A stretch of 64,000 nucleotides of DNA from the NCBI RefSeq assembly GCF_900156865.1, contig NZ_LT732529.1, positions 699,056 through 763,055 of the forward strand, in the 5' to 3' direction. This DNA comes from Litchfieldia sinesaloumensis. GTDB taxonomy: Bacteria; Bacillota; Bacilli; Bacillales; Bacillaceae_L. Below the pieces are notes generated by a model that was given only the letters and a program-made list of their open reading frames with translations, did no database searches and had not been told where the DNA came from. A program made the translations under genes and the position numbers. Shown one piece after another: positions 1-64,000 of the stretch; positions within the stretch are counted from its first letter, which is position 1, and each line of letters starts with the position of its first letter.

Positions 1-14
1 TGTGAAAAGAATAC

Positions 15-50
15 AAAAAGGATGAGCAATCACAGCTCATCCTTTTTAAA
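15..50. terminator. Bidirectional intrinsic terminator
   Basis: A 13-bp perfect stem (15-27 with 35-47) with an 8-base loop is flanked by A and T runs, so it can terminate transcription from either side. It ends whatever gene lies left of the window and could also stop guaC read-through. Confidence 0.75.
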
Positions 51-69
51 GATAGAAAGTATATAATTC

Positions 70-208
70 TTCACTTAGTTTTCGATGTCTAGCTCCAGTC
101 GCCATCGGCTCGAGGTCTTAAGCTAATCGCTTAGGAAGGTAAAGGGCACCTTCTATCAGCGCTCGTATTTAAGCTTGTTGCCGTTAGGCGGGCGCCTTGC
201 GATTTTTT
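70..208. repeat. Dispersed Bacillaceae-type intergenic repeat
   Basis: This GC-richer stretch begins near GTCTAGCTCCAG, continues through CTCGAGGTCTTAAGC and ends with GGGCGCCTTGCGATTTTTTT. From memory, elements of this form (GTCTAGCTCCAGCGCC ... GGCGCTTGCG) recur between genes of many Bacillaceae genomes. No open frame is supported. Only one copy lies in this window, so calling it a repeat rests on recall and not on the sequence here. Its 3' T-run could also terminate plus-strand transcription. Confidence 0.5.
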
Positions 209-211
209 TAC

Positions 212-1195
212 TTAGTAGATTCGATCTCCGTTAAAGATTGAGTTTTTAACGACAACGTAATCAACGTGGCGAATGGAATCTAATTTAGTTCCTCCTGCAT
301 ATGAGATAGAGGATTGTAGGTCTTGTTCCATTTCTTTTAGTGTATCTTTTAATGAGCCTTTGTGCTCAACATAGATTTTCTTTCCTTCAACGTTCTTCTT
401 TTCACCTTTTTGGAATTCAGAAGCTGAACCAAAGTACTCTTTCACTACTTTACCTTCTACTTCTTTCGTTTCACCCGGTGACTCTTCGTGTCCTGCGAAT
501 AGTGAACCGATCATCACCATTTTTGCACCAAAACGGATTGATTTTGCGATATCACCGTGAGTACGGATTCCACCGTCAGCAATAATTGGCTTTGTTGCAG
601 CCTTAGCACACCAACGAAGAGCAGCAAGCTGCCAACCGCCAGTACCGAAACCAGTTTTAATTTTTGTAATACAAACCTTACCAGGTCCAATTCCAACCTT
701 CGTTGCATCAGCACCTGCATTTTCTAATTCTCTTACCGCTTCTGGCGTTCCAACATTACCAGCGATAACAAAGCTCTTTGGTAAATGATTCTTGATATGT
801 TTAATCATTTCAATAACTGAATTTGAATGACCATGGGCGATATCGATTGTGATGAATTCTGGAACAAGGTCTTCTTTAGCGAGTTTCTCGATGAACTCGT
901 ATTCTTCCGTTTTAACACCAACACTAATAGAAGCAATTAGACCACGTGCATGCATGTCTTTGATAAAATCAACGCGTTTTTCTGGGTTGAAACGGTGCAT
1001 GATATAGAAATAGCCATTTTCAGCTAAAAATAATGCAATCTTTTCATCTATAATGGTTTGCATGTTTGCAGGGACAACTGGAAGCTTAAATGTATGGCCA
1101 CCAAACTCAACCGTTGTGTCACACTCAGAACGACTGTTCACAATACATTTTGCAGGGATTAGTTGAATATCTTCATAATCAAATACGTTTTCCAT
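212..1195 (-). CDS. guaC: GMP reductase
   Basis: NADPH-dependent GMP reductase converts GMP to IMP and ammonia in purine salvage; cytoplasmic. The 327-residue length fits the bacterial GuaC2-type family. The IMPDH/GMPR barrel is evident: catalytic Cys175 in the GPGKVCITK loop, the nucleotide-binding [10 protein letters not shown] segment at about 206-215 and [10 protein letters not shown] at 227-236. No CBS insert is present, which separates it from IMP dehydrogenase. The start is the ATG preceded by AGGAG. Expressed alone; a PurBox-like dyad lies just upstream, consistent with PurR control as known for guaC in B. subtilis. Confidence 0.95.
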
Positions 1196-1213
1196 TTAAA
1201 AACACTCCTAAAA

Positions 1214-1250
1214 CCGAATATTATTTTCATCATCTTTTAATAATGTTCGT
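1214..1250 (-). promoter_or_regulatory. PurBox-like inverted repeat upstream of guaC
   Basis: Two PurBox-like half-elements face each other: CCGAATATTA at 1214-1223 and TAATGTTCGT at 1241-1250, separated by 17 bases. B. subtilis PurR is known to bind paired CGAA-type boxes with a 16-17 base gap. The pair lies 19-55 bases upstream of the guaC ATG, so it probably overlaps the transcript start or the 5' leader. Confidence 0.65.
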
Positions 1251-1317
1251 ACATTAGATAATGTACATGATTTTTAAAGCGATGTCAAAGACTTTTTCTT
1301 GTTGTTTTAAATAGAAT

Positions 1318-1344
1318 TAAAAAAATCCTGCGATGAATCGCAGG
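1318..1344 (-). terminator. Terminator of the XRE-cupin gene
   Basis: CCTGCGAT and ATCGCAGG (1327-1344) form a compact hairpin followed on the minus strand by a seven-T run. It lies directly after the stop codon at 1352. Confidence 0.75.
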
Positions 1345-1351
1345 CTTCAAA

Positions 1352-1891
1352 CTAATAAATATCACTCAATTCTGAGTCTGAATAAACGGAGATTAATATA
1401 ACGGCTGTCGTGTCCCCGATATTTTTGACAAAATGGGGGACGCTAGCATTCCAGCTGAACGAATCTCCTTCTTCAACAACAATAGAATCTTCTCCCTGTT
1501 GAGCGAGAATTTTGCCTTGTAAGACTAAATGGCATTCTTCACCTTCATGTGCATTTGGCTCTCCCATGGAACCTCCCGGTGGACATTCGACAATCATCAT
1601 CCGAAGCCCTCCTTTGGAGGAAAGATGTTCAACTTTTAATGAGTTAAAAGAGGTTGTTGTGCGCTCTTCTTTTCGAACAACCCGCATATGTTCGCTCTTC
1701 TCTAATAATAAATAGGGGAGGGGAATGTCAAGGAAATCAGAAATAGTCTTTAACGTATTAATTGATGGAGAGGTATTGTTGTTTTCGACATTACTGATAA
1801 ACCCTTTTGATAGGCCAGTTCCCTCACACATTTGGGCAATGGTAATCTTTTTGCGATTTCGGATAGCGCGTATTTTTGATCCAATATCCAT
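1352..1891 (-). CDS. XRE-family regulator with C-terminal cupin
   Basis: A 179-residue transcription factor. Residues about 7-61 form a Cro/C1-type helix-turn-helix (IAQMCEGTGLSKGFISNVE). Residues about 100-172 form a cupin_2 domain (HEGEECHLVLQGK, then VEEGDSFSWNASVPH) that probably senses a small molecule. This architecture is shared with PuuR-like regulators of amine or amino-acid metabolism; the ligand here is unknown. It is divergent from the DoxX gene, and a 12-bp dyad between the two is a likely autoregulatory operator. The same half-site recurs in front of the yjiH-like gene at 21.3 kb, suggesting a shared regulon. Confidence 0.85.
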   Translation of the reverse strand: MDIGSKIRAIRNRKKITIAQMCEGTGLSKGFISNVENNNTSPSINTLKTISDFLDIPLPYLLLEKSEHMRVVRKEERTTTSFNSLKVEHLSSKGGLRMMIVECPPGGSMGEPNAHEGEECHLVLQGKILAQQGEDSIVVEEGDSFSWNASVPHFVKNIGDTTAVILISVYSDSELSDIY

Positions 1892-1949
1892 TTTTTTACC
1901 TCACATGTATTCATTTATGAAACTTATTTTTATAGTAGCAAAAAAAATG

Positions 1950-1979
1950 TTGACAAGCTACTCTATATATTGTTATGTT
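1950..1979 (+). promoter_or_regulatory. Candidate sigma-A promoter (TTGACA ... TATGTT)
   Basis: A consensus TTGACA at 1950 is followed 18 bases later by TATGTT (1974-1979). It points toward the DoxX gene, but an intrinsic terminator starts only about 30 bases downstream, so most transcripts from it would be very short. Confidence 0.45.
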
Positions 1980-2010
1980 ATAAACAACAAATATTCATAT
2001 TAAGAAACTC

Positions 2011-2034
2011 GAAGTCGTAACGACTTCTTTTTTT
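2011..2034 (+). terminator. Intrinsic terminator in the XRE/DoxX intergenic region
   Basis: GAAGTCG and CGACTTC enclose a TAA loop and are followed by seven T residues. No gene ends upstream on this strand, so it closes a short transcript starting near 1986 or acts as an attenuator for the DoxX gene. Confidence 0.65.
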
Positions 2035-2038
2035 GCTC

Positions 2039-2080
2039 AATAGTATTTTTATACGAATATTTTATATCTATAAAAATACT
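2039..2080. promoter_or_regulatory. 12-bp dyad operator upstream of the DoxX gene and the XRE regulator
   Basis: AGTATTTTTATA (2042-2053) and its exact complement TATAAAAATACT (2069-2080) are separated by 15 bases. A TATAAT at 2088-2093 follows directly, so a protein bound here would sit over the -35 region of a DoxX promoter. The 16-mer GTATAAAAATACTATT (minus strand, 2039-2054) occurs identically in front of the yjiH-like gene. The divergent XRE-cupin protein is the obvious candidate binder; an ArgR-type box is the alternative. Confidence 0.55.
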
Positions 2081-2211
2081 TTTTGGTTATAATCCTTTAA
2101 TATAGAAAAAACAAGAGGAGGGAAGAGAAAAAAGACGAGGGATATACCGTATCATTTATCGTGTTTTAAAGAATAGATAGTGAAAAAAAATTCTAATTGG
2201 AGGATAATATA

Positions 2212-2637
2212 ATGGAAAATAAATTTGAATTAGGAAGTTTAATTATTAGAATCGTATTAGGGATTACGTTTTTCGTTCATGGGCTTGATAAGTTCCGTGG
2301 TGGGGTAGAAAATACTGCAGGTTGGTTTGATAGTATTGGATTACCAGGATTTTTAGCATATGGAGTTGCGTCTATTGAGCTTGTTGGAGGAATTATGTTG
2401 ATTCTTGGTTTGTTTAGTAGAATTGTGTCTATTCTATTTGCTGTAATTATGGTTGGGGCCATCGTAAAAGTGAAGCTTGCAATCGGGTTTCTTGGTAACG
2501 GTCAGATGGCTGGCTATGAATTAGATTTAGCATTTCTAGCGATGGCAGTAATGCTTATCATTACTGGTTCGAAGGCATTCGCTCTTGATCAATTCATAGT
2601 AAAAGGGAAAGGGAATGCGACAACTTCTGTTAACTAA
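2212..2637 (+). CDS. DoxX family membrane protein (CatD/MhqP-like)
   Basis: A 141-residue protein with four hydrophobic segments (about 6-25, 45-65, 70-90 and 105-125), typical of DoxX/DUF417-like proteins. The closest family I recognise is B. subtilis CatD/MhqP, partners of quinone- and catechol-detoxifying dioxygenases; their exact biochemical role is unsettled. The ATG at 2212 is chosen because GGAGG lies seven bases upstream; a TTG at 2197 would overlap that site. No dioxygenase gene is adjacent. Probably controlled through the dyad at 2042-2080. Confidence 0.85.
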   Translation: MENKFELGSLIIRIVLGITFFVHGLDKFRGGVENTAGWFDSIGLPGFLAYGVASIELVGGIMLILGLFSRIVSILFAVIMVGAIVKVKLAIGFLGNGQMAGYELDLAFLAMAVMLIITGSKAFALDQFIVKGKGNATTSVN

Positions 2638-2639
2638 CT

Positions 2640-2674
2640 AAAAAGGCATTACCACTTAAGGTAATGTCTTTTTA
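2640..2674. terminator. Bidirectional terminator between convergent genes
   Basis: AAAAGGCATTACC (2641-2653) pairs with GGTAATGTCTTTT (2660-2672), apart from a wobble, flanked by A and T runs. It serves the DoxX gene and overlaps the last codons of the convergent phosphoesterase gene. Confidence 0.8.
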
Positions 2675-3747
2675 AATTCCACATTTATAATGACAACTTC
2701 AGACCTAGTTCCAAGTCGAAGTGGAGGACCCCACGTCCCAAATCCTGATGATACAATGGAATGCATTCTTCCTTTTTTTAACAAGCCGTAATCATTCTCG
2801 TAAAGTATATTTGTTATTAAATTACCGGGAAACACTTGTCCGCGATGGGTATGTCCTGATAGAAGCAAGTCGATTCCATGTTCTTTTGCAGCCTCTAATT
2901 CCGTTGGTTGATGATCTAGCATTATCACCGGTTTAGATGTATCCAGTGTGGCCACAAGCTCCTGAATCGCAGCACGTTTGTCATCTGTATCATCATTTCT
3001 TCCTATTAAATAGAGTTCGTTCTCAAGCATCGTAATTTCATCCGTTAGAATCTCAATTCCTAGCTTCTCCATTTCTTCGACAATTTTCTCGTTGTCGTTT
3101 CCATAGTAATCATGATTTCCAAGCGTAGCATAAACGCCTAGTGGTGCATCCACTTTTGTTAAGGTTTCACCCATGTTTTTATCGAGGAAGGGTTCAATGT
3201 AATCGTCAATAAGGTCACCAGGAATTAACACGATGTCAGGTTTCGTTTCTTCTACTAAATCGACAAATTTTGATAGATGACTCTTTCCAACAATACTTCC
3301 TAGGTGGAAATCGGACGCCATTAAAATCTTTAGACTGTCACGTTGTTCGAAAGCTTTTTCAATGGTGATATCATAGGTTTGTACAATAGGGCTCCATGCG
3401 TTGTAAGTCCCAAAACTGAATATAAGGATATACAGTGCCAGCACCGCAAAACCAATTGAACGGATTTTTTTCCTTTTAAATAGAAAATATAATAGAGTTG
3501 CGATTGGAAGCAATATAAGGCCAAAGCCTGTTAGTGTCATCCAAAAATAACCGATTGTGATTAGAATTGTAGAGGATGTCGTATATCCAATAAATATGGC
3601 CAGTGACAAAATAATAAGTACCAGTATATACGTTTTTTTGTATCGAAATGAAAAGGATTTTTTAAGCCAAATCCAGGCTAAATACCCAAAAAGGTAACAC
3701 ATACCACCGTAAAATAAAGTAAATAAGAGTATCGCAATAATAAACAT
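2656..3747 (-). CDS. Membrane-anchored calcineurin-like metallophosphoesterase
   Basis: A 363-residue protein with four hydrophobic N-terminal segments (about 2-28, 38-56, 60-90, 97-115), then a metallophosphoesterase domain. The dinuclear metal motifs are intact: DFH at 146-148, GDLIDD at 177-182, GNHD at 210-213, and GHTHRGQ at 298-304. This matches the YkoQ/YkuE-type family, whose physiological substrates are largely undefined; UDP-sugar lipid or other phosphoester hydrolysis at the membrane is possible. The last codons overlap the shared terminator. It is a stand-alone gene. Confidence 0.85.
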   Translation of the reverse strand: MFIIAILLFTLFYGGMCYLFGYLAWIWLKKSFSFRYKKTYILVLIILSLAIFIGYTTSSTILITIGYFWMTLTGFGLILLPIATLLYFLFKRKKIRSIGFAVLALYILIFSFGTYNAWSPIVQTYDITIEKAFEQRDSLKILMASDFHLGSIVGKSHLSKFVDLVEETKPDIVLIPGDLIDDYIEPFLDKNMGETLTKVDAPLGVYATLGNHDYYGNDNEKIVEEMEKLGIEILTDEITMLENELYLIGRNDDTDDKRAAIQELVATLDTSKPVIMLDHQPTELEAAKEHGIDLLLSGHTHRGQVFPGNLITNILYENDYGLLKKGRMHSIVSSGFGTWGPPLRLGTRSEVVIINVEFKKTLP

Positions 3748-3960
3748 AGTTCTAATAGCCCTTTCGGAATGGAATATCTTTCTTTTATGATAGTATAATT
3801 GAATCTTTATTAATTCGTCCTTTTTTATGCTTGATAAGAAGCAATTGTCATATTTAGAAGGGATAAGACGTATTTTATTAATGTTTGAAAAAAAGTTGTA
3901 CAGGCAGGGTTGTAAGGGATTACAAAAATTTCAAGAAAATTCGGGGGTTTCTTTGGACTC

Positions 3961-3988
3961 TTGACTTTTCAAATAAACATAGTAAAGT
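3961..3988 (+). promoter_or_regulatory. Candidate ltaS promoter
   Basis: TTGACT (3961-3966) and TAAAGT (3983-3988) are spaced by 16 bases, about 125 bases upstream of ltaS. The rest of the 368-base gap 3748-4115 shows no gene, repeat or strong hairpin. Confidence 0.45.
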
Positions 3989-4115
3989 AAGTGAATGTAT
4001 TCTGTTTGTAAATTTTATTACGAACGTTAATAATTTGTTCATATTTTCTTGATAGAATGATTTTTGGAATCTGGTGAAGAAAAATCATTAGTTTAGATTG
4101 AAGGTAGGTGCAATC

Positions 4116-6071
4116 ATGGAAAAGAACATACTAAAACGTGGTCAAAATATCTTCACTAACTTTTTTGGCTTCTTCTTATTGGCAGTGCTACTACTTTGGC
4201 TTAAAACATACTTCTCACAACTAACGGAATTTAATTTAAATATCGATAATTCATTGCAAACATTCTTATTGTTTATAAACCCGCTTGGATCGGCATTATT
4301 CTTTTTAGGATTTGCATTTTTAGGTAAAGGGAAAAAGAGATATAGAAGACTTCTTATTATCTATTTTCTAATGTCTTTCCTTTTATACGCAAATATTATG
4401 TACTACCGGTTCTTTAGTGACTTTATAACATTACCAACATTGTTCCAAACACAAAACTTTGGTGATGTAAGTGGAAGTATCGTATCGCTCGTAAAACCAT
4501 ATGATTTCTTGTTCTTTATTGACTGGATTGTATTGGTTGCCCTAGTTGTATTTAAAGTTGTTAAGGTTGAGACAACAACTAGGATGAAAGGTTTAAAAGT
4601 CGCTGCGTTATATGCTTTTGCAATTTTAATCTCTGTGATTAACCTTTCACTAGCAGAGGCTGATCGTCCACAGTTATTAACTCGTGGATTTGACCGACAC
4701 TATATCGTGAAATATTTAGGGATGTATAACTATACAATTTATGATGCTGTTCAAAGTACGAAAGCTTCAACACAGCGTGCGCTAGCAGATAGTAATGACA
4801 GTATTGAAGTTATTAACTATACAAAGGCAAATTATGCTGAACCGAATCCAACTTATTTCGGAGCGGCTGAAGGAATGAACGTGATTTATTTGCATCTCGA
4901 GTCAATTCAAAACTTTTTGATTGATTACGAGTTACATGGAGAAGAGGTAACACCGTTTCTTAACTCCCTAACAAGTGATGAAAATACACTTTATTTCGAT
5001 AACTTTTTCCATCAAACAGCTCAAGGTAAAACAGCTGATGCGGAATTTATCTTAGAAAATTCATTATACGGTTTACCACAGGGTTCAGCTTTCACAACAA
5101 AAGGTATGAACACTTATCAGGCAGCACCAGCGATCCTTGGACAAAAGGGCTATACGTCAGCCGTGTTCCATGGTAACTCAGGAAGCTTCTGGAACCGTAA
5201 TGAGATTTATAAGTCTTTTGGCTTTAATCACTTCTTTGATTCAAGCTATTATCAAATGAATCCAGAGGATTTAGCAGAATATGGATTAATGGATAAGCCG
5301 TTTTTCGAACAATCTGCGGACCTTTTAGAAACATTACCGCAACCATTTTACTCTAAATTTATTACGGTAACACATCACTATCCTTACCGAATTAGTGAAG
5401 AAGATGCTACGATTGCACCACATACTACTGGTGATCGTTCTGTTGACCGCTATTTCCAAACAGCACGTTACGCAGATGAAGCATTAGAGCAATTCTTCAA
5501 TGATTTGAAAGAATCAGGTTTATATGACAATTCCATCATCATCATGTATGGTGACCATTATGGAATATCTGCGAACCATAATAAAGCAATGAAACAAGTA
5601 CTTGGAAAAGAAGAAATTACTGCTTTTGATAATGCTTCCCTTCAACGTGTACCATTGTTTATACGTGTACCGGGAATGGAAGGTGGAGTTATGCATCAGT
5701 ACGGTGGTCAAATCGATCTTCTTCCAACGCTAATGCACTTGCTTGGAATAGATACAAAAGACTATGTACAGTTTGGAACGGATTTATTATCAGAACAACA
5801 TGATGAAGTAATTCCATTCCGTAATGGTGATTTTGTAAGTCCAACAATATCGTCAATCGATGGGAAATATTATGACTCTACAACTGGCCTTGAAATTGAA
5901 GAAGATCAACTAGATACTGCAAAGAAGCTACGAGAAGTAGTTGAAGAAAAATTATCAACTTCTGATAAGGTAGTAAATGGCGACTTATTACGTTTCTATA
6001 CACCACCTGGATTTGAGCCTGTAAAGCGATCAAACTACAATTATTTAATTGATGGTGAATCAGAAGAATAA
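4116..6071 (+). CDS. ltaS: Lipoteichoic acid synthase
   Basis: Polymerises glycerol-phosphate from phosphatidylglycerol onto a glycolipid anchor on the outer membrane face. The protein has five N-terminal transmembrane segments (about 10-190), a likely processing site after ALA at about residue 224, and an extracellular sulfatase-like domain. The catalytic Thr lies in GQGKT-type context (AQGKTADAEF, Thr about 306), the metal-ligand Glu in HLESIQNF (about 262), and MYGDHYG near residue 470. Residue by residue it follows B. subtilis LtaS (YflE) more closely than YfnI or YqgS. The start at 4116 has AAGGTAGG seven bases upstream; the TTG at 4098 lies ahead of that site and is rejected. Confidence 0.93.
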   Translation: MEKNILKRGQNIFTNFFGFFLLAVLLLWLKTYFSQLTEFNLNIDNSLQTFLLFINPLGSALFFLGFAFLGKGKKRYRRLLIIYFLMSFLLYANIMYYRFFSDFITLPTLFQTQNFGDVSGSIVSLVKPYDFLFFIDWIVLVALVVFKVVKVETTTRMKGLKVAALYAFAILISVINLSLAEADRPQLLTRGFDRHYIVKYLGMYNYTIYDAVQSTKASTQRALADSNDSIEVINYTKANYAEPNPTYFGAAEGMNVIYLHLESIQNFLIDYELHGEEVTPFLNSLTSDENTLYFDNFFHQTAQGKTADAEFILENSLYGLPQGSAFTTKGMNTYQAAPAILGQKGYTSAVFHGNSGSFWNRNEIYKSFGFNHFFDSSYYQMNPEDLAEYGLMDKPFFEQSADLLETLPQPFYSKFITVTHHYPYRISEEDATIAPHTTGDRSVDRYFQTARYADEALEQFFNDLKESGLYDNSIIIMYGDHYGISANHNKAMKQVLGKEEITAFDNASLQRVPLFIRVPGMEGGVMHQYGGQIDLLPTLMHLLGIDTKDYVQFGTDLLSEQHDEVIPFRNGDFVSPTISSIDGKYYDSTTGLEIEEDQLDTAKKLREVVEEKLSTSDKVVNGDLLRFYTPPGFEPVKRSNYNYLIDGESEE

Positions 6072-6080
6072 AAAACATAC

Positions 6081-6118
6081 AAGCTACCTAAGCAAATTGT
6101 TCTTAGGTAGCTTTTTGT
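6081..6118 (+). terminator. ltaS terminator
   Basis: AAGCTACCTAAG (6081-6092) pairs perfectly with CTTAGGTAGCTT (6102-6113), followed by TTTTTG. Confidence 0.9.
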
Positions 6119-6222
6119 TGGTTATCTTTAATATACTGATTCATGTTCGTTGCAGGAATTTTTGGGTAGGATAGAGAATAATAAAACGTCTAGTGGATTT
6201 GATTAGGTAAGGAGAAGTTAAA

Positions 6223-6510
6223 ATGAAAAATCGTAAAACACCCGGTGATCCTCGTTTTCAAATTGCCAAAAGGGAAGCACTTATTGGAATTGGTTTGGCT
6301 ATTTTTAATTTCCTTTGGTGGTTTGGCTTTGCATATGGATTAGGGTCAAAGCCAGTTGAAGAGTATACATATATTGCTGGATTGCCTAGCTGGTTTTTCT
6401 ACAGTTGTGTCGTTGGATTTTTAGTTGTCGTTATGTTAGTCATCATACTCGTTAAAACAGTCTTCAAAGAGGTTCCGTTTGAAGATGACGAGGGAGGGGA
6501 TTCTGTATGA
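6223..6510 (+). CDS. yhdT: YhdT-family small membrane protein
   Basis: A 95-residue protein with two transmembrane segments (about 19-41 and 58-82) and an acidic tail. It matches the YhdT/DUF997 family, which is nearly always encoded just ahead of the sodium/pantothenate symporter. Its stop overlaps the panF start by four bases (ATGA), implying translational coupling. It may be a small subunit or assembly partner of the symporter; no enzymatic motif is seen. A GGAGAAG site precedes the ATG. Confidence 0.85.
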   Translation: MKNRKTPGDPRFQIAKREALIGIGLAIFNFLWWFGFAYGLGSKPVEEYTYIAGLPSWFFYSCVVGFLVVVMLVIILVKTVFKEVPFEDDEGGDSV

Positions 6511-7967
6511 ATTGGGAAGTCGTGATCCCTCTTATCGTGTTCTTCGTCTTAATTTTTATGATTGGTTTTTATGCATCTGCACATGTAAAGTCAAAAGCGA
6601 GCTTTTTACAAGAATACTTTCTCGGTAGCCGTGAGTTAGGTGGTTTGGTCCTTGCGATGACAATGGTTGCTACTTACGGAAGCGCAAGTAGTTTTATCGG
6701 GGGGCCAGGTGCTGCCTATACAATTGGGCTGGGCTGGGTGTTGCTAGCGATGATTCAGGTTGTAACGGGCTATTTTGTACTAGCTGTGTTAGGAAAGAAA
6801 TTTGCAATTGTAGCTCGAAAAATAAATGCAGTTACAATGATTGATTTCTTAAAGGAGCGCTATAACTCCAAATGGGTTGTACTATTATCAGCTGTAAGTA
6901 TCATCGTCTTTCTTTTTTCTGCTATGGCGGCACAATGGGTTGGTGGTGGTCGTTTAATTGAGTCATTAACCGGTTTATCATATACAACGTCACTGTTTAT
7001 TTTTGCAGTTTCTGTATTAGTTTACGTGACCATTGGGGGCTTTCGTGCTGTTGCACTAACGGATACCGTCCAAGGCATTATTATGTTTATTGGGACTTCC
7101 ATCATCTTAATTGGGACAATCATTGCTGGCGGGGGAATCTCAAACATCATTCAGGAGTTAGTTGAAATTAACCCGAATCTCGTTACTCCGTATGGACATG
7201 ATCGGTCGCTTACACCTATCTACTTATCTTCATTTTGGATTTTGGTCGGAGTAGGGGTTGTAGGGCTCCCGCAAGTTGCAGTACGCGCGATGTCGTACAA
7301 AAATGCAAAAGCGATGCATAAAGCGTTGATCATCGGGACGATAGTCGTTGGATTCATCATGTTAGGGATGCATTTATCTGGGGTCTTTGCAAGAGTGGTT
7401 ATTCCAGGTGTTGAAGTGGCGGACACGGTTATGCCACTACTGGCAATGGAAGTGCTCCCACCTTGGCTTGCAGGAATTGTCTTAGCTGCACCAATGGCGG
7501 CAATCATGTCTACAGTAGACTCGTTACTATTGCTAGTTAGTTCTGCGATTGTAAAGGATGTGTATTTAAACTACATAAGACCGGATGCATCAGATACAAC
7601 TGTTAAACGACTTAGCATTAGTGTTACGGCGGTTATTGGAATTCTTGTGTTTTTCATGGCAGTAAACCCTCCTGATTTACTCATTTGGTTGAATTTGTTT
7701 GCATTCGGTGGACTTGAGGCAGCCTTTATCTGGCCGGTTGTGCTAGGTTTATACTGGCGAGGTGGAAATAAGTATGGTGCGATTGCTTCAATGCTTGTAG
7801 GGGTTGGGAGTTATATTCTTATTTATACCATTTATCCTGAAGCCCTTGGTATGCATTCTGTAGTCTTACCGGTAATTTTCTCACTCATTACGTTTGTCGC
7901 AGTGAGTTTACTGGTAAAGGAAAAAGACCTCGACCACTTACGTAACATGGAGACAAAGTTTTATTAA
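6507..7967 (+). CDS. panF: Sodium/pantothenate symporter
   Basis: A 486-residue sodium:solute symporter family protein with about 13 hydrophobic segments. The family signature is clear: GGFRAVALTDTVQG at roughly residues 178-191 and the S-rich sodium-site segment APMAAIMSTVDSLLL around 330. Its coupling to yhdT supports pantothenate (vitamin B5) uptake rather than proline transport. It closes the two-gene operon and is followed by a strong terminator. The substrate is inferred from family and context, since SSF members are hard to separate by sequence alone. Confidence 0.85.
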   Translation: MNWEVVIPLIVFFVLIFMIGFYASAHVKSKASFLQEYFLGSRELGGLVLAMTMVATYGSASSFIGGPGAAYTIGLGWVLLAMIQVVTGYFVLAVLGKKFAIVARKINAVTMIDFLKERYNSKWVVLLSAVSIIVFLFSAMAAQWVGGGRLIESLTGLSYTTSLFIFAVSVLVYVTIGGFRAVALTDTVQGIIMFIGTSIILIGTIIAGGGISNIIQELVEINPNLVTPYGHDRSLTPIYLSSFWILVGVGVVGLPQVAVRAMSYKNAKAMHKALIIGTIVVGFIMLGMHLSGVFARVVIPGVEVADTVMPLLAMEVLPPWLAGIVLAAPMAAIMSTVDSLLLLVSSAIVKDVYLNYIRPDASDTTVKRLSISVTAVIGILVFFMAVNPPDLLIWLNLFAFGGLEAAFIWPVVLGLYWRGGNKYGAIASMLVGVGSYILIYTIYPEALGMHSVVLPVIFSLITFVAVSLLVKEKDLDHLRNMETKFY

Positions 7968-7968
7968 T

Positions 7969-7997
7969 CGACAAGTGCCTAAGCTTGTCGTTTTTTT
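7969..7997 (+). terminator. panF terminator
   Basis: CGACAAG and CTTGTCG (7969-7990) form a hairpin followed by seven T residues. Confidence 0.85.
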
Positions 7998-8011
7998 AAT
8001 ATCTGAAGAAA

Positions 8012-8034
8012 CATAAAACCCCCAAATGGGGGCT
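8012..8034 (-). terminator. cwlJ terminator
   Basis: CCCCC (8019-8023) and GGGGG (8028-8032) enclose AAATG-type loop bases; on the minus strand the stem is followed by TTTTATG, just after the cwlJ stop codon. Confidence 0.7.
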
Positions 8035-8043
8035 TGAAAATCA

Positions 8044-8481
8044 TTATCTATAAACACTGTCACATGTATTTGCCTGTGGTTCGTAATAGCAATGTTGTTT
8101 GAATTGTCCTGAAAATGGTTGATTGTACCAAGTAGGGGGGCAAGTGCCATAGGGGTTAAAATACCATAGTGAATACTTGGATGGATGCTGTCTCCAATGG
8201 TTTATAGTTTGTCTGGCTAACTTTCTTTCAACCTCTCTAGCTGGGTTATAAAACAAATTCCCTTTTTGAACGGCTTCAAACGAATAATTTCCACCCTGAA
8301 CCTGAAAAATCACATCCCGAATTGTTCTTACATCTCTAAAATCTAAACAATCTGCGACTGCTCGATTTACAATGACATTACCAACCATGAGCATACCAAG
8401 CCGACCTTCACCCTCGGCTTCTGCACGCATCATTCTAGCTACTAAATCAACATCTTTGTCTGTATGTTTTACTCTTGCCAC
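8044..8481 (-). CDS. cwlJ: Spore cortex-lytic hydrolase CwlJ
   Basis: A 145-residue SleB/CwlJ-type hydrolase_2 domain protein with no signal peptide, as expected for CwlJ, which is made in the mother cell and placed in the coat. It is needed for Ca-dipicolinate-triggered germination. Recognisable segments are VARMMRAEAEGEG (residues 13-25), with the catalytic Glu, and the C-terminal SLWYFNPYG...WYNQPF...HCYYEP, all very close to B. subtilis CwlJ (142 residues). The GTG start has AGAGGTGAT upstream. A sigma-E-like promoter precedes it, fitting mother-cell expression. Confidence 0.92.
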   Translation of the reverse strand: MARVKHTDKDVDLVARMMRAEAEGEGRLGMLMVGNVIVNRAVADCLDFRDVRTIRDVIFQVQGGNYSFEAVQKGNLFYNPAREVERKLARQTINHWRQHPSKYSLWYFNPYGTCPPTWYNQPFSGQFKQHCYYEPQANTCDSVYR

Positions 8482-8501
8482 TTTTCATCACCTCTTACAG
8501 A

Positions 8502-8530
8502 ATTGTATGAAAACAGCCTTAAAAGATGTC
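8502..8530 (-). promoter_or_regulatory. Sigma-E-type promoter of cwlJ
   Basis: On the minus strand a perfect sigma-E -10 element CATACAAT (8509-8502) lies 13 bases after a -35-like GACATCTT (8530-8523). Transcription would begin about 15 bases before the GTG start. The consensus is established for B. subtilis mother-cell genes; the assignment here is by eye. Confidence 0.6.
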
Positions 8531-8697
8531 GGTTTTTCAATTAAATTTTCGCCCATTATTTGTGTTTTTTAGGCGGCAAGCGTTGGTTATAGGAGGTTAA
8601 TTATTTGTTTGGAATGAAACCTTTTGTGGATGGTAATCGTACCTATGTAATGTAAGTAAATTAAGTAGTTTTAGAGAATTATAAGGAGTTGCTAGTC

Positions 8698-9186
8698 GTG
8701 AATGAACGTAAATTAAAACATCATTTATCCCCTGCGTTTCCTAAGATACGGATGATTACAGAAACAATAACAAATATTATTGGTTTTTTAGTCGTAGGTG
8801 TATTATTTTGGTTGAATCATTATTTTTCGTGGCCAACATGGGCGTACTGGATATTAATTGCTCTACTCGTGTTCGCCGTACTTGGTGCTATTTGGTCCTT
8901 TATTGAACCAAGGCTCCTTTATCGAAGCTGGAGTTATCAAATAGATACCGAGTATCTGCAAATGAAATTTGGTGTGCTAACAAAAGAATGGGTGACTGTA
9001 CCGATGACGAAAATACAATCGGTCTCAACAAGCCAAGGTCCAATCATGAAAAGGTATCAAGCCCGGTCAATAAAGGTTGAAACGATGGGATCATCACATA
9101 CGATTCCTGCTCTAGAAGAAGATATCGCCCTTGAACTTAGAGAGAAACTAGCAGACTATGCAAAATTAAAGGAAGTAGATGAATAA
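8698..9186 (+). CDS. ydbS: PH-domain membrane protein YdbS
   Basis: A 162-residue protein with two transmembrane segments (about 22-45 and 48-70) and one bacterial PH domain (bPH_2, about 75-150, with VPMTKIQSVSTSQGP). Its partner YdbT follows with a one-base overlap (TAATG). YdbS/YdbT are known in B. subtilis as membrane proteins linked to envelope stress; molecular function is not established. The start is GTG 8698, nine bases after AAGGAG; a TTG at 8689 abuts the binding site and is rejected. Confidence 0.85.
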   Translation: MNERKLKHHLSPAFPKIRMITETITNIIGFLVVGVLFWLNHYFSWPTWAYWILIALLVFAVLGAIWSFIEPRLLYRSWSYQIDTEYLQMKFGVLTKEWVTVPMTKIQSVSTSQGPIMKRYQARSIKVETMGSSHTIPALEEDIALELREKLADYAKLKEVDE

Positions 9187-10763
9187 TGAGATATCATCCA
9201 CTTAGTGTAGCTTTTCGGATTTATCAACTAATTAAAAATAATTTTATCCTCATCCTGCTTTTGTTTGTTATTCAAAGAAATTCAGAAGCCTGGTATTTTG
9301 TGTATGGAAGATATGTGTTTTTAGCAATAGTGATCTTACGTTTGTTTTACATAATCGCAAGTTGGTTTGTTGAGAAATATGAATGGAAAGACCGGACTTT
9401 TCACATCCATAAAGGGATTTTTGTTAAACACACAAGTACGATACCCTTCACAAGAATTCAAAATGTAACGAGGAAGACGACTGTCTTTCATAAAATTGTT
9501 GGATTAACGTCTCTTACTTTTGAAACGGCAATGGACGGGGAAGATGATTCAATTCATTTTGAGGTGATAACGAAAAAGCATGCTGAATATTTAATTGAAC
9601 TTGTTCAACCAGGTAAAGAATTAAATGAAGAACAGGAGCTAAAAAAGGTCGAAGCAGATAATAGGAGTGATGTCCCTACTCACAATGAAGAGCTAAGGGG
9701 AAATGATGTGCAAGAACTTAAGAAGCTGCACAAGCCAAATCGTAAGGTGCATTTTACCCCTGAAAAGAAAGACTTGTGGAAAGCGAGCTTTACTTCGTTA
9801 AGCTTCCTGGCAATTGTTCCAATTATGTTCGCAGGATTGGAGTATTTGCAACCCGTTTTACCTGACCCTGACGAAATTGAAGGTTTATTTCAGAGAGTTC
9901 TTGCGAGTAAGTGGCTCTTTATGATTATCCTGGTTTTGGCTCTTACCGTTGCCGTCACGTTTGGTGTAGCAAGGACATTTATTCGATATGGCAAATATGA
10001 AATTTCATCTGATGAACGTTATATCTATATTCATCGAGGAGTTCTTGATGAAAGTTACTTCGCGATAGAAAAGAATAAGATTCAAGGTTTGGAAATGAAA
10101 CAATCTTTGATGAAGCGAATCTTTGGGTTAGTGGAAGTAAAATTAATCAGTTCAGCTAATCCAAATACGGGGGATGAATCTCTTAATGTAAACTCACTTT
10201 ATCCATTTTTACCTGTTCAAACAGCGTACGAATTAATTGAAGAAATACTACCTGTTTATCAGTTAAAAACAGCTAAATTAGAGAGGTTACCACGTAAATC
10301 TCTATGGGTAAAATTATTAAAACCGAGTTGGATCTGGATTTTGGCAACGATTGGCTTATTCTATTTTAAACCAGAACTGTTTGGTACGAATCATGTATGG
10401 TGGATGTTGTCGATTGGATTACTTTGTTTCATTGTCATCCAACGTGTACTTGATTTTTTTCATACGAGATATGCTGTTGCAGGGGATCAAGTCCAATGGT
10501 GGCGAGGTGGTCTCACTAGCACTATGTTTGTAACGAAACGAAGAAATATTATTGAGATGTCCTATTCACAAACAAGACTACAAGGAATTTTCGGAATTGC
10601 ATCGGTAACAACAATGAATCGTGCTACACCAACACATATTGAAACAATAGATGATATCCCATTCCCGTTTGCAATGGAATTTGAACAATGGTATTTGAAA
10701 CGACAAGGTGAAATTGATTTGATGGAAGGCGATGGGGAAAACCCGACTGCACCTAAAATATAA
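9186..10763 (+). CDS. ydbT: Triple PH-domain membrane protein YdbT
   Basis: A 525-residue protein with three bacterial PH domains (about 65-145, 270-350, 425-505) separated by paired transmembrane segments near 15-60, 205-260 and 375-415. Each PH domain carries the recurring core xIPFTRIQNV / AIEKNKIQGLEM / KRRNIIEMSYSQTRLQG. A charged linker at about 150-195 is probably cytoplasmic. The length and architecture match B. subtilis YdbT. Translation is coupled to ydbS. Function is not established; a role in envelope protection is inferred from the family. Confidence 0.85.
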   Translation: MRYHPLSVAFRIYQLIKNNFILILLLFVIQRNSEAWYFVYGRYVFLAIVILRLFYIIASWFVEKYEWKDRTFHIHKGIFVKHTSTIPFTRIQNVTRKTTVFHKIVGLTSLTFETAMDGEDDSIHFEVITKKHAEYLIELVQPGKELNEEQELKKVEADNRSDVPTHNEELRGNDVQELKKLHKPNRKVHFTPEKKDLWKASFTSLSFLAIVPIMFAGLEYLQPVLPDPDEIEGLFQRVLASKWLFMIILVLALTVAVTFGVARTFIRYGKYEISSDERYIYIHRGVLDESYFAIEKNKIQGLEMKQSLMKRIFGLVEVKLISSANPNTGDESLNVNSLYPFLPVQTAYELIEEILPVYQLKTAKLERLPRKSLWVKLLKPSWIWILATIGLFYFKPELFGTNHVWWMLSIGLLCFIVIQRVLDFFHTRYAVAGDQVQWWRGGLTSTMFVTKRRNIIEMSYSQTRLQGIFGIASVTTMNRATPTHIETIDDIPFPFAMEFEQWYLKRQGEIDLMEGDGENPTAPKI

Positions 10764-10909
10764 GAGATTAGGTGTGCTTTCGCATAGTGTCGTAGTCAGT
10801 TTTGTCAAAAAAAGGGCTATTAAATAATAATTTGATAGTTGACAATTGTAGGAAAAAAATGATAATCTTCAAGAGCACTAAGAAAAAATTGACAAAGGAG
10901 GAAAGGACA

Positions 10910-10978
10910 ATGAAAAAATTAATTGCGTGTCATTCAAACTACAATTTAATATATTGTCCATACCTTCGATTTGATTGA
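10910..10978 (+). CDS. Leader peptide of the bmrCD operon (22 residues)
   Basis: A 22-residue ORF, MKKLIACHSNYNLIYCPYLRFD, begins six bases after a strong AAAGGAGGAAAGG ribosome-binding site and ends 56 bases before an intrinsic terminator. In B. subtilis the bmrCD genes are preceded by the leader peptide BmrB, whose translation controls attenuation under translation-blocking antibiotics. I see no clear sequence similarity to BmrB, so the assignment rests on position and RNA layout. ATACCTT inside the last codons (10960-10966) is complementary to AAGGTAT at 11001-11007, so a ribosome finishing the leader would change downstream folding. Confidence 0.6.
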   Translation: MKKLIACHSNYNLIYCPYLRFD

Positions 10979-11000
10979 TTGTCAGTTTCCAATACAATAA

Positions 11001-11069
11001 AAGGTATAGGTACGCCTACTATACCTACTATAGAGATGCATGCTCTTTTTAGGGTGTGCATCTTTTTTG
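11001..11069 (+). terminator. Attenuator: alternative hairpins and terminator ahead of bmrC
   Basis: GGTATAG (11003-11009) can pair with CTATACC (11019-11025), or AAGGTAT (11001-11007) can instead pair with ATACCTT in the leader ORF. A terminator follows: GATGCATGC (11035-11043) with GTGTGCATC (11054-11062), then TTTTTT. The layout of leader ORF, mutually exclusive stems and terminator is that of ribosome-mediated transcription attenuation. Confidence 0.6.
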
Positions 11070-11115
11070 TTGTCTGGAAATTCTTGGTGAATAAAACGAA
11101 AAGGGGAGAAGGACA

Positions 11116-11172
11116 ATGTGGAAGAGACGAAAATTATTGATTTTCAATAAGGAGTTGCTTGATGGTGGGTAG
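11116..11172 (+). CDS. Second tiny ORF between attenuator and bmrC
   Basis: An 18-residue ORF (MWKRRKLLIFNKELLDGG) starts five bases after an AAGGGGAGAAGG-type binding site and ends 41 bases before bmrC. It lies after the terminator, so it is on the read-through transcript. It may couple or delay bmrC translation, or be fortuitous. No family is recognised. Confidence 0.3.
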   Translation: MWKRRKLLIFNKELLDGG

Positions 11173-11213
11173 CTCTTGTCTTCTAAATAAGCAGGAGAAA
11201 GAAGGTATAAAAC

Positions 11214-12956
11214 ATGTTTGAAGTGTTAGGTAAATTGGGATGGTTCTATAAAAAATATTGGCTACAATATACAATGGCCATCATCCTTTTAATGATTGCA
11301 ACTGTTCTGGAAGTGATTCCGCCTTATTTACTAGGTTCTATAATCGATCTTCTAACAGTGGGTGACATGACCAGAAACGTGTTGATTCAATATGTTCTGA
11401 TATTCGTAGCGATTATTGTAATTGGTTACTTTTTGAATTTTTTCTGGCAGTACCGTTTATTCGAAGGTTCATTGAATCTTGAAAAACTAATGCGTCGTAA
11501 ACTGATGCTGCAGTTTTTAAAAATGACGCCGACCTTTTACGAGAAAAACCGGACAGGTGACCTAATGGCTCGTGCAACCAACGATTTAAATGCAGTTTCA
11601 CTTACAGCAGGTTTTGGAATTATGACTTTAATCGATTCTACTTTATTTTTGGGCACGATTATCTTTGCGATGGGGTTCATGATTTCTTGGAAACTGACAT
11701 TTTTCTCCATGCTTCCAGTTCCAATCATGGCAGTACTGATTCAGTATCTAGGTAAAATCGTTCACGAACGCTATATGAAAGCACAAGATTCGTTTGGTGA
11801 ACTAAATGATAATGTACTAGAATCTGTTGCAGGTGTTCGAGTGATTCGTGCCTATGTACAGGAGAAGAAAGATGAGCAGGTCTTCGCAGATAAGAGTGAA
11901 GAGGTTTACCAAAAGAATATGGATACTGCTAAAATAAATGCTTTATTCGGTCCGATTACAAAGATTGGCACGGGCATTAGTTATGTTGTAGCACTTGGAT
12001 ATGGGGCGGTTCTTGTAACAAATGGTGAAATGACAGTCGGTCAACTTGTAACATTTAATGTCTACTTGGGGCTAGCTGTTTGGCCGATTTTTGCAATAGG
12101 TGAGCTGATTAATGTTATGCAACAAGGGAATGCATCACTTGACCGTGTTCAAGAAACATTACAGTATGAAGCTGATGTAAAAGATGCAACGCATCCTGTT
12201 TCAATCTCGAAACCAAGTACCATCGGATTTCATGAGTTACGGTTCCAGTATCCAACAAGTCAGGTGAAAAACCTACAGAACATTACCCTTTCCTTAAAAA
12301 AAGGAGAAACATTAGGTATTGTAGGGAAAACAGGAGCTGGAAAAACAACTTTCCTACGTCAGTTACTACGGGAATATCCTTTGCAGGAGGGTCAGCTAAG
12401 TATTGATGGTATTGATATTGCTTCCCAAACGAAAGAACAAATACTTGATTGGATTGGCTATGTCCCACAGGATCATGTGTTATTTTCGCGGACAATTCGT
12501 GAAAACATCTTGTTTGGAAAAGAAGAAGCAACAAACGCTGAAATTGATAGAGCGATTCACTTAGCATACTTTAAAAAAGACTTAGAAAACTTACCAAGGG
12601 GACTTGAAACCCTTGTAGGTGAAAAGGGTGTTTCCTTATCTGGAGGACAAAAACAGCGCGTGTCTATTGCGCGTGCATTGATAAAAGACCCTGAAATTCT
12701 AATTTTAGATGATTCCTTGTCAGCAGTTGATGCAAAAACAGAGGCACGTATCATTGAAAACATTCAGAATGAGCGTAGCGATAAAACGACTATTATTACG
12801 ACACATCGTTTATCTGGTGTTCAACATGCTGACCATATTATCGTGCTAGATGAAGGGCAAATCTTGGAACAAGGAACGCACGAAGAACTATTAAGACTAA
12901 ATGGCTGGTATAAGGAACAATTTGACCGTCAACAGCTAGAGGGAGGCGGCGCATGA
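11214..12956 (+). CDS. bmrC: Multidrug ABC transporter subunit BmrC (YheI)
   Basis: A 580-residue half-transporter: six transmembrane segments (about 15-300) fused to an ABC ATPase (about 335-570). Walker A GKTGAGKTT is at about 370-378, signature LSGGQKQR near 475 and Walker B ILILDDSLS near 495. The catalytic Glu after Walker B is replaced by Asp, the degenerate-site pattern of heterodimeric exporters. The sequence follows B. subtilis YheI/BmrC throughout. It pairs with BmrD, whose start overlaps its stop by four bases. The complex exports drugs such as fluoroquinolones and dyes. Probably controlled by the attenuator upstream. Confidence 0.9.
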   Translation: MFEVLGKLGWFYKKYWLQYTMAIILLMIATVLEVIPPYLLGSIIDLLTVGDMTRNVLIQYVLIFVAIIVIGYFLNFFWQYRLFEGSLNLEKLMRRKLMLQFLKMTPTFYEKNRTGDLMARATNDLNAVSLTAGFGIMTLIDSTLFLGTIIFAMGFMISWKLTFFSMLPVPIMAVLIQYLGKIVHERYMKAQDSFGELNDNVLESVAGVRVIRAYVQEKKDEQVFADKSEEVYQKNMDTAKINALFGPITKIGTGISYVVALGYGAVLVTNGEMTVGQLVTFNVYLGLAVWPIFAIGELINVMQQGNASLDRVQETLQYEADVKDATHPVSISKPSTIGFHELRFQYPTSQVKNLQNITLSLKKGETLGIVGKTGAGKTTFLRQLLREYPLQEGQLSIDGIDIASQTKEQILDWIGYVPQDHVLFSRTIRENILFGKEEATNAEIDRAIHLAYFKKDLENLPRGLETLVGEKGVSLSGGQKQRVSIARALIKDPEILILDDSLSAVDAKTEARIIENIQNERSDKTTIITTHRLSGVQHADHIIVLDEGQILEQGTHEELLRLNGWYKEQFDRQQLEGGGA

Positions 12957-14689
12957 GTACAGGTAAACGATTAACAAAATATGCTTTTGCATACAAGGGC
13001 CCGATTTTTCTAGGTTTATTTTTCTTAACAGTTGCCGTGTTTACAGACCTTGCTGGACCATTCATTGCAAAGTACATCATTGATGAGCATATGGTCGTCG
13101 GCAATATCGAAGTTGGCCCAATTGCCTGGTTGCTTTGTCTTTATCTTATTTTAGCCATCGCAACTGCGGTGTTACGTTATTTTATGTATATTTACCTGCA
13201 AGTAGGGGCAAATCGCGTGATTCAAAAACTTCGTAAGGATGTTTTCGGTCATATACACACTTTACCGATACAGTATTTTGATCAACTTCCTGCTGGTAAG
13301 ATTGTAGCACGTGTAACAAATGATACAGAGGCGGTTCGCAATTTATATGTGCAGGTCCTTTCAAATTTTTTAACAAGTTTTATATCAATTGTAGGGGTTT
13401 ATGTAGCTCTTTTCATCCTCAGTTGGAAAATGGCGATGATTGCACTGTTGATGGTTCCTCTCATCTATCTGTGGATGATTCTATATCGAAAATACGCATC
13501 ACACTATAATAAAGTGATTCGTAAGAAAATTGCAGATATCAACGCAATGATAAACGAATCGATTCAAGGGATGACAATCATTCAGGCATTCCGTCGTGAA
13601 AAACAAATGACAAAAGAATTCGACGAAATGAATAACGAGCATTATGCATATGGTCGAAAATTATTATTATTAGATTCAGCAACTTCATTTAATCTAGTTA
13701 ATACATTGCGTCTTATAATGTTTACTATTTTCATTGTCTATTTTGGAACGCAATCTTTAACGGTTGGTGAGGTTGTATCAGCTGGTACAATGTACGCTTT
13801 TGTTGATTATTTAACGAGACTTTTTAATCCGATTACAAATATTGTAAATCAGTTTTCCCAATTAGAGCGCTCTCTAGTTGCAGGAAAGCGGGTGTTTGAT
13901 GTGTTGGACCTTAAGGGAGAAACGGTATCTGAAGAGGGTATGCCTCGGTATGATGGTCATGTTGTCTTTGAAGATGTCACCTTCGCCTATAAAGATGATG
14001 AATATGTATTAAAGAACCTTTCATTTGAAGCAAAACGTGGTGAAACGGTAGCCCTAGTAGGTCATACAGGTTCGGGAAAAAGCTCAATTATGAATCTGCT
14101 TTTCCGATTCTATGACCCATCAATAGGGAAAATCTATATTGATGGGATTGATATCACTACATTACCAAGACAAAGCGTTCGTCAACATATGGGAATTGTT
14201 TTACAGGATCCCTACTTATTTACAGGGACCATTGCTTCAAACGTCAGCTTAAATGATCCAAAGATTACACGGGAAAAAGTTGAGGGTGCATTACGAGCGG
14301 TTGGTGCAGACCGGGTTCTTAAAAACCTGGAAAAAGGAATAGATGAACCGGTAATTGAGAAGGGAAGTACATTGTCATCCGGTCAACGTCAGCTAATCTC
14401 TTTCGCTCGAGCTCTAGCCTTTGACCCTGCTATTCTAATATTAGATGAAGCCACTTCGAATATAGATACTGAGACTGAAGAAATCATTCAACATGCGATG
14501 GATGTTCTAAAGAAGGGGCGCACAACCTTCATTATTGCTCACCGTCTTTCAACAATTAAAAATGCCGATCGCATCATTGTGTTAGATCGAGGGGTAATAA
14601 AAGAACAAGGTACACACGAAGAATTACTTGCCGTTGGTGGAACCTATTCACAAATGTATCGTATGCAAGCAGAATCATTACAGGTATAA
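12953..14689 (+). CDS. bmrD: Multidrug ABC transporter subunit BmrD (YheH)
   Basis: A 578-residue half-transporter with six transmembrane segments and an ABC domain. Walker A GHTGSGKSS is at about 370, Walker B ILILDEATS near 493 with an intact catalytic Glu, and the signature is LSSGQ rather than LSGGQ. Thus BmrD gives the catalytic Glu, while the canonical signature comes from BmrC: one composite site is active and the other degenerate. It is about 95 residues shorter than the B. subtilis YheH I remember (about 673), which has an extra segment, so the symbol is by context and pairing. The operon ends at a strong terminator. Confidence 0.85.
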   Translation: MSTGKRLTKYAFAYKGPIFLGLFFLTVAVFTDLAGPFIAKYIIDEHMVVGNIEVGPIAWLLCLYLILAIATAVLRYFMYIYLQVGANRVIQKLRKDVFGHIHTLPIQYFDQLPAGKIVARVTNDTEAVRNLYVQVLSNFLTSFISIVGVYVALFILSWKMAMIALLMVPLIYLWMILYRKYASHYNKVIRKKIADINAMINESIQGMTIIQAFRREKQMTKEFDEMNNEHYAYGRKLLLLDSATSFNLVNTLRLIMFTIFIVYFGTQSLTVGEVVSAGTMYAFVDYLTRLFNPITNIVNQFSQLERSLVAGKRVFDVLDLKGETVSEEGMPRYDGHVVFEDVTFAYKDDEYVLKNLSFEAKRGETVALVGHTGSGKSSIMNLLFRFYDPSIGKIYIDGIDITTLPRQSVRQHMGIVLQDPYLFTGTIASNVSLNDPKITREKVEGALRAVGADRVLKNLEKGIDEPVIEKGSTLSSGQRQLISFARALAFDPAILILDEATSNIDTETEEIIQHAMDVLKKGRTTFIIAHRLSTIKNADRIIVLDRGVIKEQGTHEELLAVGGTYSQMYRMQAESLQV

Positions 14690-14693
14690 TAAG

Positions 14694-14728
14694 AAAAGAC
14701 CACTGGAATAGCCCAGTGGTCTTTTACT
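14694..14728 (+). terminator. bmrCD terminator
   Basis: AAAAGACCACTGG (14694-14706) pairs with CCAGTGGTCTTTT (14713-14725), followed by a T-rich tract. Confidence 0.9.
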
Positions 14729-14820
14729 TTTACCATTTCAATATATTTTACAATTAAATTTAGTATTCTTTGAAACTTTTTCTTTATTTGTTACGTGGAT
14801 AGGGTGAAAGGTGGGTAGTG

Positions 14821-15300
14821 ATGGACCTTGAACAAATGTTTTCATTGTATTTCAATGACTTATATCGTTATTTATTTTCATTAAGTAAAAATCATGCTGA
14901 AACTGAGGATCTAATTCAAGAAACCTTTACGAAGGCGCATATCACTCTTCTATCCAATGAAATTAAGGATATAAAGCCATGGCTTTTTAAAGTTGGATAT
15001 CACTCATTTATCGACCGAGTAAGGAAGGAAAAACGCTATAGCTATACTGAGGATTTTCTCCAAGTAGAGTTTAATACCCCAGAAGCAATTGTTGTTGAAA
15101 AGAACTCCTACTTAGAATTGCTGAACTATCTGGATAAAATCAAGCCGGTAGAAAAACAAGCCATCTTACTCTGCGATGTAAATGAGTGTTCAAACGAGCA
15201 AGCAGCTACCATCTTAGATTTAAATGTAAATACACTTAAAACACATTTATCTCGTGGAAGAAAAAAGCTTCGGAAAATGTTATCGGAGGAGGAAAGGTAA
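14821..15300 (+). CDS. ECF-type RNA polymerase sigma factor
   Basis: A 159-residue group IV sigma factor. Region 2 spans about 8-72 (YLFSLSKNHAETEDLIQETF and the following KPWLFKVGYHSFID), and region 4 about 100-155 with the helix-turn-helix EQAATILDLNVNTLKTHLSR. The gene overlaps its anti-sigma gene by one base. I cannot assign it to a named B. subtilis sigma factor. ATG 14821 is preferred over the GTG three bases upstream because of spacing from GAAAGGTGG. It likely autoregulates its own operon, as most ECF units do. Confidence 0.88.
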   Translation: MDLEQMFSLYFNDLYRYLFSLSKNHAETEDLIQETFTKAHITLLSNEIKDIKPWLFKVGYHSFIDRVRKEKRYSYTEDFLQVEFNTPEAIVVEKNSYLELLNYLDKIKPVEKQAILLCDVNECSNEQAATILDLNVNTLKTHLSRGRKKLRKMLSEEER

Positions 15301-16283
15301 TGGACTCGTACGAAGAATTAATTGATAAAGCTAAAAAGGGTGGTCAATTGCCCTCGAACGACGGTAGTAAAAAACTAAAAAGAGCAATCTCATCTTCGAA
15401 ATGGAGGTTAATCCTGACGACATTAACAGTCATTCTGTTAATCGTACCAACTAGTTATTTGTTCACCTTTATGTATTATGCATTTGGGACAAAATCGACG
15501 ACTTTGATGGATATTGCGAGTAAGACGCTTTATATCACAGAGCCAAATACAACGTTGGAAGAAATCGAATTCGATATGGATTTTTCCCCTTTTTCGATGA
15601 CGTTGGCATTTGAACAATATAAACAAATTGGAGATGAATTTTATCCAGCTGCGAATTATCGCTTACAGTTTATCCTGAATGACTTAGTTGAAAGTGAAAA
15701 GACTTCAAAACTGGAGAAGGTGTATCCAAAATACCCAACCGAGACAAATCTTTGGTTAACTCATCCGAGCAATTCAATCGAATTTAATAGTCAAAAAGAG
15801 TGGCAGGTTCTTGCTGGACTACCAGAGGAAACAGTCGTAGAGGCCTATGTCTCATTAACTGGTTTATACGAGGTTGATGAAGTAATAGATGAAGTGGGAA
15901 ACATGGATGTAACTTGGGCTGCTATTTATACTGGAACGGAAGATACAATGATTAGTGCTGAGGGCGAATTGATTTCTCCGATTGGATATCCAGTCCAAAG
16001 TGACAATACCTATTGGTCTCCATTTCGGGACTCCACCTCACATGAGGATACATTTTTACAGATGTTAAAAGAAATTGAACCATATGAAGAGATTGCTGTT
16101 ACAGTTTCATCTCATAAAAATCTAGAATTGGCAGAACGAATTGATTTTATTGAGGAAAATGGTTTCCAAACCTATGGAGTTGTCGTTACAGGGCCAAAAG
16201 CTGAAATAGAAAAGCTTAAAAATTCGGATATGGTTCGTTATTTAAAAGTAGGAGAGGTGAAATTATGGAACTGGGCAAGATGA
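15300..16283 (+). CDS. Membrane anti-sigma factor (sigma-regulator N/C domains)
   Basis: A 327-residue protein with a short cytoplasmic segment (about 1-34), one transmembrane helix (about 35-60) and a large extracytoplasmic domain (about 65-327) resembling the Sigma_reg_N/Sigma_reg_C arrangement of Firmicute anti-sigma factors. It starts within the sigma factor stop codon (TAATG). It presumably holds the sigma factor at the membrane until an envelope signal is sensed. No zinc-binding HxxxCxxC anti-sigma motif is visible, so binding is probably by another N-terminal fold. Confidence 0.75.
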   Translation: MDSYEELIDKAKKGGQLPSNDGSKKLKRAISSSKWRLILTTLTVILLIVPTSYLFTFMYYAFGTKSTTLMDIASKTLYITEPNTTLEEIEFDMDFSPFSMTLAFEQYKQIGDEFYPAANYRLQFILNDLVESEKTSKLEKVYPKYPTETNLWLTHPSNSIEFNSQKEWQVLAGLPEETVVEAYVSLTGLYEVDEVIDEVGNMDVTWAAIYTGTEDTMISAEGELISPIGYPVQSDNTYWSPFRDSTSHEDTFLQMLKEIEPYEEIAVTVSSHKNLELAERIDFIEENGFQTYGVVVTGPKAEIEKLKNSDMVRYLKVGEVKLWNWAR

Positions 16284-16555
16284 GACATATTGTATTTCAA
16301 TGGATGGGGTGGTCTAGTGTAATAATGGGGCTTACTGGTTTGCTGCTATTAAATGGTATGCTTTTATCCGGATTCGATATTCCCATTGCAACAAATGCAT
16401 CCTTTTACGTAATTTCTTTTATCCTTGGATTTGTTTCGATTTTTCAAAAGAAAAGTCGATCATTAGGCTTGTGGGGAATCGGCTTAAGTATCTACTTCTT
16501 TGTGTTCATTATTCTCATGTTTGGTCTAGGCTGGGCGATTGTGCCTTTTCCATAA
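16265..16555 (+). CDS. Small membrane protein of the sigma operon
   Basis: A 96-residue protein with three hydrophobic segments (about 12-35, 40-58, 66-90). It overlaps the end of the anti-sigma gene by 19 bases in another frame, and AGGAGAGGTGA precedes its ATG, so translation is likely coupled. No family is recognised. Its place as third gene of the ECF unit suggests an accessory or target membrane function. Confidence 0.6.
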   Translation: MELGKMRHIVFQWMGWSSVIMGLTGLLLLNGMLLSGFDIPIATNASFYVISFILGFVSIFQKKSRSLGLWGIGLSIYFFVFIILMFGLGWAIVPFP

Positions 16556-16688
16556 GTCTATTATTTATAGCGAGAGGTCACTATCTCTTCGTGCTTATTT
16601 TAATAAACTGACAGTAAACCCCTTATATTTGATATCTCATTCTCAACTTGTAATAATAGAAGAAATGGAAAAGAAAGGGGCTAAAAGG

Positions 16689-17342
16689 ATGAAGGTTTGT
16701 GTAGTCGGTGCTAATGGACAAATTGGAAAACAGGTTGTCCAGTTATTAAAAGAAAGTGGTGAGCATACACCAATTGCCATGGTACGTAAACAAGAACAAG
16801 TAGCATCTTTTGAGGGGTTAGGCGTAAACACTGTGCTTGCCAGTATCGCGGAGAGTGTGGAAAAAATTGCAGAAGCTATTTCAGGCTGTGATGCGATTGT
16901 CTTTACTGCGGGTTCAGGCGGACATACAGGTCCGGATCAAACGTTGTTAATTGATCTGGATGGTGCAGTAAAAACAATAGAAGCAGCAGAGCAGGTGGGG
17001 GTTAAGCGTTTTGTGATGGTAAGTGCATTGGGTGCGAATAAACGCGAAAAATGGAATGAAGCAATCCGCCCATACTATGTAGCAAAACATTACGCAGATC
17101 GTATTCTTGTTGAAAGTGATTTAACGTATACCATTGTCCGTCCTGGAGGGTTATTAAATGAAGAGGGTACGGGTCATGTAGAATTAGGAGAGAACTTGAC
17201 GAGAAATACCATCCCACGTGCGGATGTGGCGAAGGTAATTGTTGCTGCATTAAGCGAAGAAAATACCTATTATCAATCATTTGACCTCGTCAGTGGAGAA
17301 ATTCCAATTGTAGATGCATTGAAAAATGTAAAAGGTGATTAA
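16689..17342 (+). CDS. yhfK: NAD(P)-binding SDR-like protein YhfK
   Basis: A 217-residue atypical short-chain dehydrogenase of the NmrA/YhfK type. The Rossmann motif GANGQIGKQVV is at residues 7-17, AIVFTAGSGG near 70-79, and YYVAKHYAD near 126-134 in the catalytic Tyr-x3-Lys position. It follows B. subtilis YhfK closely in length and sequence. Its substrate is unknown. ATG 16689 is chosen because AAAGGGG lies nine bases upstream; an in-frame extension to 16539 would give an implausible N-terminus. Monocistronic, ended by a shared terminator. Confidence 0.85.
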   Translation: MKVCVVGANGQIGKQVVQLLKESGEHTPIAMVRKQEQVASFEGLGVNTVLASIAESVEKIAEAISGCDAIVFTAGSGGHTGPDQTLLIDLDGAVKTIEAAEQVGVKRFVMVSALGANKREKWNEAIRPYYVAKHYADRILVESDLTYTIVRPGGLLNEEGTGHVELGENLTRNTIPRADVAKVIVAALSEENTYYQSFDLVSGEIPIVDALKNVKGD

Positions 17343-17384
17343 AAGAACCGCTTGCGATCAGACTGTCGCAAGCGGTTCTTATTA
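17343..17384. terminator. Bidirectional terminator between convergent genes
   Basis: A 15-bp perfect stem (AAGAACCGCTTGCGA at 17343-17357 with TCGCAAGCGGTTCTT at 17366-17380) ends yhfK and the convergent dehydrogenase gene. Confidence 0.9.
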
Positions 17385-18365
17385 TTTATCCGCAGGGAAA
17401 ACCAAGCCAATTTGTTTTCGAGCCTCATCTAAGATTTCCATGACAGCAATCGAATCCTCGTAGGTATTTATCGTAGATTCTAGCGAGCCACTCTTAAGCA
17501 AATCAATAAATTCTTTTGTTTCGTAATACATTGTGTGTTGCTCAGGTAGAATGGAAATATCCTCAACTCGCCCATCGCGATAGCGTATCTCCACTTTTTC
17601 AGGTGATGCAATTTTATCAATTAAAATACTGCCATTTTCACCTTGGATTTCAGAAGGTATATAGGAATTCGTGACTTTTGAAAACATCACCATTCCTTCC
17701 AATTCCTTATAGTGTGCTAGAATTCCACCTTCACCATCAACACCGGAATCAAGCATAAGTCCACTTGCTTTAATTGAATCAGGTTTTCCAAACATTTGTA
17801 TCATTGGATATATGCAATACACACCAATATCCATTAATGAACCATTCGAAAATTCAGGTTTGAATGCATTCAAAACCGTCCCTTCCTTATAAGCGTCATA
17901 GCGAGAAGAGTATTGACAATAACTTGCAAAATAACGGCGGACTTGCCCAATTTTATATAAGTTCTCTCTAATACTTGCATAAGAAGGGAGAAAACCTGAC
18001 TTCATTGCTTCCATAAGTAGCACTTGATTATCTTTTGCTGCTTGAATCATTTCCGTTAGCTCTCTCTTGTTAGAGGCGATTGGCTTCTCGCAAAGAACAT
18101 GTTTGCCGTTATTAAGTAGAATGGTTGCATGAGAGGCGTGAAAGGATGTCGGGCTTGCTATATACACGGCGTCCACTACATCTGATTGAGCTAACTCTTC
18201 TATCGAAGTAAATGTATAAGGTGCCTGGTGTTTTTCAGCATACTCTTTGGCACGTTCTTTCGTTCGTGAGTATACAGCTGTTAATGAGAATTCTTCAATT
18301 GACTTTGCAGCCTCTAAAAATGTATCTGTAATCCAGTTAGTTCCAATTATTCCAAAACGAATCAT
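17382..18365 (-). CDS. Gfo/Idh/MocA oxidoreductase, IolU-like
   Basis: A 327-residue NAD(P)-dependent dehydrogenase. The N-terminal Rossmann domain has GIIGTNWITDTF (residues 4-15), and the family motif is HVLCEKPIASN near 88-98 with the catalytic-region Lys. The second domain includes YCQYSSRYDAYKEGTVLNAF near 149-168. The overall pattern resembles B. subtilis YulF/IolU (scyllo-inositol dehydrogenase), but no inositol genes are nearby, so the substrate remains open. GGAGGT precedes the ATG. It is divergent from the NCS2 permease gene. Confidence 0.8.
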   Translation of the reverse strand: MIRFGIIGTNWITDTFLEAAKSIEEFSLTAVYSRTKERAKEYAEKHQAPYTFTSIEELAQSDVVDAVYIASPTSFHASHATILLNNGKHVLCEKPIASNKRELTEMIQAAKDNQVLLMEAMKSGFLPSYASIRENLYKIGQVRRYFASYCQYSSRYDAYKEGTVLNAFKPEFSNGSLMDIGVYCIYPMIQMFGKPDSIKASGLMLDSGVDGEGGILAHYKELEGMVMFSKVTNSYIPSEIQGENGSILIDKIASPEKVEIRYRDGRVEDISILPEQHTMYYETKEFIDLLKSGSLESTINTYEDSIAVMEILDEARKQIGLVFPADK

Positions 18366-18450
18366 ACATTACCTCCGAAAATAAAAGATAGATTCATTAT
18401 ACCAGACATCCTTATTTAGAAAAAAATGATAAAATGAGGAGGTGAATTTA

Positions 18451-19773
18451 TTGAGAATAGGGATGAGAAATTTGAAAGTACTACTACGTTCATTACAATG
18501 GTTAGCCTTTATCGTGGCTAGCTCCATAGTAGCGCCTATTGCAATTGCCGCTCTTTATGGAATGGATCCTAACGAGACGGCTAGATTTGTCCAGCGCACG
18601 TTTTTAGTGTTAGGATTATCAGGAATGGTCCAGGTCTACTTTGGGCACCGATTACCGATAAATGAGGGACCTGCTGGTTTATGGTGGGGTGTATTTATTA
18701 TCTATGCTGGCCTGGGTCCAACTTTATATGGTTCAGGTGAAGAAACGCTAAGGGCAATTGAAGCAGGTATATTGGTAAGTGGATTTCTTTTTATGATTTT
18801 AAGTGTTTCTGGAATTATAGACCGGCTTTCAAAACTCTTTACACCGGTTGTAACGGGTACTTATTTAATTTTACTATCCCTTCAATTGAGTGGTTCTTTT
18901 TTGAATGGAATTCTAGGTGTTGGTTATCGAGGTGAAGAAAGTGTTAACTTAAAGATCTTCGTTATTTGCTTATTCATTATTCTATTTACGTTTATTTTTG
19001 CTGAAAAAGGACCGCGTGCCTTTAGGCAATATTCAGTACTGATTAGTTTGGCACTTGGTTGGGGTGTTTTTGCTATCTTAGGATTAACAGAACCTTCAAA
19101 AGTAAAAACGAATAAGTGGCTAGAAGTTCCTGAACTTTTTTCATTTGGGCAACCTTTATTCGATAGCGGAATGATTGCAACCTCGGTGCTAGTGACTTTA
19201 TTACTTCTTACAAATTTGATAGCTAGTATTAAAGTTGTGGAACAAGTCCTTCTATCTCAAAATAGACCCGTAGAAAAAACGAGATTTCGTCCAGCGGGCT
19301 TTATGGCAGGGATTAATCAAATTTTTGCGGGACTCTTTTCAGCAGTTGCACCAGTTCCTATCTCAGGTGCTGCGGGATTTATCGCAACAACGAAGATTAA
19401 TACGCGGCTTCCTTTCATTGTTGGAAGTGCTATTTTGGTCGCGATAAGTTTCTTGCCGAAGGTCATGAATTTCCTTTCGGGTTTACCGGCACCAGTTGGA
19501 TATGCTACGGTATTTATTATTTTCGCAAATCTGATGTTACCTGCTTTAACTGCGTTTGAACAACTTGAAAACCGTAGCACTTCTCGAATGATTATTGTTC
19601 TTTCGTTATTCGTTGGTGTAGGGTCAATGTTTGTCCCCTCAGAGGCTTTTAAGGATATGCCACCCGTTTTGACGTCCATATTAAATAATGGGCTCATCCT
19701 AGGAACGGTTGTGGCTATTGTGATTGAGCAGTTTGTTTCAAGGCTAGGCTCCAAAAATACCGAAAGAGCCTAG
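18451..19773 (+). CDS. NCS2-family nucleobase (uracil/xanthine) permease
   Basis: A 440-residue membrane protein with about 12 hydrophobic segments and the NCS2-like core around GFMAGINQIFAGLFSAVAPVPISGAAGFI (roughly residues 285-315) and NLMLPALTAFEQLENRS. It resembles B. subtilis YwdJ, a putative purine/pyrimidine permease. The start is TTG 18451, six bases after GAGGAGGTG; the GTG at 18442 lies inside that site and ATG 18463 is too distant. The exact nucleobase cannot be assigned. No purine riboswitch or PurBox is seen in the short upstream region. Confidence 0.75.
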   Translation: MRIGMRNLKVLLRSLQWLAFIVASSIVAPIAIAALYGMDPNETARFVQRTFLVLGLSGMVQVYFGHRLPINEGPAGLWWGVFIIYAGLGPTLYGSGEETLRAIEAGILVSGFLFMILSVSGIIDRLSKLFTPVVTGTYLILLSLQLSGSFLNGILGVGYRGEESVNLKIFVICLFIILFTFIFAEKGPRAFRQYSVLISLALGWGVFAILGLTEPSKVKTNKWLEVPELFSFGQPLFDSGMIATSVLVTLLLLTNLIASIKVVEQVLLSQNRPVEKTRFRPAGFMAGINQIFAGLFSAVAPVPISGAAGFIATTKINTRLPFIVGSAILVAISFLPKVMNFLSGLPAPVGYATVFIIFANLMLPALTAFEQLENRSTSRMIIVLSLFVGVGSMFVPSEAFKDMPPVLTSILNNGLILGTVVAIVIEQFVSRLGSKNTERA

Positions 19774-19779
19774 TCGAGG

Positions 19780-19840
19780 TTGTCACTTATACGGAAATAC
19801 TGTCACTAACCAAAAAAAACTGTCACTATCATCAATGAAC
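19780..19840. repeat. Three 20-bp tandem units beginning TGTCACT
   Basis: TGTCACT occurs at 19781, 19801 and 19821, exactly 20 bases apart, with diverged fillers between. It lies between the permease stop and its terminator. It may be a decayed intergenic array. Confidence 0.5.
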
Positions 19841-19844
19841 TAAG

Positions 19845-19877
19845 AAAAAGCCCCGAAATTAGCTTCGGGGCTTTTAA
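19845..19877. terminator. Bidirectional terminator
   Basis: AAAAGCCCCGAA and TTCGGGGCTTTT form a strong stem (19845-19876) between the convergent permease and yjiH-like genes. Confidence 0.9.
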
Positions 19878-19882
19878 TAGTT

Positions 19883-21244
19883 TTAAAAGAATAAATACGC
19901 CATCCCAACAATAATAGGTAACGTAATAAGTGTTCTTAATAAAAAGATAATCACTAAGTCTATGAAAGATACAGGTAATTTGGAACCAAGTAATAATCCG
20001 CCAACCTCTGACATGTAAATCAACTGTGTAATCGATACACCCGCAATGACAAATCGCGTTAAATCATTTTCAATGCCTGCACCGATAATGGCTGGTAGGA
20101 ACATATCAGCAAATCCAATCACCATCGTTTCAGATGCTGCGGCCGCTTCAGGCACTTGAAGGAAAGTAAGAATTGGTACAAATGGCACACCTAGATATTT
20201 GAAGAATGGAGTAAATTCTGCAATGATAAGTGCGATTGTGCCGATTGCCATTACAACAGGAACAACGCCAAGCCACATATCCAATACGTTTTGAAAGCCA
20301 CCTCGAGCCACTCTAGAAAAGCCACCTGCTTTGTCGGCTTGAATAACTGCTTTTTCCATTCCCCATTGAAACCGGTTTACATTAGTCGGTATCATTTCAT
20401 CTGCTTTCCTAGTTGTCCCCTCATAATACGTATCCAATTTTCTCGACAGTGGCGGTATCCGAGGCATAATAATTGCTGCAACTAAACCTGCAACTAAGAC
20501 CGTCATATAAAAAGGGACAAACATGCCTTCTAATTCCATTTGAGCTAATATGACAACCGTAAACGTGATTGAAACGACAGAGAAGGTTGTTCCAATAACA
20601 GCGGCTTCTCTTTTTGTATAATAACCCATTTCATATTGTTTATTTGTCAATAGAACCCCAACTGTTCCGTCACCTAGCCAAGATGCGATGGCATCAACGG
20701 ATGAACGTCCAGGTAATTTAAAGAGTGGTCGCATCACCTTTGTCAATAAAGCTCCAAAGAGTTCGAGTAAGCCAAAATCAAGTAACAAAGGTAAAAAGAG
20801 TCCTGCAAATAAAAACACAGAAAATAATACTGGAATTAAATCAAATAGCAAAGTCCCGCCAGTAGTATCCGACCAGATCGCGGAAGGACCAAGTTGAAAT
20901 AACGTCATTATCGCGAAAATCATCCCAAGTATACGTGTGATGACCCATAATGGTGTTATATAAAATAGACCAGATAAGAAGGGTGATTTCGTTATAAAAG
21001 CAGGTTTTACAAATAACGTAATGATTGACAGAATCCCAGTAAATGTGATCAACCCAGTCATTATATAAGGGATGGATTCTCCTAACCAATCTTGAACAAT
21101 ACCTGCCAAGATAGCAACTGGTATCGTGAATGAATCATTATATGGTAATGGTACGATGAATAAAAGAATTCCGATTAAAGATGGGATTATGAATCGTAAA
21201 TAACCAGTCGTTGTTGGTTTGTCTTGTTGTTTTTGAACTTCCAT
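19883..21244 (-). CDS. YjiH-family membrane protein (nucleoside-recognition Gate domains)
   Basis: A 453-residue membrane protein with about ten hydrophobic segments and two nucleoside-recognition (Gate) regions, near residues 150-250 (SWLGDGTVGVLLTNKQYEMGYYTKREA) and 350-440. It fits the YjiH family, which lacks an established substrate. In front of the gene are TGAATAAAAATGCGA and GTATAAAAATACTATT sites; the second is identical to a 16-mer in front of the XRE-cupin gene. The first resembles an ARG box, so arginine or another nitrogen compound is one possible link. GAGGTGAAACC precedes the ATG. Confidence 0.8.
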   Translation of the reverse strand: MEVQKQQDKPTTTGYLRFIIPSLIGILLFIVPLPYNDSFTIPVAILAGIVQDWLGESIPYIMTGLITFTGILSIITLFVKPAFITKSPFLSGLFYITPLWVITRILGMIFAIMTLFQLGPSAIWSDTTGGTLLFDLIPVLFSVFLFAGLFLPLLLDFGLLELFGALLTKVMRPLFKLPGRSSVDAIASWLGDGTVGVLLTNKQYEMGYYTKREAAVIGTTFSVVSITFTVVILAQMELEGMFVPFYMTVLVAGLVAAIIMPRIPPLSRKLDTYYEGTTRKADEMIPTNVNRFQWGMEKAVIQADKAGGFSRVARGGFQNVLDMWLGVVPVVMAIGTIALIIAEFTPFFKYLGVPFVPILTFLQVPEAAAASETMVIGFADMFLPAIIGAGIENDLTRFVIAGVSITQLIYMSEVGGLLLGSKLPVSFIDLVIIFLLRTLITLPIIVGMAYLFF

Positions 21245-21302
21245 GGTTTCACCTCAAAAATCAAAAAAATCTTAAAAAGTCACAATGAATACTTTATAAC
21301 AA

Positions 21303-21364
21303 ACTGAATAAAAATGCGAGTATTTTTTTATAATAATTCCGCAAGGTGTATAAAAATACTATTC
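21303..21364 (-). promoter_or_regulatory. Operator region upstream of the yjiH-like gene
   Basis: AGTATTTTTTTA (21319-21330) and TATAAAAATACT (21349-21360) form a 12-bp dyad with one mismatch and an 18-base gap. GTATAAAAATACTATT (21348-21363) is identical to the complement of 2039-2054. TGAATAAAAATGCGA at 21304-21318 also resembles ARG-box half-sites. Binding protein inferred: the XRE-cupin regulator or ArgR. Confidence 0.5.
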
Positions 21365-21477
21365 TGAAAAGGAAGGTTAATTTAACCAACCTTGTTGTAG
21401 CATTCCCAATTAAACAAATAATTAATGAATGAGGATGTAAACCATTGGAAAACTAAAAAGAAAAGGAGTTGTGACTG

Positions 21478-21630
21478 GTGAAGAAACGTCAAACTAAAGA
21501 GGAAGCAACAATCGCAGTTGGAATGGATACAGAAGAAGAATTACAAAAGGAGGCAACTATGGATGAGGTTGAACAGGGTGATTACACCCAAGTGACAACA
21601 TTATCCTTCGATGAAAATGACCCGAGTTAA
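21478..21630 (+). CDS. Small acidic protein of unknown function (50 residues)
   Basis: GTG-started ORF of 50 residues, five bases or so after AAAAGGAGTTG and followed at once by a strong terminator. The product starts KKRQTKEEAT and ends LSFDENDPS, is rich in Glu, Asp and Thr, and has no hydrophobic segment. I recognise no family. The isolated gene, good ribosome-binding site and own terminator favour a real small gene; coding-like codon use is too short to judge. Confidence 0.55.
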   Translation: MKKRQTKEEATIAVGMDTEEELQKEATMDEVEQGDYTQVTTLSFDENDPS

Positions 21631-21637
21631 GCTAGGA

Positions 21638-21670
21638 GAAGCATTATCTCAACGATAATGCTTCTTTTTT
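21638..21670 (+). terminator. Terminator of the 50-residue ORF
   Basis: GAAGCATTATC (21638-21648) pairs perfectly with GATAATGCTTC (21654-21664), followed by six T residues. Confidence 0.9.
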
Positions 21671-21792
21671 AGATTGAAATTTGCACTTAGTAAACTAATT
21701 GTTATACTTTCTTACATAATTCATCTAAAATCTGAAAAAAGTGATTGAAATCAATCTATATATTAGATTAATATTAGAAATCATATATATGA

Positions 21793-21809
21793 TGTTACAT
21801 TTCCTAACA
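21793..21809 (+). promoter_or_regulatory. TnrA/GlnR-like box upstream of amt
   Basis: TGTTACATTTCCTAACA matches the established TnrA/GlnR consensus TGTnAnAwwwTnTnACA at all positions but one. It is centred about 49 bases before the amt start codon. At the usual activating distance from the transcript start it would leave almost no leader, so the true promoter position needs mapping. Confidence 0.65.
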
Positions 21810-21849
21810 TGAAGTGTAATAAGAACAAACGAATTGAGGGGGAGAGAGA

Positions 21850-23112
21850 ATGGACGTTTCATATCTTATGGACAGTTTATGGGTAATGGTAGGAGCAATT
21901 TTGGTAATTTTTATGTTAGGTGGATTTATTCTTCTAGAGGCTGGTTCAACTAGAATGAAAAATGCCGGGCATATAGCTGGGAAAACAATCTTTACATTCG
22001 GTCTATCTTCATTAGTTTTCTGGGCTGTTGGATTTGCATTTATATTTGGTGAAAATGCAAACCTATTTGTAGGACTTTCAGAATTTTTTTACTCTGGCAA
22101 AGAACTTGATTTAGGATTTAATTCATCTGTTTTCTTTTTATTCCAATTAGCATTTGCAGGAATCGCTATTACCATTGCAACAGGAGGCTTCGCAGAACGA
22201 GCAAAATTATCAATCTATCTTGTGTTTACTATTCTATTTGCTGCAATTGTATACCCGGTAGTCGCTCACTGGATTTGGGGAGGGGGTTGGTTAGCAGAGC
22301 ATGGTAAGCAAGACTTCGCAGGCTCCACTGTAGTTCATTTAACAGGGGCGATGGCCGCTTTTGCAGCTACGATTTTATTGAAGCCACGTATTGGGAAATT
22401 CAATAAAGATGGTTCGTCCAATACGCTTTTCGGACATAACCAAGTGTATACAGCGTTGGGAGTATTAATTCTTTGGGTAGGTTGGTTTGGATTTAATGCA
22501 GGAAGTACAGTATCTGTAGCCGATGGATTCTTTGGTTTTGTTGCTTTAAATACGAATTTAGCAGCTGGTGCTGGTGCAGTGGCAGCGCTACTAGTTTCTT
22601 GGATTGTATTAGGGAAGTCGGATATCCCGACGATGTTAAATGGAACCTTAGCAGGTTTAGTTGCTATTACAGCTTCTTGTGCATTTGTTGATACATGGGC
22701 AGCAGTCGTGATTGGATTTGTAGCCGGAATACTAGTGTTTTATAGTGCTAGATTCTTTGAAAAGAGAAGAATTGATGATCCAATCTTCGCTCTATCAGTT
22801 CACGGAGCAGCGGGTATTTGGGGCACTTTATCAACAGGTTTCTTTGCAACTCCAGAGCTTGCAACGGTAGGGCAAGCAGGTTTGTTTTATGGAGGTGGAT
22901 TCACACAATTGGGTGTGCAATTCTTAGGTGTTACAGTATCAGGTGCATATGCATTTATAGTTTCTTTTATCATTCTAGTTGTTCTGAAGAAAGTAATGGG
23001 TGGTCTACGTGTAACTGAAGAAGAGGAAATTATGGGCTTAGATATAAGTGAACACGGTAGTTATGGCTATCCGGAAGTCTTCTTAGCGAAGGAAGATAAA
23101 ATGAGTTCATAA
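21850..23112 (+). CDS. amt: Ammonium transporter
   Basis: A 420-residue Amt/MEP/Rh channel with about 11 transmembrane segments. Family hallmarks: FMLGGFILLEAGSTRMKNAG near the N-terminus, the first twin His in VVHLTGAMAAF (about 160), and the second in SVHGAAGIWGTL (about 317). It imports ammonium under nitrogen limitation, and the TnrA-like box upstream fits. Unlike B. subtilis nrgAB, no GlnK/PII gene follows; instead a DUF294 nucleotidyltransferase and an exonuclease do. A hairpin with a weak T-tract separates it from them. Confidence 0.93.
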   Translation: MDVSYLMDSLWVMVGAILVIFMLGGFILLEAGSTRMKNAGHIAGKTIFTFGLSSLVFWAVGFAFIFGENANLFVGLSEFFYSGKELDLGFNSSVFFLFQLAFAGIAITIATGGFAERAKLSIYLVFTILFAAIVYPVVAHWIWGGGWLAEHGKQDFAGSTVVHLTGAMAAFAATILLKPRIGKFNKDGSSNTLFGHNQVYTALGVLILWVGWFGFNAGSTVSVADGFFGFVALNTNLAAGAGAVAALLVSWIVLGKSDIPTMLNGTLAGLVAITASCAFVDTWAAVVIGFVAGILVFYSARFFEKRRIDDPIFALSVHGAAGIWGTLSTGFFATPELATVGQAGLFYGGGFTQLGVQFLGVTVSGAYAFIVSFIILVVLKKVMGGLRVTEEEEIMGLDISEHGSYGYPEVFLAKEDKMSS

Positions 23113-23120
23113 TGTGATTA

Positions 23121-23156
23121 AGCAGGTCCCTAGGAATAGAGGACCTGCTCCTTTTG
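23121..23156 (+). terminator. Weak terminator after amt
   Basis: AGCAGGTCC and GGACCTGCT (23121-23149) form a perfect 9-bp stem followed only by CCTTTTGG, so partial read-through into the DUF294 gene is likely. Confidence 0.55.
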
Positions 23157-23180
23157 GATATACATGATGGGGGTGTGTAA

Positions 23181-24140
23181 ATGAGTGAGGGGAAACAAGA
23201 ATATGAAGATATAAAAAGAATGAAGCGTGCGTTGTTTTTTCAATACCAGATTGATGCAAATTCCCTAAATCATTTTCATGATAAGGTGATGAAATATATC
23301 TTCCATCTGGCTGTAGAGCGTTTAGGACAAAAAAATGTGCCATGTGAGTTTGTATGGTTTATAACCGGTAGCGGTGGAAGGCTGGAACAAGGATATGTTA
23401 GTGACCAAGATCATGGGATTATTTATGCCGATCATTCAAAGGAAGCAATTACCTATTTTCATGAACTAGGTAAAGAGCTTTCTTATGGTTTATACAAAGT
23501 TGGATATCCCTACTGTGAAGGTAAAATTATGCCATCTAACCCAGTATGGTGTAAATCGGTGGTAGAGTGGCAACAACAGCTTTCATCTTGGATGGTGGAG
23601 GAGACCTGGGAGACCATACGGTATTTGCAAATCTTCTTTGATTCACGAGTGCTTATTGGAAGTAACTCTTTAATAAGAGAACTTAAATTATTACTACTAA
23701 CCTCTCTTAATGAAAATCTCTTGAGGAGACACCTGGAAAACATATTATACGTTAAAAAGGCAATTGGCCCACTCGGTCAGCTTGTGGGAGAAGAAAAAGG
23801 GGAGTATGAGGGGGCGATTGATTTAAAACAAACAGCCTTTCTTCCTTATGTAAGTGCAGTTCGGTTACTGGCGATGAAGGAAGGTATACAAGAAACCTCG
23901 ACAATTGATCGGATAGAGGCCCTATTAAAGAGAGGATACCCACCAGAATTTCAGGTCTATCTTGAAAATTTTGAACGGTTACTAGAAATACGGAACCATT
24001 TGTTTCGCCATACGCAATCATATGAAGCAAGCCATTTTATTCCAATTAGACAATTGGATAGATCACGAAAAAAGGAGCTTAGAGAAATATTAAAAAATGG
24101 CTTGAAACTACATCATTATGTTCGTTCAAGTATTGGTTAG
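23181..24140 (+). CDS. DUF294-type nucleotidyltransferase (GlnD-like)
   Basis: A 319-residue protein with the nucleotidyltransferase motif GSGGRLEQGYVSDQDHGII at about 60-78, the G(S/G)xxR...SDxD pattern of GlnD N-terminal domains, and a helical substrate-binding domain (about 165-315). Family members usually carry CBS or cNMP-binding domains in front; here none is present. It sits between amt and a DEDDh exonuclease gene, 16 bases ahead of the latter. Such sets usually accompany a transporter. By analogy with GlnD it may modify a regulatory partner, but the target is unknown. Confidence 0.8.
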   Translation: MSEGKQEYEDIKRMKRALFFQYQIDANSLNHFHDKVMKYIFHLAVERLGQKNVPCEFVWFITGSGGRLEQGYVSDQDHGIIYADHSKEAITYFHELGKELSYGLYKVGYPYCEGKIMPSNPVWCKSVVEWQQQLSSWMVEETWETIRYLQIFFDSRVLIGSNSLIRELKLLLLTSLNENLLRRHLENILYVKKAIGPLGQLVGEEKGEYEGAIDLKQTAFLPYVSAVRLLAMKEGIQETSTIDRIEALLKRGYPPEFQVYLENFERLLEIRNHLFRHTQSYEASHFIPIRQLDRSRKKELREILKNGLKLHHYVRSSIG

Positions 24141-24155
24141 AGAGGTGATAGAAAA

Positions 24156-24884
24156 ATGGCATTTGAACCATTTATTCAATTTGTGAGGGGGCTTCAAGGA
24201 AAAGTAAATACAAGTGGGATGGGTGGGAATCAAGGCCTAAGTTTTCAACAGATTGCTTTTCTCCGACAAATCCATCGTGACCTCCATCAAGAGGATAAAT
24301 TGACCGTTCCTCTAGAAGAGCTAGGTGTGGTCGTGTTTGATATTGAAACAACAGGCTTTTATCCAGAACAAGGGGATGAAATTATCTCACTTGGTGCAGT
24401 TAAGATGAAAGGGGGAATCATACGCGAAAATGACATCTTCTATTCTCTCGTTTTCTGTAACAATAAGATTCCTGAGTCGATTCAAAACTTAACAGGGATA
24501 TCAGGTGTTGATTTACAGAATGCCCCTCCCCTATCAGATGTTCTAGTTCGTTTTTTTGAATTTGCGAAGGGAAATCCCCTCGTAGCACATCATGCTAATC
24601 ATGAGAAAGCGTTTATGCAAGCTGCAAGTTGGAAACAATTCCGTACACCATTTAAACACCGTGTTATTGACACTTCCTTTTTATATAGATTAGTTGAACC
24701 CAATTTACAACTAACAAGATTGGAAGACCTCTGTGAATATCACGACATACCAGTAACAAACCGACATCATGCTCTTGGAGATGCAGTGTTAACAGCTAAG
24801 CTTTGGTCAATCTATATCCAAAAAATTCAACAACTAGGATGTTGCACATTACGAGATGTCTATAACAGGCTTGCTAATCTTTAA
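24156..24884 (+). CDS. DnaQ-like 3'-5' exonuclease (DEDDh)
   Basis: A 242-residue protein with a 50-residue N-terminal extension and a DEDDh exonuclease domain: VVFDIETTGF near 59-68 (Asp, Glu), VAHHANHEKAF near 143-153 and HHALGDAVLTA near 203-213 (catalytic His and Asp). It resembles the epsilon subunit and PolC exonuclease domain but has no polymerase. The constant pairing with DUF294 genes suggests action on nucleotide signals or RNA ends rather than replication proofreading; this is inference. Confidence 0.82.
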   Translation: MAFEPFIQFVRGLQGKVNTSGMGGNQGLSFQQIAFLRQIHRDLHQEDKLTVPLEELGVVVFDIETTGFYPEQGDEIISLGAVKMKGGIIRENDIFYSLVFCNNKIPESIQNLTGISGVDLQNAPPLSDVLVRFFEFAKGNPLVAHHANHEKAFMQAASWKQFRTPFKHRVIDTSFLYRLVEPNLQLTRLEDLCEYHDIPVTNRHHALGDAVLTAKLWSIYIQKIQQLGCCTLRDVYNRLANL

Positions 24885-24914
24885 AGAAGCACTACACCAA
24901 GTGTTTCTTTTTTA
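24883..24914 (+). terminator. Terminator of the amt-DUF294-exonuclease unit
   Basis: AAAGAAGCAC and its near complement AGTGTTTCTTT (24883-24910), with one wobble pair, are followed by T residues. Confidence 0.75.
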
Positions 24915-25028
24915 GTTGAAAGTCTCAATTTTTCCCTTTTTTTATTGAACAACCCCTAAATTGCGAAAATTGTAGTATACTATGGTAATGGTTTTTTAGT
25001 GTTAGATTCATAATATAGGGGAATGATC

Positions 25029-25994
25029 ATGTTACAGAAACTCAACAAGAAATTAGAAAAGATGATGCCACTTATTACACCTACGAGTGTTGTTATTGGT
25101 GTTTTACTGACTGCTTATTTAGCTCCTTTTTCATATTTAGTACCTTGGATTTTTGCATTTATTACTTTTTCTGGAGCGCTTAGCTCTAACTTCACGTCGT
25201 TAAAACGGGCGATTGCTCATCCATTTCCAATTTTACTTGCCCTCTTTACATTACATCTCATCATGCCTGCCTGGGCTTGGGTGGTTGGACATTTAACATT
25301 TCCGGGCGATAGTTTTACGATTACTGGTTTGATTTTGGCAGTGGTCATTCCAACTGGGATTTCAAGCTTTATTTGGGTCGCTATGAAGCACGGTAATATT
25401 GCACTTACGCTTTCAATCATCTTAATAGATACTCTGATTTCTCCTTTTGTTGTACCGTATAGTTTAACATTGTTTGTTGGAAGCAATATCGAGATGGATA
25501 TTTCTAGCATGATGCAGGGTCTCTTTTTTATGGTAGTGCTGCCTTCTGTCCTGGGTATGCTCGTCAATCATCTTACAAAAGGAGAATGTACAAAAACACT
25601 CAGCCCCACCTTAGCCCCATTTTCTAAAATTGGTCTTGGTGTTGTTGTTATTTTGAATAGTGCTGAAATTGCTCCATACCTTCAAAATGTAAATCTAAAG
25701 TTAATCAAAACTGCAGGTGTGGTTTTTTTCATTGCGTTTTGTGGATACTTGATTTCATGGGGAATTGGTCGTCTGATGAAATTAGAGCCCGATGTCATAG
25801 TGGCCCTTGTATTTACAGGAGGAATGCGTAATATAAGTGCTGGTGCTGTTATAGCTATTACCTTTTTCCCACCAGAAGTCGCGGTTCCTGTAGTTGTTGG
25901 AATGCTATTTCAACAAATTTTAGCCTCGATTTATGCTGGATTCATTGACCGTGTCTATTCAGTACAGCTTATTGAACAAAAATACACGGCTTAG
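25029..25994 (+). CDS. yocS: Bile acid:sodium symporter family transporter YocS
   Basis: A 321-residue membrane protein with nine or ten hydrophobic segments, of the BASS/SBF family and close to B. subtilis YocS. Typical features are the GGMRNISAGAVIAITFFPPEVAVP segment near 265-290 and the conserved HLIMPAWAW near residue 76. Bacterial members carry organic anions such as pantoate or 2-keto acids with sodium; the substrate here is unknown. ATG 25029 is preferred over 25023, since AGGGGA would be only one base from the latter. Own terminator follows. Confidence 0.82.
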   Translation: MLQKLNKKLEKMMPLITPTSVVIGVLLTAYLAPFSYLVPWIFAFITFSGALSSNFTSLKRAIAHPFPILLALFTLHLIMPAWAWVVGHLTFPGDSFTITGLILAVVIPTGISSFIWVAMKHGNIALTLSIILIDTLISPFVVPYSLTLFVGSNIEMDISSMMQGLFFMVVLPSVLGMLVNHLTKGECTKTLSPTLAPFSKIGLGVVVILNSAEIAPYLQNVNLKLIKTAGVVFFIAFCGYLISWGIGRLMKLEPDVIVALVFTGGMRNISAGAVIAITFFPPEVAVPVVVGMLFQQILASIYAGFIDRVYSVQLIEQKYTA

Positions 25995-26025
25995 ACGTTA
26001 GCCAATCAACTGGCTAACGTTTTTC
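25995..26025 (+). terminator. yocS terminator
   Basis: ACGTTAGCCA (25995-26004) pairs perfectly with TGGCTAACGT (26011-26020), followed by TTTTC. Confidence 0.9.
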
Positions 26026-26114
26026 TTAGAAAAAAGATTGAAAAAAGTAGTTCGAACACATACGATATTTGGTGGAGGAAACTCCTATATACATATGATT
26101 CGGGGGAAGCTCAC

Positions 26115-26555
26115 TTGACAGTGTCCTTACAAAAAATAACAAGTGAAAATTGGGAAGAGTGTATTGAATTAAAAGTTGGGAAGTCCCAGCAAGGTTTTAT
26201 TGCAACAAATTTATACTCCTTAGCAGAGGTTCAGTTTTTACCGAATTTTGTTGCCTATGGAATCTATGTGGAGAACAAAATGGTTGGATTCACGATGTAT
26301 GGTTTAGATGAGGATGACCATAATTATTGGATCTATCGTATAATGATTGACGAAAAATACCAAGGGAACGGCTATGGGACTAAAGCGTTGATACATGTAA
26401 TTGAGGCAATAAAAACAAAACCTGATGCCAAAGAAATCATTATTGGGTATAATCCAGGTAACATCCAGGCGGAAAGAACCTACTTGCGAGCAGGTTTTCA
26501 CCCTAAAGGTACAGCGCCTTGGGGGGAAAAACTCGTTTGTTTGAAATTACAATAA
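26115..26555 (+). CDS. GNAT acetyltransferase, BltD-like
   Basis: A 146-residue Gcn5-type N-acetyltransferase. The acetyl-CoA loop YQGNGYGTKAL is at about 80-90, preceded by WIYRIMIDEKY. Motifs at the N-terminus (ECIELKVGKSQQGFIATN) and C-terminus (NIQAERTYLRAGF) resemble spermine/spermidine acetyltransferase BltD, so polyamine acetylation is possible but unproven. TTG 26115 is the chosen start, eight bases after GGGGGA. It may be co-transcribed with the thioesterase gene 42 bases downstream. Confidence 0.8.
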   Translation: MTVSLQKITSENWEECIELKVGKSQQGFIATNLYSLAEVQFLPNFVAYGIYVENKMVGFTMYGLDEDDHNYWIYRIMIDEKYQGNGYGTKALIHVIEAIKTKPDAKEIIIGYNPGNIQAERTYLRAGFHPKGTAPWGEKLVCLKLQ

Positions 26556-26597
26556 AACGACAAGAATAAAACAAGAGAAAAGGAGGGGGATTAACAA

Positions 26598-27116
26598 ATG
26601 GAAGATGCAAAATACTGTAAAGAATCGTTTGTCGTGAAGACAAGCAATGTATTTCCACCTGATACCAACTATCATGGAACCATGTTTGGTGGAAAGTTAA
26701 TGGCTTATATCGATGATGTTGCGTCCATTTCTGCTGTGCGTCATTCACGTTCACCAGTTGTAACAGCATCAACTGACTCAGTGGACTTCCTTCATCCGAT
26801 CCAAGAAGGAAGCTCAGTTTGTTTAGAAGCGTTCGTAACCTATACGGGTCGCTCTTCGATGGAGGTATTTGTTAAAGTTATATCTGAGAATTTATATACG
26901 GGGGAACGCAATATTTGTGCCTTATCATTTTTAACTTTTGTTGCATTAGATGAGAATGGAAAACCTAAGCCCGTTCCGAAAGTTATTCCGAAGTCTGATG
27001 AAGAAAAGATGCTGCATGAATCAGCGAAAGAACGCGCTGAAACACGAAAGAAACGAAAAAAAGAAAACGAAAAAATGGCTTCAAGATATAGCATCGCATT
27101 ACCTTGGGAAGTGTAA
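26598..27116 (+). CDS. ykhA: Acyl-CoA thioesterase YkhA (hotdog fold)
   Basis: A 172-residue BFIT/YkhA-type thioesterase. The single hotdog domain covers about 10-130, with the motif NYHGTMFGGKLMAYIDDVA near 26-44 and the VDFLHPI segment near 63. A Lys/Glu-rich tail (about 140-165) is typical. It hydrolyses acyl-CoA thioesters, in lipid turnover. A near-perfect AGGAGGGGG site precedes the ATG. It converges on mscL and shares a terminator with it. Confidence 0.88.
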   Translation: MEDAKYCKESFVVKTSNVFPPDTNYHGTMFGGKLMAYIDDVASISAVRHSRSPVVTASTDSVDFLHPIQEGSSVCLEAFVTYTGRSSMEVFVKVISENLYTGERNICALSFLTFVALDENGKPKPVPKVIPKSDEEKMLHESAKERAETRKKRKKENEKMASRYSIALPWEV

Positions 27117-27160
27117 AAAAAGGTTGTCCACAGTCAATCACGACGCGGACAACCTTTGCT
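27117..27160. terminator. Bidirectional terminator ykhA/mscL
   Basis: AAAGGTTGTCC and GGACAACCTTT (about 27119-27157) form an 11-bp stem with A-run before and a short T-run after. Confidence 0.8.
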
Positions 27161-27162
27161 AT

Positions 27163-27558
27163 TTATTGGCGCTGTTCCTTTAATAAATCACGAATTTCAG
27201 TAAGTAATGCTTCCTCTTTTGTTGGGACAGGTGCGGCAGGTGTCTCTTCTTCTTTTTTCTTAAAACGCTGAAAAAAACGAATAAACATAAAAATAGAAAA
27301 AGAAATAATTAAAAAGTCTACGACCGTTTGTAGAAACAATCCGTATTTTAGTTCTACTTCATGGAAGGTATAAGCCGCTTCAGATATTTTAATTCCACCT
27401 AATAATAAGCCAAATAATGGCATAATAATATCATTTACAAGTGATGTGACAATTTTTCCAAAAGCTCCACCGATTATAACACCGATTGCAAGATCAATGA
27501 CATTGCCTTTAAGGGCAAACTTTTTAAATTCATTAAGCATACGTAAGTCTCCTTTCAA
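27163..27558 (-). CDS. mscL: Large-conductance mechanosensitive channel
   Basis: A 131-residue MscL channel: N-terminal amphipathic helix and TM1 with [19 protein letters not shown] (about 14-32), an extracellular loop, TM2 near 70-93 ([15 protein letters not shown]) and a charged C-terminal helix ending [12 protein letters not shown]. It opens on membrane tension and releases solutes during hypo-osmotic shock. GGAGAC precedes the ATG. Length fits the family. Confidence 0.95.
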
Positions 27559-27610
27559 AATACATCTTATTTTTACAGATTAGTCGTAAAAAGAAAATAG
27601 TTCTTAAGGC

Positions 27611-27910
27611 TTATCTATGAAACTTCTCCAATTGATATAGCATATTTTCTTGCCTAAGGATTTCTATTTGCCTTTCACCTAACAAGTCAAAATGCGGGAA
27701 ACCGGTTCGGTTATGAATATATTTCGAGGGAATCCCGTATTTTTGTCCCCACTTAATTAATTTATCAACGTCTGCACAGCCAACCTTCGTTACAGTCGTC
27801 ATTCCAGGAAAACGATCATCCAACCAATAATGTGTGAGAAAAGCAATTTCTCCTTGTGAAACTTTTCGTTTCCATTCCATAAGCTCCTTGCGTTTAATGC
27901 CAAAAGCCAT
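27611..27910 (-). CDS. Small conserved Bacillus protein, YneQ-like
   Basis: A 99-residue soluble protein starting MAFGIKRKELMEWK, with conserved-looking blocks GEIAFLTHYWLDDRFPG (20-36) and TKVGCADVDKLIKWG. From memory this is the YneQ type found widely in Bacillaceae; no function is known. GAGGTGGTAC precedes the ATG. No catalytic motif can be claimed. Divergent from the GHL10 gene. Confidence 0.7.
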   Translation of the reverse strand: MAFGIKRKELMEWKRKVSQGEIAFLTHYWLDDRFPGMTTVTKVGCADVDKLIKWGQKYGIPSKYIHNRTGFPHFDLLGERQIEILRQENMLYQLEKFHR

Positions 27911-28108
27911 ATTAGTACCACCTCAACAAATTACATTAGGCTTATTATATCAAAAAATAGAAATTATTTACTAAGATTAGGAGTGGAACGGATGTCTTAT
28001 TAATAACAGGACTTTAGTCATAGGTAATTTTGTTGAAAAAAGAATAATCGTAACAGGATGTAGAGAATTTATCCTGTTTATTTTGAAAAAGTGAAGAAAA
28101 TATTTTTC

Positions 28109-28138
28109 TTTACACCTAGTTGTGTTACTATTTAGATA
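28109..28138 (+). promoter_or_regulatory. Candidate promoter of the GHL10 gene
   Basis: TTTACA (28109-28114) and TAGATA (28133-28138) are 18 bases apart, about 90 bases before the ATG. Nothing else notable is seen in the gap 27911-28224. Confidence 0.4.
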
Positions 28139-28224
28139 ATTCTTAAAAAAAGGAGGTAAGCTTACATCCATCGTTGTAATACATAAATGTAAACATAATT
28201 GAAAAGGAGAAAAAGGAGCGAGTT

Positions 28225-29904
28225 ATGAAAAAAATATTTGTTGTTGTTACTGCTTTCTTATTGTTAACTTTTTCGGTTATTCCAGTTTCAGCTAAGGGTG
28301 GGAATGATACTGCTAGAAAGAATGTATTACAAAACATTGTGAAAGAACAGGATAAAAAGGCGAGAATGCTATGGTACGACTTGTCTGCTAATATCGAGTA
28401 TCTAAATACAAAAGAAAAAGTAAAAGAGATCGTTGGTAAAACGGCTAAAGCAAATATAGACACAATTATTCTAGATATAAAAAACTCAACAGGGTTTGTT
28501 GCATATAATAGCGATTTAGCTCCACATGCAAGTACATCGAAGAAGATTGATAAGTTCCAAGGATATCCTGAGAATTATGATTTATTAGAGAATGTGATAG
28601 AAGAGGCACATAAATATGGAATTAAGGTACATGCGGCCATCAATGTATTCTCAGAAGGAAGCACGACTTTCCAGGAAGGGCCGGCTTACGAGAACCCGGA
28701 ATGGCAATCAGTTATTTATGAGGGATCAAGGGTTGCAACTGCTGCAAATAATAGTACTAGAAAAATTGATGGTTCAAATATTACTAGAAATACAAACTAT
28801 CTTGTACTGTATACTCCAGACAAATATGAAGTTTCTCCAGCTAATCGGTGGGGTGCAGAAATTCAAGTTACAGATGGTGTTGTAACACAGGTCTCAGATC
28901 GAAACACGTATGGTACACCTGCATTAGAAGTTCCTGAAAACGGTTACGTTCTCTCTGGGCATGGAACAGCAAGAACATGGTTACTTGATAATGTTAAAGT
29001 TGGGGATGTGTTAGACATTTCGGCAACTGAAACGAAACTTGTGCCATCTTCACAAGCAGCAGGACATTCTACATTTGTAAACCCAATTCGGGAGGATGTT
29101 CAGAACTATGAATTAGGTATCATTGAGGAATTAGTTACTAATTATGATGTGGACGGTATCGTTCTTGACCGAGCAAGATACAACAATATTTACGCTGACT
29201 TTAGTGAATTAAGCCGTGAAAAATTTGAGGCGTATATAGGTCGAGAAGTTGCAAATTTCCCGCAAGATATTTTTGAAATCAAATTTGACAACAACGGACA
29301 ACAAAGTATTGAAGAAGGTCCTTTGTACCAAAAATGGATTGAATGGCGTGCTGGAAATATTCAGTCCTTTTTTAAAAAGGCACAGAAAACAGTTCATGAT
29401 TTAAAGGAAGATGTATATTTTAGCACGTATGTAGGTGCATGGTATTCGGATTACTACAGTGAAGGTGTGAACTGGGCAAGTAAAACATATCAACCAGATT
29501 ATAGCTGGACTTCACCTGATTATCACAAAACTGGTTATGCTGAAACATTAGACTTCATCATGACAGGTACGTACTTTGAACATGTAACAAAAGAAGAAGC
29601 GATTGCTAATGGTAGAATTGCTGAGCATAGCGTTGAAGGCTCTGCTGAACTAGCTATGGATGTCATTAATGAATCGACATTTGTTTACGGAAGTCTTTAT
29701 CTCAATCAATATAGTAATAATCCAGATCAATTCCGCAAGGCTCTACGGAAGGATATTGAAAAAACACATGGTGTTATGTTGTTCGATTTAGTATATCTGG
29801 AATGGTTCGATTGGTGGCATATCGTAGAAGAGGAATTTGCAGAGCCTAGTCAAGCTCCGCACCATATTCCTGGATTCCTGAAAATGGTTCGAAGCGATAC
29901 GTAG
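28225..29904 (+). CDS. Secreted family-10-like glycosyl hydrolase (GHL10, YngK-like)
   Basis: A 559-residue secreted protein. Residues 1-24 form a signal peptide (KK, hydrophobic core, SVIPVSAKG). The rest is a GHL10 barrel: LWYDLSANIEY (about 49-59), DTIILDIKNSTG (about 84-95), AHKYGIKVHAAIN (130-142), YDVDGIVLDRARY (307-319), STYVGAWYSDYYSEGVNW (395-412). An insertion of about 100 residues near 185-285 interrupts the barrel. Related to YngK, thought to act on cell-surface glycans. No lipobox is present. It precedes the catabolic island and could supply its substrate. Confidence 0.8.
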   Translation: MKKIFVVVTAFLLLTFSVIPVSAKGGNDTARKNVLQNIVKEQDKKARMLWYDLSANIEYLNTKEKVKEIVGKTAKANIDTIILDIKNSTGFVAYNSDLAPHASTSKKIDKFQGYPENYDLLENVIEEAHKYGIKVHAAINVFSEGSTTFQEGPAYENPEWQSVIYEGSRVATAANNSTRKIDGSNITRNTNYLVLYTPDKYEVSPANRWGAEIQVTDGVVTQVSDRNTYGTPALEVPENGYVLSGHGTARTWLLDNVKVGDVLDISATETKLVPSSQAAGHSTFVNPIREDVQNYELGIIEELVTNYDVDGIVLDRARYNNIYADFSELSREKFEAYIGREVANFPQDIFEIKFDNNGQQSIEEGPLYQKWIEWRAGNIQSFFKKAQKTVHDLKEDVYFSTYVGAWYSDYYSEGVNWASKTYQPDYSWTSPDYHKTGYAETLDFIMTGTYFEHVTKEEAIANGRIAEHSVEGSAELAMDVINESTFVYGSLYLNQYSNNPDQFRKALRKDIEKTHGVMLFDLVYLEWFDWWHIVEEEFAEPSQAPHHIPGFLKMVRSDT

Positions 29905-29913
29905 CAAAGATTG

Positions 29914-29947
29914 AGGAGCGGTTTATAAAAAAACTGCTCCTTTATGT
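29914..29947 (+). terminator. GHL10 gene terminator
   Basis: AGGAGCGGTTT and AAACTGCTCCT (29914-29941) pair with one wobble and are followed by a T-rich tract. Confidence 0.7.
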
Positions 29948-30068
29948 ATTTTTAAAATAATTTGAATTTTATGTAAAGTGAATTTATACTATGAATAGGA
30001 AATATCCTCCTTTTTGGTAAGAAACAGGAGGAGAATTTTACTCTGATATGAAAAGAGAGGAAGGTTAT

Positions 30069-30878
30069 ATGAAAATACAGATTCTTGGTACAGGAGCGGC
30101 AGAAGGATTTCCAGGTTTATTTTGTAATTGCAAACATTGCAAGAGGGCAAGAGAGTTAGGGGGAAAGAATATTAGAACCCGTTCTTCAACTGTTATCGAT
30201 GATACAATTAAGATTGATTTCCCACCCGACACCTATCACCATGTTTTAACACACCAACTCGACCTTTCTAAAGTAGAGCATTTATTGTTTACTCATACTC
30301 ACATGGACCATTTTAACCCCAAAGATCTAGGAATGAGAACACCAGGATTTGCTCATGATTTTTCATATCCCCTACATATTTACGGAAATGATGCAGCGAT
30401 ATATAAATGTAAAGAAGTCTTATGGCATACTGAAAATTATTTCTCATTTACATTAATGCACCCTTTTTCTACGTATCAAGTCGGTACAGCAAAGGTGACG
30501 CCTTTACCCGCAGATCACAACCCATTAGAAACCTGTTTGCTTTTTTACATTGAAAAGGATGGAAAAACGATATTTCATGGACATGATACAGGTTGGTTTC
30601 CTGAAAAAACATGGGAATGGTTATCTACGAAAAAAATAGATGTAGTCATTTTGGATTGTACTCGTGGACTTTTACCAGGAAGAAAAAATCATCTTAATAT
30701 AGAAGCTGTTAAGGATATACAAAAGGTATTTCTTGAAAAAAATATCATATCGAAAGGGAGTCAAATAATAGCGACTCATTTTTCTCACAATATTGGTCTA
30801 ATGCACGAGGATTTAGAAGAAATTTTTGCTTCGAGTGGTATTAAAGTTGCCTTTGATGGAATTGAAATTCATGTATGA
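30069..30878 (+). CDS. MBL-fold hydrolase, PhnP-like
   Basis: A 269-residue metallo-beta-lactamase-fold protein. The dinuclear site motif HTHMDHF is at about 76-82, with ADHNPLETC near 144 and HGHDTGWF near 163. A Cys-rich CNCKHC at 19-24 resembles the structural zinc site of PhnP, a cyclic phosphodiesterase. The start at 30069 is five bases after GAGGAAGG. The substrate is unknown. It directly precedes the esterase gene and opens the catabolic island. Confidence 0.75.
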   Translation: MKIQILGTGAAEGFPGLFCNCKHCKRARELGGKNIRTRSSTVIDDTIKIDFPPDTYHHVLTHQLDLSKVEHLLFTHTHMDHFNPKDLGMRTPGFAHDFSYPLHIYGNDAAIYKCKEVLWHTENYFSFTLMHPFSTYQVGTAKVTPLPADHNPLETCLLFYIEKDGKTIFHGHDTGWFPEKTWEWLSTKKIDVVILDCTRGLLPGRKNHLNIEAVKDIQKVFLEKNIISKGSQIIATHFSHNIGLMHEDLEEIFASSGIKVAFDGIEIHV

Positions 30879-30921
30879 AATACTGTATTAAACAGGAATA
30901 AAAACAAAGGATAGATGAATC

Positions 30922-31872
30922 GTGATATTTTACGAAAAACAAATCGAAGAATACGAGAATTATAAACCTGAACTAACTAAGCGTGAGGATTTTGAGAATT
31001 TTTGGGAAGAAACTTTAAAGGAATCAGCTGTATCTCCACTTCACATCCAAATGAAACCGATTAATTATCCAATCGATCAAATTGTCGCCTACAAGTTGAT
31101 ATACAGGGGATTTGCAGGAACTCCAATAAATGCCTTTTATATATTACCAAAAGATAAAAATAAAGACTTGCCGTGTATTATTATTTTTCATGGTTATGGT
31201 GGTAATAAAGGTTCAATATCTAATTACATGAAATGGACTATACAGGGATATGCCGTTTTGGCAGTAGACTGTCGAGGCCATGGGGAAAGTGCTGAGGACA
31301 CGCTCTATTCCTTCGGTTCTACTGGAACATGGGCTACTCAAGGAATTCTAGATAAATATGAATATTATTATCGAAAAATCTATGTTGATTGCAAACGAGC
31401 AGTCGATGTTATTTTTACTAGAAACGAAATTGATAAATCTAGGATTTGTCTGCATGGTGCAAGCTTAGGTGGGGGGATCTCACTAGCGGTTGCAGCACTA
31501 GATAATCGTCCTACATTAGTTGTAGCTGATGTTCCGAATATGTGTAATATCGAGCTTGCTGTTCAGCAAAAATTCGAAGGCTCTTTAGTTAGTATCGAAA
31601 ATTTTATGAATAGATATCCTGAAAAGAGTAAACAGGTGTTTGAAACCCTCTCCTATTTTGACAATCTTAATTTAGCACAATGGATTAAGAGCAAGACACG
31701 AGTTTCTGTAGCTTTCAAGGATTTAATCTGCCCCCCTCAATCTGTTTACGGTGTATACAACCAGATCGATGCAGAAAAGTTGATCATTTCATATCCGTTT
31801 TCAGGACATGATGCACCAGGCATCATATCGCACATCGATCAAACAATTGCTTATATTAAAGAAAATCTATAG
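30922..31872 (+). CDS. AXE1-family acetyl esterase (Cah-like)
   Basis: A 316-residue alpha/beta hydrolase of the acetylxylan esterase/cephalosporin-C deacetylase family. HGYGGNKGS near 89-97 forms the oxyanion region, the nucleophile Ser lies in HGASLGGG near 178-185, the Asp is in KDLICPPQ near 269 and the His in SGHDAPG near 296. It likely removes acetyl groups from an imported sugar or oligosaccharide in the cytoplasm, as there is no signal peptide. The GTG start has AAAGG eleven bases upstream. Confidence 0.8.
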   Translation: MIFYEKQIEEYENYKPELTKREDFENFWEETLKESAVSPLHIQMKPINYPIDQIVAYKLIYRGFAGTPINAFYILPKDKNKDLPCIIIFHGYGGNKGSISNYMKWTIQGYAVLAVDCRGHGESAEDTLYSFGSTGTWATQGILDKYEYYYRKIYVDCKRAVDVIFTRNEIDKSRICLHGASLGGGISLAVAALDNRPTLVVADVPNMCNIELAVQQKFEGSLVSIENFMNRYPEKSKQVFETLSYFDNLNLAQWIKSKTRVSVAFKDLICPPQSVYGVYNQIDAEKLIISYPFSGHDAPGIISHIDQTIAYIKENL

Positions 31873-31971
31873 AGCTTAATATTCTTCGAAGCTTCGAACG
31901 GTGACTAGATTGTTATAAGTAGGTCGCACCTTTATCGTAAATTAAAATTTCTAAAAATTGTTACAATTATA

Positions 31972-32000
31972 TTGACAATGTAACTTTCTTGCAATAAAAT
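31972..32000 (+). promoter_or_regulatory. Sigma-A promoter of the ABC importer unit
   Basis: Consensus TTGACA (31972-31977) and TAAAAT (31995-32000) are separated by exactly 17 bases, about 95 bases before the binding-protein gene. No cre site was recognised nearby. Confidence 0.7.
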
Positions 32001-32094
32001 TAACTTTGAAGAATATATTCACTTTTACACATTTTTTAGGAGTAATATTCCACCTCTGTTGTGAGTTCTTCGATTAAAAAAGGGGGAAATCGAA

Positions 32095-33378
32095 TTGAAA
32101 AGATTAAAAAGGTTTTCAATGTTGTTGATCGTTTTAATGCTTTTTGTTGCAACTGCATGTTCTAACAATGAGAGTGCAGGAAATGATGACGAAGGTAAGA
32201 AAGATGAGAAAAAGAATGTTGAAATTAAGTTTTGGACGATTTCACTAAGCCCTACATTTGATGATTACATAAACGGTTTAGTCGATCAGTTCGAAGAGCA
32301 GAATCCAGGGGTAACTGTTGTATGGGAGGATATTCCGTATGACACTGTAGAACAAAAGACGTTAACTGCCGCTGCTTCTGGTCAGCTTGCTGATGTTATG
32401 AATTTAAACACAGACTACCTCAAGAAACTTGCAGCTGTCGGGGCTGTTATGGATCTTACAGAAAAAGCAGCCGATGTTAAGGATGATTTCTTTGAAGGAG
32501 TATGGGAAGCTGGGAATTTAGGCGATAAAACATATGCACTTCCATGGTATCTATCTACAGGTGGTCTTTTATACAATAAGGAATTATTGGAAAAAGCGGG
32601 TTTTGACGGTCCACCTAAAAGTGAGGAAGAAGCTTGGGAAATGTCAGAAGTTCTTTATGAGAAGTTAGGAGTCTATGGTAATACACCTACAGATATCCAT
32701 TTATTCTTACCTCAAAATGGTATTCCTTTAGTTTCTGAAGATTTAAAGAGCGCAGCTATTAATACACCTGAGGCAGTTGAAGTATTTAAAAAGTTTAAAG
32801 AGCGTTTTGATAAGGGCTTAATCCCTAAGGAAATTTTATTAGCGCAAGCGAAACCAAACGAGTGGTATGCACAAGAGAAAATGGCATGGTGGGGTACAGG
32901 ACCACAACTTTATCGTCAGGTTGAAGACTTATCACCTGAAGTGTATGCAAAATCTGATGCTGCACCGGCTATCGTTGGTTCCTCTGGATTTAGACATGTA
33001 TCGATTATGAATATTGCTGTTTCCGCAAAATCAAAGGCTCCTGAAGAAGCTGTTGAATTTGCTAAGTTTGTTACAAACGCAGAAAGTCAGTTAGCATTCA
33101 GTAAGATTGTAGCAATCCTACCGTCAGTTAAAGATGCTGCAGCTGATGAATTCTTCACACAAGGTGAAAATTCGGATGACCCTGCAGAAAAAGGTAAGTT
33201 TTATGCTGCAAAACAGCTTGATATTGCAAAGGATATGTTTGCTCCTGTTGAGAATATTTCAGAAATTAATAAAACAGTTAATGAAGAATTTCACAAAGTC
33301 TTGTTAGAGGATAAAGATCCACAGAAAGCGATTGAAGATGCTGAAGCCAAGATTAATGAGCTTCTAAAGACGAAATAA
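32095..33378 (+). CDS. ABC sugar-binding lipoprotein (CUT1 type)
   Basis: A 427-residue extracellular solute-binding protein, family 1. A lipoprotein signal peptide ends in ATA-Cys22, after which comes a charged linker (about 23-45). The binding domain has FWTISLSPTFDDYINGLVDQFEEQNPG (in pieces, 50-77) and YALPWYLSTGGLLYNKELLEKAG near 145-167. It delivers a sugar or sugar derivative to the two permeases downstream. TTG start, eight bases after AGGGGGA. A hairpin after the gene probably makes it more abundant than the permeases. Confidence 0.88.
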   Translation: MKRLKRFSMLLIVLMLFVATACSNNESAGNDDEGKKDEKKNVEIKFWTISLSPTFDDYINGLVDQFEEQNPGVTVVWEDIPYDTVEQKTLTAAASGQLADVMNLNTDYLKKLAAVGAVMDLTEKAADVKDDFFEGVWEAGNLGDKTYALPWYLSTGGLLYNKELLEKAGFDGPPKSEEEAWEMSEVLYEKLGVYGNTPTDIHLFLPQNGIPLVSEDLKSAAINTPEAVEVFKKFKERFDKGLIPKEILLAQAKPNEWYAQEKMAWWGTGPQLYRQVEDLSPEVYAKSDAAPAIVGSSGFRHVSIMNIAVSAKSKAPEEAVEFAKFVTNAESQLAFSKIVAILPSVKDAAADEFFTQGENSDDPAEKGKFYAAKQLDIAKDMFAPVENISEINKTVNEEFHKVLLEDKDPQKAIEDAEAKINELLKTK

Positions 33379-33431
33379 AGTTTATCAAAGCCTAGCAAAA
33401 TATAATTTAAAGAATAATAGGATTTATCTAT

Positions 33432-33473
33432 GGCATTCATGATTGCTTAGGCATAGTGAATGCCTTCTTTTCT
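33432..33473 (+). terminator. Partial terminator between binding protein and permease genes
   Basis: GGCATTCA (33432-33439) pairs with TGAATGCC (33457-33464), followed by TTCTTTTCT. Such an internal hairpin is common after binding-protein genes and sets subunit ratios. Confidence 0.65.
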
Positions 33474-33559
33474 AAGAAATTATGATTTTACCAAATGTAG
33501 CTGAAAGTCGTAGTATGGTTGAAACAGACTAGCATTCGAATTATGGTAGGAGTGATTGT

Positions 33560-34414
33560 ATGTATAAAGCAAGACACGCTTGGATGTTTCTTTTGCCAAC
33601 CGCAATTTTGTTAACGACGTTTACCTTACTCCCAGCGCTGGCAGCTCTAGGGCTCAGTTTTACAGATTACAATGTATTCATGGGAACGGTAGATTGGGTT
33701 GGTCTTGAAAATTTTATTAGAGCACTTAAAGATGAAGAGTTTTGGAATGCATTAAAAAATACGGCTTATTATTGGATCTTAGTTACACCTGCACTTGTCG
33801 TCCTACCCGTATTTCTAGCAATTCTTGTTAATCAACAGCTAATTGGAATTAAGTTATTTCGATTAACATATTACTTTCCGGCACTCGTTTCAGTTGTAAT
33901 TACCGCAATTTTATGGAACTGGTTATTTGCTAGTGACGGGATTTTTAATTATTTGTTAAGTCTTATCGGAATCAGTCCTATTGATTGGTTAACTAGCAGG
34001 AAGTTTGTAATGATTAGTCTTGCAATTGTAACCGTATGGCAAGGTTTAGGCTACTATATGCTTTTTTATCTAGCAGGCTTGCAATCCGTGCCAACAGATC
34101 TATACGAAGCAGCTGAATTAGATGGAGCTGGGTTCTGGCAAAAACATATACATATAACCTTCCCTATGTTAAAGCCAATCATCTTCTTTACGGCAGTTAT
34201 CTCAACGATGTCAGCGTTCAAAGAATTTACATTAATGTTAACGATGACTGATGGTGGACCAATAGGGGCTTCAAAGACCGTTGTGTTCCTTGTTTTCGAA
34301 AAAGCGTTTAGGCAATTGGAAATGGGATATGCTAGTGCGATTTCATTTATTCTATTTATTATCATACTCATTTTGACTTTGTTAAATAAACGAACATTGG
34401 ATAGCCAGTCTTAA
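33560..34414 (+). CDS. ABC sugar permease (MalF/UgpA type)
   Basis: A 284-residue CUT1 inner permease with six transmembrane segments. The EAA loop that contacts the ATPase is DLYEAAELDGAGFWQ at about 179-193, followed by ITFPMLKP. It pairs with the second permease encoded 20 bases downstream. No ABC ATPase gene lies in the island; CUT1 systems in Bacillus commonly share the MsmX ATPase encoded elsewhere. Confidence 0.88.
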   Translation: MYKARHAWMFLLPTAILLTTFTLLPALAALGLSFTDYNVFMGTVDWVGLENFIRALKDEEFWNALKNTAYYWILVTPALVVLPVFLAILVNQQLIGIKLFRLTYYFPALVSVVITAILWNWLFASDGIFNYLLSLIGISPIDWLTSRKFVMISLAIVTVWQGLGYYMLFYLAGLQSVPTDLYEAAELDGAGFWQKHIHITFPMLKPIIFFTAVISTMSAFKEFTLMLTMTDGGPIGASKTVVFLVFEKAFRQLEMGYASAISFILFIIILILTLLNKRTLDSQS

Positions 34415-34434
34415 TTAAGGAGGTAAAGTAGCAT

Positions 34435-35334
34435 ATGCAGCCTATACAATCAAACACCAACACAGTATCCGACATCAAAACAAAAGGGCGGCCTCGTAAA
34501 TTGCCGAGTAAAAGGAAAATTAGTCGCCTAACGATTTCATATTTCTTTTTGATAGTAGTAATGATTGTTATGATTGTTCCTTTTTTATGGTCAGTATCGA
34601 CTGCATTAAAGGGACAAAACGAAGCAATATTTTCATTTCCTCCGAAGTTTATTCCAGAAAATATTACATTGGATAATTTTATTACAGTGTGGAATACACT
34701 TCCAATTCCTCTTTATTTATGGAATAGTACGATTTTAGCCTTTTGGGGAGTTCTTTTACCACTAATATTCTGTTCGTTAGCAGCTTTTCCATTAGCACGT
34801 ATGAATTTCAAGGGGAAGAATATTGTATTTTTAGTGATTCTATCCACGATGATGATTCCTGGAGAGGTTACAATGATTCCAATTTATTTGATATTGGAAA
34901 AGTTACACCTTATTGGTTCATTTTCTGGAGTTATCTTGCCTGGGGCAGTTACCGCATTTGGTATTTTTTTAATGAGGCAGGCTTTTATGGGTATCCCTAA
35001 GGAAATTGATGAATCTGCCATTATTGATGGGGCAAAACCATGGCAAATCTGGTGGTATATTATGATTCCTATGGTAAAACCAATGCTTGCTACTTTAGCT
35101 ATTCTAAGTTTCATTGGTTCTTGGAACAACTTTTTATGGCCACTACTGGTTTTACAAGATCCGAACACATATCCGTTAACAGTAGGTTTATATGACTTAA
35201 AAGGAGCCTTTGTAACTAATACCAGACTTGTTTCTGCAGGTGCAATCATTGCTCTTGTACCAATCCTAATTGTATTTGTTGCATTCCAAAATTACTTTAT
35301 TAAAGGAGCCTATAGTAGTGCAGTAAAAGGGTAA
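34435..35334 (+). CDS. ABC sugar permease (MalG/UgpE type)
   Basis: A 299-residue CUT1 permease with a basic N-terminal tail (about 1-32) and six transmembrane segments. The EAA loop reads EIDESAIIDGAKPWQIWW near 189-206, followed by IMIPMVKP. GGAGG lies about nine bases before the ATG. It completes the importer with the preceding permease and the lipoprotein. Confidence 0.88.
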   Translation: MQPIQSNTNTVSDIKTKGRPRKLPSKRKISRLTISYFFLIVVMIVMIVPFLWSVSTALKGQNEAIFSFPPKFIPENITLDNFITVWNTLPIPLYLWNSTILAFWGVLLPLIFCSLAAFPLARMNFKGKNIVFLVILSTMMIPGEVTMIPIYLILEKLHLIGSFSGVILPGAVTAFGIFLMRQAFMGIPKEIDESAIIDGAKPWQIWWYIMIPMVKPMLATLAILSFIGSWNNFLWPLLVLQDPNTYPLTVGLYDLKGAFVTNTRLVSAGAIIALVPILIVFVAFQNYFIKGAYSSAVKG

Positions 35335-35488
35335 TAGAAAAATATAGACCATTCTCATGGAGAGGTATTCTAGTCGTATCCAATATTTCAATATATTAAC
35401 TGCATAATGTGAAGAAAAATCCTTTCTTGTGCTTTAGTGGTGGATTAATCTTTTTTGTTTATTGGTGCGATAAAAAAGAGGGGAAATG

Positions 35489-36193
35489 ATGAAAAAACAA
35501 GAGTTTTTGAACTTAATACACCAACAATTAATTGTTTCGTGTCAAGCTTTAGAAGATGAACCGCTACATGGTTCCATGTACATGGCTAAAATGGGTATTG
35601 CTGCAAAGATGGGTGGGGCAGTGGCGATAAGAGCTAATGGCAAGGAAGATTTAATGGCCATTAAAGAAGCTACTGGGTTGCCAACTATTGGGATTATTAA
35701 AAGAGACTATCCGGAAAGTGACGTGTTTATAACACCAACATTAAAGGAAGTTTCTGAGCTCATCGAGTCTGGTACGGATGTAATAACACTTGATGCAACG
35801 TTTAGAAAAAGACCAAGCGACGTAACTTTCACAGATTTGGTTTGGTATATAAGAAAACATAGTTCCAGTCTGATTATGGCTGATGTATCTACAGTTGCTG
35901 AAGGGATTGCCGCGGTAGAAGAAGGGTGCGACCTAGTTTCAACAACACTATCTGGATATACGTCATATAGTCCACAAATTGAAGGACCTGACTTTAATCT
36001 CATCAAGGATCTTACCTCGAAGTGTAAGGTGCCAATTATCGCAGAAGGTAGAATATCAACCCCTGATGAGGCAGTTATGGCCTTTAAAAATGGTGCACAT
36101 TCAGTTGTAGTAGGATCTGCAATTACAAGACCGCAGGAAATTACAAAAAGATTTGTTGAGGGAATAAACAAAGCTAAATTAAAGAAGTTATGA
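35489..36193 (+). CDS. nanE: N-acetylmannosamine-6-phosphate 2-epimerase
   Basis: A 234-residue TIM-barrel enzyme of the NanE family, converting ManNAc-6-P to GlcNAc-6-P. Conserved blocks: QALEDEPLHG (16-25), GAVAIRANG, GIIKRDYPESDVFITPT (70-86, with the catalytic-site Lys), DVITLDATFRKRP, and the phosphate-binding IIAEGRISTPDEA and HSVVVGSAITRP. The start at 35489 is spaced correctly from GAGGGGA; 35486 is too close. It places an amino sugar in the island's pathway. No NagA or NagB gene is in the window, so the product must join central GlcNAc metabolism encoded elsewhere. Confidence 0.85.
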   Translation: MKKQEFLNLIHQQLIVSCQALEDEPLHGSMYMAKMGIAAKMGGAVAIRANGKEDLMAIKEATGLPTIGIIKRDYPESDVFITPTLKEVSELIESGTDVITLDATFRKRPSDVTFTDLVWYIRKHSSSLIMADVSTVAEGIAAVEEGCDLVSTTLSGYTSYSPQIEGPDFNLIKDLTSKCKVPIIAEGRISTPDEAVMAFKNGAHSVVVGSAITRPQEITKRFVEGINKAKLKKL

Positions 36194-36203
36194 GGTGATA
36201 AAA

Positions 36204-37328
36204 GTGATTATTAAGGACCTGGAAGTCTTTCCTCTGTCATTGCCGATGAAACAAAGTTTTCAAATTTCAGGGGGGACAGTTGGGGACAGTAATCAAGGTG
36301 CACCGCATGTTTACGTGAAAATCGTGTCAGAAGATGGCATCGAGGGTTGGGGAGAGGCTAGACCGAGTCATAGATGGAGTTATGAAACGATCGAGACTGT
36401 TGTTTCAACCATTCAAAAATATATTAAACCTGTAATCATTGGTAAGAAAGCTGATGACCTCTCCACTATCCATGAGATGATTGACAAGGAAATTTCCTCT
36501 GGATACTCGAAAGGTCAGCCTATTTGTAAAGCGGCTGTTGATATGGCCCTCTACGACCTAATTGGTAAAAGCTCTAACAAAGCTTTATCTGAAATTTGGC
36601 TTGGTAAATCAAAAGAACATATCGATTTATCTTACCTAATAAGTACAAGAAACCTCAATGAGGCAGCTAAAAAAGCTAAATATGCGAGTGAAAATGGATT
36701 TAAAGCTATTGACGTGAAAATTGGATTCAATGTAGATCTCGATATGGAGGTTTTGGAAGTAGTGAAGGCTGAAGCCCCAACTCTTTTTTTTAGGGTTGAT
36801 GCAAATCAAGGGTATACACTTCCTGAGGCAATAAAGGCAGCCAAAAAAATGGAGAGAATCGGTGTAGACGTCTTTGAACAACCATTAAAAGCAAACGATT
36901 TACTAGGACATAGGGAACTGAGAAGAAAAACGTCATTACCGATAGCTTTAGACGAAAGTATCTGGAGTTCAAGTGATGTATTACAAGCTATTCGACTTGA
37001 AGCATGTGATTATGCAGTGATTAAACTCACCAAAATGGGTGGAATCACTGGTGCGAAATTAGCAGGAGAAATAGCTAAGGAAGCAAGCCTTGGTTTACTT
37101 GGTGGCGGGTTAACAGAATCTACTCTAGGACTAACAAGTAGTGCCCACTTGTTCAATTATTTAGGAATTAATCTCCCATCTGATTTGAATGGTCCGTTTT
37201 TTCTAGAAGATGATCCGATTCAAAACAGAGGAGAAATTGAGAGGGGATCCATTTTACTACCTTCAGGATATGGTATCGGGTGTGAGGTAGATCAAAAAAA
37301 GCTTGATGCGTATAAAATTCAAGTGTAG
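36204..37328 (+). CDS. Enolase-superfamily (MR/MLE) enzyme, dipeptide-epimerase-like
   Basis: A 374-residue mandelate racemase/muconate lactonizing enzyme family member. The capping domain is at about 1-120. Barrel motifs: FRVDANQGY (about 193-201, metal Asp), VFEQPL (metal Glu, near 221), IALDES (metal Asp, near 247) and the catalytic Lys in VIKLTKMGG near 271. The second-strand Lys-x-Lys is Asp-x-Lys here (IDVKIG, near 168). With an M55 peptidase gene close by, L-Ala-D/L-Glu epimerase activity is possible, but sugar-acid dehydration cannot be excluded. GTG 36204 is preferred over 36195, which lies inside the GAGGTGA site. Confidence 0.75.
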   Translation: MIIKDLEVFPLSLPMKQSFQISGGTVGDSNQGAPHVYVKIVSEDGIEGWGEARPSHRWSYETIETVVSTIQKYIKPVIIGKKADDLSTIHEMIDKEISSGYSKGQPICKAAVDMALYDLIGKSSNKALSEIWLGKSKEHIDLSYLISTRNLNEAAKKAKYASENGFKAIDVKIGFNVDLDMEVLEVVKAEAPTLFFRVDANQGYTLPEAIKAAKKMERIGVDVFEQPLKANDLLGHRELRRKTSLPIALDESIWSSSDVLQAIRLEACDYAVIKLTKMGGITGAKLAGEIAKEASLGLLGGGLTESTLGLTSSAHLFNYLGINLPSDLNGPFFLEDDPIQNRGEIERGSILLPSGYGIGCEVDQKKLDAYKIQV

Positions 37329-37340
37329 TAGGGGGTTAAT

Positions 37341-38357
37341 ATGACACGTAAAATTAGGTTTGGAATCATCGGATGTGGTGTGATTTCTCCTTTACATGCT
37401 GAGGCGATAAAAGCATGTCCAAATACTGAACTTGTTGCGGTTTCAGACTTGAGTTTGGAGACAGCTAGGAAGTTTGCAAATGCCTTTAATATTTCCACCT
37501 ATGTTTCGGACTATAAGGATCTTCTCGCGATGAAAGAAATCGATGTCGTTTCAATCTGCACACCAAGTGGGACACATGGACAAATAGCTATCGATGCAGC
37601 ACTAGCAAAAAAAAGTATTCTGTGTGAAAAACCCCTCGAAATAAAAGCAGACCGTATGACCCAAATGATACAAATCTGCAGAGAACAAGGGGTAAAGTTA
37701 GGATGTGTCTACCAACGGAGAGCCACAGGTGTTGTTAAAAGGGTAAAAGAAGCTATCAGTAACGGAGAGATTGGAAAGTTGATTTTATGTGATGCCTATT
37801 TAAAATATTACCGTGACCAGGCTTATTACGATAGTGCAGGGTGGCGTGGAACTTGGGAAATGGACGGTGGAGGCGCGCTAATGAACCAAGGTGTCCACGG
37901 GATTGACTTATTCGTGTGGTTAACAGGTGGTGTTTCAAAAGTGTTTGCTAGAGCTGCCGCTTTAACCAGAAATATCGAAGTAGAAGATACTGCGGTATCT
38001 GTTGTCGAATGTAAGAACGGTGCTTTTGGGGTAATTGAAGGTACCACCTCTGTCTTTCCAGAAAGGAGTACCCGAATAGAACTTTATGGAGAAAAGGGTA
38101 CGATTATATTTGACGACAGTGGAATACAGGAATGGGTTACAAAGGATAAGGGAGATATTACGAAAGAGATTGAAATTGAGCTTAAAAATATTGAAGGGGT
38201 TAGGTCAATTGGCCATTATCATTTTATTGATGATATGGCTAAAGCAATTATTGAAGACCGAGAACCAATGGTAACAGGAGAGGAAGCGAGAAAGGCCGTT
38301 GATTTAATCCTCTCAATCTACGAATCTTCTAAACAACAAAAAGAAGTGTACTTGTAA
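37341..38357 (+). CDS. Gfo/Idh/MocA dehydrogenase (first of two in the island)
   Basis: A 338-residue NAD(P)-dependent sugar dehydrogenase. Rossmann motif FGIIGCGVISPLHAEAI at 7-23, and SILCEKPLEIKAD near 93-105 with the conserved Lys of the EKP motif. The C-terminal domain contains WRGTWEMDGGGALMNQGVHGIDLF near 166-189, including the catalytic HxxD-type His. It follows the enolase-superfamily gene by 12 bases. It probably oxidises or isomerises a sugar intermediate; the substrate is unknown. Confidence 0.85.
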   Translation: MTRKIRFGIIGCGVISPLHAEAIKACPNTELVAVSDLSLETARKFANAFNISTYVSDYKDLLAMKEIDVVSICTPSGTHGQIAIDAALAKKSILCEKPLEIKADRMTQMIQICREQGVKLGCVYQRRATGVVKRVKEAISNGEIGKLILCDAYLKYYRDQAYYDSAGWRGTWEMDGGGALMNQGVHGIDLFVWLTGGVSKVFARAAALTRNIEVEDTAVSVVECKNGAFGVIEGTTSVFPERSTRIELYGEKGTIIFDDSGIQEWVTKDKGDITKEIEIELKNIEGVRSIGHYHFIDDMAKAIIEDREPMVTGEEARKAVDLILSIYESSKQQKEVYL

Positions 38358-38370
38358 GGATGGCTAAGTT

Positions 38371-39165
38371 ATGAAAATCTATGTGAGTGTAGATATGGAA
38401 GGGATTTCGGGTGTCATGCTACCTGAACAGCTTAAAAAAGGTGGATTATTGTATGAAGAAGCTAGGAAGCTACTAACAGCTGAAGTTAATGCAGTAATTG
38501 AGGGGTTAATTGAAGCTGGGGTAGATGATATCTATGTCAAGGATGCTCATGGAACAGGGTACAATTTTATTGCTTCAGAATTGCATCACCAGGCAAGATA
38601 CTGTATGGGGGCAACAAATATCTCCAGACGCTTCCCTGGTTTGGATTCTTCATTTGATGGAGCTATGTTGATCGGCTATCACACAATGGGTGGGACTGAA
38701 GGAGCAATTCGAGATCATACGATGACCTCGGTCGGTTGGCAGTCCATTCAAATTAATGGGAGACCTATAGGTGAGATAGGAATTGATAGCCTGTTATTTG
38801 GCTTACACAATGTACCCATCCTTCTTGTAACAGGAGATAAAAAGACATGTGCAGAAGCAATAGAGGAAATACCTAATGTATGTACGTATGAAACAAAAGA
38901 AGGCTACGGAAGGCATGCAGCATTAATTAAACCACCTAAACTAGTACATAAAGAAATAAAAGAGTTGATAAAAGAATCAATTAATAATAGGGAAAATGTA
39001 TTGCCGGTTAAATTAGAAGGGCCATACGAAGTGGTAATCAAGTTTTTAAGTACAGATCAAGTCGATCATAGATACTTTGATGGTACGCGTAGCATACGTA
39101 TAAATGGTTTAACGGCTGCATATTCGAGTGACGATTTTATTGAGGTTCTTTCATTAGCTTTGTAA
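38371..39165 (+). CDS. M55 D-aminopeptidase (DppA-like)
   Basis: A 264-residue zinc peptidase of family M55. The ligand set matches B. subtilis DppA almost position for position: Asp8, Glu10 (SVDMEG), His60 (KDAHG), His104 (IGYH), His116 (RDHTM) and Glu135. DppA cleaves D-Ala-containing peptides of cell-wall origin. Its presence beside nanE and a dipeptide-epimerase-like gene suggests a peptide-bearing amino sugar as substrate. The gene lies 13 bases after the dehydrogenase gene, in one operon. Confidence 0.88.
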   Translation: MKIYVSVDMEGISGVMLPEQLKKGGLLYEEARKLLTAEVNAVIEGLIEAGVDDIYVKDAHGTGYNFIASELHHQARYCMGATNISRRFPGLDSSFDGAMLIGYHTMGGTEGAIRDHTMTSVGWQSIQINGRPIGEIGIDSLLFGLHNVPILLVTGDKKTCAEAIEEIPNVCTYETKEGYGRHAALIKPPKLVHKEIKELIKESINNRENVLPVKLEGPYEVVIKFLSTDQVDHRYFDGTRSIRINGLTAAYSSDDFIEVLSLAL

Positions 39166-39187
39166 GGGGAGGGGAAACACATTTTCA

Positions 39188-40177
39188 ATGGAATATTCAA
39201 TCGGAATTGATATTGGTGGTACGAAGATAGCGGCGGGTATTATTAGTAGAGAAGGAAGTGTCTTAATTAAGAAAGTATTTTCCACGCCTCAGGAAACAAA
39301 AAACTCCATCATCCAGTTGCTTGAAAATATTATTTTTTCATTAACTGAGACTGCAAGGACTGAAGAGAAGAAGCTTGTTGGAATTGGTATAGGAACAGCT
39401 GGACAAATCGATTTTGAAAAAGGAAAGGTACTTTCAGGTACGGCAAACATCAGGGATTGGAATAATGTTGCTTTAAGAGATATTCTTTCTAAAAAAACAG
39501 ATTTGCCTATCTACATTGAAAATGATGTAAATGTCCTTGCCCTAGCTGAACAACAGCTTGGTGCAGGGAGAAACGTAGAAAACCTTATCTGCCTAGCTTT
39601 AGGCACTGGCGTTGGCGGCGGTGTTATTACAGGTGGTGAGTTACTTCGAGGAGCATGGGGTGGCGGTGCTGAGCTAGGTCACATTACGGTTAATATGAAT
39701 GGGCCATTATGTAACTGTGGTTTCCAGGGTTGCGTTGAAGTGTATTCGTCAGGAACTGGAATAGCAAGAATGATGAGAGAAGAATTGGATGCCTATAGAG
39801 ATAGTGAAGGTAATAATGACCTATTATACTATCAAAAACATCCTAAAGAAGTGACAAGTAGACTTGTTTTTGAATTAAATAACGCTGGAAATGAAGTAGC
39901 TGTAAAAGTAGTAGAGACAGCTATTAATGCTCTTTCATATGCAATTGTTAGCATGATTCATACCTTCAATCCCTCGATGATTATACTTGGTGGTGGAGTA
40001 TTACATGAAGGAGAATGGTTTATCCAAAAAGTACGAGAAAGGATAGGTATTTTGGGAATTCGTTCCTTGGTTGACCCAGTTGAAATTAAAAGTGCCCAGC
40101 TCGGTGATGATGCAGGACTTATAGGTGCCGCCATTCAGCCTTGGGTATATGGAATCGATGTAGACGTTACAAATTAG
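39188..40177 (+). CDS. ROK-family sugar kinase
   Basis: A 329-residue ROK protein without an N-terminal helix-turn-helix, so a kinase rather than a repressor. GIDIGGTKIAAGI (5-17) binds ATP phosphate; GTGVGGGVITGGELLRGAWGGG (in pieces, about 138-160) and ELGHITV follow; the zinc motif is CNCGFQGCVE at about 178-187. It may phosphorylate ManNAc, GlcNAc or a related amino sugar, feeding NanE. Members of this family are hard to separate by substrate. Confidence 0.85.
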   Translation: MEYSIGIDIGGTKIAAGIISREGSVLIKKVFSTPQETKNSIIQLLENIIFSLTETARTEEKKLVGIGIGTAGQIDFEKGKVLSGTANIRDWNNVALRDILSKKTDLPIYIENDVNVLALAEQQLGAGRNVENLICLALGTGVGGGVITGGELLRGAWGGGAELGHITVNMNGPLCNCGFQGCVEVYSSGTGIARMMREELDAYRDSEGNNDLLYYQKHPKEVTSRLVFELNNAGNEVAVKVVETAINALSYAIVSMIHTFNPSMIILGGGVLHEGEWFIQKVRERIGILGIRSLVDPVEIKSAQLGDDAGLIGAAIQPWVYGIDVDVTN

Positions 40178-40218
40178 TAAACCTAAAGTCTTACTAAACA
40201 GAGCAAGGAGTGTTATGA

Positions 40219-41277
40219 ATGAGAAATGTTCGGGTGGGAGTTATTGGAGCGGGAAGCATTTCAGAACTTCATTTTAGTTCATATGCCAACAATAATCATG
40301 CCAAAATAGTTGCTGTATGTGACCTTAATAAGGAGAGGGCAGTACAAAAAGCAAAGACCTATGGTGCAGAATTTGTTTACTCTGATTATCGTGAGCTATT
40401 AGCTAATCCAGAAATCGATGCAGTCAGCATATGTACTTGGAATAACAGTCATGCAGAAATAAGTATTGCAGCACTTAAGGCTGGAAAGAATGTACTGGTA
40501 GAAAAGCCACTGTGTAAAACTGTTGAAGAGGCATTGGAAATTGAAAAAACGGTAAAGGAAACTGGAAAACTACTCCAAGTTGGCTTTGTGCGACGTTATG
40601 CAAGCAACACGGCCATACTGCAAAAATTTATTCAAAATAATGAATTAGGGAATATATATTATGCAAAAGCCTCTTGTATTCGTAGATTAGGTAATCCTGG
40701 CGGTTGGTTCTCTGATTTGGAACGGTCCGGTGGAGGTCCATTGATTGATTTAGGTGTTCATATGATTGATATTTGCTGGTATCTTATGGGACGACCGAAG
40801 ATAAAGTCGATTAGCGGTAATACATATAATAAACTTGGAAATAGATCAAATGTAGAAAACTTATCCTACTATAAGGCTTCAGATTTTGATGCAACAAAAA
40901 ATACAGTAGAGGACCTCGCAAATGCTCTCATTCGATTTGAGAACGGCGCTTCTATTTTTGTTGATGTAAGTTTTTCTCTTCATGCGAAAAAGGATGAAAT
41001 TTCTGTTAAACTATTTGGGGAAAGGGGTGGCGCGGAAATCGAACCCGAGTTATTAATCGTTTCTGAAAAATACGATACAATTGTAAATCTGAATCCTCAA
41101 ATTGACAATTTGTCATTTGATTTTGTGAAAGCATTTCAATCGGAAATTGATTGTTTTATTGATTGTTGCCATACTGGAGAGGAAACAATTAGTCCTGTGC
41201 AGGATGGGGTTGAGATGATGAAAATTCTATGTGGCATATATGAATCTAGTAAAAAAGGTACTGAAATTACGTTTTAG
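40219..41277 (+). CDS. Gfo/Idh/MocA dehydrogenase (second of two in the island)
   Basis: A 352-residue NAD(P)-dependent dehydrogenase: VGVIGAGSISELHF (6-19), NVLVEKPLCKTVEEA near 93-107, and WFSDLERSGGGPLIDLGVHMIDICWYLMG near 162-190 (in pieces) with the His-x3-Asp pair. A mid-domain insertion (about 195-230) follows. It differs clearly from the first dehydrogenase, so the two probably act on successive intermediates. It precedes the RpiR regulator gene by 106 bases. Confidence 0.85.
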   Translation: MRNVRVGVIGAGSISELHFSSYANNNHAKIVAVCDLNKERAVQKAKTYGAEFVYSDYRELLANPEIDAVSICTWNNSHAEISIAALKAGKNVLVEKPLCKTVEEALEIEKTVKETGKLLQVGFVRRYASNTAILQKFIQNNELGNIYYAKASCIRRLGNPGGWFSDLERSGGGPLIDLGVHMIDICWYLMGRPKIKSISGNTYNKLGNRSNVENLSYYKASDFDATKNTVEDLANALIRFENGASIFVDVSFSLHAKKDEISVKLFGERGGAEIEPELLIVSEKYDTIVNLNPQIDNLSFDFVKAFQSEIDCFIDCCHTGEETISPVQDGVEMMKILCGIYESSKKGTEITF

Positions 41278-41383
41278 GATGTATATTCTCGTTCTGTAAA
41301 TATAGCATGTTTATAACGTCTTTGTTTACTTAATGCGTGTATGTTTTACTTTCCCGTAACCCGAGGAAGAAAAGGAGAAGGAT

Positions 41384-42241
41384 ATGAATACAATGACGAA
41401 ATCAAACCCAATTATTATGATTACTAGTATATATAAATCACTAACAAAGGCTGAACAAAAAGTAGCAGATTTCGTAATGGTTGATACAGAAGAAGCTGTA
41501 TATTCGTCCGTAACAGATCTTGCAGAAAAGTCGGGAGTGGGAGAGACAACCGTTATTCGATTTTGTCGGAAGCTTGGTTTTAGTGGGTACCAGGAGTTTA
41601 AGCTAGCTGTTGCTCAAAATCTTGTGAGTCCCGAAGAGCAGGTTCATGGAAAAATAGAAGATAATGATACACTTGAAGTTATTTCTCGCAAAATTACAAC
41701 TCAAAATATAAATGCCCTTGAAAATACACTTAACTTATTACAAACACAAGCACTCGAAAAAGCTGCCAAGTCAATTATCTCGGCCAATCGGTTATTTTTC
41801 TTTGGTATTGGTTCATCTGGTATAACTGCAATGGACGCTAGTCATCGATTTATGCGTTTCGGCTATAATGTCATCACCTCTTCTGATTCGCATGTTATGG
41901 CAATGAACGCGGCTCTCGCAACGGAGGATGACGTCGTTTTTGGCATTTCCACCTCTGGAAGTACAAAAGATGTTGTTGATGCAATTCGAATTGCTAAGGA
42001 AAATAACGCATTAGTCATTTGTTTAACGAATCATGCACGCTCACCTATTACTAAGTATGCAGATGTTATTTTATTAGCTGCATCAAAGGAATCACCACTT
42101 CAAGGCGGAGCGTTTGCTTCTAAGATTGCACAACTTCATTTACTTGATATTTTAACATCTGTTATTGCATTAAAAGATAAGGGTCAAACTTTTCAATCAA
42201 TTGAGCAAACAGCTAAGGCTGTTTTGGATAAGATGTACTAG
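41384..42241 (+). CDS. RpiR/MurR-family transcriptional regulator
   Basis: A 285-residue regulator with an N-terminal RpiR helix-turn-helix (about 1-82; VTDLAEKSGVGETTVIRFCRKLGFSGYQEFK, in pieces) and a SIS sugar-phosphate-sensing domain (about 120-260; FFGIGSSGITAMDA, GISTSGSTKDVVDA). It is the likely local regulator of the island, sensing a phosphorylated sugar as MurR does. AAGGAGAAGG precedes ATG 41384. A terminator follows. Confidence 0.88.
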   Translation: MNTMTKSNPIIMITSIYKSLTKAEQKVADFVMVDTEEAVYSSVTDLAEKSGVGETTVIRFCRKLGFSGYQEFKLAVAQNLVSPEEQVHGKIEDNDTLEVISRKITTQNINALENTLNLLQTQALEKAAKSIISANRLFFFGIGSSGITAMDASHRFMRFGYNVITSSDSHVMAMNAALATEDDVVFGISTSGSTKDVVDAIRIAKENNALVICLTNHARSPITKYADVILLAASKESPLQGGAFASKIAQLHLLDILTSVIALKDKGQTFQSIEQTAKAVLDKMY

Positions 42242-42253
42242 TTTTTATAAGGT

Positions 42254-42285
42254 AGATGCAGTTACGACTGCATCTTCTTTTATAA
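42254..42285 (+). terminator. Terminator after the RpiR gene
   Basis: AGATGCAGT (42254-42262) pairs perfectly with ACTGCATCT (42267-42275), followed by TCTTTTA. It splits the island into at least two transcription units. Confidence 0.8.
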
Positions 42286-42310
42286 GTAAATAAATTAATG
42301 AGGTGATTAT

Positions 42311-43153
42311 ATGAAATTAAGTATGAGTATGTATAGTTTACATCAAGATATTGTTAACAAAAATTTAGATGTGTTTGAGTTTATAGATTATGCCTCTTCG
42401 ATTGGTCTTGATGGAGTAGAGCTTTTAGATATGTACTGGAAGGATGAAGAGAAAGAAATCCCTGAAGTAATACATCTGTTGTCAGAAAGAAATCTTCTAG
42501 TAAGTGCCTATGATATTTCAAATAACTTTGTGAAGACCAGTAAAGAGGAACGAAATAATGAAATTCAAAAAGTTTACAAAGGAATAGATATTGCCCAAAA
42601 GCTACATACAAAAGTTGTTCGAATTTTTAGTGGTGATTTAAGTGAAAACGTTTCTTTTGAACAAGGAAAATCATGGATTATTGAATGTTTAAAGGAAAGT
42701 GCAGGTTATGCGGAAGATAAAGGGATAATACTTGCAATTGAGAACCACGGTTACTTCGCTGGTCGAAGTGAACAGGTTATTGAATTAATTGATGCGGTTA
42801 ATTCTACGCATGTAAGAAGCACGCTTGATACAGGTAATTTCCTTTTAGTAGATGAGGATCCAAAGCACGCCGTTTCTGTTTTAAAGAAATATGTGTCGCA
42901 TGTACACTTTAAGGATTTCGTTCGAGTGGGAAAAGAGTACGTGGGTCATGCGTTTCAAGCATTGTCTGGCGAAAAATTTATGGGGACAGTAGCAGGGGAA
43001 GGAAGCGTTGACCTTCAACATGTCATTCAAGAGTTAAGAAGTGTTAATTACAACGGATGGCTGTCTGTAGAATATGAAGGAACTGATGACCCTAAGGTAG
43101 GAGCAAAAAAATCAGTACATAATCTAAGAGCAATAGTACATGCAGGAAATTAA
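42311..43153 (+). CDS. Sugar phosphate isomerase/epimerase (AP endonuclease 2-like barrel)
   Basis: A 280-residue TIM-barrel protein of the xylose-isomerase-like superfamily. Metal-binding residues are suggested by LAIENHGY (Glu, near 142), STLDTGNF (Asp, near 176), VSHVHFKDF (His, near 198-202) and WLSVEYEGTDDP (Glu, near 256). It probably isomerises or epimerises a keto sugar produced by the Gfo/Idh enzymes; such pairings are common. TGAGGTGAT precedes the ATG. The exact reaction is unknown. Confidence 0.82.
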   Translation: MKLSMSMYSLHQDIVNKNLDVFEFIDYASSIGLDGVELLDMYWKDEEKEIPEVIHLLSERNLLVSAYDISNNFVKTSKEERNNEIQKVYKGIDIAQKLHTKVVRIFSGDLSENVSFEQGKSWIIECLKESAGYAEDKGIILAIENHGYFAGRSEQVIELIDAVNSTHVRSTLDTGNFLLVDEDPKHAVSVLKKYVSHVHFKDFVRVGKEYVGHAFQALSGEKFMGTVAGEGSVDLQHVIQELRSVNYNGWLSVEYEGTDDPKVGAKKSVHNLRAIVHAGN

Positions 43154-43244
43154 AATCAAGCTGAGCTTTATTCCTTTGAATGATTCATAAGGAGCCCAAG
43201 GATAATAGGTCAAAATTTATCCTTTTACGAAAGAGGTGGTTAAG

Positions 43245-43850
43245 ATGTTTTCCTATAACGGAAAAGTATTTAAAGTAATGGAGGTGATAGGAAATGTTTG
43301 TTATGTCAATTTATTGTGGCTTATTTCCTCGCTTCCTATCATCACAATCCCAGCTTCAACCTCCGCCATGCTTGGAGTGATGAAAGACTTTTCAGAAGGA
43401 AATGAACCGTCTGTATCAAAAGGATTTGTTAGTCATTTTAAGAAATATCTTAAGAAATCTAGTGTGATTGGGCTTTTTCAATTTCTAATTGGGTTTGTAT
43501 TAGTAGTTGACCTTCAAGTTATTTGGAATCTGGAAGGTATCCTGCAATATATCATGATCTCCTTAATTGGATTATTAGCATTAACGTTTATATTTATGTC
43601 CTTCTATATTTACCCACTATTAGTGGAATCTGATATGTCTTATAGGGAATTGATTAAAAACTCATTTTATTTATCAATCACGAGACCTTCAACTCCCATA
43701 ATCATATTGCTTTTTATTAGTATCATTGTTTTTGTTAGTACATTCATTCCATTTCTACCTATTTTATGCGCTTTTAGTATGATTAGTTTTATAAATTACT
43801 ATTTTTGTAAAAGAACCATAACTAAAGTTAAAAATATAGTGAGTATCTAA
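43245..43850 (+). CDS. DUF624 (YesL-like) membrane protein
   Basis: A 201-residue protein with about five hydrophobic segments (20-45, 75-95, 100-125, 140-165, 170-190). It fits the DUF624/YesL family that accompanies CUT1 importers and glycan-degradation clusters in Bacilli. Function is not known. ATG 43245 is taken, five bases after AAAGAGGTGG; a GTG within that site is rejected. It is followed after 12 bases by the DUF4127 gene. Confidence 0.8.
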   Translation: MFSYNGKVFKVMEVIGNVCYVNLLWLISSLPIITIPASTSAMLGVMKDFSEGNEPSVSKGFVSHFKKYLKKSSVIGLFQFLIGFVLVVDLQVIWNLEGILQYIMISLIGLLALTFIFMSFYIYPLLVESDMSYRELIKNSFYLSITRPSTPIIILLFISIIVFVSTFIPFLPILCAFSMISFINYYFCKRTITKVKNIVSI

Positions 43851-43862
43851 AGGAGTTTGTAT

Positions 43863-45449
43863 ATGAAAATAGTGTATCTACCACTTGATGAAAGACCTTG
43901 TAATTTGATATATCCACAACAATTAGCCGCTTCAGCAGACGTTACCCTTCATGTACCAAGTAAAGAAATTTTAGGAAATAAGAAAATAGCAGCATCATAT
44001 AGTAATATTCGAAATTGGTTAGTGAAGGAAACTAAGGATGCTAATTATTTAATTATCTCATTGGATATGCTTATCTATGGTGGCATTGTGCCTTCCAGAA
44101 TACACAAATTTTCTAAAGAAGAGTGTCAAAAAAGGCTTGAACTTATTAGGGAATTAAAACAACAAAATAAAAACCTAACTATATATGCATTTAATTTAAT
44201 TATGAGAGTTCCCAATTATAATAGTAGCGATGAGGAACCAGATTATTATGAGTTTTTTGGGGAAAAGATATCCAGTTATGGAAAATTGGTAGATAAAGAA
44301 TCAAGAGGGCAACTTTCAGAGACTGAGGTTCATAGCCTGACTGAAATAAAAGGAGAGATTCCTTCCGAGATATTAGATGATTTTATCGGAAGAAGAAGGA
44401 TAAATTGTTCCATTAATCATGATGCGATAGAACTAGTAGAAGATGGGATGATTGACTCATTAATCATTCCCCTTGATGATAATGCGGAATATGGTTTTAG
44501 TTCTATTGAGCAGAGTGAACTTGTATCTAAAGTGGAAGAACTGAATTTATTTGATAAAATTGCGATTTACCCTGGTGCAGATGAAATAGGATGTACTTTG
44601 TTTGCAAAGGTTTTCTGTGACATCCATAATTATACACCAACAATTTACATCAGATACTCCTCAACAAATGGACCGTTCATCATTCCAAAATATGAGGATC
44701 GGAGCTTACATGAAAGTATTAAGTCCCATATAACCGCAATGGGTGGTATTGTGGCTGACAATTCAATCGAGGCTGATGCAATACTATTTACACATTCACC
44801 TTCAGTCAGTCAATCGGGTGTCGCAGAACCAAATCAAACTTTTCATGAAAGGCATAAATCCTATTTCTCCGAAGTTAACTACCGGGAATTTGTTCAAGCT
44901 CTACGTTATTATGTGCAAAACAGTAAGGTTGTTGGGTTAGCAGATGTTGCAACCTGCAATGGAAGTGACACAACCTTAATGAATTATATAAGAAAAGTAG
45001 GTTTACTTGAAAAAATTCATGCCTATGCGGGCTGGAATACATCTGGAAATACATTAGGAACTGTAATTTCTCATTTAATTATTGAAGCGTATTACCAAAG
45101 CCAAGCTACTGAAAGTGAAAAGAGGAAAAGCAAAAGTAGAGAGTATTATTATTCTAGGTTAGTTGAAGATTGGGGCTACCAAACAATTGCTAGAAAACAT
45201 CTATCAAAACATGATGTACCACGTCTTGGTGGTACGTATTTTGATATCTCAGACCAATTAGAAGAAATACAGAGACTTACAAAAAAACTGCTTTCCGATT
45301 TTATCAATGATAACTTATCTAATCTATCTGAAGGAAAAATCATTTTACGTCATGTGTATTCTCCATGGAAACGCATGTTTGAAGTTGGGCTCGATTTGCA
45401 ATTTGAATCCTTGAGGAGTGAATCCAGTGAAGTTGGAGCAAAAGGCTGA
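43863..45449 (+). CDS. DUF4127 family protein
   Basis: A 528-residue soluble protein of the DUF4127 family, for which I know no established function. Strongly conserved-looking blocks are YLPLDERPCN (4-13), DMLIYGGIVPSRIH (68-81), YPGADEIGCTL (237-247) and AYAGWNTSGNTLG (about 385-397), and SPWKRMFEVG near the C-terminus. Clustered Asp, Glu, His and Asn residues suggest a metal-dependent enzyme. There is no signal peptide or membrane segment. Its end overlaps the FAD oxidoreductase gene by 23 bases, implying coupled expression. Confidence 0.8.
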   Translation: MKIVYLPLDERPCNLIYPQQLAASADVTLHVPSKEILGNKKIAASYSNIRNWLVKETKDANYLIISLDMLIYGGIVPSRIHKFSKEECQKRLELIRELKQQNKNLTIYAFNLIMRVPNYNSSDEEPDYYEFFGEKISSYGKLVDKESRGQLSETEVHSLTEIKGEIPSEILDDFIGRRRINCSINHDAIELVEDGMIDSLIIPLDDNAEYGFSSIEQSELVSKVEELNLFDKIAIYPGADEIGCTLFAKVFCDIHNYTPTIYIRYSSTNGPFIIPKYEDRSLHESIKSHITAMGGIVADNSIEADAILFTHSPSVSQSGVAEPNQTFHERHKSYFSEVNYREFVQALRYYVQNSKVVGLADVATCNGSDTTLMNYIRKVGLLEKIHAYAGWNTSGNTLGTVISHLIIEAYYQSQATESEKRKSKSREYYYSRLVEDWGYQTIARKHLSKHDVPRLGGTYFDISDQLEEIQRLTKKLLSDFINDNLSNLSEGKIILRHVYSPWKRMFEVGLDLQFESLRSESSEVGAKG

Positions 45450-47019
45450 TTTAATTATTATTGGTGGTGGGATTGGTGGGTGTACTGCGGCACTAGCAGC
45501 AGCTAAAAGAGGTAATAAAGTAGTCTTAACTGAGGAAACGGACTGGATTGGTGGACAATTAACGAGCCAGGCTGTACCTCCAGATGAACATCAATGGATT
45601 GAGCAATTTGGTTGTACAAAAACATATCGGGAATTTAGAGACCGTGTAAGGGAGTACTATCGCAAAAATTATCCCCTAACAGAAGATGCCAGAAAGAATC
45701 GATTACTTAATCCAGGTAATGCATGGGTTAGTAGGCTTTCACATGAACCAAGGGTTGCCCTTGCAGTACTTACTGATATGTTACAACCATTTATCAGCAG
45801 TTCTAAAATTACAATTTTATTGAATCATAAAATTATTTCTGCTGAAACAGATGGTGAAGAAGTGTTGTCTGTATCTGTGGAGGATAAGAATAGTAGTTTA
45901 ATTACTAGGTTGTTTGGAACATTTTTTATTGATGCTACAGAGTGCGGAGATCTCTTACCACTCACAGGAACGGAATATGTAACAGGTGCTGAATCAAAGG
46001 AAGAAACGGGCGAACCACATGCGGTTAATGGGCCAGCGATTCCACAAGATATCCAGTCAATTACTCATTGTTTTATTGTAGATTATATCGAAGGAAAAGA
46101 TTTTACAATTGAAAAACCGGAACAATATGAGTTTTGGAAGGAATATAAGGCTGATTTTATGAATGAAAAGCTTCTAAGTTGGTTTGGTGCAGACGGAGTA
46201 ACAGGAAAAACGAAAAAGTTCGGCATGTTCCCTGGTGAGGGAATCTCCTTATGGGATTATCGTAGAATTATAGATCCTTCTATGTTCCAGCCCTCATTTT
46301 TTGAAGGAGAAGTTTCCATTATAAATTGGCCGCAGAATGATTATTGGCTAGGATCAATCATTGATGTTACAGAGGAAGAAAAACAAAAACATTTAACTGG
46401 TGCAAGACAGCTTAGCCTTTCACTTTTATATTGGTTACAAACAGAAGCTCCAAGACCAGATGGCGGTGTTGGATATCCGGGATTAAGGTTACGGAAAGAT
46501 ATGGTCGGAACTGAGGACGGTTTAGCTAAATATCCTTATATAAGGGAATCAAGAAGAATTAAGGCCGAATTTACTGTACTTGAACAACATGTTAGTGCTG
46601 ATATACGTGGGGAAGAGGGTATAGCTAATTTCCCTGATTCTGTCGGAATTGGTTGGTATTATATTGATTTACATCCTACTATAGTTACAAACACAACTTG
46701 TTATGTTCCAAGCTATCCTTTTCAAATTCCACTCGGGTGTCTCCTGCCGATAAGGATGAATAATATCCTACCAGCCTGCAAAAATATAGGAACCACACAT
46801 ATAACGAATGGATGCTTTCGATTACATCCAGTAGAGTGGAATATTGGAGAAACAGTTGGTTACCTTGTTAGTTTTTGTCTTGAAAGAGGAATAAAACCTC
46901 GTGAGGTTCGAAATAATCATGTATTGTTAAAAGAGTTTCAACAATTGTTAGTCCGTGAAGGAATTGAACTAGACTGGCCAAGAGTTGTAGGGGCAGTTAC
47001 TAACAAAAAAGAAGGATAG
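45427..47019 (+). CDS. FAD-dependent oxidoreductase (FAD_oxidored type)
   Basis: A 530-residue flavoprotein. The dinucleotide motif LIIIGGGIGGCTAALAAAKRG is at about 9-29 (GxGxxG), with DWIGGQLTSQAVPPDEHQW near 43-61, and FFIDATECGDLLPLTGTEYV near 166-185. The C-terminal end has ACKNIGTTHITNGCFRLHPVEWNIGETVG, typical of the PF12831 family seen in carbohydrate clusters. Substrate unknown. GTG 45427 is chosen, eight bases after GAGGAG; GTG 45418 sits on that site. Confidence 0.82.
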   Translation: MKLEQKADLIIIGGGIGGCTAALAAAKRGNKVVLTEETDWIGGQLTSQAVPPDEHQWIEQFGCTKTYREFRDRVREYYRKNYPLTEDARKNRLLNPGNAWVSRLSHEPRVALAVLTDMLQPFISSSKITILLNHKIISAETDGEEVLSVSVEDKNSSLITRLFGTFFIDATECGDLLPLTGTEYVTGAESKEETGEPHAVNGPAIPQDIQSITHCFIVDYIEGKDFTIEKPEQYEFWKEYKADFMNEKLLSWFGADGVTGKTKKFGMFPGEGISLWDYRRIIDPSMFQPSFFEGEVSIINWPQNDYWLGSIIDVTEEEKQKHLTGARQLSLSLLYWLQTEAPRPDGGVGYPGLRLRKDMVGTEDGLAKYPYIRESRRIKAEFTVLEQHVSADIRGEEGIANFPDSVGIGWYYIDLHPTIVTNTTCYVPSYPFQIPLGCLLPIRMNNILPACKNIGTTHITNGCFRLHPVEWNIGETVGYLVSFCLERGIKPREVRNNHVLLKEFQQLLVREGIELDWPRVVGAVTNKKEG

Positions 47020-47084
47020 ACAAGAAAATCTAAATTATCGTACATGTTAGTAAACAACCGATTTACGAGTTAGGAGGTTATTAA

Positions 47085-47834
47085 TTGCTCCCATATCGAT
47101 TACTCGCTATAGACTTAGACGGTACAACTTTAAACGATAACAAGGAAATTACACCAGCAACAAAATACTGGGTTAGAAAAGCCGGTGAGAATGGGGTCGT
47201 TGTATCCATCGCTACAGGTAGGGGTCGACAATCTGCAGAAACATTTAGAAAAGAATTAGCTCTTACTTCACCGATGGTGTATTTAAATGGAGCAGAAATA
47301 TGGAAATCACCGAACAATCTACTTGAAAGACACTATTTAATGACTCAGGACATCCTTAAACTTTACCATCTCGCTATTCAGACAGATTCTTGGTTTTGGG
47401 GCTTCACCGAAGACCGTTTTATTAGAAAATCCGATTGGCAGGATGAGCTTGTAAATGGGAAATGGATGAAATTTGGACTATTAAATGATAATTTATCTTT
47501 AATTAAAGAACTGAAGGTGCAACTAGAACGTTGGGGCCATCTAGAAATTACTCAATCATCAGATAACAATATTGAGATTTCGACTAAAGGGATTTCAAAG
47601 GAGTATGGGATTCGAAAGGTTTGCAGTTTACTAAATATAGAATTAGAGAGTGTAATGGCAATCGGGGATAGCTTTAATGACTTAAAGTTAATTAACTCCG
47701 TCGGTTTAGGTGTTGCGATGGAAAATGCAGCTGATGATGTCAAAAATGTTGCAGATAAAATTACATCATCAAACGAAGAGGATGGGGTAGCTAAAGCAAT
47801 ATGTCATTACTTATTCGAAATGGATTACAAATAG
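47085..47834 (+). CDS. Cof-type HAD phosphatase
   Basis: A 249-residue HAD superfamily IIB hydrolase. Motif I AIDLDGTTLND is at 8-18, motif II VSIATGRGR near 44, Lys in the region STKGISKEYGI near 170, and motif III GDSFNDLKLI near 193-202. It dephosphorylates small metabolites such as sugar phosphates. TTG start, six bases after AGGAGGT. It is the last gene of the island. Confidence 0.88.
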   Translation: MLPYRLLAIDLDGTTLNDNKEITPATKYWVRKAGENGVVVSIATGRGRQSAETFRKELALTSPMVYLNGAEIWKSPNNLLERHYLMTQDILKLYHLAIQTDSWFWGFTEDRFIRKSDWQDELVNGKWMKFGLLNDNLSLIKELKVQLERWGHLEITQSSDNNIEISTKGISKEYGIRKVCSLLNIELESVMAIGDSFNDLKLINSVGLGVAMENAADDVKNVADKITSSNEEDGVAKAICHYLFEMDYK

Positions 47835-47972
47835 AAACTCAAACAAGTATCTATTATTTGTAGAGGCTTTGTTAAAACGAATTGCATATAGAAAGACAAC
47901 TTGTTGTTCTACATTCAAAATACCCTAATAAACTTTTAACATCATCAAAGAAATTTCGTAAGGAGTGGGATT

Positions 47973-48413
47973 TTGAAAAAAGTTGACACATTTGTAGTAA
48001 ATGCTGACCGAGCAACAGTTTATAAAGTGTTCATGGATCCGATGAAACTAGGACCTTGTTTTCCGGGTTGTAAAGAGGTTAAGCAACTGAGTCCAACAAC
48101 CTATGAAACATTGGTAGAGGTAAAAGTGCAATTTGTCCCTATCAAAATCCTAGGGGTAGGGGAGTTAAAAGAATCCATCGAGAATGAAAGAATTGTCGTC
48201 GAGATGAAAGGAAAACCTGTTTCACTGGCAGGATCCTTTACAAACACACTAACCGCAAATCTTAAGACAATCGAACCAAACAAAACACTTGTTGAATATG
48301 AAATGGATTTCGAAATGACAGGGAAACTAGCTTCAATTGGAGAGCTCTTAATGAAAGGTTCAAAAAATAAACAATCAGCAGAGTTTATGAAAAATGTTCA
48401 GGAGCTGTTTTAG
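47973..48413 (+). CDS. CoxG-like SRPBCC family protein
   Basis: A 146-residue START/SRPBCC-fold protein of the CoxG (carbon monoxide dehydrogenase subunit G) type: DRATVYKVFMDPMKLGPCFPGCKEV (in pieces, 10-34) and VEYEMDFEMTGKLASIGELLMKG near 108-130. CoxG helps attach or mature molybdenum hydroxylases; here the neighbours are fdhD and a molybdopterin oxidoreductase rather than cox genes. TTG start, seven bases after AAGGAG. Its terminator is split by the IS element. Confidence 0.82.
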   Translation: MKKVDTFVVNADRATVYKVFMDPMKLGPCFPGCKEVKQLSPTTYETLVEVKVQFVPIKILGVGELKESIENERIVVEMKGKPVSLAGSFTNTLTANLKTIEPNKTLVEYEMDFEMTGKLASIGELLMKGSKNKQSAEFMKNVQELF

Positions 48414-48433
48414 CAAACATAATCGTATTAAAG

Positions 48434-48445
48434 AGAGAGTAGTAG
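48434..48445. terminator. Left arm of a terminator hairpin split by the IS element
   Basis: AGAGAGTAGTAG at 48434-48445 is perfectly complementary to CTACTACTCTCT at 49928-49939, which is followed by TTTTTTG. Without the IS these would form a 12-bp bidirectional terminator between the CoxG-like gene and fdhD, with a loop of 23 bases. Confidence 0.75.
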
Positions 48446-48485
48446 TAAACTGGTACCTATGTCAAGGACACTATAAAAAAAGAGA

Positions 48486-49946
<1,461 letters not shown>

Positions 49947-50756
49947 TTACAAGGTTTGTTCAAACGAATTCTGTACAATTCTTTCCGGATGAGAGTAAAC
50001 ATTTAACTTTCCTCCACGGATAAAACCAACTGCAGTAATGTTCAGTTCATCTGCCATTTTGATTGCTAAGTCAGTTGGAGCCGATTTTGATAAAACAATC
50101 CCAACACCAATTTTTGCAGCCTTCAGCAATACTTCAGATGAAATACGTCCGCTAAATACAATTACTTTGTTCCGAACAGGGATTTTGTTGCTTAAGCAAT
50201 ATCCATATATTTTATCAAGTGCGTTATGTCGACCAATATCGGTACGGTTCACAATTATTTCATTTGATGTGCAAAGTGCTGCGTTGTGTACACCACCAGT
50301 ATCCTTGAAGACAAGACTACTGTTTTGCATTTCGTTCATAAGTGTAATACATTCTTCGGGAGTAAGGGTTATGGTTGATGTTGATGTTTTCGCCGTTTTT
50401 GCATCATTTACAAAATAGAATTGTCTACCTTTTCCGCAACATGAACCTATGAAACGCTTTGTGTAATATTCCTGACTTGTTATTACGTCGCGAGTCGTTT
50501 CGACATACGCATAGCCCCCGCCCTCATCAATATGGAGGTTCTTAATCTCGTCTCGGAAACGGATTACTCCTTCTGAAGCTAAGAATCCTATAACAAGTTC
50601 TTCAAGCTCTGAAGGCGTACAAACCATCGTTGCGAATTCATTGTTGTTTAGGATAATAGTTAACGGATATTCAGTGACAATTTGATCTTCCTCATCAAAC
50701 AACTCACCATCCTCGAACCTAATGATTCCTTTTTTTACAGTAATGGAATCCACCAT
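49947..50756 (-). CDS. fdhD: Formate dehydrogenase accessory sulfurtransferase FdhD
   Basis: A 269-residue FdhD protein. It passes sulfur from a cysteine desulfurase to the molybdenum-bis-PGD cofactor before insertion into formate dehydrogenases. Features: TMVCTPSELEELVIGFLASEGVI near 58-80, the Cys-bearing loop FIGSCCGKGRQF near 111-122, GGVHNAALC near 160, and RTDIGRHNALDKIYG near 178-192. It is divergent from the transporter-oxidoreductase unit it probably serves. The IS sits directly downstream. Confidence 0.92.
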   Translation of the reverse strand: MVDSITVKKGIIRFEDGELFDEEDQIVTEYPLTIILNNNEFATMVCTPSELEELVIGFLASEGVIRFRDEIKNLHIDEGGGYAYVETTRDVITSQEYYTKRFIGSCCGKGRQFYFVNDAKTAKTSTSTITLTPEECITLMNEMQNSSLVFKDTGGVHNAALCTSNEIIVNRTDIGRHNALDKIYGYCLSNKIPVRNKVIVFSGRISSEVLLKAAKIGVGIVLSKSAPTDLAIKMADELNITAVGFIRGGKLNVYSHPERIVQNSFEQTL

Positions 50757-50956
50757 GTATACACCTCACTTATTATTTTTCAAAGTATGGATGCGCTTTC
50801 TAATAGATTACTACATTATAATCATACTTTTTTTGGAAGCACAACAAAAAAGATTATTAATAACTCAAAATAATTTTACAAAAAGGCTATTGTATTATTT
50901 TGCTAGTTTTGTTACTATTTTAACAATAGTCACAATATCGACACACTTTTGTCACA

Positions 50957-51096
50957 GGATAGCGAACCTGTCTCTGATGCAAAATGTGGAGATATGAAAG
51001 CGATTACTGTTAATTTTATAGTAGCGATCCTGCTAGGGAAATTAACCGTCATCATCCTTATGCTTGTATAAGCATAGGGTTGTTGACGGTTTTTTG
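50957..51096 (+). promoter_or_regulatory. Leader element A: conserved core plus intrinsic terminator upstream of the OFA transporter
   Basis: GTAGCGATCCTGCTA (51021-51035) can form a TAGC/GCTA mini-hairpin. Eight bases later a terminator starts: TAACCGTCA (51043-51051) with TGACGGTT (51084-51091) plus T5, with an inner stem CTTATGC/GCATAG. A weaker copy of the core (ATAGCGAACCTGTCT) lies at 50959-50973. Element B at 52.9 kb has the same order and near-identical core. A cis-acting RNA controlling read-through is inferred. Confidence 0.5.
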
Positions 51097-51157
51097 TTTG
51101 GTAGGAGGACTACTGTAAGGGATAACAGCACTAATTTGAGAAAAGGGAGTGTAAAGA

Positions 51158-52423
51158 ATGGGAAAGACAAAAAATCGCTGGTTGATTGCAGCCTCGGCAG
51201 TTGGTATTCACTTATCGATTGGATCTGTATACGCATGGAGTGTATTTACTAAACCCCTCCAAAATCAATTTGGATGGGATTTAACCGACATTAGCTTGAC
51301 CTTTAGTATCGCAATTTTATTCTTAGGTTTGTCGGCAGCCTACCTAGGTCATTTTGTTGAAAAGTACGGCCCTCGTGCTTCAGGTCTACTTGCCGCTATC
51401 TTCTTTGGTGTTGGAATCACTGGAGCAGGTCTTGCTATTCAATTAGAATCACTGACATTATTATATATATTCTATGGCGTATTAGGAGGAATTGGTCTAG
51501 GCGTTGGATACATTGCACCGGTTTCTACGCTTGTTAAATGGTTCCCTGATAGACGCGGGATGGCAACAGGTCTTGCAATAATGGGGTTTGGCTTTGCTTC
51601 TTTAATAAGTAGCCCAATCATGCAAAAGCTAATTGAGACAGTAGGAATCGCAAATACATTTTACATTTTGGGAGTTTCCTATTTTGTCATTATGGTTCTT
51701 TCATCGTTGTACCTTGCTCCACCTGAAGCAGGCTGGATGCCGGCTGGCTTTAAAGAAAAGGTCTCAAATGGAACAACCAAATTAAAGCAGGATTTATCAC
51801 AATTAACTGCAAATGAAGCGATTAAAACAAAACGTTTTTATTATTTATGGTTGATGCTCTTTATTAATGTTACATGTGGTATAGCAATCATTTCTGCAGC
51901 ATCTCCACTAGCACAGGAAAGTGTTGGATTAACTGCGGTTGCGGCTGCTGCATTAGTTGGAGTGTTAGGAGCATTTAATGGGCTTGGTCGTATTGGTTGG
52001 GCGTCAGTTTCTGACTATTTAGGAAGACCAAATACATATACGACATTCTTTATTATCCAAGTTATTGCGTTTCCATTACTTCCATATGTGTCGAATCCGT
52101 TGTTATTCCAGGTATTACTTGCACTCATTTACACATGTTACGGTGGTGGGTTCGCAGCAATCCCAGCATATATTGGAGATTTATTTGGAACCAAACAGCT
52201 TGGTGCAATCCACGGTTATATTTTAACTGCGTGGGCAGCAGCTGGCCTCGCAGGTCCGATGTTTGCTTCATGGATTCGTGATACGACTGGAAGCTATACT
52301 CAAAGCTTAACGGTATTTACTGCCCTATTTGCTGTTGCGTTGGCGATTTCACTTCTAATCCGTTTGGATATTAAGAAGTTACAAAAACAACAACTTGAAA
52401 AAGGTGCTGAGCTTGCTGGTTGA
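51158..52423 (+). CDS. OFA-family MFS transporter (oxalate/formate antiporter-like)
   Basis: A 421-residue major facilitator with 12 hydrophobic segments. The OFA pattern is clear: IHLSIGSVYAWSVFTKPLQ near 15-33, YGVLGGIGLGVGYIAPVSTLVKWFPDRRGMATGL (in pieces, about 105-138), and the second-half GGGFAAIPAYIGDLFGTKQLGAIHG near 328-352. OFA carriers exchange small carboxylates such as oxalate or formate. Placement with fdhD and a molybdopterin oxidoreductase favours formate or a related acid. AAGGGAGTG precedes the ATG. Confidence 0.85.
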   Translation: MGKTKNRWLIAASAVGIHLSIGSVYAWSVFTKPLQNQFGWDLTDISLTFSIAILFLGLSAAYLGHFVEKYGPRASGLLAAIFFGVGITGAGLAIQLESLTLLYIFYGVLGGIGLGVGYIAPVSTLVKWFPDRRGMATGLAIMGFGFASLISSPIMQKLIETVGIANTFYILGVSYFVIMVLSSLYLAPPEAGWMPAGFKEKVSNGTTKLKQDLSQLTANEAIKTKRFYYLWLMLFINVTCGIAIISAASPLAQESVGLTAVAAAALVGVLGAFNGLGRIGWASVSDYLGRPNTYTTFFIIQVIAFPLLPYVSNPLLFQVLLALIYTCYGGGFAAIPAYIGDLFGTKQLGAIHGYILTAWAAAGLAGPMFASWIRDTTGSYTQSLTVFTALFAVALAISLLIRLDIKKLQKQQLEKGAELAG

Positions 52424-52485
52424 CAATCATTGGTAAACTTGATTTACTTAAAGTTAATGAGTAACGAGTAAGAGGTAAATAAAAA

Positions 52486-52848
52486 ATGAATAAATACGAA
52501 GCCGAGTTTAGCAATCTTGTAAGGTCGTTTCGCAAAAAGCATATGGGAAAAGGACCTAGTAAAATTACAACAACCTTTTGTAAAAATTGGGCCATTTGTG
52601 AGATGGAAGGAAATCTGTCTCCAGTGGAGAAGTTTATTGCCGGTGCAGATGAGGGGAAACAAATGCTTCGTGCCGCGAGAACCGAAATGGTTAAAGAAAT
52701 GTATCGAAAAAACAGACCTATTGAAATGGAAACATTCCTAGGTTCAAATCTAGTAGATTTATTTGTTGATATTGATATTGATCGAGATTTTGGAATGTCT
52801 ATTTTTGTATTTGATCAAGACTTAGAAAAGAAGTTCTTAACTAAATAA
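52486..52848 (+). CDS. DUF2294 family protein (YbcI-like)
   Basis: A 120-residue soluble protein of the DUF2294 family: YEAEFSNLVRSFRKKHMGKGP near the N-terminus, CEMEGNLSPVEKFI near 40-53, and a C-terminal DIDRDFGMSIFVFDQDLE. DUF2294 proteins often sit beside formate dehydrogenase genes; their function is not known. It follows the transporter gene by 62 bases without an obvious terminator, so the two are probably co-transcribed. Confidence 0.8.
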   Translation: MNKYEAEFSNLVRSFRKKHMGKGPSKITTTFCKNWAICEMEGNLSPVEKFIAGADEGKQMLRAARTEMVKEMYRKNRPIEMETFLGSNLVDLFVDIDIDRDFGMSIFVFDQDLEKKFLTK

Positions 52849-52890
52849 CAACAAACGTGTTCTTTTTGAACATCATATCGTGTTGGCACT

Positions 52891-52965
52891 TGGTAGCGAC
52901 CCTGCTAAAGACTAACCACCGTATCATTTTTCTACCAACCTAGAATGATGTTCGGTGGTTTTTCG
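52891..52965 (+). promoter_or_regulatory. Leader element B: conserved core plus intrinsic terminator upstream of the molybdopterin oxidoreductase
   Basis: GTAGCGACCCTGCTA (52893-52907) differs from the core of element A at one base. Seven bases later AACCACC (52914-52920) pairs with GGTGGTT (52954-52960), followed by TTT; an inner stem ATCATT/AATGAT extends it. TTGGTAG at 52890-52896 is complementary to CTACCAA in the terminator loop (52932-52938), a possible antiterminator pairing. Confidence 0.5.
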
Positions 52966-53074
52966 TTTAGTTGGAGAAGGATTATCTATTTGAATGGCGA
53001 AAGCATAGATAATATATATCAAATTTGACCATACACATAGTAATAGCGAAATAAGGGAAGAGGGGGATTTAAAA

Positions 53075-55438
53075 GTGGGAAAAACAAAGCATCAGGGACC
53101 AATCAGTACAACAAAATTGCCACAACCAAAGCACTGGGTCAGTCCTGTTCCATTTGGTTTAGGAAAAGTGAAGCCAAAGCATATTCGTGATACGATGAAA
53201 GTCGCCTGGGAAAACAAGGACAATCTTGGGTATGCTTCACGTATTTTAACGCAAGGTGTTTGTGACGGATGTGCACTAGGTGTGTCGGGTCTTTATGACC
53301 AAACATTAAAGGGACCGCATATGTGTACAACTCGTTTAAATGTACTTCGCCTGAGTACTATGCCAGCGATAAAATCTGAAATTCTTCATGCAGATATTGA
53401 TGAATTGCGAAAGTACGATAGTACTGAATTACGGCAGTTAGGAAGAATTCCGTATCCGATGATTCGTCGTAAGGGAGAAAGAAAGTTTTCTAGAATCACA
53501 TGGGATGAAGCGATGGACATGATTGCAAACAAGATGAAGAAACTAAATCCGAAGCAATATGCTTTCTATCTTACATCACGTGGTATCACAAATGAGTCGT
53601 ATTATGTAGCGGCTAAGGTTGCTCGTTTTTTAGGTACGAACCATATTGATAACGCTTCCCGTATTTGTCATTCCCCGAGTAAAACAGCAATGAAGCGTTC
53701 CGTTGGTGTTGGTGCCTCAACAGCCAATTATCAGGATTGGATAGGGACAGATGTATTAGTTTTCTGGGGGAGTGTTGCTTCAAATAGTTCGCCTGTTTCA
53801 ACCAAATACATGTTAGAAGCGAAAAAACGGGGAACTAAAATTATTGTGATTAACCCTCATCGAGAACCAGCAATGGATAAATATTGGATACCTTCTAATT
53901 TGGAATCTGCCTTGTTTGGAACAAAAGTTGCGGATGATTTTTACCAAGTCAGCATCGGTGGGGACATCGCATTTATGTTTGGCATTATGAAACATTGGTT
54001 TGAGATGGAAGAAAATCAACCAGGTTCCGCAATTAATCATTCATTCGTTAAGGAACATGTGAATGGTTATGAAGAATTAAAGACGCATGCAAAGGCACAA
54101 AACTGGGATGAGATTGAGAAATCTTCGGGTGTGACAAAAGAACGAATCATTGAATTGGCGGAAACGTTAGCCAAAAGTAAAAATGCAGTGTATACATGGG
54201 CGATGGGTTTAACCATGCATTCGTTCGCAACAGATAATATTTCACAGGTCGCAAATCTTGCTCTGCTACGCGGTCACCTAGGACGAAAACACAATGGGTT
54301 AATGCCGTTTCGCGGCCACTCCTCAGTTCAAGGATCAGGTGAAATGGGAGCAGACCCATTTGTTCTACCAGGTGGGGAATTCGACGAAAAAAATAGAGAA
54401 CGAATCGAAAAGGTGTGGGGATTCGAAATACAAAAATGGCAAGGGGATATTGTTGGGGTCACCCTTGAAAATATTGTTCTTCCAGAGGAACATGAGCGAA
54501 AGGTAAAACTTTATTATATGTCCGGTGGGAATTTCCTAGAGACCATGCCAGATCCTGATTTTGTAAAGAAAGCATTGTCTGAACTAGATATACGCGTTCA
54601 CCAAGATATAATCTTAAACACTTCAACACTTGTTGATGCAAAGGAAGCAGTGATTGTCTTACCTGCCAAGACACGATATGAACAAGAAGGTGGCGGTACC
54701 TCGACGTCAACAGAGCGTATGGTGTATTTTTCACCAGAGATTCAAGGAAATAAAAATGAAATTAAAGAAGCGCGTGCGGAATGGAAGATTTATGTGGATC
54801 TCGCCAAACGGGTAAAACCTGAAACTGCACATCTGATTGATTTTAAGACTGGTCAGGAAATTCGTGATGAGATTGCGATTGCGAACCCAAATTACAATGG
54901 AATTCAACATCTTAAGAAAAAGGGAGATGTTTTCCAATGGGGAGGGGCATGGCTCTGTGAAGACGGTATTTGTCCAACTCCGGATGGGCGAGCTAACTTA
55001 ATACCTGTTGAAATTCCTGATTTCGGGAAAAAAGAGGAGCAGTTTGTCTTAACCACTCGTCGTGGAAAACAATTCAATTCAATGATATATAAAGAGGTTG
55101 ATCCATTTAACGGCGCTGGTCGTTATGATGTGCTAATCAACCCTGAGGATGCGAAGGAACTTCGTGTAGCGGATGGTGAAGCAATCGTTGTTCATAATGG
55201 TTTTGGGGTATTCCAAGGAAAAGCCAAGTTTGCGGATATCGCTCGAAAAAATTTAGGCGTACATTTCCCGGAAGGAAATTTTTTATTACCGAGGGGCCGT
55301 TATGAAAAATATGCTGGTATACCAGATTACAACATTGCCGTGTATGTTGAAAAAGCAGAACGCTTCAACGCAAGGAAAGACACGCAATACCAAGAAAAAG
55401 AAATTGCAGATGATTTAGACATTAGTCCACCAGCTTAA
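53075..55438 (+). CDS. Molybdopterin oxidoreductase alpha subunit, YdeP/FdhF-like
   Basis: A 787-residue molybdopterin oxidoreductase of the YdeP (TIGR01701-like) branch related to formate dehydrogenase alpha subunits. The N-terminus has GVCDGCALGVSGLYD near 65-79 but no classical CxxCxxxC [4Fe-4S] pattern of FdhF; RITWDEAMDMIANKM is near 141-155, HNGLMPFRGHSSVQGSGEMGADP near 407-429, and a molydop-binding C-terminal domain at about 640-770 with LTTRRGKQFNSM. GTG start after GAGGGGG. YdeP itself has an uncertain substrate and is linked to acid tolerance in E. coli, so formate oxidation is likely but not certain. Confidence 0.85.
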   Translation: MGKTKHQGPISTTKLPQPKHWVSPVPFGLGKVKPKHIRDTMKVAWENKDNLGYASRILTQGVCDGCALGVSGLYDQTLKGPHMCTTRLNVLRLSTMPAIKSEILHADIDELRKYDSTELRQLGRIPYPMIRRKGERKFSRITWDEAMDMIANKMKKLNPKQYAFYLTSRGITNESYYVAAKVARFLGTNHIDNASRICHSPSKTAMKRSVGVGASTANYQDWIGTDVLVFWGSVASNSSPVSTKYMLEAKKRGTKIIVINPHREPAMDKYWIPSNLESALFGTKVADDFYQVSIGGDIAFMFGIMKHWFEMEENQPGSAINHSFVKEHVNGYEELKTHAKAQNWDEIEKSSGVTKERIIELAETLAKSKNAVYTWAMGLTMHSFATDNISQVANLALLRGHLGRKHNGLMPFRGHSSVQGSGEMGADPFVLPGGEFDEKNRERIEKVWGFEIQKWQGDIVGVTLENIVLPEEHERKVKLYYMSGGNFLETMPDPDFVKKALSELDIRVHQDIILNTSTLVDAKEAVIVLPAKTRYEQEGGGTSTSTERMVYFSPEIQGNKNEIKEARAEWKIYVDLAKRVKPETAHLIDFKTGQEIRDEIAIANPNYNGIQHLKKKGDVFQWGGAWLCEDGICPTPDGRANLIPVEIPDFGKKEEQFVLTTRRGKQFNSMIYKEVDPFNGAGRYDVLINPEDAKELRVADGEAIVVHNGFGVFQGKAKFADIARKNLGVHFPEGNFLLPRGRYEKYAGIPDYNIAVYVEKAERFNARKDTQYQEKEIADDLDISPPA

Positions 55439-55449
55439 TATTTTTTTTG

Positions 55450-55481
55450 ATGCCCTCAAATCTATATTTGGGGGCATTTTT
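55450..55481 (+). terminator. Terminator of the molybdopterin oxidoreductase gene
   Basis: ATGCCCTCAAAT (55450-55461) pairs with ATTTGGGGGCAT (55466-55477), followed by TTTTTA. Confidence 0.85.
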
Positions 55482-55535
55482 ACGCAGGAACAGGGAATGG
55501 ATAAGAGTAATGTTCGATTTGAAGGGATGTTATAA

Positions 55536-55958
55536 TTGTTTTCGTTTCGTGGAGATGCACATAAAATCTATCTAAAACTAAAATGTCATGTAGAGCGGGA
55601 CCGGACCTTTAGCCATGTGAGGGATATGGAGGAAGTCCGAGAAATTATGGGCTTTTATGAGAAAATTGATTCAAAGACATTGAAAATTATTTACTATCGC
55701 ATGTTAAAGGAACAGAGCGGATCTGGGATCATTCCAATACTAATAACAGCAATTCCTTGGTTTTTATTTCTTTTTTCGAACCAATTGCAGAAGTTTTTAT
55801 TAGGAAAGGGATACTTATATCTGGTCCTCTTTAGTATCATTTATTTCTCGTTGCTCTTTTTCAGTGTAATCCTACATTTTCGAGAAAAAGCGTGGGCTAC
55901 CTTCCATATCAACATCATCTGTGACATATTGAATGAACGAAAAAAAGTTGGGAACTAG
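55536..55958 (+). CDS. Small membrane protein of unknown function
   Basis: A 140-residue protein with a charged, helical N-terminal half (about 1-62) and two hydrophobic segments (about 65-83 and 92-112). I recognise no family. TTG start, eight bases after GAAGGGA, and its own terminator support a real gene. No link to the neighbouring genes is evident. Confidence 0.6.
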   Translation: MFSFRGDAHKIYLKLKCHVERDRTFSHVRDMEEVREIMGFYEKIDSKTLKIIYYRMLKEQSGSGIIPILITAIPWFLFLFSNQLQKFLLGKGYLYLVLFSIIYFSLLFFSVILHFREKAWATFHINIICDILNERKKVGN

Positions 55959-55975
55959 CTTCCCAACTTTTTTGT
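55941..55975. terminator. Bidirectional terminator
   Basis: AAAAAGTTGGGAA (55942-55954) pairs with TTCCCAACTTTTT (55960-55972), between convergent genes. Confidence 0.9.
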
Positions 55976-57027
55976 TAATATAGTATCTGAATAATACCCA
56001 GTGTTAATATCCCCATCATGACGGATGAGAGTAACCCGACAAATAATGGACGTAACCCGGCGGATTTAATCTTTTTAAAATCTGTTCCTAGACCAACGCT
56101 TGCCATAACCATGATGATAAGAAACTTTGCAATGCCATCTGTTACACTTGTTACGGATGATGGAAGTGAGAAAATGGTATTGACTGCAACAGCTCCGGCA
56201 AAAAATAATATAAAGCTTGGAAATACCTTGCTAATCCTTAGCTTATTGTCGCTAGCTCCTTTAGATTTCATAGAAATATAGATGGATAAAAGAAGAGTCA
56301 CTGGAACGAGCATAAGAGTTCGAATTAGTTTTATAACAACAGAAGTATCCCCAGCAGTACTGCTATAGCTGTATCCCGCAGCAACCACAGATGAGGTATC
56401 ATGTATAGCTAACCCTGCCCATAGTCCAAAAATTTGATCTGACATTGAAAAAATCTGTCCTAAAAGAGGGTAAAATAAAACTGCCAGCACATTGAAAGCG
56501 AAGATGGTATTAATCGCATAAGCTGTTTCTTCCTCTTTTGCCCGAATAATAGGACTTGATGTTACAATAGCAGTAGCCCCACAAATTGCAGTCCCTAGTG
56601 CAACAAGAATTGGGATGTTCCCATTCAACTTAAAGAGCTTGGCCAAAATGAAAGTAAAAAGAATCCCAGTGATAACAGCCATAACAACTAGGAGAATTGC
56701 CTCATATCCAAGTTGGAAAATACTCGCATAACTCAGTCCAAAACCTAGTAGTACAATAGCAACCTTCAACAGTGTTTTTAACGTATAGGTTATTCCTTCC
56801 ATAAAGACAACGGGAATACTAAGGAAGTTGCGAACCAGTATTCCAATGATAATGGCAATTACAGCTCCACCTATTAAAGGGAAATCTTTCCCTAACGAGT
56901 TAGCCAAGACACCAATGATTAAAACGAGAGCCACACCAGGAAGCTTGTTTCGAAGCGAGTGTGTATGGTCTACTAAAGTAGATTTCTTTTCGTATGATTG
57001 TGATACTTGTAGATTTGCATTACTCAT
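55975..57027 (-). CDS. YeiH-family putative sulfate exporter
   Basis: A 350-residue membrane protein with about ten hydrophobic segments, of the YeiH/PSE family. Features: GIIVRNFL-type repeats (ILVRNFLSIPVVFMEGITYTLKTLLKVAIVLLGFGLS, in pieces, about 60-100), CGATAIVTSSPIIRAKEEETAYA near 150-172, and GLAIHDTSSVVAAGYSYS near 207-224. The family is thought to export sulfate or related anions, e.g. from taurine or sulfonate metabolism; direct evidence is limited. The start at 57027 is nine bases after GAGG; upstream ATGs at 57036 and 57042 overlap that site. Confidence 0.8.
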   Translation of the reverse strand: MSNANLQVSQSYEKKSTLVDHTHSLRNKLPGVALVLIIGVLANSLGKDFPLIGGAVIAIIIGILVRNFLSIPVVFMEGITYTLKTLLKVAIVLLGFGLSYASIFQLGYEAILLVVMAVITGILFTFILAKLFKLNGNIPILVALGTAICGATAIVTSSPIIRAKEEETAYAINTIFAFNVLAVLFYPLLGQIFSMSDQIFGLWAGLAIHDTSSVVAAGYSYSSTAGDTSVVIKLIRTLMLVPVTLLLSIYISMKSKGASDNKLRISKVFPSFILFFAGAVAVNTIFSLPSSVTSVTDGIAKFLIIMVMASVGLGTDFKKIKSAGLRPLFVGLLSSVMMGILTLGIIQILY

Positions 57028-57164
57028 GTCGTTCATCCTCATTTTTAATTTTACTTTATTAATAGTACCATAGGATGGACACCCTTCACAGGTTCATCTT
57101 CTTCCCTTATAATTAACTTAAACTTAGAACAATACGTCATGTGGTTGTGACACACATTGTATAA

Positions 57165-57196
57165 GAAAAAAAAAGAGGAAGTGATTTCTCACTTCC
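57165..57196 (-). terminator. Minus-strand terminator in the yeiH leader
   Basis: On the minus strand GGAAGTGA and TCACTTCC (57196-57177) enclose GAAA and are followed by T-rich sequence with nine T residues. It lies 140 bases ahead of the yeiH-like gene and 130 bases after the recQ start region, with no minus-strand gene before it. An attenuator or the end of a short RNA is likely. Confidence 0.65.
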
Positions 57197-57328
57197 AAAC
57201 ACGAACAGATAAAGAATAAGGAGCTAACACCACACTGTATAGTATGCACAAAGCTATTCGGACATGTGGGGTAGTACACTACGTCAAACACACATTTTTT
57301 TACAAATCTTACTAAAAAGGTGTTTTTT

Positions 57329-59116
57329 ATGATTGAACAAGCAAAACAAGTTTTACAGTCGTCTTTTGGATATCCTTCCTTTAGACCTGGCCAAGAAGCC
57401 ATTATTGAAAACATATTACAAGGTAACGATACACTCGCGATTATGCCTACTGGTGGCGGAAAATCAATGTGTTACCAAATTCCCGCACTTATCTTTGAGG
57501 GAACCACAATTGTCATTTCCCCTTTAATTTCATTAATGAAAGATCAAGTAGATACATTGCTCGGGGTAGGCATACCGGCAACCTATATCAATAGTAGTAT
57601 TTCTTTACAAGAAATCCAGGAAAGACTGCAGGATGCACGAGCTGGTCGCTATAAAATCATATATATTGCTCCTGAGCGACTCGAATCCTCTCAATTTCGA
57701 TCCCTTTTATCTTCAATCCCTATTTCAATGATTGCCGTTGACGAAGCACATTGTATTTCACAATGGGGGCATGATTTCAGGCCAAGCTATCGCAATATCC
57801 ATTATATGATTGCCGAACTGCCATCAAAGCCTGTGGTAGCGGCATTAACAGCAACTGCAACGGTAGAGGTAAAGAATGATATTTGCAATCAGTTGAAAAT
57901 TACTCCATCTGCTGTTTTTATCACAGGTTTTGCTAGAGAGAATCTTACGTTTAATATTCTTAAAGGTGAAAATAAGCGAGATTTTGTAAAAAGCTTTTTA
58001 AAAGCTAATAATAACCAATCTGGAATTGTGTATGCCGCAACACGTCGCGAGGTTAATGAGCTTCACTCATCCTTAGAAAAGGAAGGATTTTCAGTAGGGA
58101 AATATCATGCTGGACTTTCCGATGAAGAACGTAAACAAGCACAGGAAGATTTCCTGTTTGATACTGTGAATGTCATGATTGCGACAAATGCATTTGGAAT
58201 GGGAATTGATAAAAGTAATGTGCGATACGTCATTCATTATAATCTACCAAAAAACATCGAAGCGTACTATCAAGAAGCTGGACGAGCTGGTCGTGACGGG
58301 GAAAAAAGTGATTGCTATTTATTATTTGCTTCACAAGATATTCAGTTGCAAAAATTTTTAATTGAGCAATCGACAATGGATGAAGGGAAAAAAGAGCAGG
58401 AATATCACAAGCTGCAGCAAATGATTGATTACTGTCATACTGAAAAATGCTTACAACAATATATCTTAGAATATTTCGGAGAGAAGGAAAGCACTTCATG
58501 TGGCCGCTGTTTTAATTGTACGGATGACCGTGAAAAAATGGACGTAACAACTGAAGCACTCATGGTATTTTCTTGTATCAAACGGATGAAAGAGCGATTT
58601 GGAAAGACGATGGTTGCACAGGTATTGAAAGGCTCAAGAAGTAAAAAAATTCTAGATCTTGGATTCACATCTTTATCTACTTACGGTTTGCTTAAGCAGT
58701 ACTCAGAAAAACAAATCGTCGGCTTAATTGATTACTTGGCTGCAGAGGGCTATGTGAAGTTAACAAACTCCCAATACCCCGTGCTCGTACTCGATGCAAA
58801 AGCATTACCTGTCTTAAAAGGAGAAGTAAAAATCTTTAAAAAGGAACAGGTTAAGAAAAAGCAAGTTGTCTCTGACAATATACTATTTGAGAAACTACGC
58901 GAGGTTCGTAAGGAAATCTCGACTCGGGATAATGTGCCTCCATATATCGTATTTTCAGACAGCACATTACGAGAAATGAGTGAGGTAGCGCCAATAGATG
59001 AGAAGGAATTGCTAGAAATAAAAGGGGTTGCTCAAATGAAATTAGAGCGATATGGCGAAGACTTTCTCACAGCTATTCAAAAGTATGTTGAGGAAAAAGG
59101 GACAGCAGTTAAGTAG
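57329..59116 (+). CDS. recQ: ATP-dependent DNA helicase RecQ
   Basis: A 595-residue 3'-5' helicase in recombination and fork repair. Domains: helicase core (about 1-340) with Walker [12 protein letters not shown] near 45-55 and [18 protein letters not shown] near 143-160; motif [12 protein letters not shown] near 315; RecQ-C zinc module with four Cys near 374-400 (CLQQY...CGRCFNC); winged helix; and HRDC domain at about 515-590. Length fits full RecQ rather than the shorter RecS. ATG 57329 is used, eight bases after AAAAAGG. Confidence 0.93.
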
Positions 59117-59214
59117 AACGTAGTATAAGGAGTGGCCCATTTTGCCTAGGACAATTAACCAAACAATCTTTATTTGAATAGTTCTGTAAGGACTATGAGT
59201 AAGGGGAGAAGCAA

Positions 59215-59715
59215 ATGTCCTATAATACAAATGATCAGCGCCAAAAAACGTTAGCATGGCATGAAACTCTTGAACTTCATGAACTTGTAGCCTTTCAGTC
59301 CATTGGACTTATGAAACTAAAGGATGCAATAGGGAAAGTTAAGGAAAAGGAATTGAAGGAACTATATCGACAAACCATTCGTGATTTGGAAGCAAACCTA
59401 AATGAGTTAATGGCATTTTATAAAATGGCGCCTCGGAGTGAAGTCGATGAAAGACGTCTTGATCCTGTATTTTACGCGGGCGACTTATTAGCTTTTGCAA
59501 AAACTTCTGTACGCAATTATGCAATTGCAATCACTGAAACAGCAACACCACAATTGCGAAATGTGTTTTCTAAGCATTTACAAAAGGCTATCGAATGTCA
59601 TGCAAGAGTGTTTAACTATATGTATAAGCATGGTTATTATCCATCGTATGATTTCGAAAAGTTGCTAGCCAATGACGTTACACTTGCTAGAAAGGCACTT
59701 TCAATGAAATACTAG
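59215..59715 (+). CDS. CotF-like spore coat protein
   Basis: A 166-residue, mostly helical soluble protein with ferritin-like helical repeats: [27 protein letters not shown] (in pieces, 13-38), [17 protein letters not shown] near 50-66, and a C-terminal [19 protein letters not shown] near 130-148. It fits the CotF/YhcQ type of coat protein. YPSYD-like endings are common in this family. Made late in sporulation in relatives; no sigma-K promoter could be identified by eye. Confidence 0.75.
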
Positions 59716-59725
59716 TTCTATAATG

Positions 59726-59756
59726 AAAGGCACCTTATTAGTAGGTGCCTTTTTGT
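59726..59756 (+). terminator. Coat protein gene terminator
   Basis: AAAGGCACCT (59726-59735) pairs with AGGTGCCTTT (59743-59752), followed by TT and a T-rich tract. Confidence 0.9.
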
Positions 59757-59765
59757 TGTTTGTCA

Positions 59766-59996
59766 TTATAAAAGAAACAGCTTTTCTATTGCCAGGTTGC
59801 GTTCATGTTGTTCTTCTTGAGTTACTAAATCATATTTCTTTAACAAGTGAAACAATTCATTAAGAGCTTGCTGCGAACGGTCTTCTTTAAGAAAGTGAGT
59901 TGCTGTATTGTATAGTTCTTCTGGTAAGTAACTTTTTTGACTTTCTAGCTTTTTGATTACATCCTCTTTTGAGTGGTCAATTGTACATGCAGACAT
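59766..59996 (-). CDS. Small helical protein of unknown function
   Basis: A 76-residue soluble protein, predicted mostly helical, with blocks HSKEDVIKKLESQKSYLPEEL (in pieces) and ATHFLKEDRSQQALNELFHLLKKYDL. I do not recognise the family by name, though such proteins are common in Bacillus genomes. GGAGGTTAG precedes the ATG. The large repeat region begins upstream of it. Confidence 0.6.
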   Translation of the reverse strand: MSACTIDHSKEDVIKKLESQKSYLPEELYNTATHFLKEDRSQQALNELFHLLKKYDLVTQEEQHERNLAIEKLFLL

Positions 59997-60129
59997 AAAC
60001 TAACCTCCAATTAATTATGTTACTCTCAATTCTAACATGATTGGTAGGAGAGGGGCTTCTTTTAGAGAAAGTATGATCAGAAACTGTGTTGGCAACTCAA
60101 AGATTAGAAAAGGTTGGGAGAAGATATAT

Positions 60130-60625
60130 TGGCAACCGGCGTTACCAACCTTGGATTTGGATAAAATGAGGTGAAAGCGAAACCGTAAACTACGTTATCA
60201 TCCTTGCAGTTGGATAAAACTAGGCGAAAGCGAACCTGCACCCTCTGTTATCATCCTTGCAATTGGATAAAATTAGGGAAAAGCGAACCCGCAAAGTCAG
60301 TAATCATCCTTGCAATTGGATAAAATTAGGGGAAAGCGAACCCGCAAAGTCAGTAATCATCCTTGCAATTGGATAAAATTAAGGGAAAGCGAACCCGCAA
60401 AGCCAGTAATCATCCTTGCAATTGGATAAAATTAGGAGAAGGCGAACCAGTAACCTGCGTTATCATCCCTGCACTTGGATAAAATTAGGAGGTTGCGAAC
60501 CAGTAAAGGTCTGTAACATCCCCGCATTTGGATAAAACTAGGAGGTTGCGAACCAGTAACCTGCGTTATCATCCCCGGACTTGGATAAAACTAGGAGAAA
60601 GTCATCCCGCAACCCACGTTATCAG
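60130..60625. repeat. Tandem array A: 53-bp units
   Basis: Units begin TTGGATAAAA at 60157, 60210, 60263, 60316, 60369, 60422, 60475, 60528 and 60581, i.e. eight exact 53-base steps; a decayed partial unit precedes (about 60130-60156). Each unit continues TAGGxGAAAGCGAACCxG ... GTTATCATCCTTGCA. Units 3-5 are nearly identical; 6-8 form another subtype. Period 53 is not a multiple of three and is about five helical turns. The last unit breaks into array B. Confidence 0.92.
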
Positions 60626-61160
60626 CCAACTGTCAGTTGTACAAAACCCCCTGTTTGCCAACTGTCAGTTGTACGAGAACCCCTGTTTGCCAACTGTCAG
60701 TTGTACAAAACCCCCTGTTTGCCAACTGTCAGTTGTACGAGAACCCCTGTTTGCCAACTGTCAGTTGTACAAAACCCCCTGTTTGCCAACTGTCAGTTGT
60801 ACAAAATCGTTTACCAACTGTCAGTTGTACAAAACCGCTATTTGCCAACTGTCAGTTGTACAAGAACTCCTTTATGCCAACTGTCAGTTGTACAAAACCG
60901 CTATTTGCCAACTGTCAGTTGTACAAAATCGTTGTTTACCAACTGTCAGTTGTACAAGAACCCCTGTTTGCCAACTGCCAGTTGTACAAAACCGCTATTT
61001 GCCAACTGCCAGTTGTACAAGAACTCCTTTATGCCAACTGCCAGTTGTACAAGAACTCCTTTATGCCAACTGTCGGTTGTACAAGAACTCCTTTATGCCA
61101 ACTGTCAGTTGTACAAAACCGCTGTTAGCCAACTGCCAGTTGTACAAAACCCGCTGGTTG
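60626..61160. repeat. Tandem array B: 17 units of 28-32 bp with a perfect palindrome
   Basis: Units start CCAACTGTCAGTTGTAC at 60626, 60658, 60690, 60722, 60754, 60786, 60814, 60845, 60877, 60908, 60939, 60971, 61002, 61034, 61066, 61098 and 61129; a degenerate unit follows to about 61195. The core holds CAACTG-T-CAGTTG, an odd-length perfect palindrome. Unit lengths are 32 or 31 bases, one is 28. Filler sequences fall in a few recurring types. No forward stop codons occur in the units, which creates spurious open frames in all three forward frames. Confidence 0.95.
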
Positions 61161-61294
61161 TCACCCTGGTAGTTTGTACAAAACTAGGATTAAGCAAAAC
61201 AGAAAGTAATTAAAAACAACCTCAAGTGACTTCAACCACAACATTATTCATATCCTTTTGGTAAAATGGGGAAAGAAAACAAGGGAGGTGTGAG

Positions 61295-61795
61295 ATGGCT
61301 TATTATATTTGGATTTTCTTGAATGCTTTGCTTGTAATTAGTACATTCATATATATTTGGATATTTAGAACTCACGACTCACATATTGTCACGTTAGGGC
61401 AAGGATTTGCTCAGGTTGCGATTATCCTATTTATCATAAATGTAAATATGTATTTTATCTTCCTTGTGATTCGCCGAACAAAAGTGCGGAAACTGAAAAT
61501 AACGCTTGCTAGACTCTCAAGACTGATGATGAAATCGCATATAAAACTTGCTATTGTAGGAACGATTTTAATTGTTTTTCATGGAGGGATCATGTTTTTT
61601 AAAATTGGCGGGGTAATTGGGTATGGGCATCCTAAAATTATAAGCGGAATTGTAGCAATACTCTTTCTAAAAGTAACTCTTCTGGCAGGATATCTTCGCC
61701 ATAAGAAGTCTTCTGGTAGGCGGCGGAAATTTCATTATACGACAGCTTTTCTATTTACATTAATGTTTCTAGTGCATATATTTTTACCGATTTAA
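61295..61795 (+). CDS. Small polytopic protein with two H-x13-H helices, candidate di-heme cytochrome b
   Basis: A 166-residue protein with five hydrophobic segments (about 3-24, 35-60, 80-102, 110-130, 146-164). Two helices each carry two His residues separated by exactly 13 residues: His84/His98 (SHIKLAI...IVFHGG) and His149/His163 (FHYTTAF...LVHIF). This spacing is typical of bis-heme ligation in ferric-reductase-like and cytochrome b561-like membrane domains. No flavin or NAD domain follows, so a redox partner would be separate. GGGAGGTGTGAG precedes the ATG. The gene lies directly after the repeat arrays. Confidence 0.6.
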   Translation: MAYYIWIFLNALLVISTFIYIWIFRTHDSHIVTLGQGFAQVAIILFIINVNMYFIFLVIRRTKVRKLKITLARLSRLMMKSHIKLAIVGTILIVFHGGIMFFKIGGVIGYGHPKIISGIVAILFLKVTLLAGYLRHKKSSGRRRKFHYTTAFLFTLMFLVHIFLPI

Positions 61796-61802
61796 AAACA
61801 CA

Positions 61803-61874
61803 AAAGACCGCCCACATTTCCGATCTGGTTAGTCCCGCAACGAAGCGAAGTTGGAAGTGGTGGACGGCCTTACT
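61803..61874. terminator. Large hairpin between convergent genes
   Basis: AAGACCGCCCACATTTCC (from 61804) pairs imperfectly with GGAAGTGGTGGACGGCCTT (61853-61871). It can end the upstream gene and the convergent thioredoxin-like gene. Confidence 0.6.
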
Positions 61875-61901
61875 TATAGTATATGGTATTAGGGTAAACT
61901 T

Positions 61902-62462
61902 TTATGCGTCTTTCAAAATAGAAATCATACTAGTTTTTATATCATTCCAAAGCTCTTTGTCTGTTGTGATACTCTCAACAAAGGATTTAATAAATGCCTT
62001 AAATGCAGCATCATACTCAGGTGATTCTTTTTCTGGAACACTTGCCTTTAATTCATCAGCAAGAGCCTGGGCTTTGGGTGATCTTGGACCCCATTTTCCA
62101 ACTTCTTCATAGTCTTTGTTGACGAATACGATAATCGGAATCGAGCGTGATTTCCCATTCGTTAAATATTGGTCCATTAGCTCTAAATTTTCATCTCGAA
62201 TTAAATAGCGAGTTTCAATCAATGCTTCATCCGCTACTCTCATTAGGATAGGGAGGTTAACCATTGCATCTCCACACCAGTCTGCTGTTAATACAATAGC
62301 TTTCAGCTCTTTTCCTTGTAGTGCTTGCAGAAGTTCTTTGTCCGATTCTTCTAGTTGGAATTGGTTATACACTTTTAATAGGTTTTCTTTATGAACTTGC
62401 ATGCTGTTAATGTAGTCAAATTGATTCAGCCCTTTTTCAAACCATGGTTTTAAGTTTGCCAC
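61902..62462 (-). CDS. Thioredoxin-family protein with a single active-site Cys
   Basis: A 186-residue cytoplasmic protein with a thioredoxin-like core at about 40-140. The position of the CxxC motif reads TADWCGDA (58-65): one Cys followed by Gly-Asp, so the classical WCGPC resolving Cys is missing. IPIIVFVNKDYEEVGKWGPR near 108-127 is the cis-Pro region. Proteins of this form are common in Bacilli, with unknown targets. GTG start after GAGGAGG. Confidence 0.8.
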   Translation of the reverse strand: MANLKPWFEKGLNQFDYINSMQVHKENLLKVYNQFQLEESDKELLQALQGKELKAIVLTADWCGDAMVNLPILMRVADEALIETRYLIRDENLELMDQYLTNGKSRSIPIIVFVNKDYEEVGKWGPRSPKAQALADELKASVPEKESPEYDAAFKAFIKSFVESITTDKELWNDIKTSMISILKDA

Positions 62463-62536
62463 TTTGAATTCCTCCTCTATTAGACACTATCTGCTTCCAC
62501 TATAAATGAAAAAGGAGATTCAAACCACTAACTTGC

Positions 62537-62818
62537 TTAGGAAAGATACTGATTTACAGTTTCGTAAAATTCATAGGAATCCTGGTTGGGAAAATTCACT
62601 AAAATTGGCTCATCTTCAACTAGAACATCGGTTAATACTTGATAATCACCGTGTGCGGAAGACATTTCAGTTTGTTCCCATTTCCAACAAGCGCCTGTGA
62701 ATGCAATTTGGTAATTGCTTAAGAGTCTAATCTCGTATAGGACCTCATTTAATTCGACAAAGCCAAGACCGTGATTAGATTCAAGTTTTTTCACTAATTC
62801 ATGTTTTGAAATGTTCAT
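62537..62818 (-). CDS. Hypothetical soluble protein (93 residues)
   Basis: A 93-residue protein without membrane segments, beginning MNISKHELVKKLESNHG and containing IAFTGACWKWEQTE near 38-51. I recognise no family. GGGGGAATG precedes the ATG. It lies 74 bases upstream of the thioredoxin-like gene on the same strand and may be co-transcribed with it. Confidence 0.55.
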   Translation of the reverse strand: MNISKHELVKKLESNHGLGFVELNEVLYEIRLLSNYQIAFTGACWKWEQTEMSSAHGDYQVLTDVLVEDEPILVNFPNQDSYEFYETVNQYLS

Positions 62819-62942
62819 ATTTCATTCCCCCAATTATTGATAGTTTTACCTATGGGCTTGCTGAATAAGCTATCCAAGTATTGTTAGTTATGCGGTTCAT
62901 ATTTAGGAGGAAAACGTGACAAAATAGTGGAGCCAAGGAGGA

Positions 62943-63389
62943 TTGTCCTTTGGTGATTATGCAAGAGGAGTTGAGTGCTGGGTGAGATGGCAAAGGTCAC
63001 TGATGGATTTACTTAAGAGTCGCAAAAATAAAAAGATAGCACTGGCAGTAGATACATCTACAAATCAGGTGCGGTCCATTTTAATAAATAATATCATAAA
63101 GTTTTTTGGCGAAATGATTCCAGAGACACAACTTGTCCAGGCTGATTTTAAAATTAGAAGCATTTCACCGATTCAAAACCCATCCATCAAATTTTTTACA
63201 CATGGTAAGTCTTCCTACACAGAAGTACTTGAATGGGCAGACCAAGAGAAAATTGATACTGTATTTTATATAACAGATGTCACTGGTTACTTTTATGATG
63301 AGTTGAACGTAGAAGCTGAAGTATTCTGGCTTGTCCCAGATGACTATCTACCAAAAGTCCCGTTTGGAAAAGCGATAAAAATTGCCTAA
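62943..63389 (+). pseudogene. VWA-like (DUF2201) C-terminal fragment
   Basis: A 148-residue frame that matches only the C-terminal VWA-like half of DUF2201 predicted metallopeptidases (usually several hundred residues): KKIALAVDTSTNQV (30-43), a degenerate MIDAS-like strand, GKSSYTEVLEWADQ and DTVFYITDVTGYFYDEL. The N-terminal metallopeptidase domain is missing. AAGGAGG lies right before the possible TTG start, but only two bases away. It may be a decayed remnant or a stand-alone domain; a remnant is favoured. Confidence 0.5.
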
Positions 63390-63401
63390 TTTAATATGGA
63401 A

Positions 63402-63436
63402 TGACGCCTAGGATTCCGTGAAATCTAGGCGTTATT
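63402..63436 (+). terminator. Hairpin after the VWA-like fragment
   Basis: GACGCCTAG (63403-63411) pairs with CTAGGCGTT (63425-63433), with one wobble. The T-tract is weak. Confidence 0.55.
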
Positions 63437-63454
63437 TAGTTGGATAAATTATCC

Positions 63455-63483
63455 TTGACGTATCGGCATAACTGAATTATATT
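63455..63483 (+). promoter_or_regulatory. Candidate tcyP promoter
   Basis: TTGACG (63455-63460) and TATATT (63478-63483) are separated by exactly 17 bases, 34 bases ahead of the ATG. No clear CymR or S-box element is seen. Confidence 0.6.
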
Positions 63484-63516
63484 TTAATACAATATGATAT
63501 AAAGGGGGGAAATCGT

Positions 63517-64000
63517 ATGAGTTTACTTGGATTAGTAAATATCGTATTGATGGTCTTATTACTATTGTTATTATTTTATATGCAAAAGAAACATGTTTCT
63601 TTCTCAAAACGAGTATTTGCTGCTCTTGGCTTAGGGATTGCCTTTGGTCTTATCCTACAACTTATTTACGGAGCTGACTCTGTAGTCCTATCGGAGTCTA
63701 TTAGTTGGTACAATATCGTGGGTAATGGGTATGTGAAGTTTCTACAAATGATTGTTATGCCACTTGTGTTTATTTCAATTGTATCCGCTTTTACAAAAAT
63801 GAAGTTAGCGAATAACATTGGAAAGATTAGTGTTCTAATTTTAGGTATTTTAGTTGGCACAACCGCCATTTCAGCATTGGTAGGAATTGGAACGACAGTT
63901 GCTTTTGATTTAGAAGCATTCCAAATTGAAGCTGGTGAGGCTGAACAGGCACGAGGTGAAGCACTTGACCAACGATCTGCGGATCTACAAGGGAAATCAT
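63517..64000 (+). CDS. tcyP: L-cystine symporter TcyP (5' part)
   Basis: The first 161 residues of a sodium:dicarboxylate symporter-family protein; the gene runs past the window edge. Visible hydrophobic segments are at about 4-22, 30-50, 64-86 and 95-125, with NGYVKFLQMIVMPLVFISIVSAF (in pieces, 69-91), the family's second-helix signature. The sequence and the insert after residue 125 (AFDLEAFQIEAGEAEQ) follow B. subtilis TcyP, the main cystine importer. AAAGGGGGG precedes the ATG. Full family length is about 460 residues. Confidence 0.88.
   Translation, partial: MSLLGLVNIVLMVLLLLLLFYMQKKHVSFSKRVFAALGLGIAFGLILQLIYGADSVVLSESISWYNIVGNGYVKFLQMIVMPLVFISIVSAFTKMKLANNIGKISVLILGILVGTTAISALVGIGTTVAFDLEAFQIEAGEAEQARGEALDQRSADLQGKS

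Follow-up and report, generated by a model that had tools for sequence, protein, structure and literature searches.

In the RAT elements of the BglG/LicT-SacY systems, one imperfect hairpin overlaps with its 3' strand the 5' arm of a terminator, and the gene for the regulator often lies in the operon. The target RNAs of ANTAR proteins are described, in excerpts of the report, as two hairpins with hexanucleotide loops carrying A at position 1 and G at position 4 (PMC3369931). In Bacillus subtilis, a 139-nt Hfq-bound RNA located between yrhF and yrhE was listed as a 'new sRNA or yrhE leader region', a description that, unlike the one given below, offers no mechanism in the excerpted text (PMC3574147), and YrhF is called unknown in excerpts of two further papers (PMC8216469, PMC10433868). 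Excerpts of a Staphylococcus aureus study report that deletion of mpsC caused no growth defect, that a weak terminator lies between mpsC and mpsAB and that mpsA was downregulated at 5% CO2; no RNA role is proposed there for MpsC, the name-giver of Pfam family PF10057 (PMC6689103), in contrast to our proposal for a protein that is likened to it by family name.

The window, that is, the whole 64,000-nucleotide stretch of Litchfieldia sinesaloumensis DNA analysed, includes a formate/molybdoenzyme module with two leader elements (A and B) and the following features:

49947-50756, minus strand: FdhD, companion gene, divergent from element A
50955-50976, plus strand: hairpin H1 of element A, CAG-GATAG[CGAAC]CTGTC-t-CTG, pairing read from sequence
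51009-51046, plus strand: hairpin H2 with P1, element A, supported by sequence, fold, and upper-stem covariation and terminator overlap in relatives; candidate antiterminator and presumed protein site
51044-51095, plus strand: intrinsic terminator of element A, AACCGTCA (51044-51051) / TGACGGTT (51084-51091), then a T-run
51158-52423, plus strand: MFS transporter, OFA-like, NCBIfam SfMCT, first gene behind element A
52486-52848, plus strand: DUF2294/PF10057 (MpsC) protein, 120 aa, proposed from co-occurrence as the trans-acting RNA-binding attenuation factor
52882-52916, plus strand: element B hairpin, with P1 GTTGG/CTAAC, CTT/AAG, bulged A52907 and GGTAG[CGACC]CTGCT
52914-52963, plus strand: intrinsic terminator of element B, AACCACCG (52914-52921) / CGGTGGTT (52953-52960), then a T-run
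53075-55438, plus strand: FdhF/YdeP-family molybdopterin oxidoreductase, formate dehydrogenase-like, behind element B

The elements are like the RAT in that an imperfect hairpin runs with its 3' strand into the 5' arm of the terminator, although we know of no sequence resemblance between them, and the protein that co-occurs with the elements is not of the CAT-RBD/PRD kind. Element A also recalls the targets of EutV, NasR and AmiR, as excerpted, in its tandem small conserved-loop hairpins just upstream of an intrinsic terminator, whereas element B has a single hairpin and the co-occurring gene belongs to PF10057 and not to ANTAR. An identity with ANTAR target RNA was rejected, as the loops are pentaloops or hexaloops (CGNNC/CGNNNC) closed by G-C, outside the rule of a hexaloop with A1 and G4. 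A search for ANTAR proteins gave no match in the own genome, but the control search gave none in any genome either.

The DUF2294 gene lies between the transporter unit and the oxidoreductase unit, and its product scored 114.2 bits against PF10057 (gathering cut-off 23). The predicted model of this protein (pLDDT 91.7) had no confident match among solved structures in the PDB (best E 0.02; no TM above 0.41 in the 50 matches listed), so the fold lends no support to RNA binding. NCBIfam placed the earlier note's "OFA transporter" above cut-off only as SfMCT, an MFS transporter for L-lactate (470 bits against a cut-off of 320); the oxidoreductase passed only as the FdhF/YdeP family TIGR01701 (816 bits, cut-off 582).

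The twin cores reported for the two leaders are real: GTAGCGATCCTGCTA (51021-51035) and GTAGCGACCCTGCTA (52893-52907) each equal the consensus exactly. With up to three mismatches allowed, the consensus core matched three times in the window against 1.00 expected by shuffling (nine of 100 shuffles reached three), the third match being at 14201-14215 on the minus strand with three mismatches. The core hairpin is present in three module copies, two before the MFS transporter and one before the oxidoreductase; the extra copy, TAGCGAACCTG at 50960-50970, lies 62 bases upstream of the first core. In the own genome TAGCGANCCTG occurs seven times, three within the module, and the other four occurrences resemble coding or repeat sequence. 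H1 has an upper stem of 5 bp, a pentaloop, one bulged 3' base and a lower stem of 3 bp, and its tandem arrangement with H2 recurs in relatives. The second and third copies each form the inner part of a longer hairpin, which reaches with its 3' strand into the 5' arm of an intrinsic terminator: P1 of H2, GTTAATTT (51009-51016) / AAATTAAC (51039-51046), encloses GTAG[CGATC]CTGC and has AAC (51044-51046) in common with the terminator arm, and P1 of element B has AAC (52914-52916) in common with its own. Element B, with one hairpin to the two of element A, lies 33 bases past the DUF2294 stop codon and scored 67.4 bits against model R1, whose alignment included it.

Both element regions folded more stably than shuffled sequences (z -4.3 and -4.4). 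A strong hairpin with a T-run follows each core as had been claimed, at spacings of 8 and 6 bases instead of the 7-8 given. Neither terminator was reported by a terminator scan; their loops are longer than its rule allows. The promoter scan yielded six promoter-like sites, which do not exceed the 7.7 expected, and a promoter is therefore left unclaimed.

Conservation of the core in orthologous leaders, on which the earlier note had staked its proposal, was found. The element stems covary among relatives, including the upper stem of H2. Alignment A1 was built after removal of near-duplicates (more than 93% alike) and of entries in which no P1 could be recognised. In the conserved compact hairpin, the loop and internal-loop bases are invariant. 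An intrinsic terminator was present in 60 of the 61 B entries and in all 63 A entries, a few H1 or B copies having ended up in the wrong one of these two lists. P1 and the terminator arm share at least two bases in 58/61 B and 58/63 A entries, and the lowest-energy fold computed for the element contains P1 in 59/61 and 63/63, respectively. The antiterminator formerly suggested, TTGGTAG/CTACCAA, can pair in the window but was not carried over to relatives, where a match of at least six bases was found in none of the 61 B-type entries; the conserved alternative pairing is the predicted P1 helix, of the GUUGG/CUAAC type. A GAACATCAT/ATGATGTTC pairing around element B of the window was also discarded; it was not seen upstream of the element in the leaders that were read through.

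Both elements combine a leader intrinsic terminator with an alternative hairpin that excludes part of it, two marks of a protein-controlled transcription attenuator; for the third mark, a trans-acting protein that binds the leader, DUF2294 is the candidate by co-occurrence. An attenuator in control of both units and outside known Rfam classes is supported: the Rfam scan gave no match in the window at the curated score, a lax search of the module gave eight matches, all far below gathering scores (best E 0.064, a miRNA model), and searches of relatives gave none in one set and only a tRNA in another.

Hairpins were sought up to 2.8 kb upstream in 80 relatives of the oxidoreductase, and CGNNC-type hairpins were found in 62. 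DUF2294 was in the module of 58 of these 62 relatives, in contrast to none of the 18 without hairpins; in the four exceptions (L019, L029, L030, L061) a DUF2294 protein 81-86% identical is encoded elsewhere in the genome. A whole-genome search of eight of the 18 hairpin-less genomes detected no DUF2294 above 42% identity. Absence of the element in relative L050 says little, because its sequence starts 200 bases before the gene. Among 299 genomes of the order, with kinship ignored, strong R1 matches were obtained in 56 of the 60 genomes with clade-1 DUF2294 (the clade of the window's protein) and in none of the 239 without, and strong R2 matches in 43 of the 48 genomes with clade-2 DUF2294 and in none of the 251 without, five clade-2 genomes having no strong R2 match; strong R1 and R2 matches never crossed clades. 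In all 56 R1 genomes the DUF2294 protein was 71-100% identical to that of the window, and the four clade-1 genomes without a strong R1 match bear tandem CGNNC hairpins. A third hairpin, R3, precedes bicarbonate transporters and goes with a more distant DUF2294 branch; it was present in 32 of 38 genomes with SbtA-linked DUF2294 (absent from six), with one weak match in 42. For a third FDH-linked group the elements were recognised by eye and not by a model.

Several matches were treated as not strong: R1 matches in G079, G135, G205 and G315 (E 0.007-0.033), none with clade-1 DUF2294; R2 matches in G086, G148, G270 and G200 (E 1.3e-4 to 0.027), none with clade 2; and R2 matches in G186 and G236 (E 0.0016 and 5.8e-4), both with clade 2. 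After reading of the loci, G150, G199, G163, G296, G189, G302 and G261, whose DUF2294 proteins belong to other groups (39-57% identity to the window protein), were left out of clade 1; four of them (G189, G302, G261, G296) have a clade-2 protein as well and were counted there. Joint inheritance contributes to the co-occurrence, since most elements adjoin the DUF2294 gene, although in G372 and G459 they are far from it. Hairpin type mostly follows the DUF2294 clade and not the enzyme type: L186 and L187, among the four tandem-form clade-1 genomes, have a YrhE-type FDH, yet carry clade-1 DUF2294 and clade-1 hairpins. The one exception is G437/L353, which has a CGNNC element; the single DUF2294 protein found there shares 74% identity with clade 2 and 46% with clade 1.

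This near-constant co-occurrence in the genomes examined suggests that DUF2294 may be the missing RNA-binding switch, and the elements are probably protein-controlled transcription attenuators governed by the DUF2294 protein encoded between the units. By default, RNA polymerase would halt at the intrinsic terminator; DUF2294 carrying a signal, for which formate or another C1 cue is the likeliest candidate, would bind the conserved hairpin loop and bulge and stabilise the longer hairpin including P1, which would take the bottom of the terminator 5' arm and allow read-through. Element A, with two hairpins, would control the transporter and DUF2294 itself (autoregulation), and element B, with one, the oxidoreductase. 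On our best reading, DUF2294 proteins bind RNA and thereby regulate formate and bicarbonate genes by attenuation; we infer RNA binding, the signal and the sign, read-through in place of termination.

The earlier note had left open a riboswitch or a protein-controlled attenuator, and the latter is favoured because hairpin type tracks the DUF2294 clade, largely regardless of enzyme type. That the RNA binds formate or another small molecule, with DUF2294 merely a pathway protein such as a formate dehydrogenase accessory factor, we regard as distinctly improbable: the compact conserved hairpin, its invariant bases and overlapping terminator, the common pathway of the controlled genes and the G437/L353 exception would suit such a riboswitch, but FDH-gene elements of different DUF2294 clades (R1, R2 and the third FDH-linked group) differ in loop and stem sequence, L186 and L187 go with the clade against the enzyme, elements are missing where oxidoreductase and transporter adjoin without DUF2294 (L074, L075, L081, L085, L087), and no Rfam class is matched. 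Control by another, unlinked regulator (ANTAR, BglG-type or a general RNA-binding protein), with DUF2294 as a structural gene of the regulon, is very improbable; it draws on the likeness of the tandem hairpins of element A to the excerpted ANTAR targets (PMC3369931), against which stand the loops and the single hairpin of element B, and it leaves three hairpin types matching DUF2294 clades unexplained. DUF2294 could also be the factor but promote termination, as a repressor released by the signal. The data do not fix the sign, and the upper hairpin is compatible with the terminator, only P1 conflicting with it; this variant is nevertheless unlikely, as P1 in the lowest-energy fold of nearly all entries is easiest understood as an antiterminator.

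As to the signal of the favoured DUF2294 attenuator, molybdate, tungstate and molybdenum cofactor had been put forward along with formate. In relative L190, a DUF2294 gene and a hairpin/terminator (weak match to R2, E 0.016) lie ahead of an NAD-dependent formate dehydrogenase (NF005750; 521.6 bits against a cut-off of 329); because this enzyme is metal-free, molybdenum, tungsten or the cofactor is disfavoured as a common signal, and formate or a related C1 signal stays a candidate.

There is an even chance that all PF10057 proteins are RNA-binding attenuation regulators sensing one-carbon anions or CO2, with clade-specific hairpin codes and joint trans-acting regulons. CGNNC would be the code of the window's FdhF/YdeP module, AGNNY that of YrhE-type formate dehydrogenases, a GUAC/GUGC stem that of the further FDH-linked group and GGGAGAUCUUCAA..UUGAAGAU that of bicarbonate transporters. 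The regulons would span formate dehydrogenases with two unrelated folds as well as moaA, membrane proteins of the UPF0126 type, SbtA, MpsA-like subunits and isocitrate dehydrogenase. In the open-access literature searched, the terms DUF2294 and PF10057 were found in one paper only, on a fungal secretome, and titles and abstract openings among the matches listed described no such DUF2294/hairpin system. If DUF2294 proteins are such regulators, a domain family whose role is unknown would gain a function, the short list of antitermination systems would grow by one protein/RNA pair, and there would be an explanation for post-initiation control of formate dehydrogenase, and possibly of CO2/bicarbonate uptake, in Bacillota; since hairpins pair with protein clades, specificity is directly testable by swaps. 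The 139-nt B. subtilis RNA, by its excerpted published description and not by sequence, fits what would be expected if a leader of the clade-2 type ended prematurely (PMC3574147).

The twin 15-base cores that the earlier note had placed before two transcription units were found at 51021-51035 and 52893-52907, each followed by a strong terminator, and the core occurs a third time at 50960-50970 (TAGCGAACCTG), 62 bases 5' of the first of them. Element A, before the MFS transporter gene (51158-52423), is a tandem of hairpins H1 and H2, the latter within an outer helix (P1), and element B precedes the FdhF/YdeP-family oxidoreductase gene (53075-55438). As delimited from the sequence, the hairpins are:

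50955-50976, hairpin H1 of element A
51009-51046, hairpin H2 of element A, enclosed by P1
52882-52916, element B, a single hairpin

As read from the bases, the core forms the hairpin top in H1, H2 and B, with a YAG/CUG stem end and a CGNNC loop; in H1 and B, a single base bulges from the 3' strand and three further pairs follow. P1 is GUUAAUUU/AAAUUAAC in H2 and GUUGG/CUAAC in B, and both run into the terminator, AAC at 51044-51046 and 52914-52916 being at once the last three bases of P1 and the first three of the terminator 5' arm. Element B is probably read by polymerase arriving from element A, since it starts 33 bases 3' of the stop codon of the small gene at 52486-52848; a promoter scan of the module established none. 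In agreement with the suspicion that no known riboswitch class was involved, an Rfam scan of the window gave no match, a lax threshold yielded nothing of use, and none of the loci of seven relatives matched.

Relatives were collected by an oxidoreductase search of genome contigs, and the best 80 of 255 loci were subjected to a stem-aware scan. The core is kept in orthologous leaders: hairpins were present upstream of the oxidoreductase in 62 of these 80 loci, from Fredinandcohnia, Metabacillus, Halalkalibacter, Neobacillus, Cytobacillus, Jeotgalibacillus, Ammoniphilus, Paenibacillus and other genera. Across 63 aligned elements, 96.5% of upper-stem cells were paired versus 91.2% in shuffles, and two-sided changes occurred in 18 cells versus 5.3 (0/500 shuffles as high in either case), while the number of pairs with a two-sided change (two) was not above shuffles. 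The full hairpin of 33 B-type elements was 91.4% paired versus 87.0% in shuffles, with a covariation score of 0.186 versus 0.131 (0/500 as high) and 5 of 13 pairs invariant; non-standard pairs occurred at the five P1 positions in 8, 8, 10, 2 and 0 of the 33 sequences. When the element was folded by itself, the minimum-energy structure contained a P1 of at least three pairs in 59/61 B and 63/63 A entries, and P1 had at least two bases in common with the terminator arm in 58/61 B and 58/63 A entries, the A entries including a few H1 or B copies (L021, L047, L064) and the B entries one H1 copy (L019).

The product of gene 52486-52848 is a DUF2294 protein (PF10057, 'MpsC'; 114.2 bits), which defines clade 1. 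Its gene (>60% identity) was found in 58 of the 80 loci, all 58 with hairpins, and 18 loci had neither, including five (L074, L075, L081, L085, L087) in which transporter and oxidoreductase are still together (the L081 transporter match being in two pieces). The remaining four loci had hairpins and no DUF2294 gene nearby; whole-genome searches located a DUF2294 elsewhere in each of these genomes (81-86% identity). The best DUF2294 was only 42% identical in the eight of the 18 hairpin-less genomes searched whole. In an order-level sample of 299 genomes, identical for the DUF2294, R1 and R2 searches (R1 to R3 being models of the three hairpin types), clade-1 DUF2294 was present in 60 genomes, 56 of which had a strong R1 match (E < 1e-6), and none of the 239 genomes without it had one. 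All 56 R1 genomes carried a DUF2294 71-100% identical to that of the window, and the other four clade-1 genomes (G040, G113, G183, G297) had tandem CGNNC hairpins before the transporter. Fisher's test, which ignores kinship, gave p-values down to 2e-56 for the 299 genomes.

DUF2294 proteins 40-46% identical to that of the window (clade 2) are encoded beside YrhE-type formate dehydrogenases, and their leaders have the same design in a different sequence: a first hairpin, then a second within P1 (GGAUUGGU/ACUAUUCC), which runs into the terminator, the pentaloop of the second being mostly AGNNY and A-U closed. In 20 aligned elements (19 distinct), 97.2% of cells were paired versus 95.2% when shuffled, with mostly one-sided changes. 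Strong R2 matches occurred in 43/48 clade-2 genomes of the 299-genome sample and in 0/251 genomes without clade 2; among strong matches, R2 was found in no clade-1 genome and R1 in no clade-2 genome. Within one genus (g69), two genomes (G129, G275) had clade 1 with R1 and five (G157, G182, G207, G232, G296) clade 2 with R2. Loci L186 and L187, despite their YrhE-type enzyme, carry a clade-1 DUF2294 and, in front of the transporter, hairpins of the clade-1 kind. At L190 (2952-4521), a DUF2294 gene (51% identity to the window's) is followed by a hairpin/terminator and then an NAD-dependent, metal-free formate dehydrogenase (NF005750).

R2 elements remote from the DUF2294 gene include one lying 1 Mb off in G372 and a pair that G459 carries on a different contig, and at least two of these three precede a UPF0126-type membrane protein (L260 by the PF03458 HMM, L262 by look). 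Clade-2 type elements also stand before UPF0126/PF03458-like proteins at L122 and at L267, where the gene follows at a distance of some 500 bases; these proteins are possibly formate-related channels. A weak R2 match (E 0.00125) precedes moaA in G415.

A class-level sample of 250 genomes (R1 and R2 at E up to 0.01, DUF2294 at E up to 1e-15) gave 29 genomes with R1 and 33 with R2, of which 28 and 30, respectively, also matched DUF2294; the four R1/R2 genomes lacking it (G331, G449, G507, G511) had weak matches (E 0.004-0.007). DUF2294 matched in 91/250 genomes, many of them without R1 or R2, part of their DUF2294 groups having been examined. A counterexample is G437 (L353): it has a CGNNC element before the oxidoreductase, and the only DUF2294 found in it shares 74% identity with clade 2 and 46% with clade 1; in G379 (L273) both kinds are present. 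A tree of 70 DUF2294 rows separated an SbtA-linked branch (100/99), clade 1 (99/95) and a third group linked to formate dehydrogenase (100/97), clade 2 being the remainder and not one clade; many forks were poorly supported.

The more distant SbtA branch adjoins the bicarbonate transporter SbtA (PF05982, 367 bits), the next gene in 18/33 loci examined, and many of its loci have a third conserved hairpin and terminator 3' of the DUF2294 gene (n = 13; covariation score 0.455 versus 0.214 in shuffles, 0/500 as high). Run on 80 relatives (E up to 0.01), R3 matched 33 genomes; of the 38 with SbtA-linked DUF2294, 32 matched and six did not, and the lone match outside (G008) is weak and looks like chance. 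Some R3 matches are distant from the DUF2294 gene: those 4-9 kb off precede MpsA/NuoL-like subunits (Proton_antipo_M; L326, L330, L331, L340), and those hundreds of kb off or on a different contig precede an isocitrate dehydrogenase (L335, and by look L336 and L338), a second SbtA (L337) or a DUF6671 protein (L339, and by look L341). The R3 elements of L275-L304 and L318-L341, all in relatives from the window's order, constitute a candidate CO2/bicarbonate RNA regulon.

On this comparative evidence, it is fairly probable that the elements mediate protein-dependent attenuation by DUF2294. P1 and terminator would compete for common bases, so stabilisation of the hairpin should give read-through, a sign that is inferred from the predicted pairing. 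A formate riboswitch would not predict that hairpin type tracks the DUF2294 clade across enzyme types; recognition by DUF2294 is favoured because the two match largely whatever the enzyme. One point against formate as the signal in B. subtilis is that forCE1 and forCE2, described as differently regulated, are both seemingly unexpressed upon formate induction in the excerpt of PMC8808070, which lists YjgCD and YrhED as formate dehydrogenases. The molybdenum signal put forward in the earlier note is unlikely, because formate dehydrogenases of two unrelated kinds stand behind the elements, molybdopterin enzymes and the NAD-dependent enzyme of L190. A signal of C1 anions or CO2 is suggested by the bicarbonate transporters that follow R3. 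The fold of DUF2294 (predicted with pLDDT 91.7) lends no support to RNA binding, since it had no confident match in the PDB and a sequence search gave no solved structure (best E 0.41).

B. subtilis YrhF is presumably a PF10057 member, as gene order suggests. Between yrhF and yrhE, a 139-nt Hfq-bound RNA is listed as a 'new sRNA or yrhE leader' (PMC3574147), and a structure is predicted near yrhE (PMC4448311). The passages cited give YrhF function as unknown (PMC8216469, PMC10433868) and report yrhEFG raised with benzoate and at low pH (PMC2788229), bicarbonate transport as not requiring MpsC, and mpsA as reduced at 5% CO2 (PMC6689103, PMC10269494); the excerpt of PMC1590033 gave nothing relevant. 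Protein-controlled antitermination is a known kind of regulation, and the ANTAR rule was taken from an excerpt of PMC3369931. Among the matches listed in open-access literature on DUF2294, PF10057 and yrhE/yrhF, neither the RNA elements nor a role for the DUF2294/PF10057 family was found.

Around the module, two adjoining tandem arrays occupy 60140-60624 (period 53) and 60625-61183 (period 32), and a similar-looking AGGAGATAGCGAACCTGC repeat elsewhere in the genome (C3:3352583) holds the core motif by chance. The minus-strand ORF at 48486-49922, between a CoxG-like gene and fdhD, resembles an IS3-type transposase. Just 5' of H1, the motif TTCA(C/T)..TGT(A/C)ACA recurs in relatives (e.g. L018, L022, L049) and is perhaps, as a guess, the DNA-binding site of a redox regulator.
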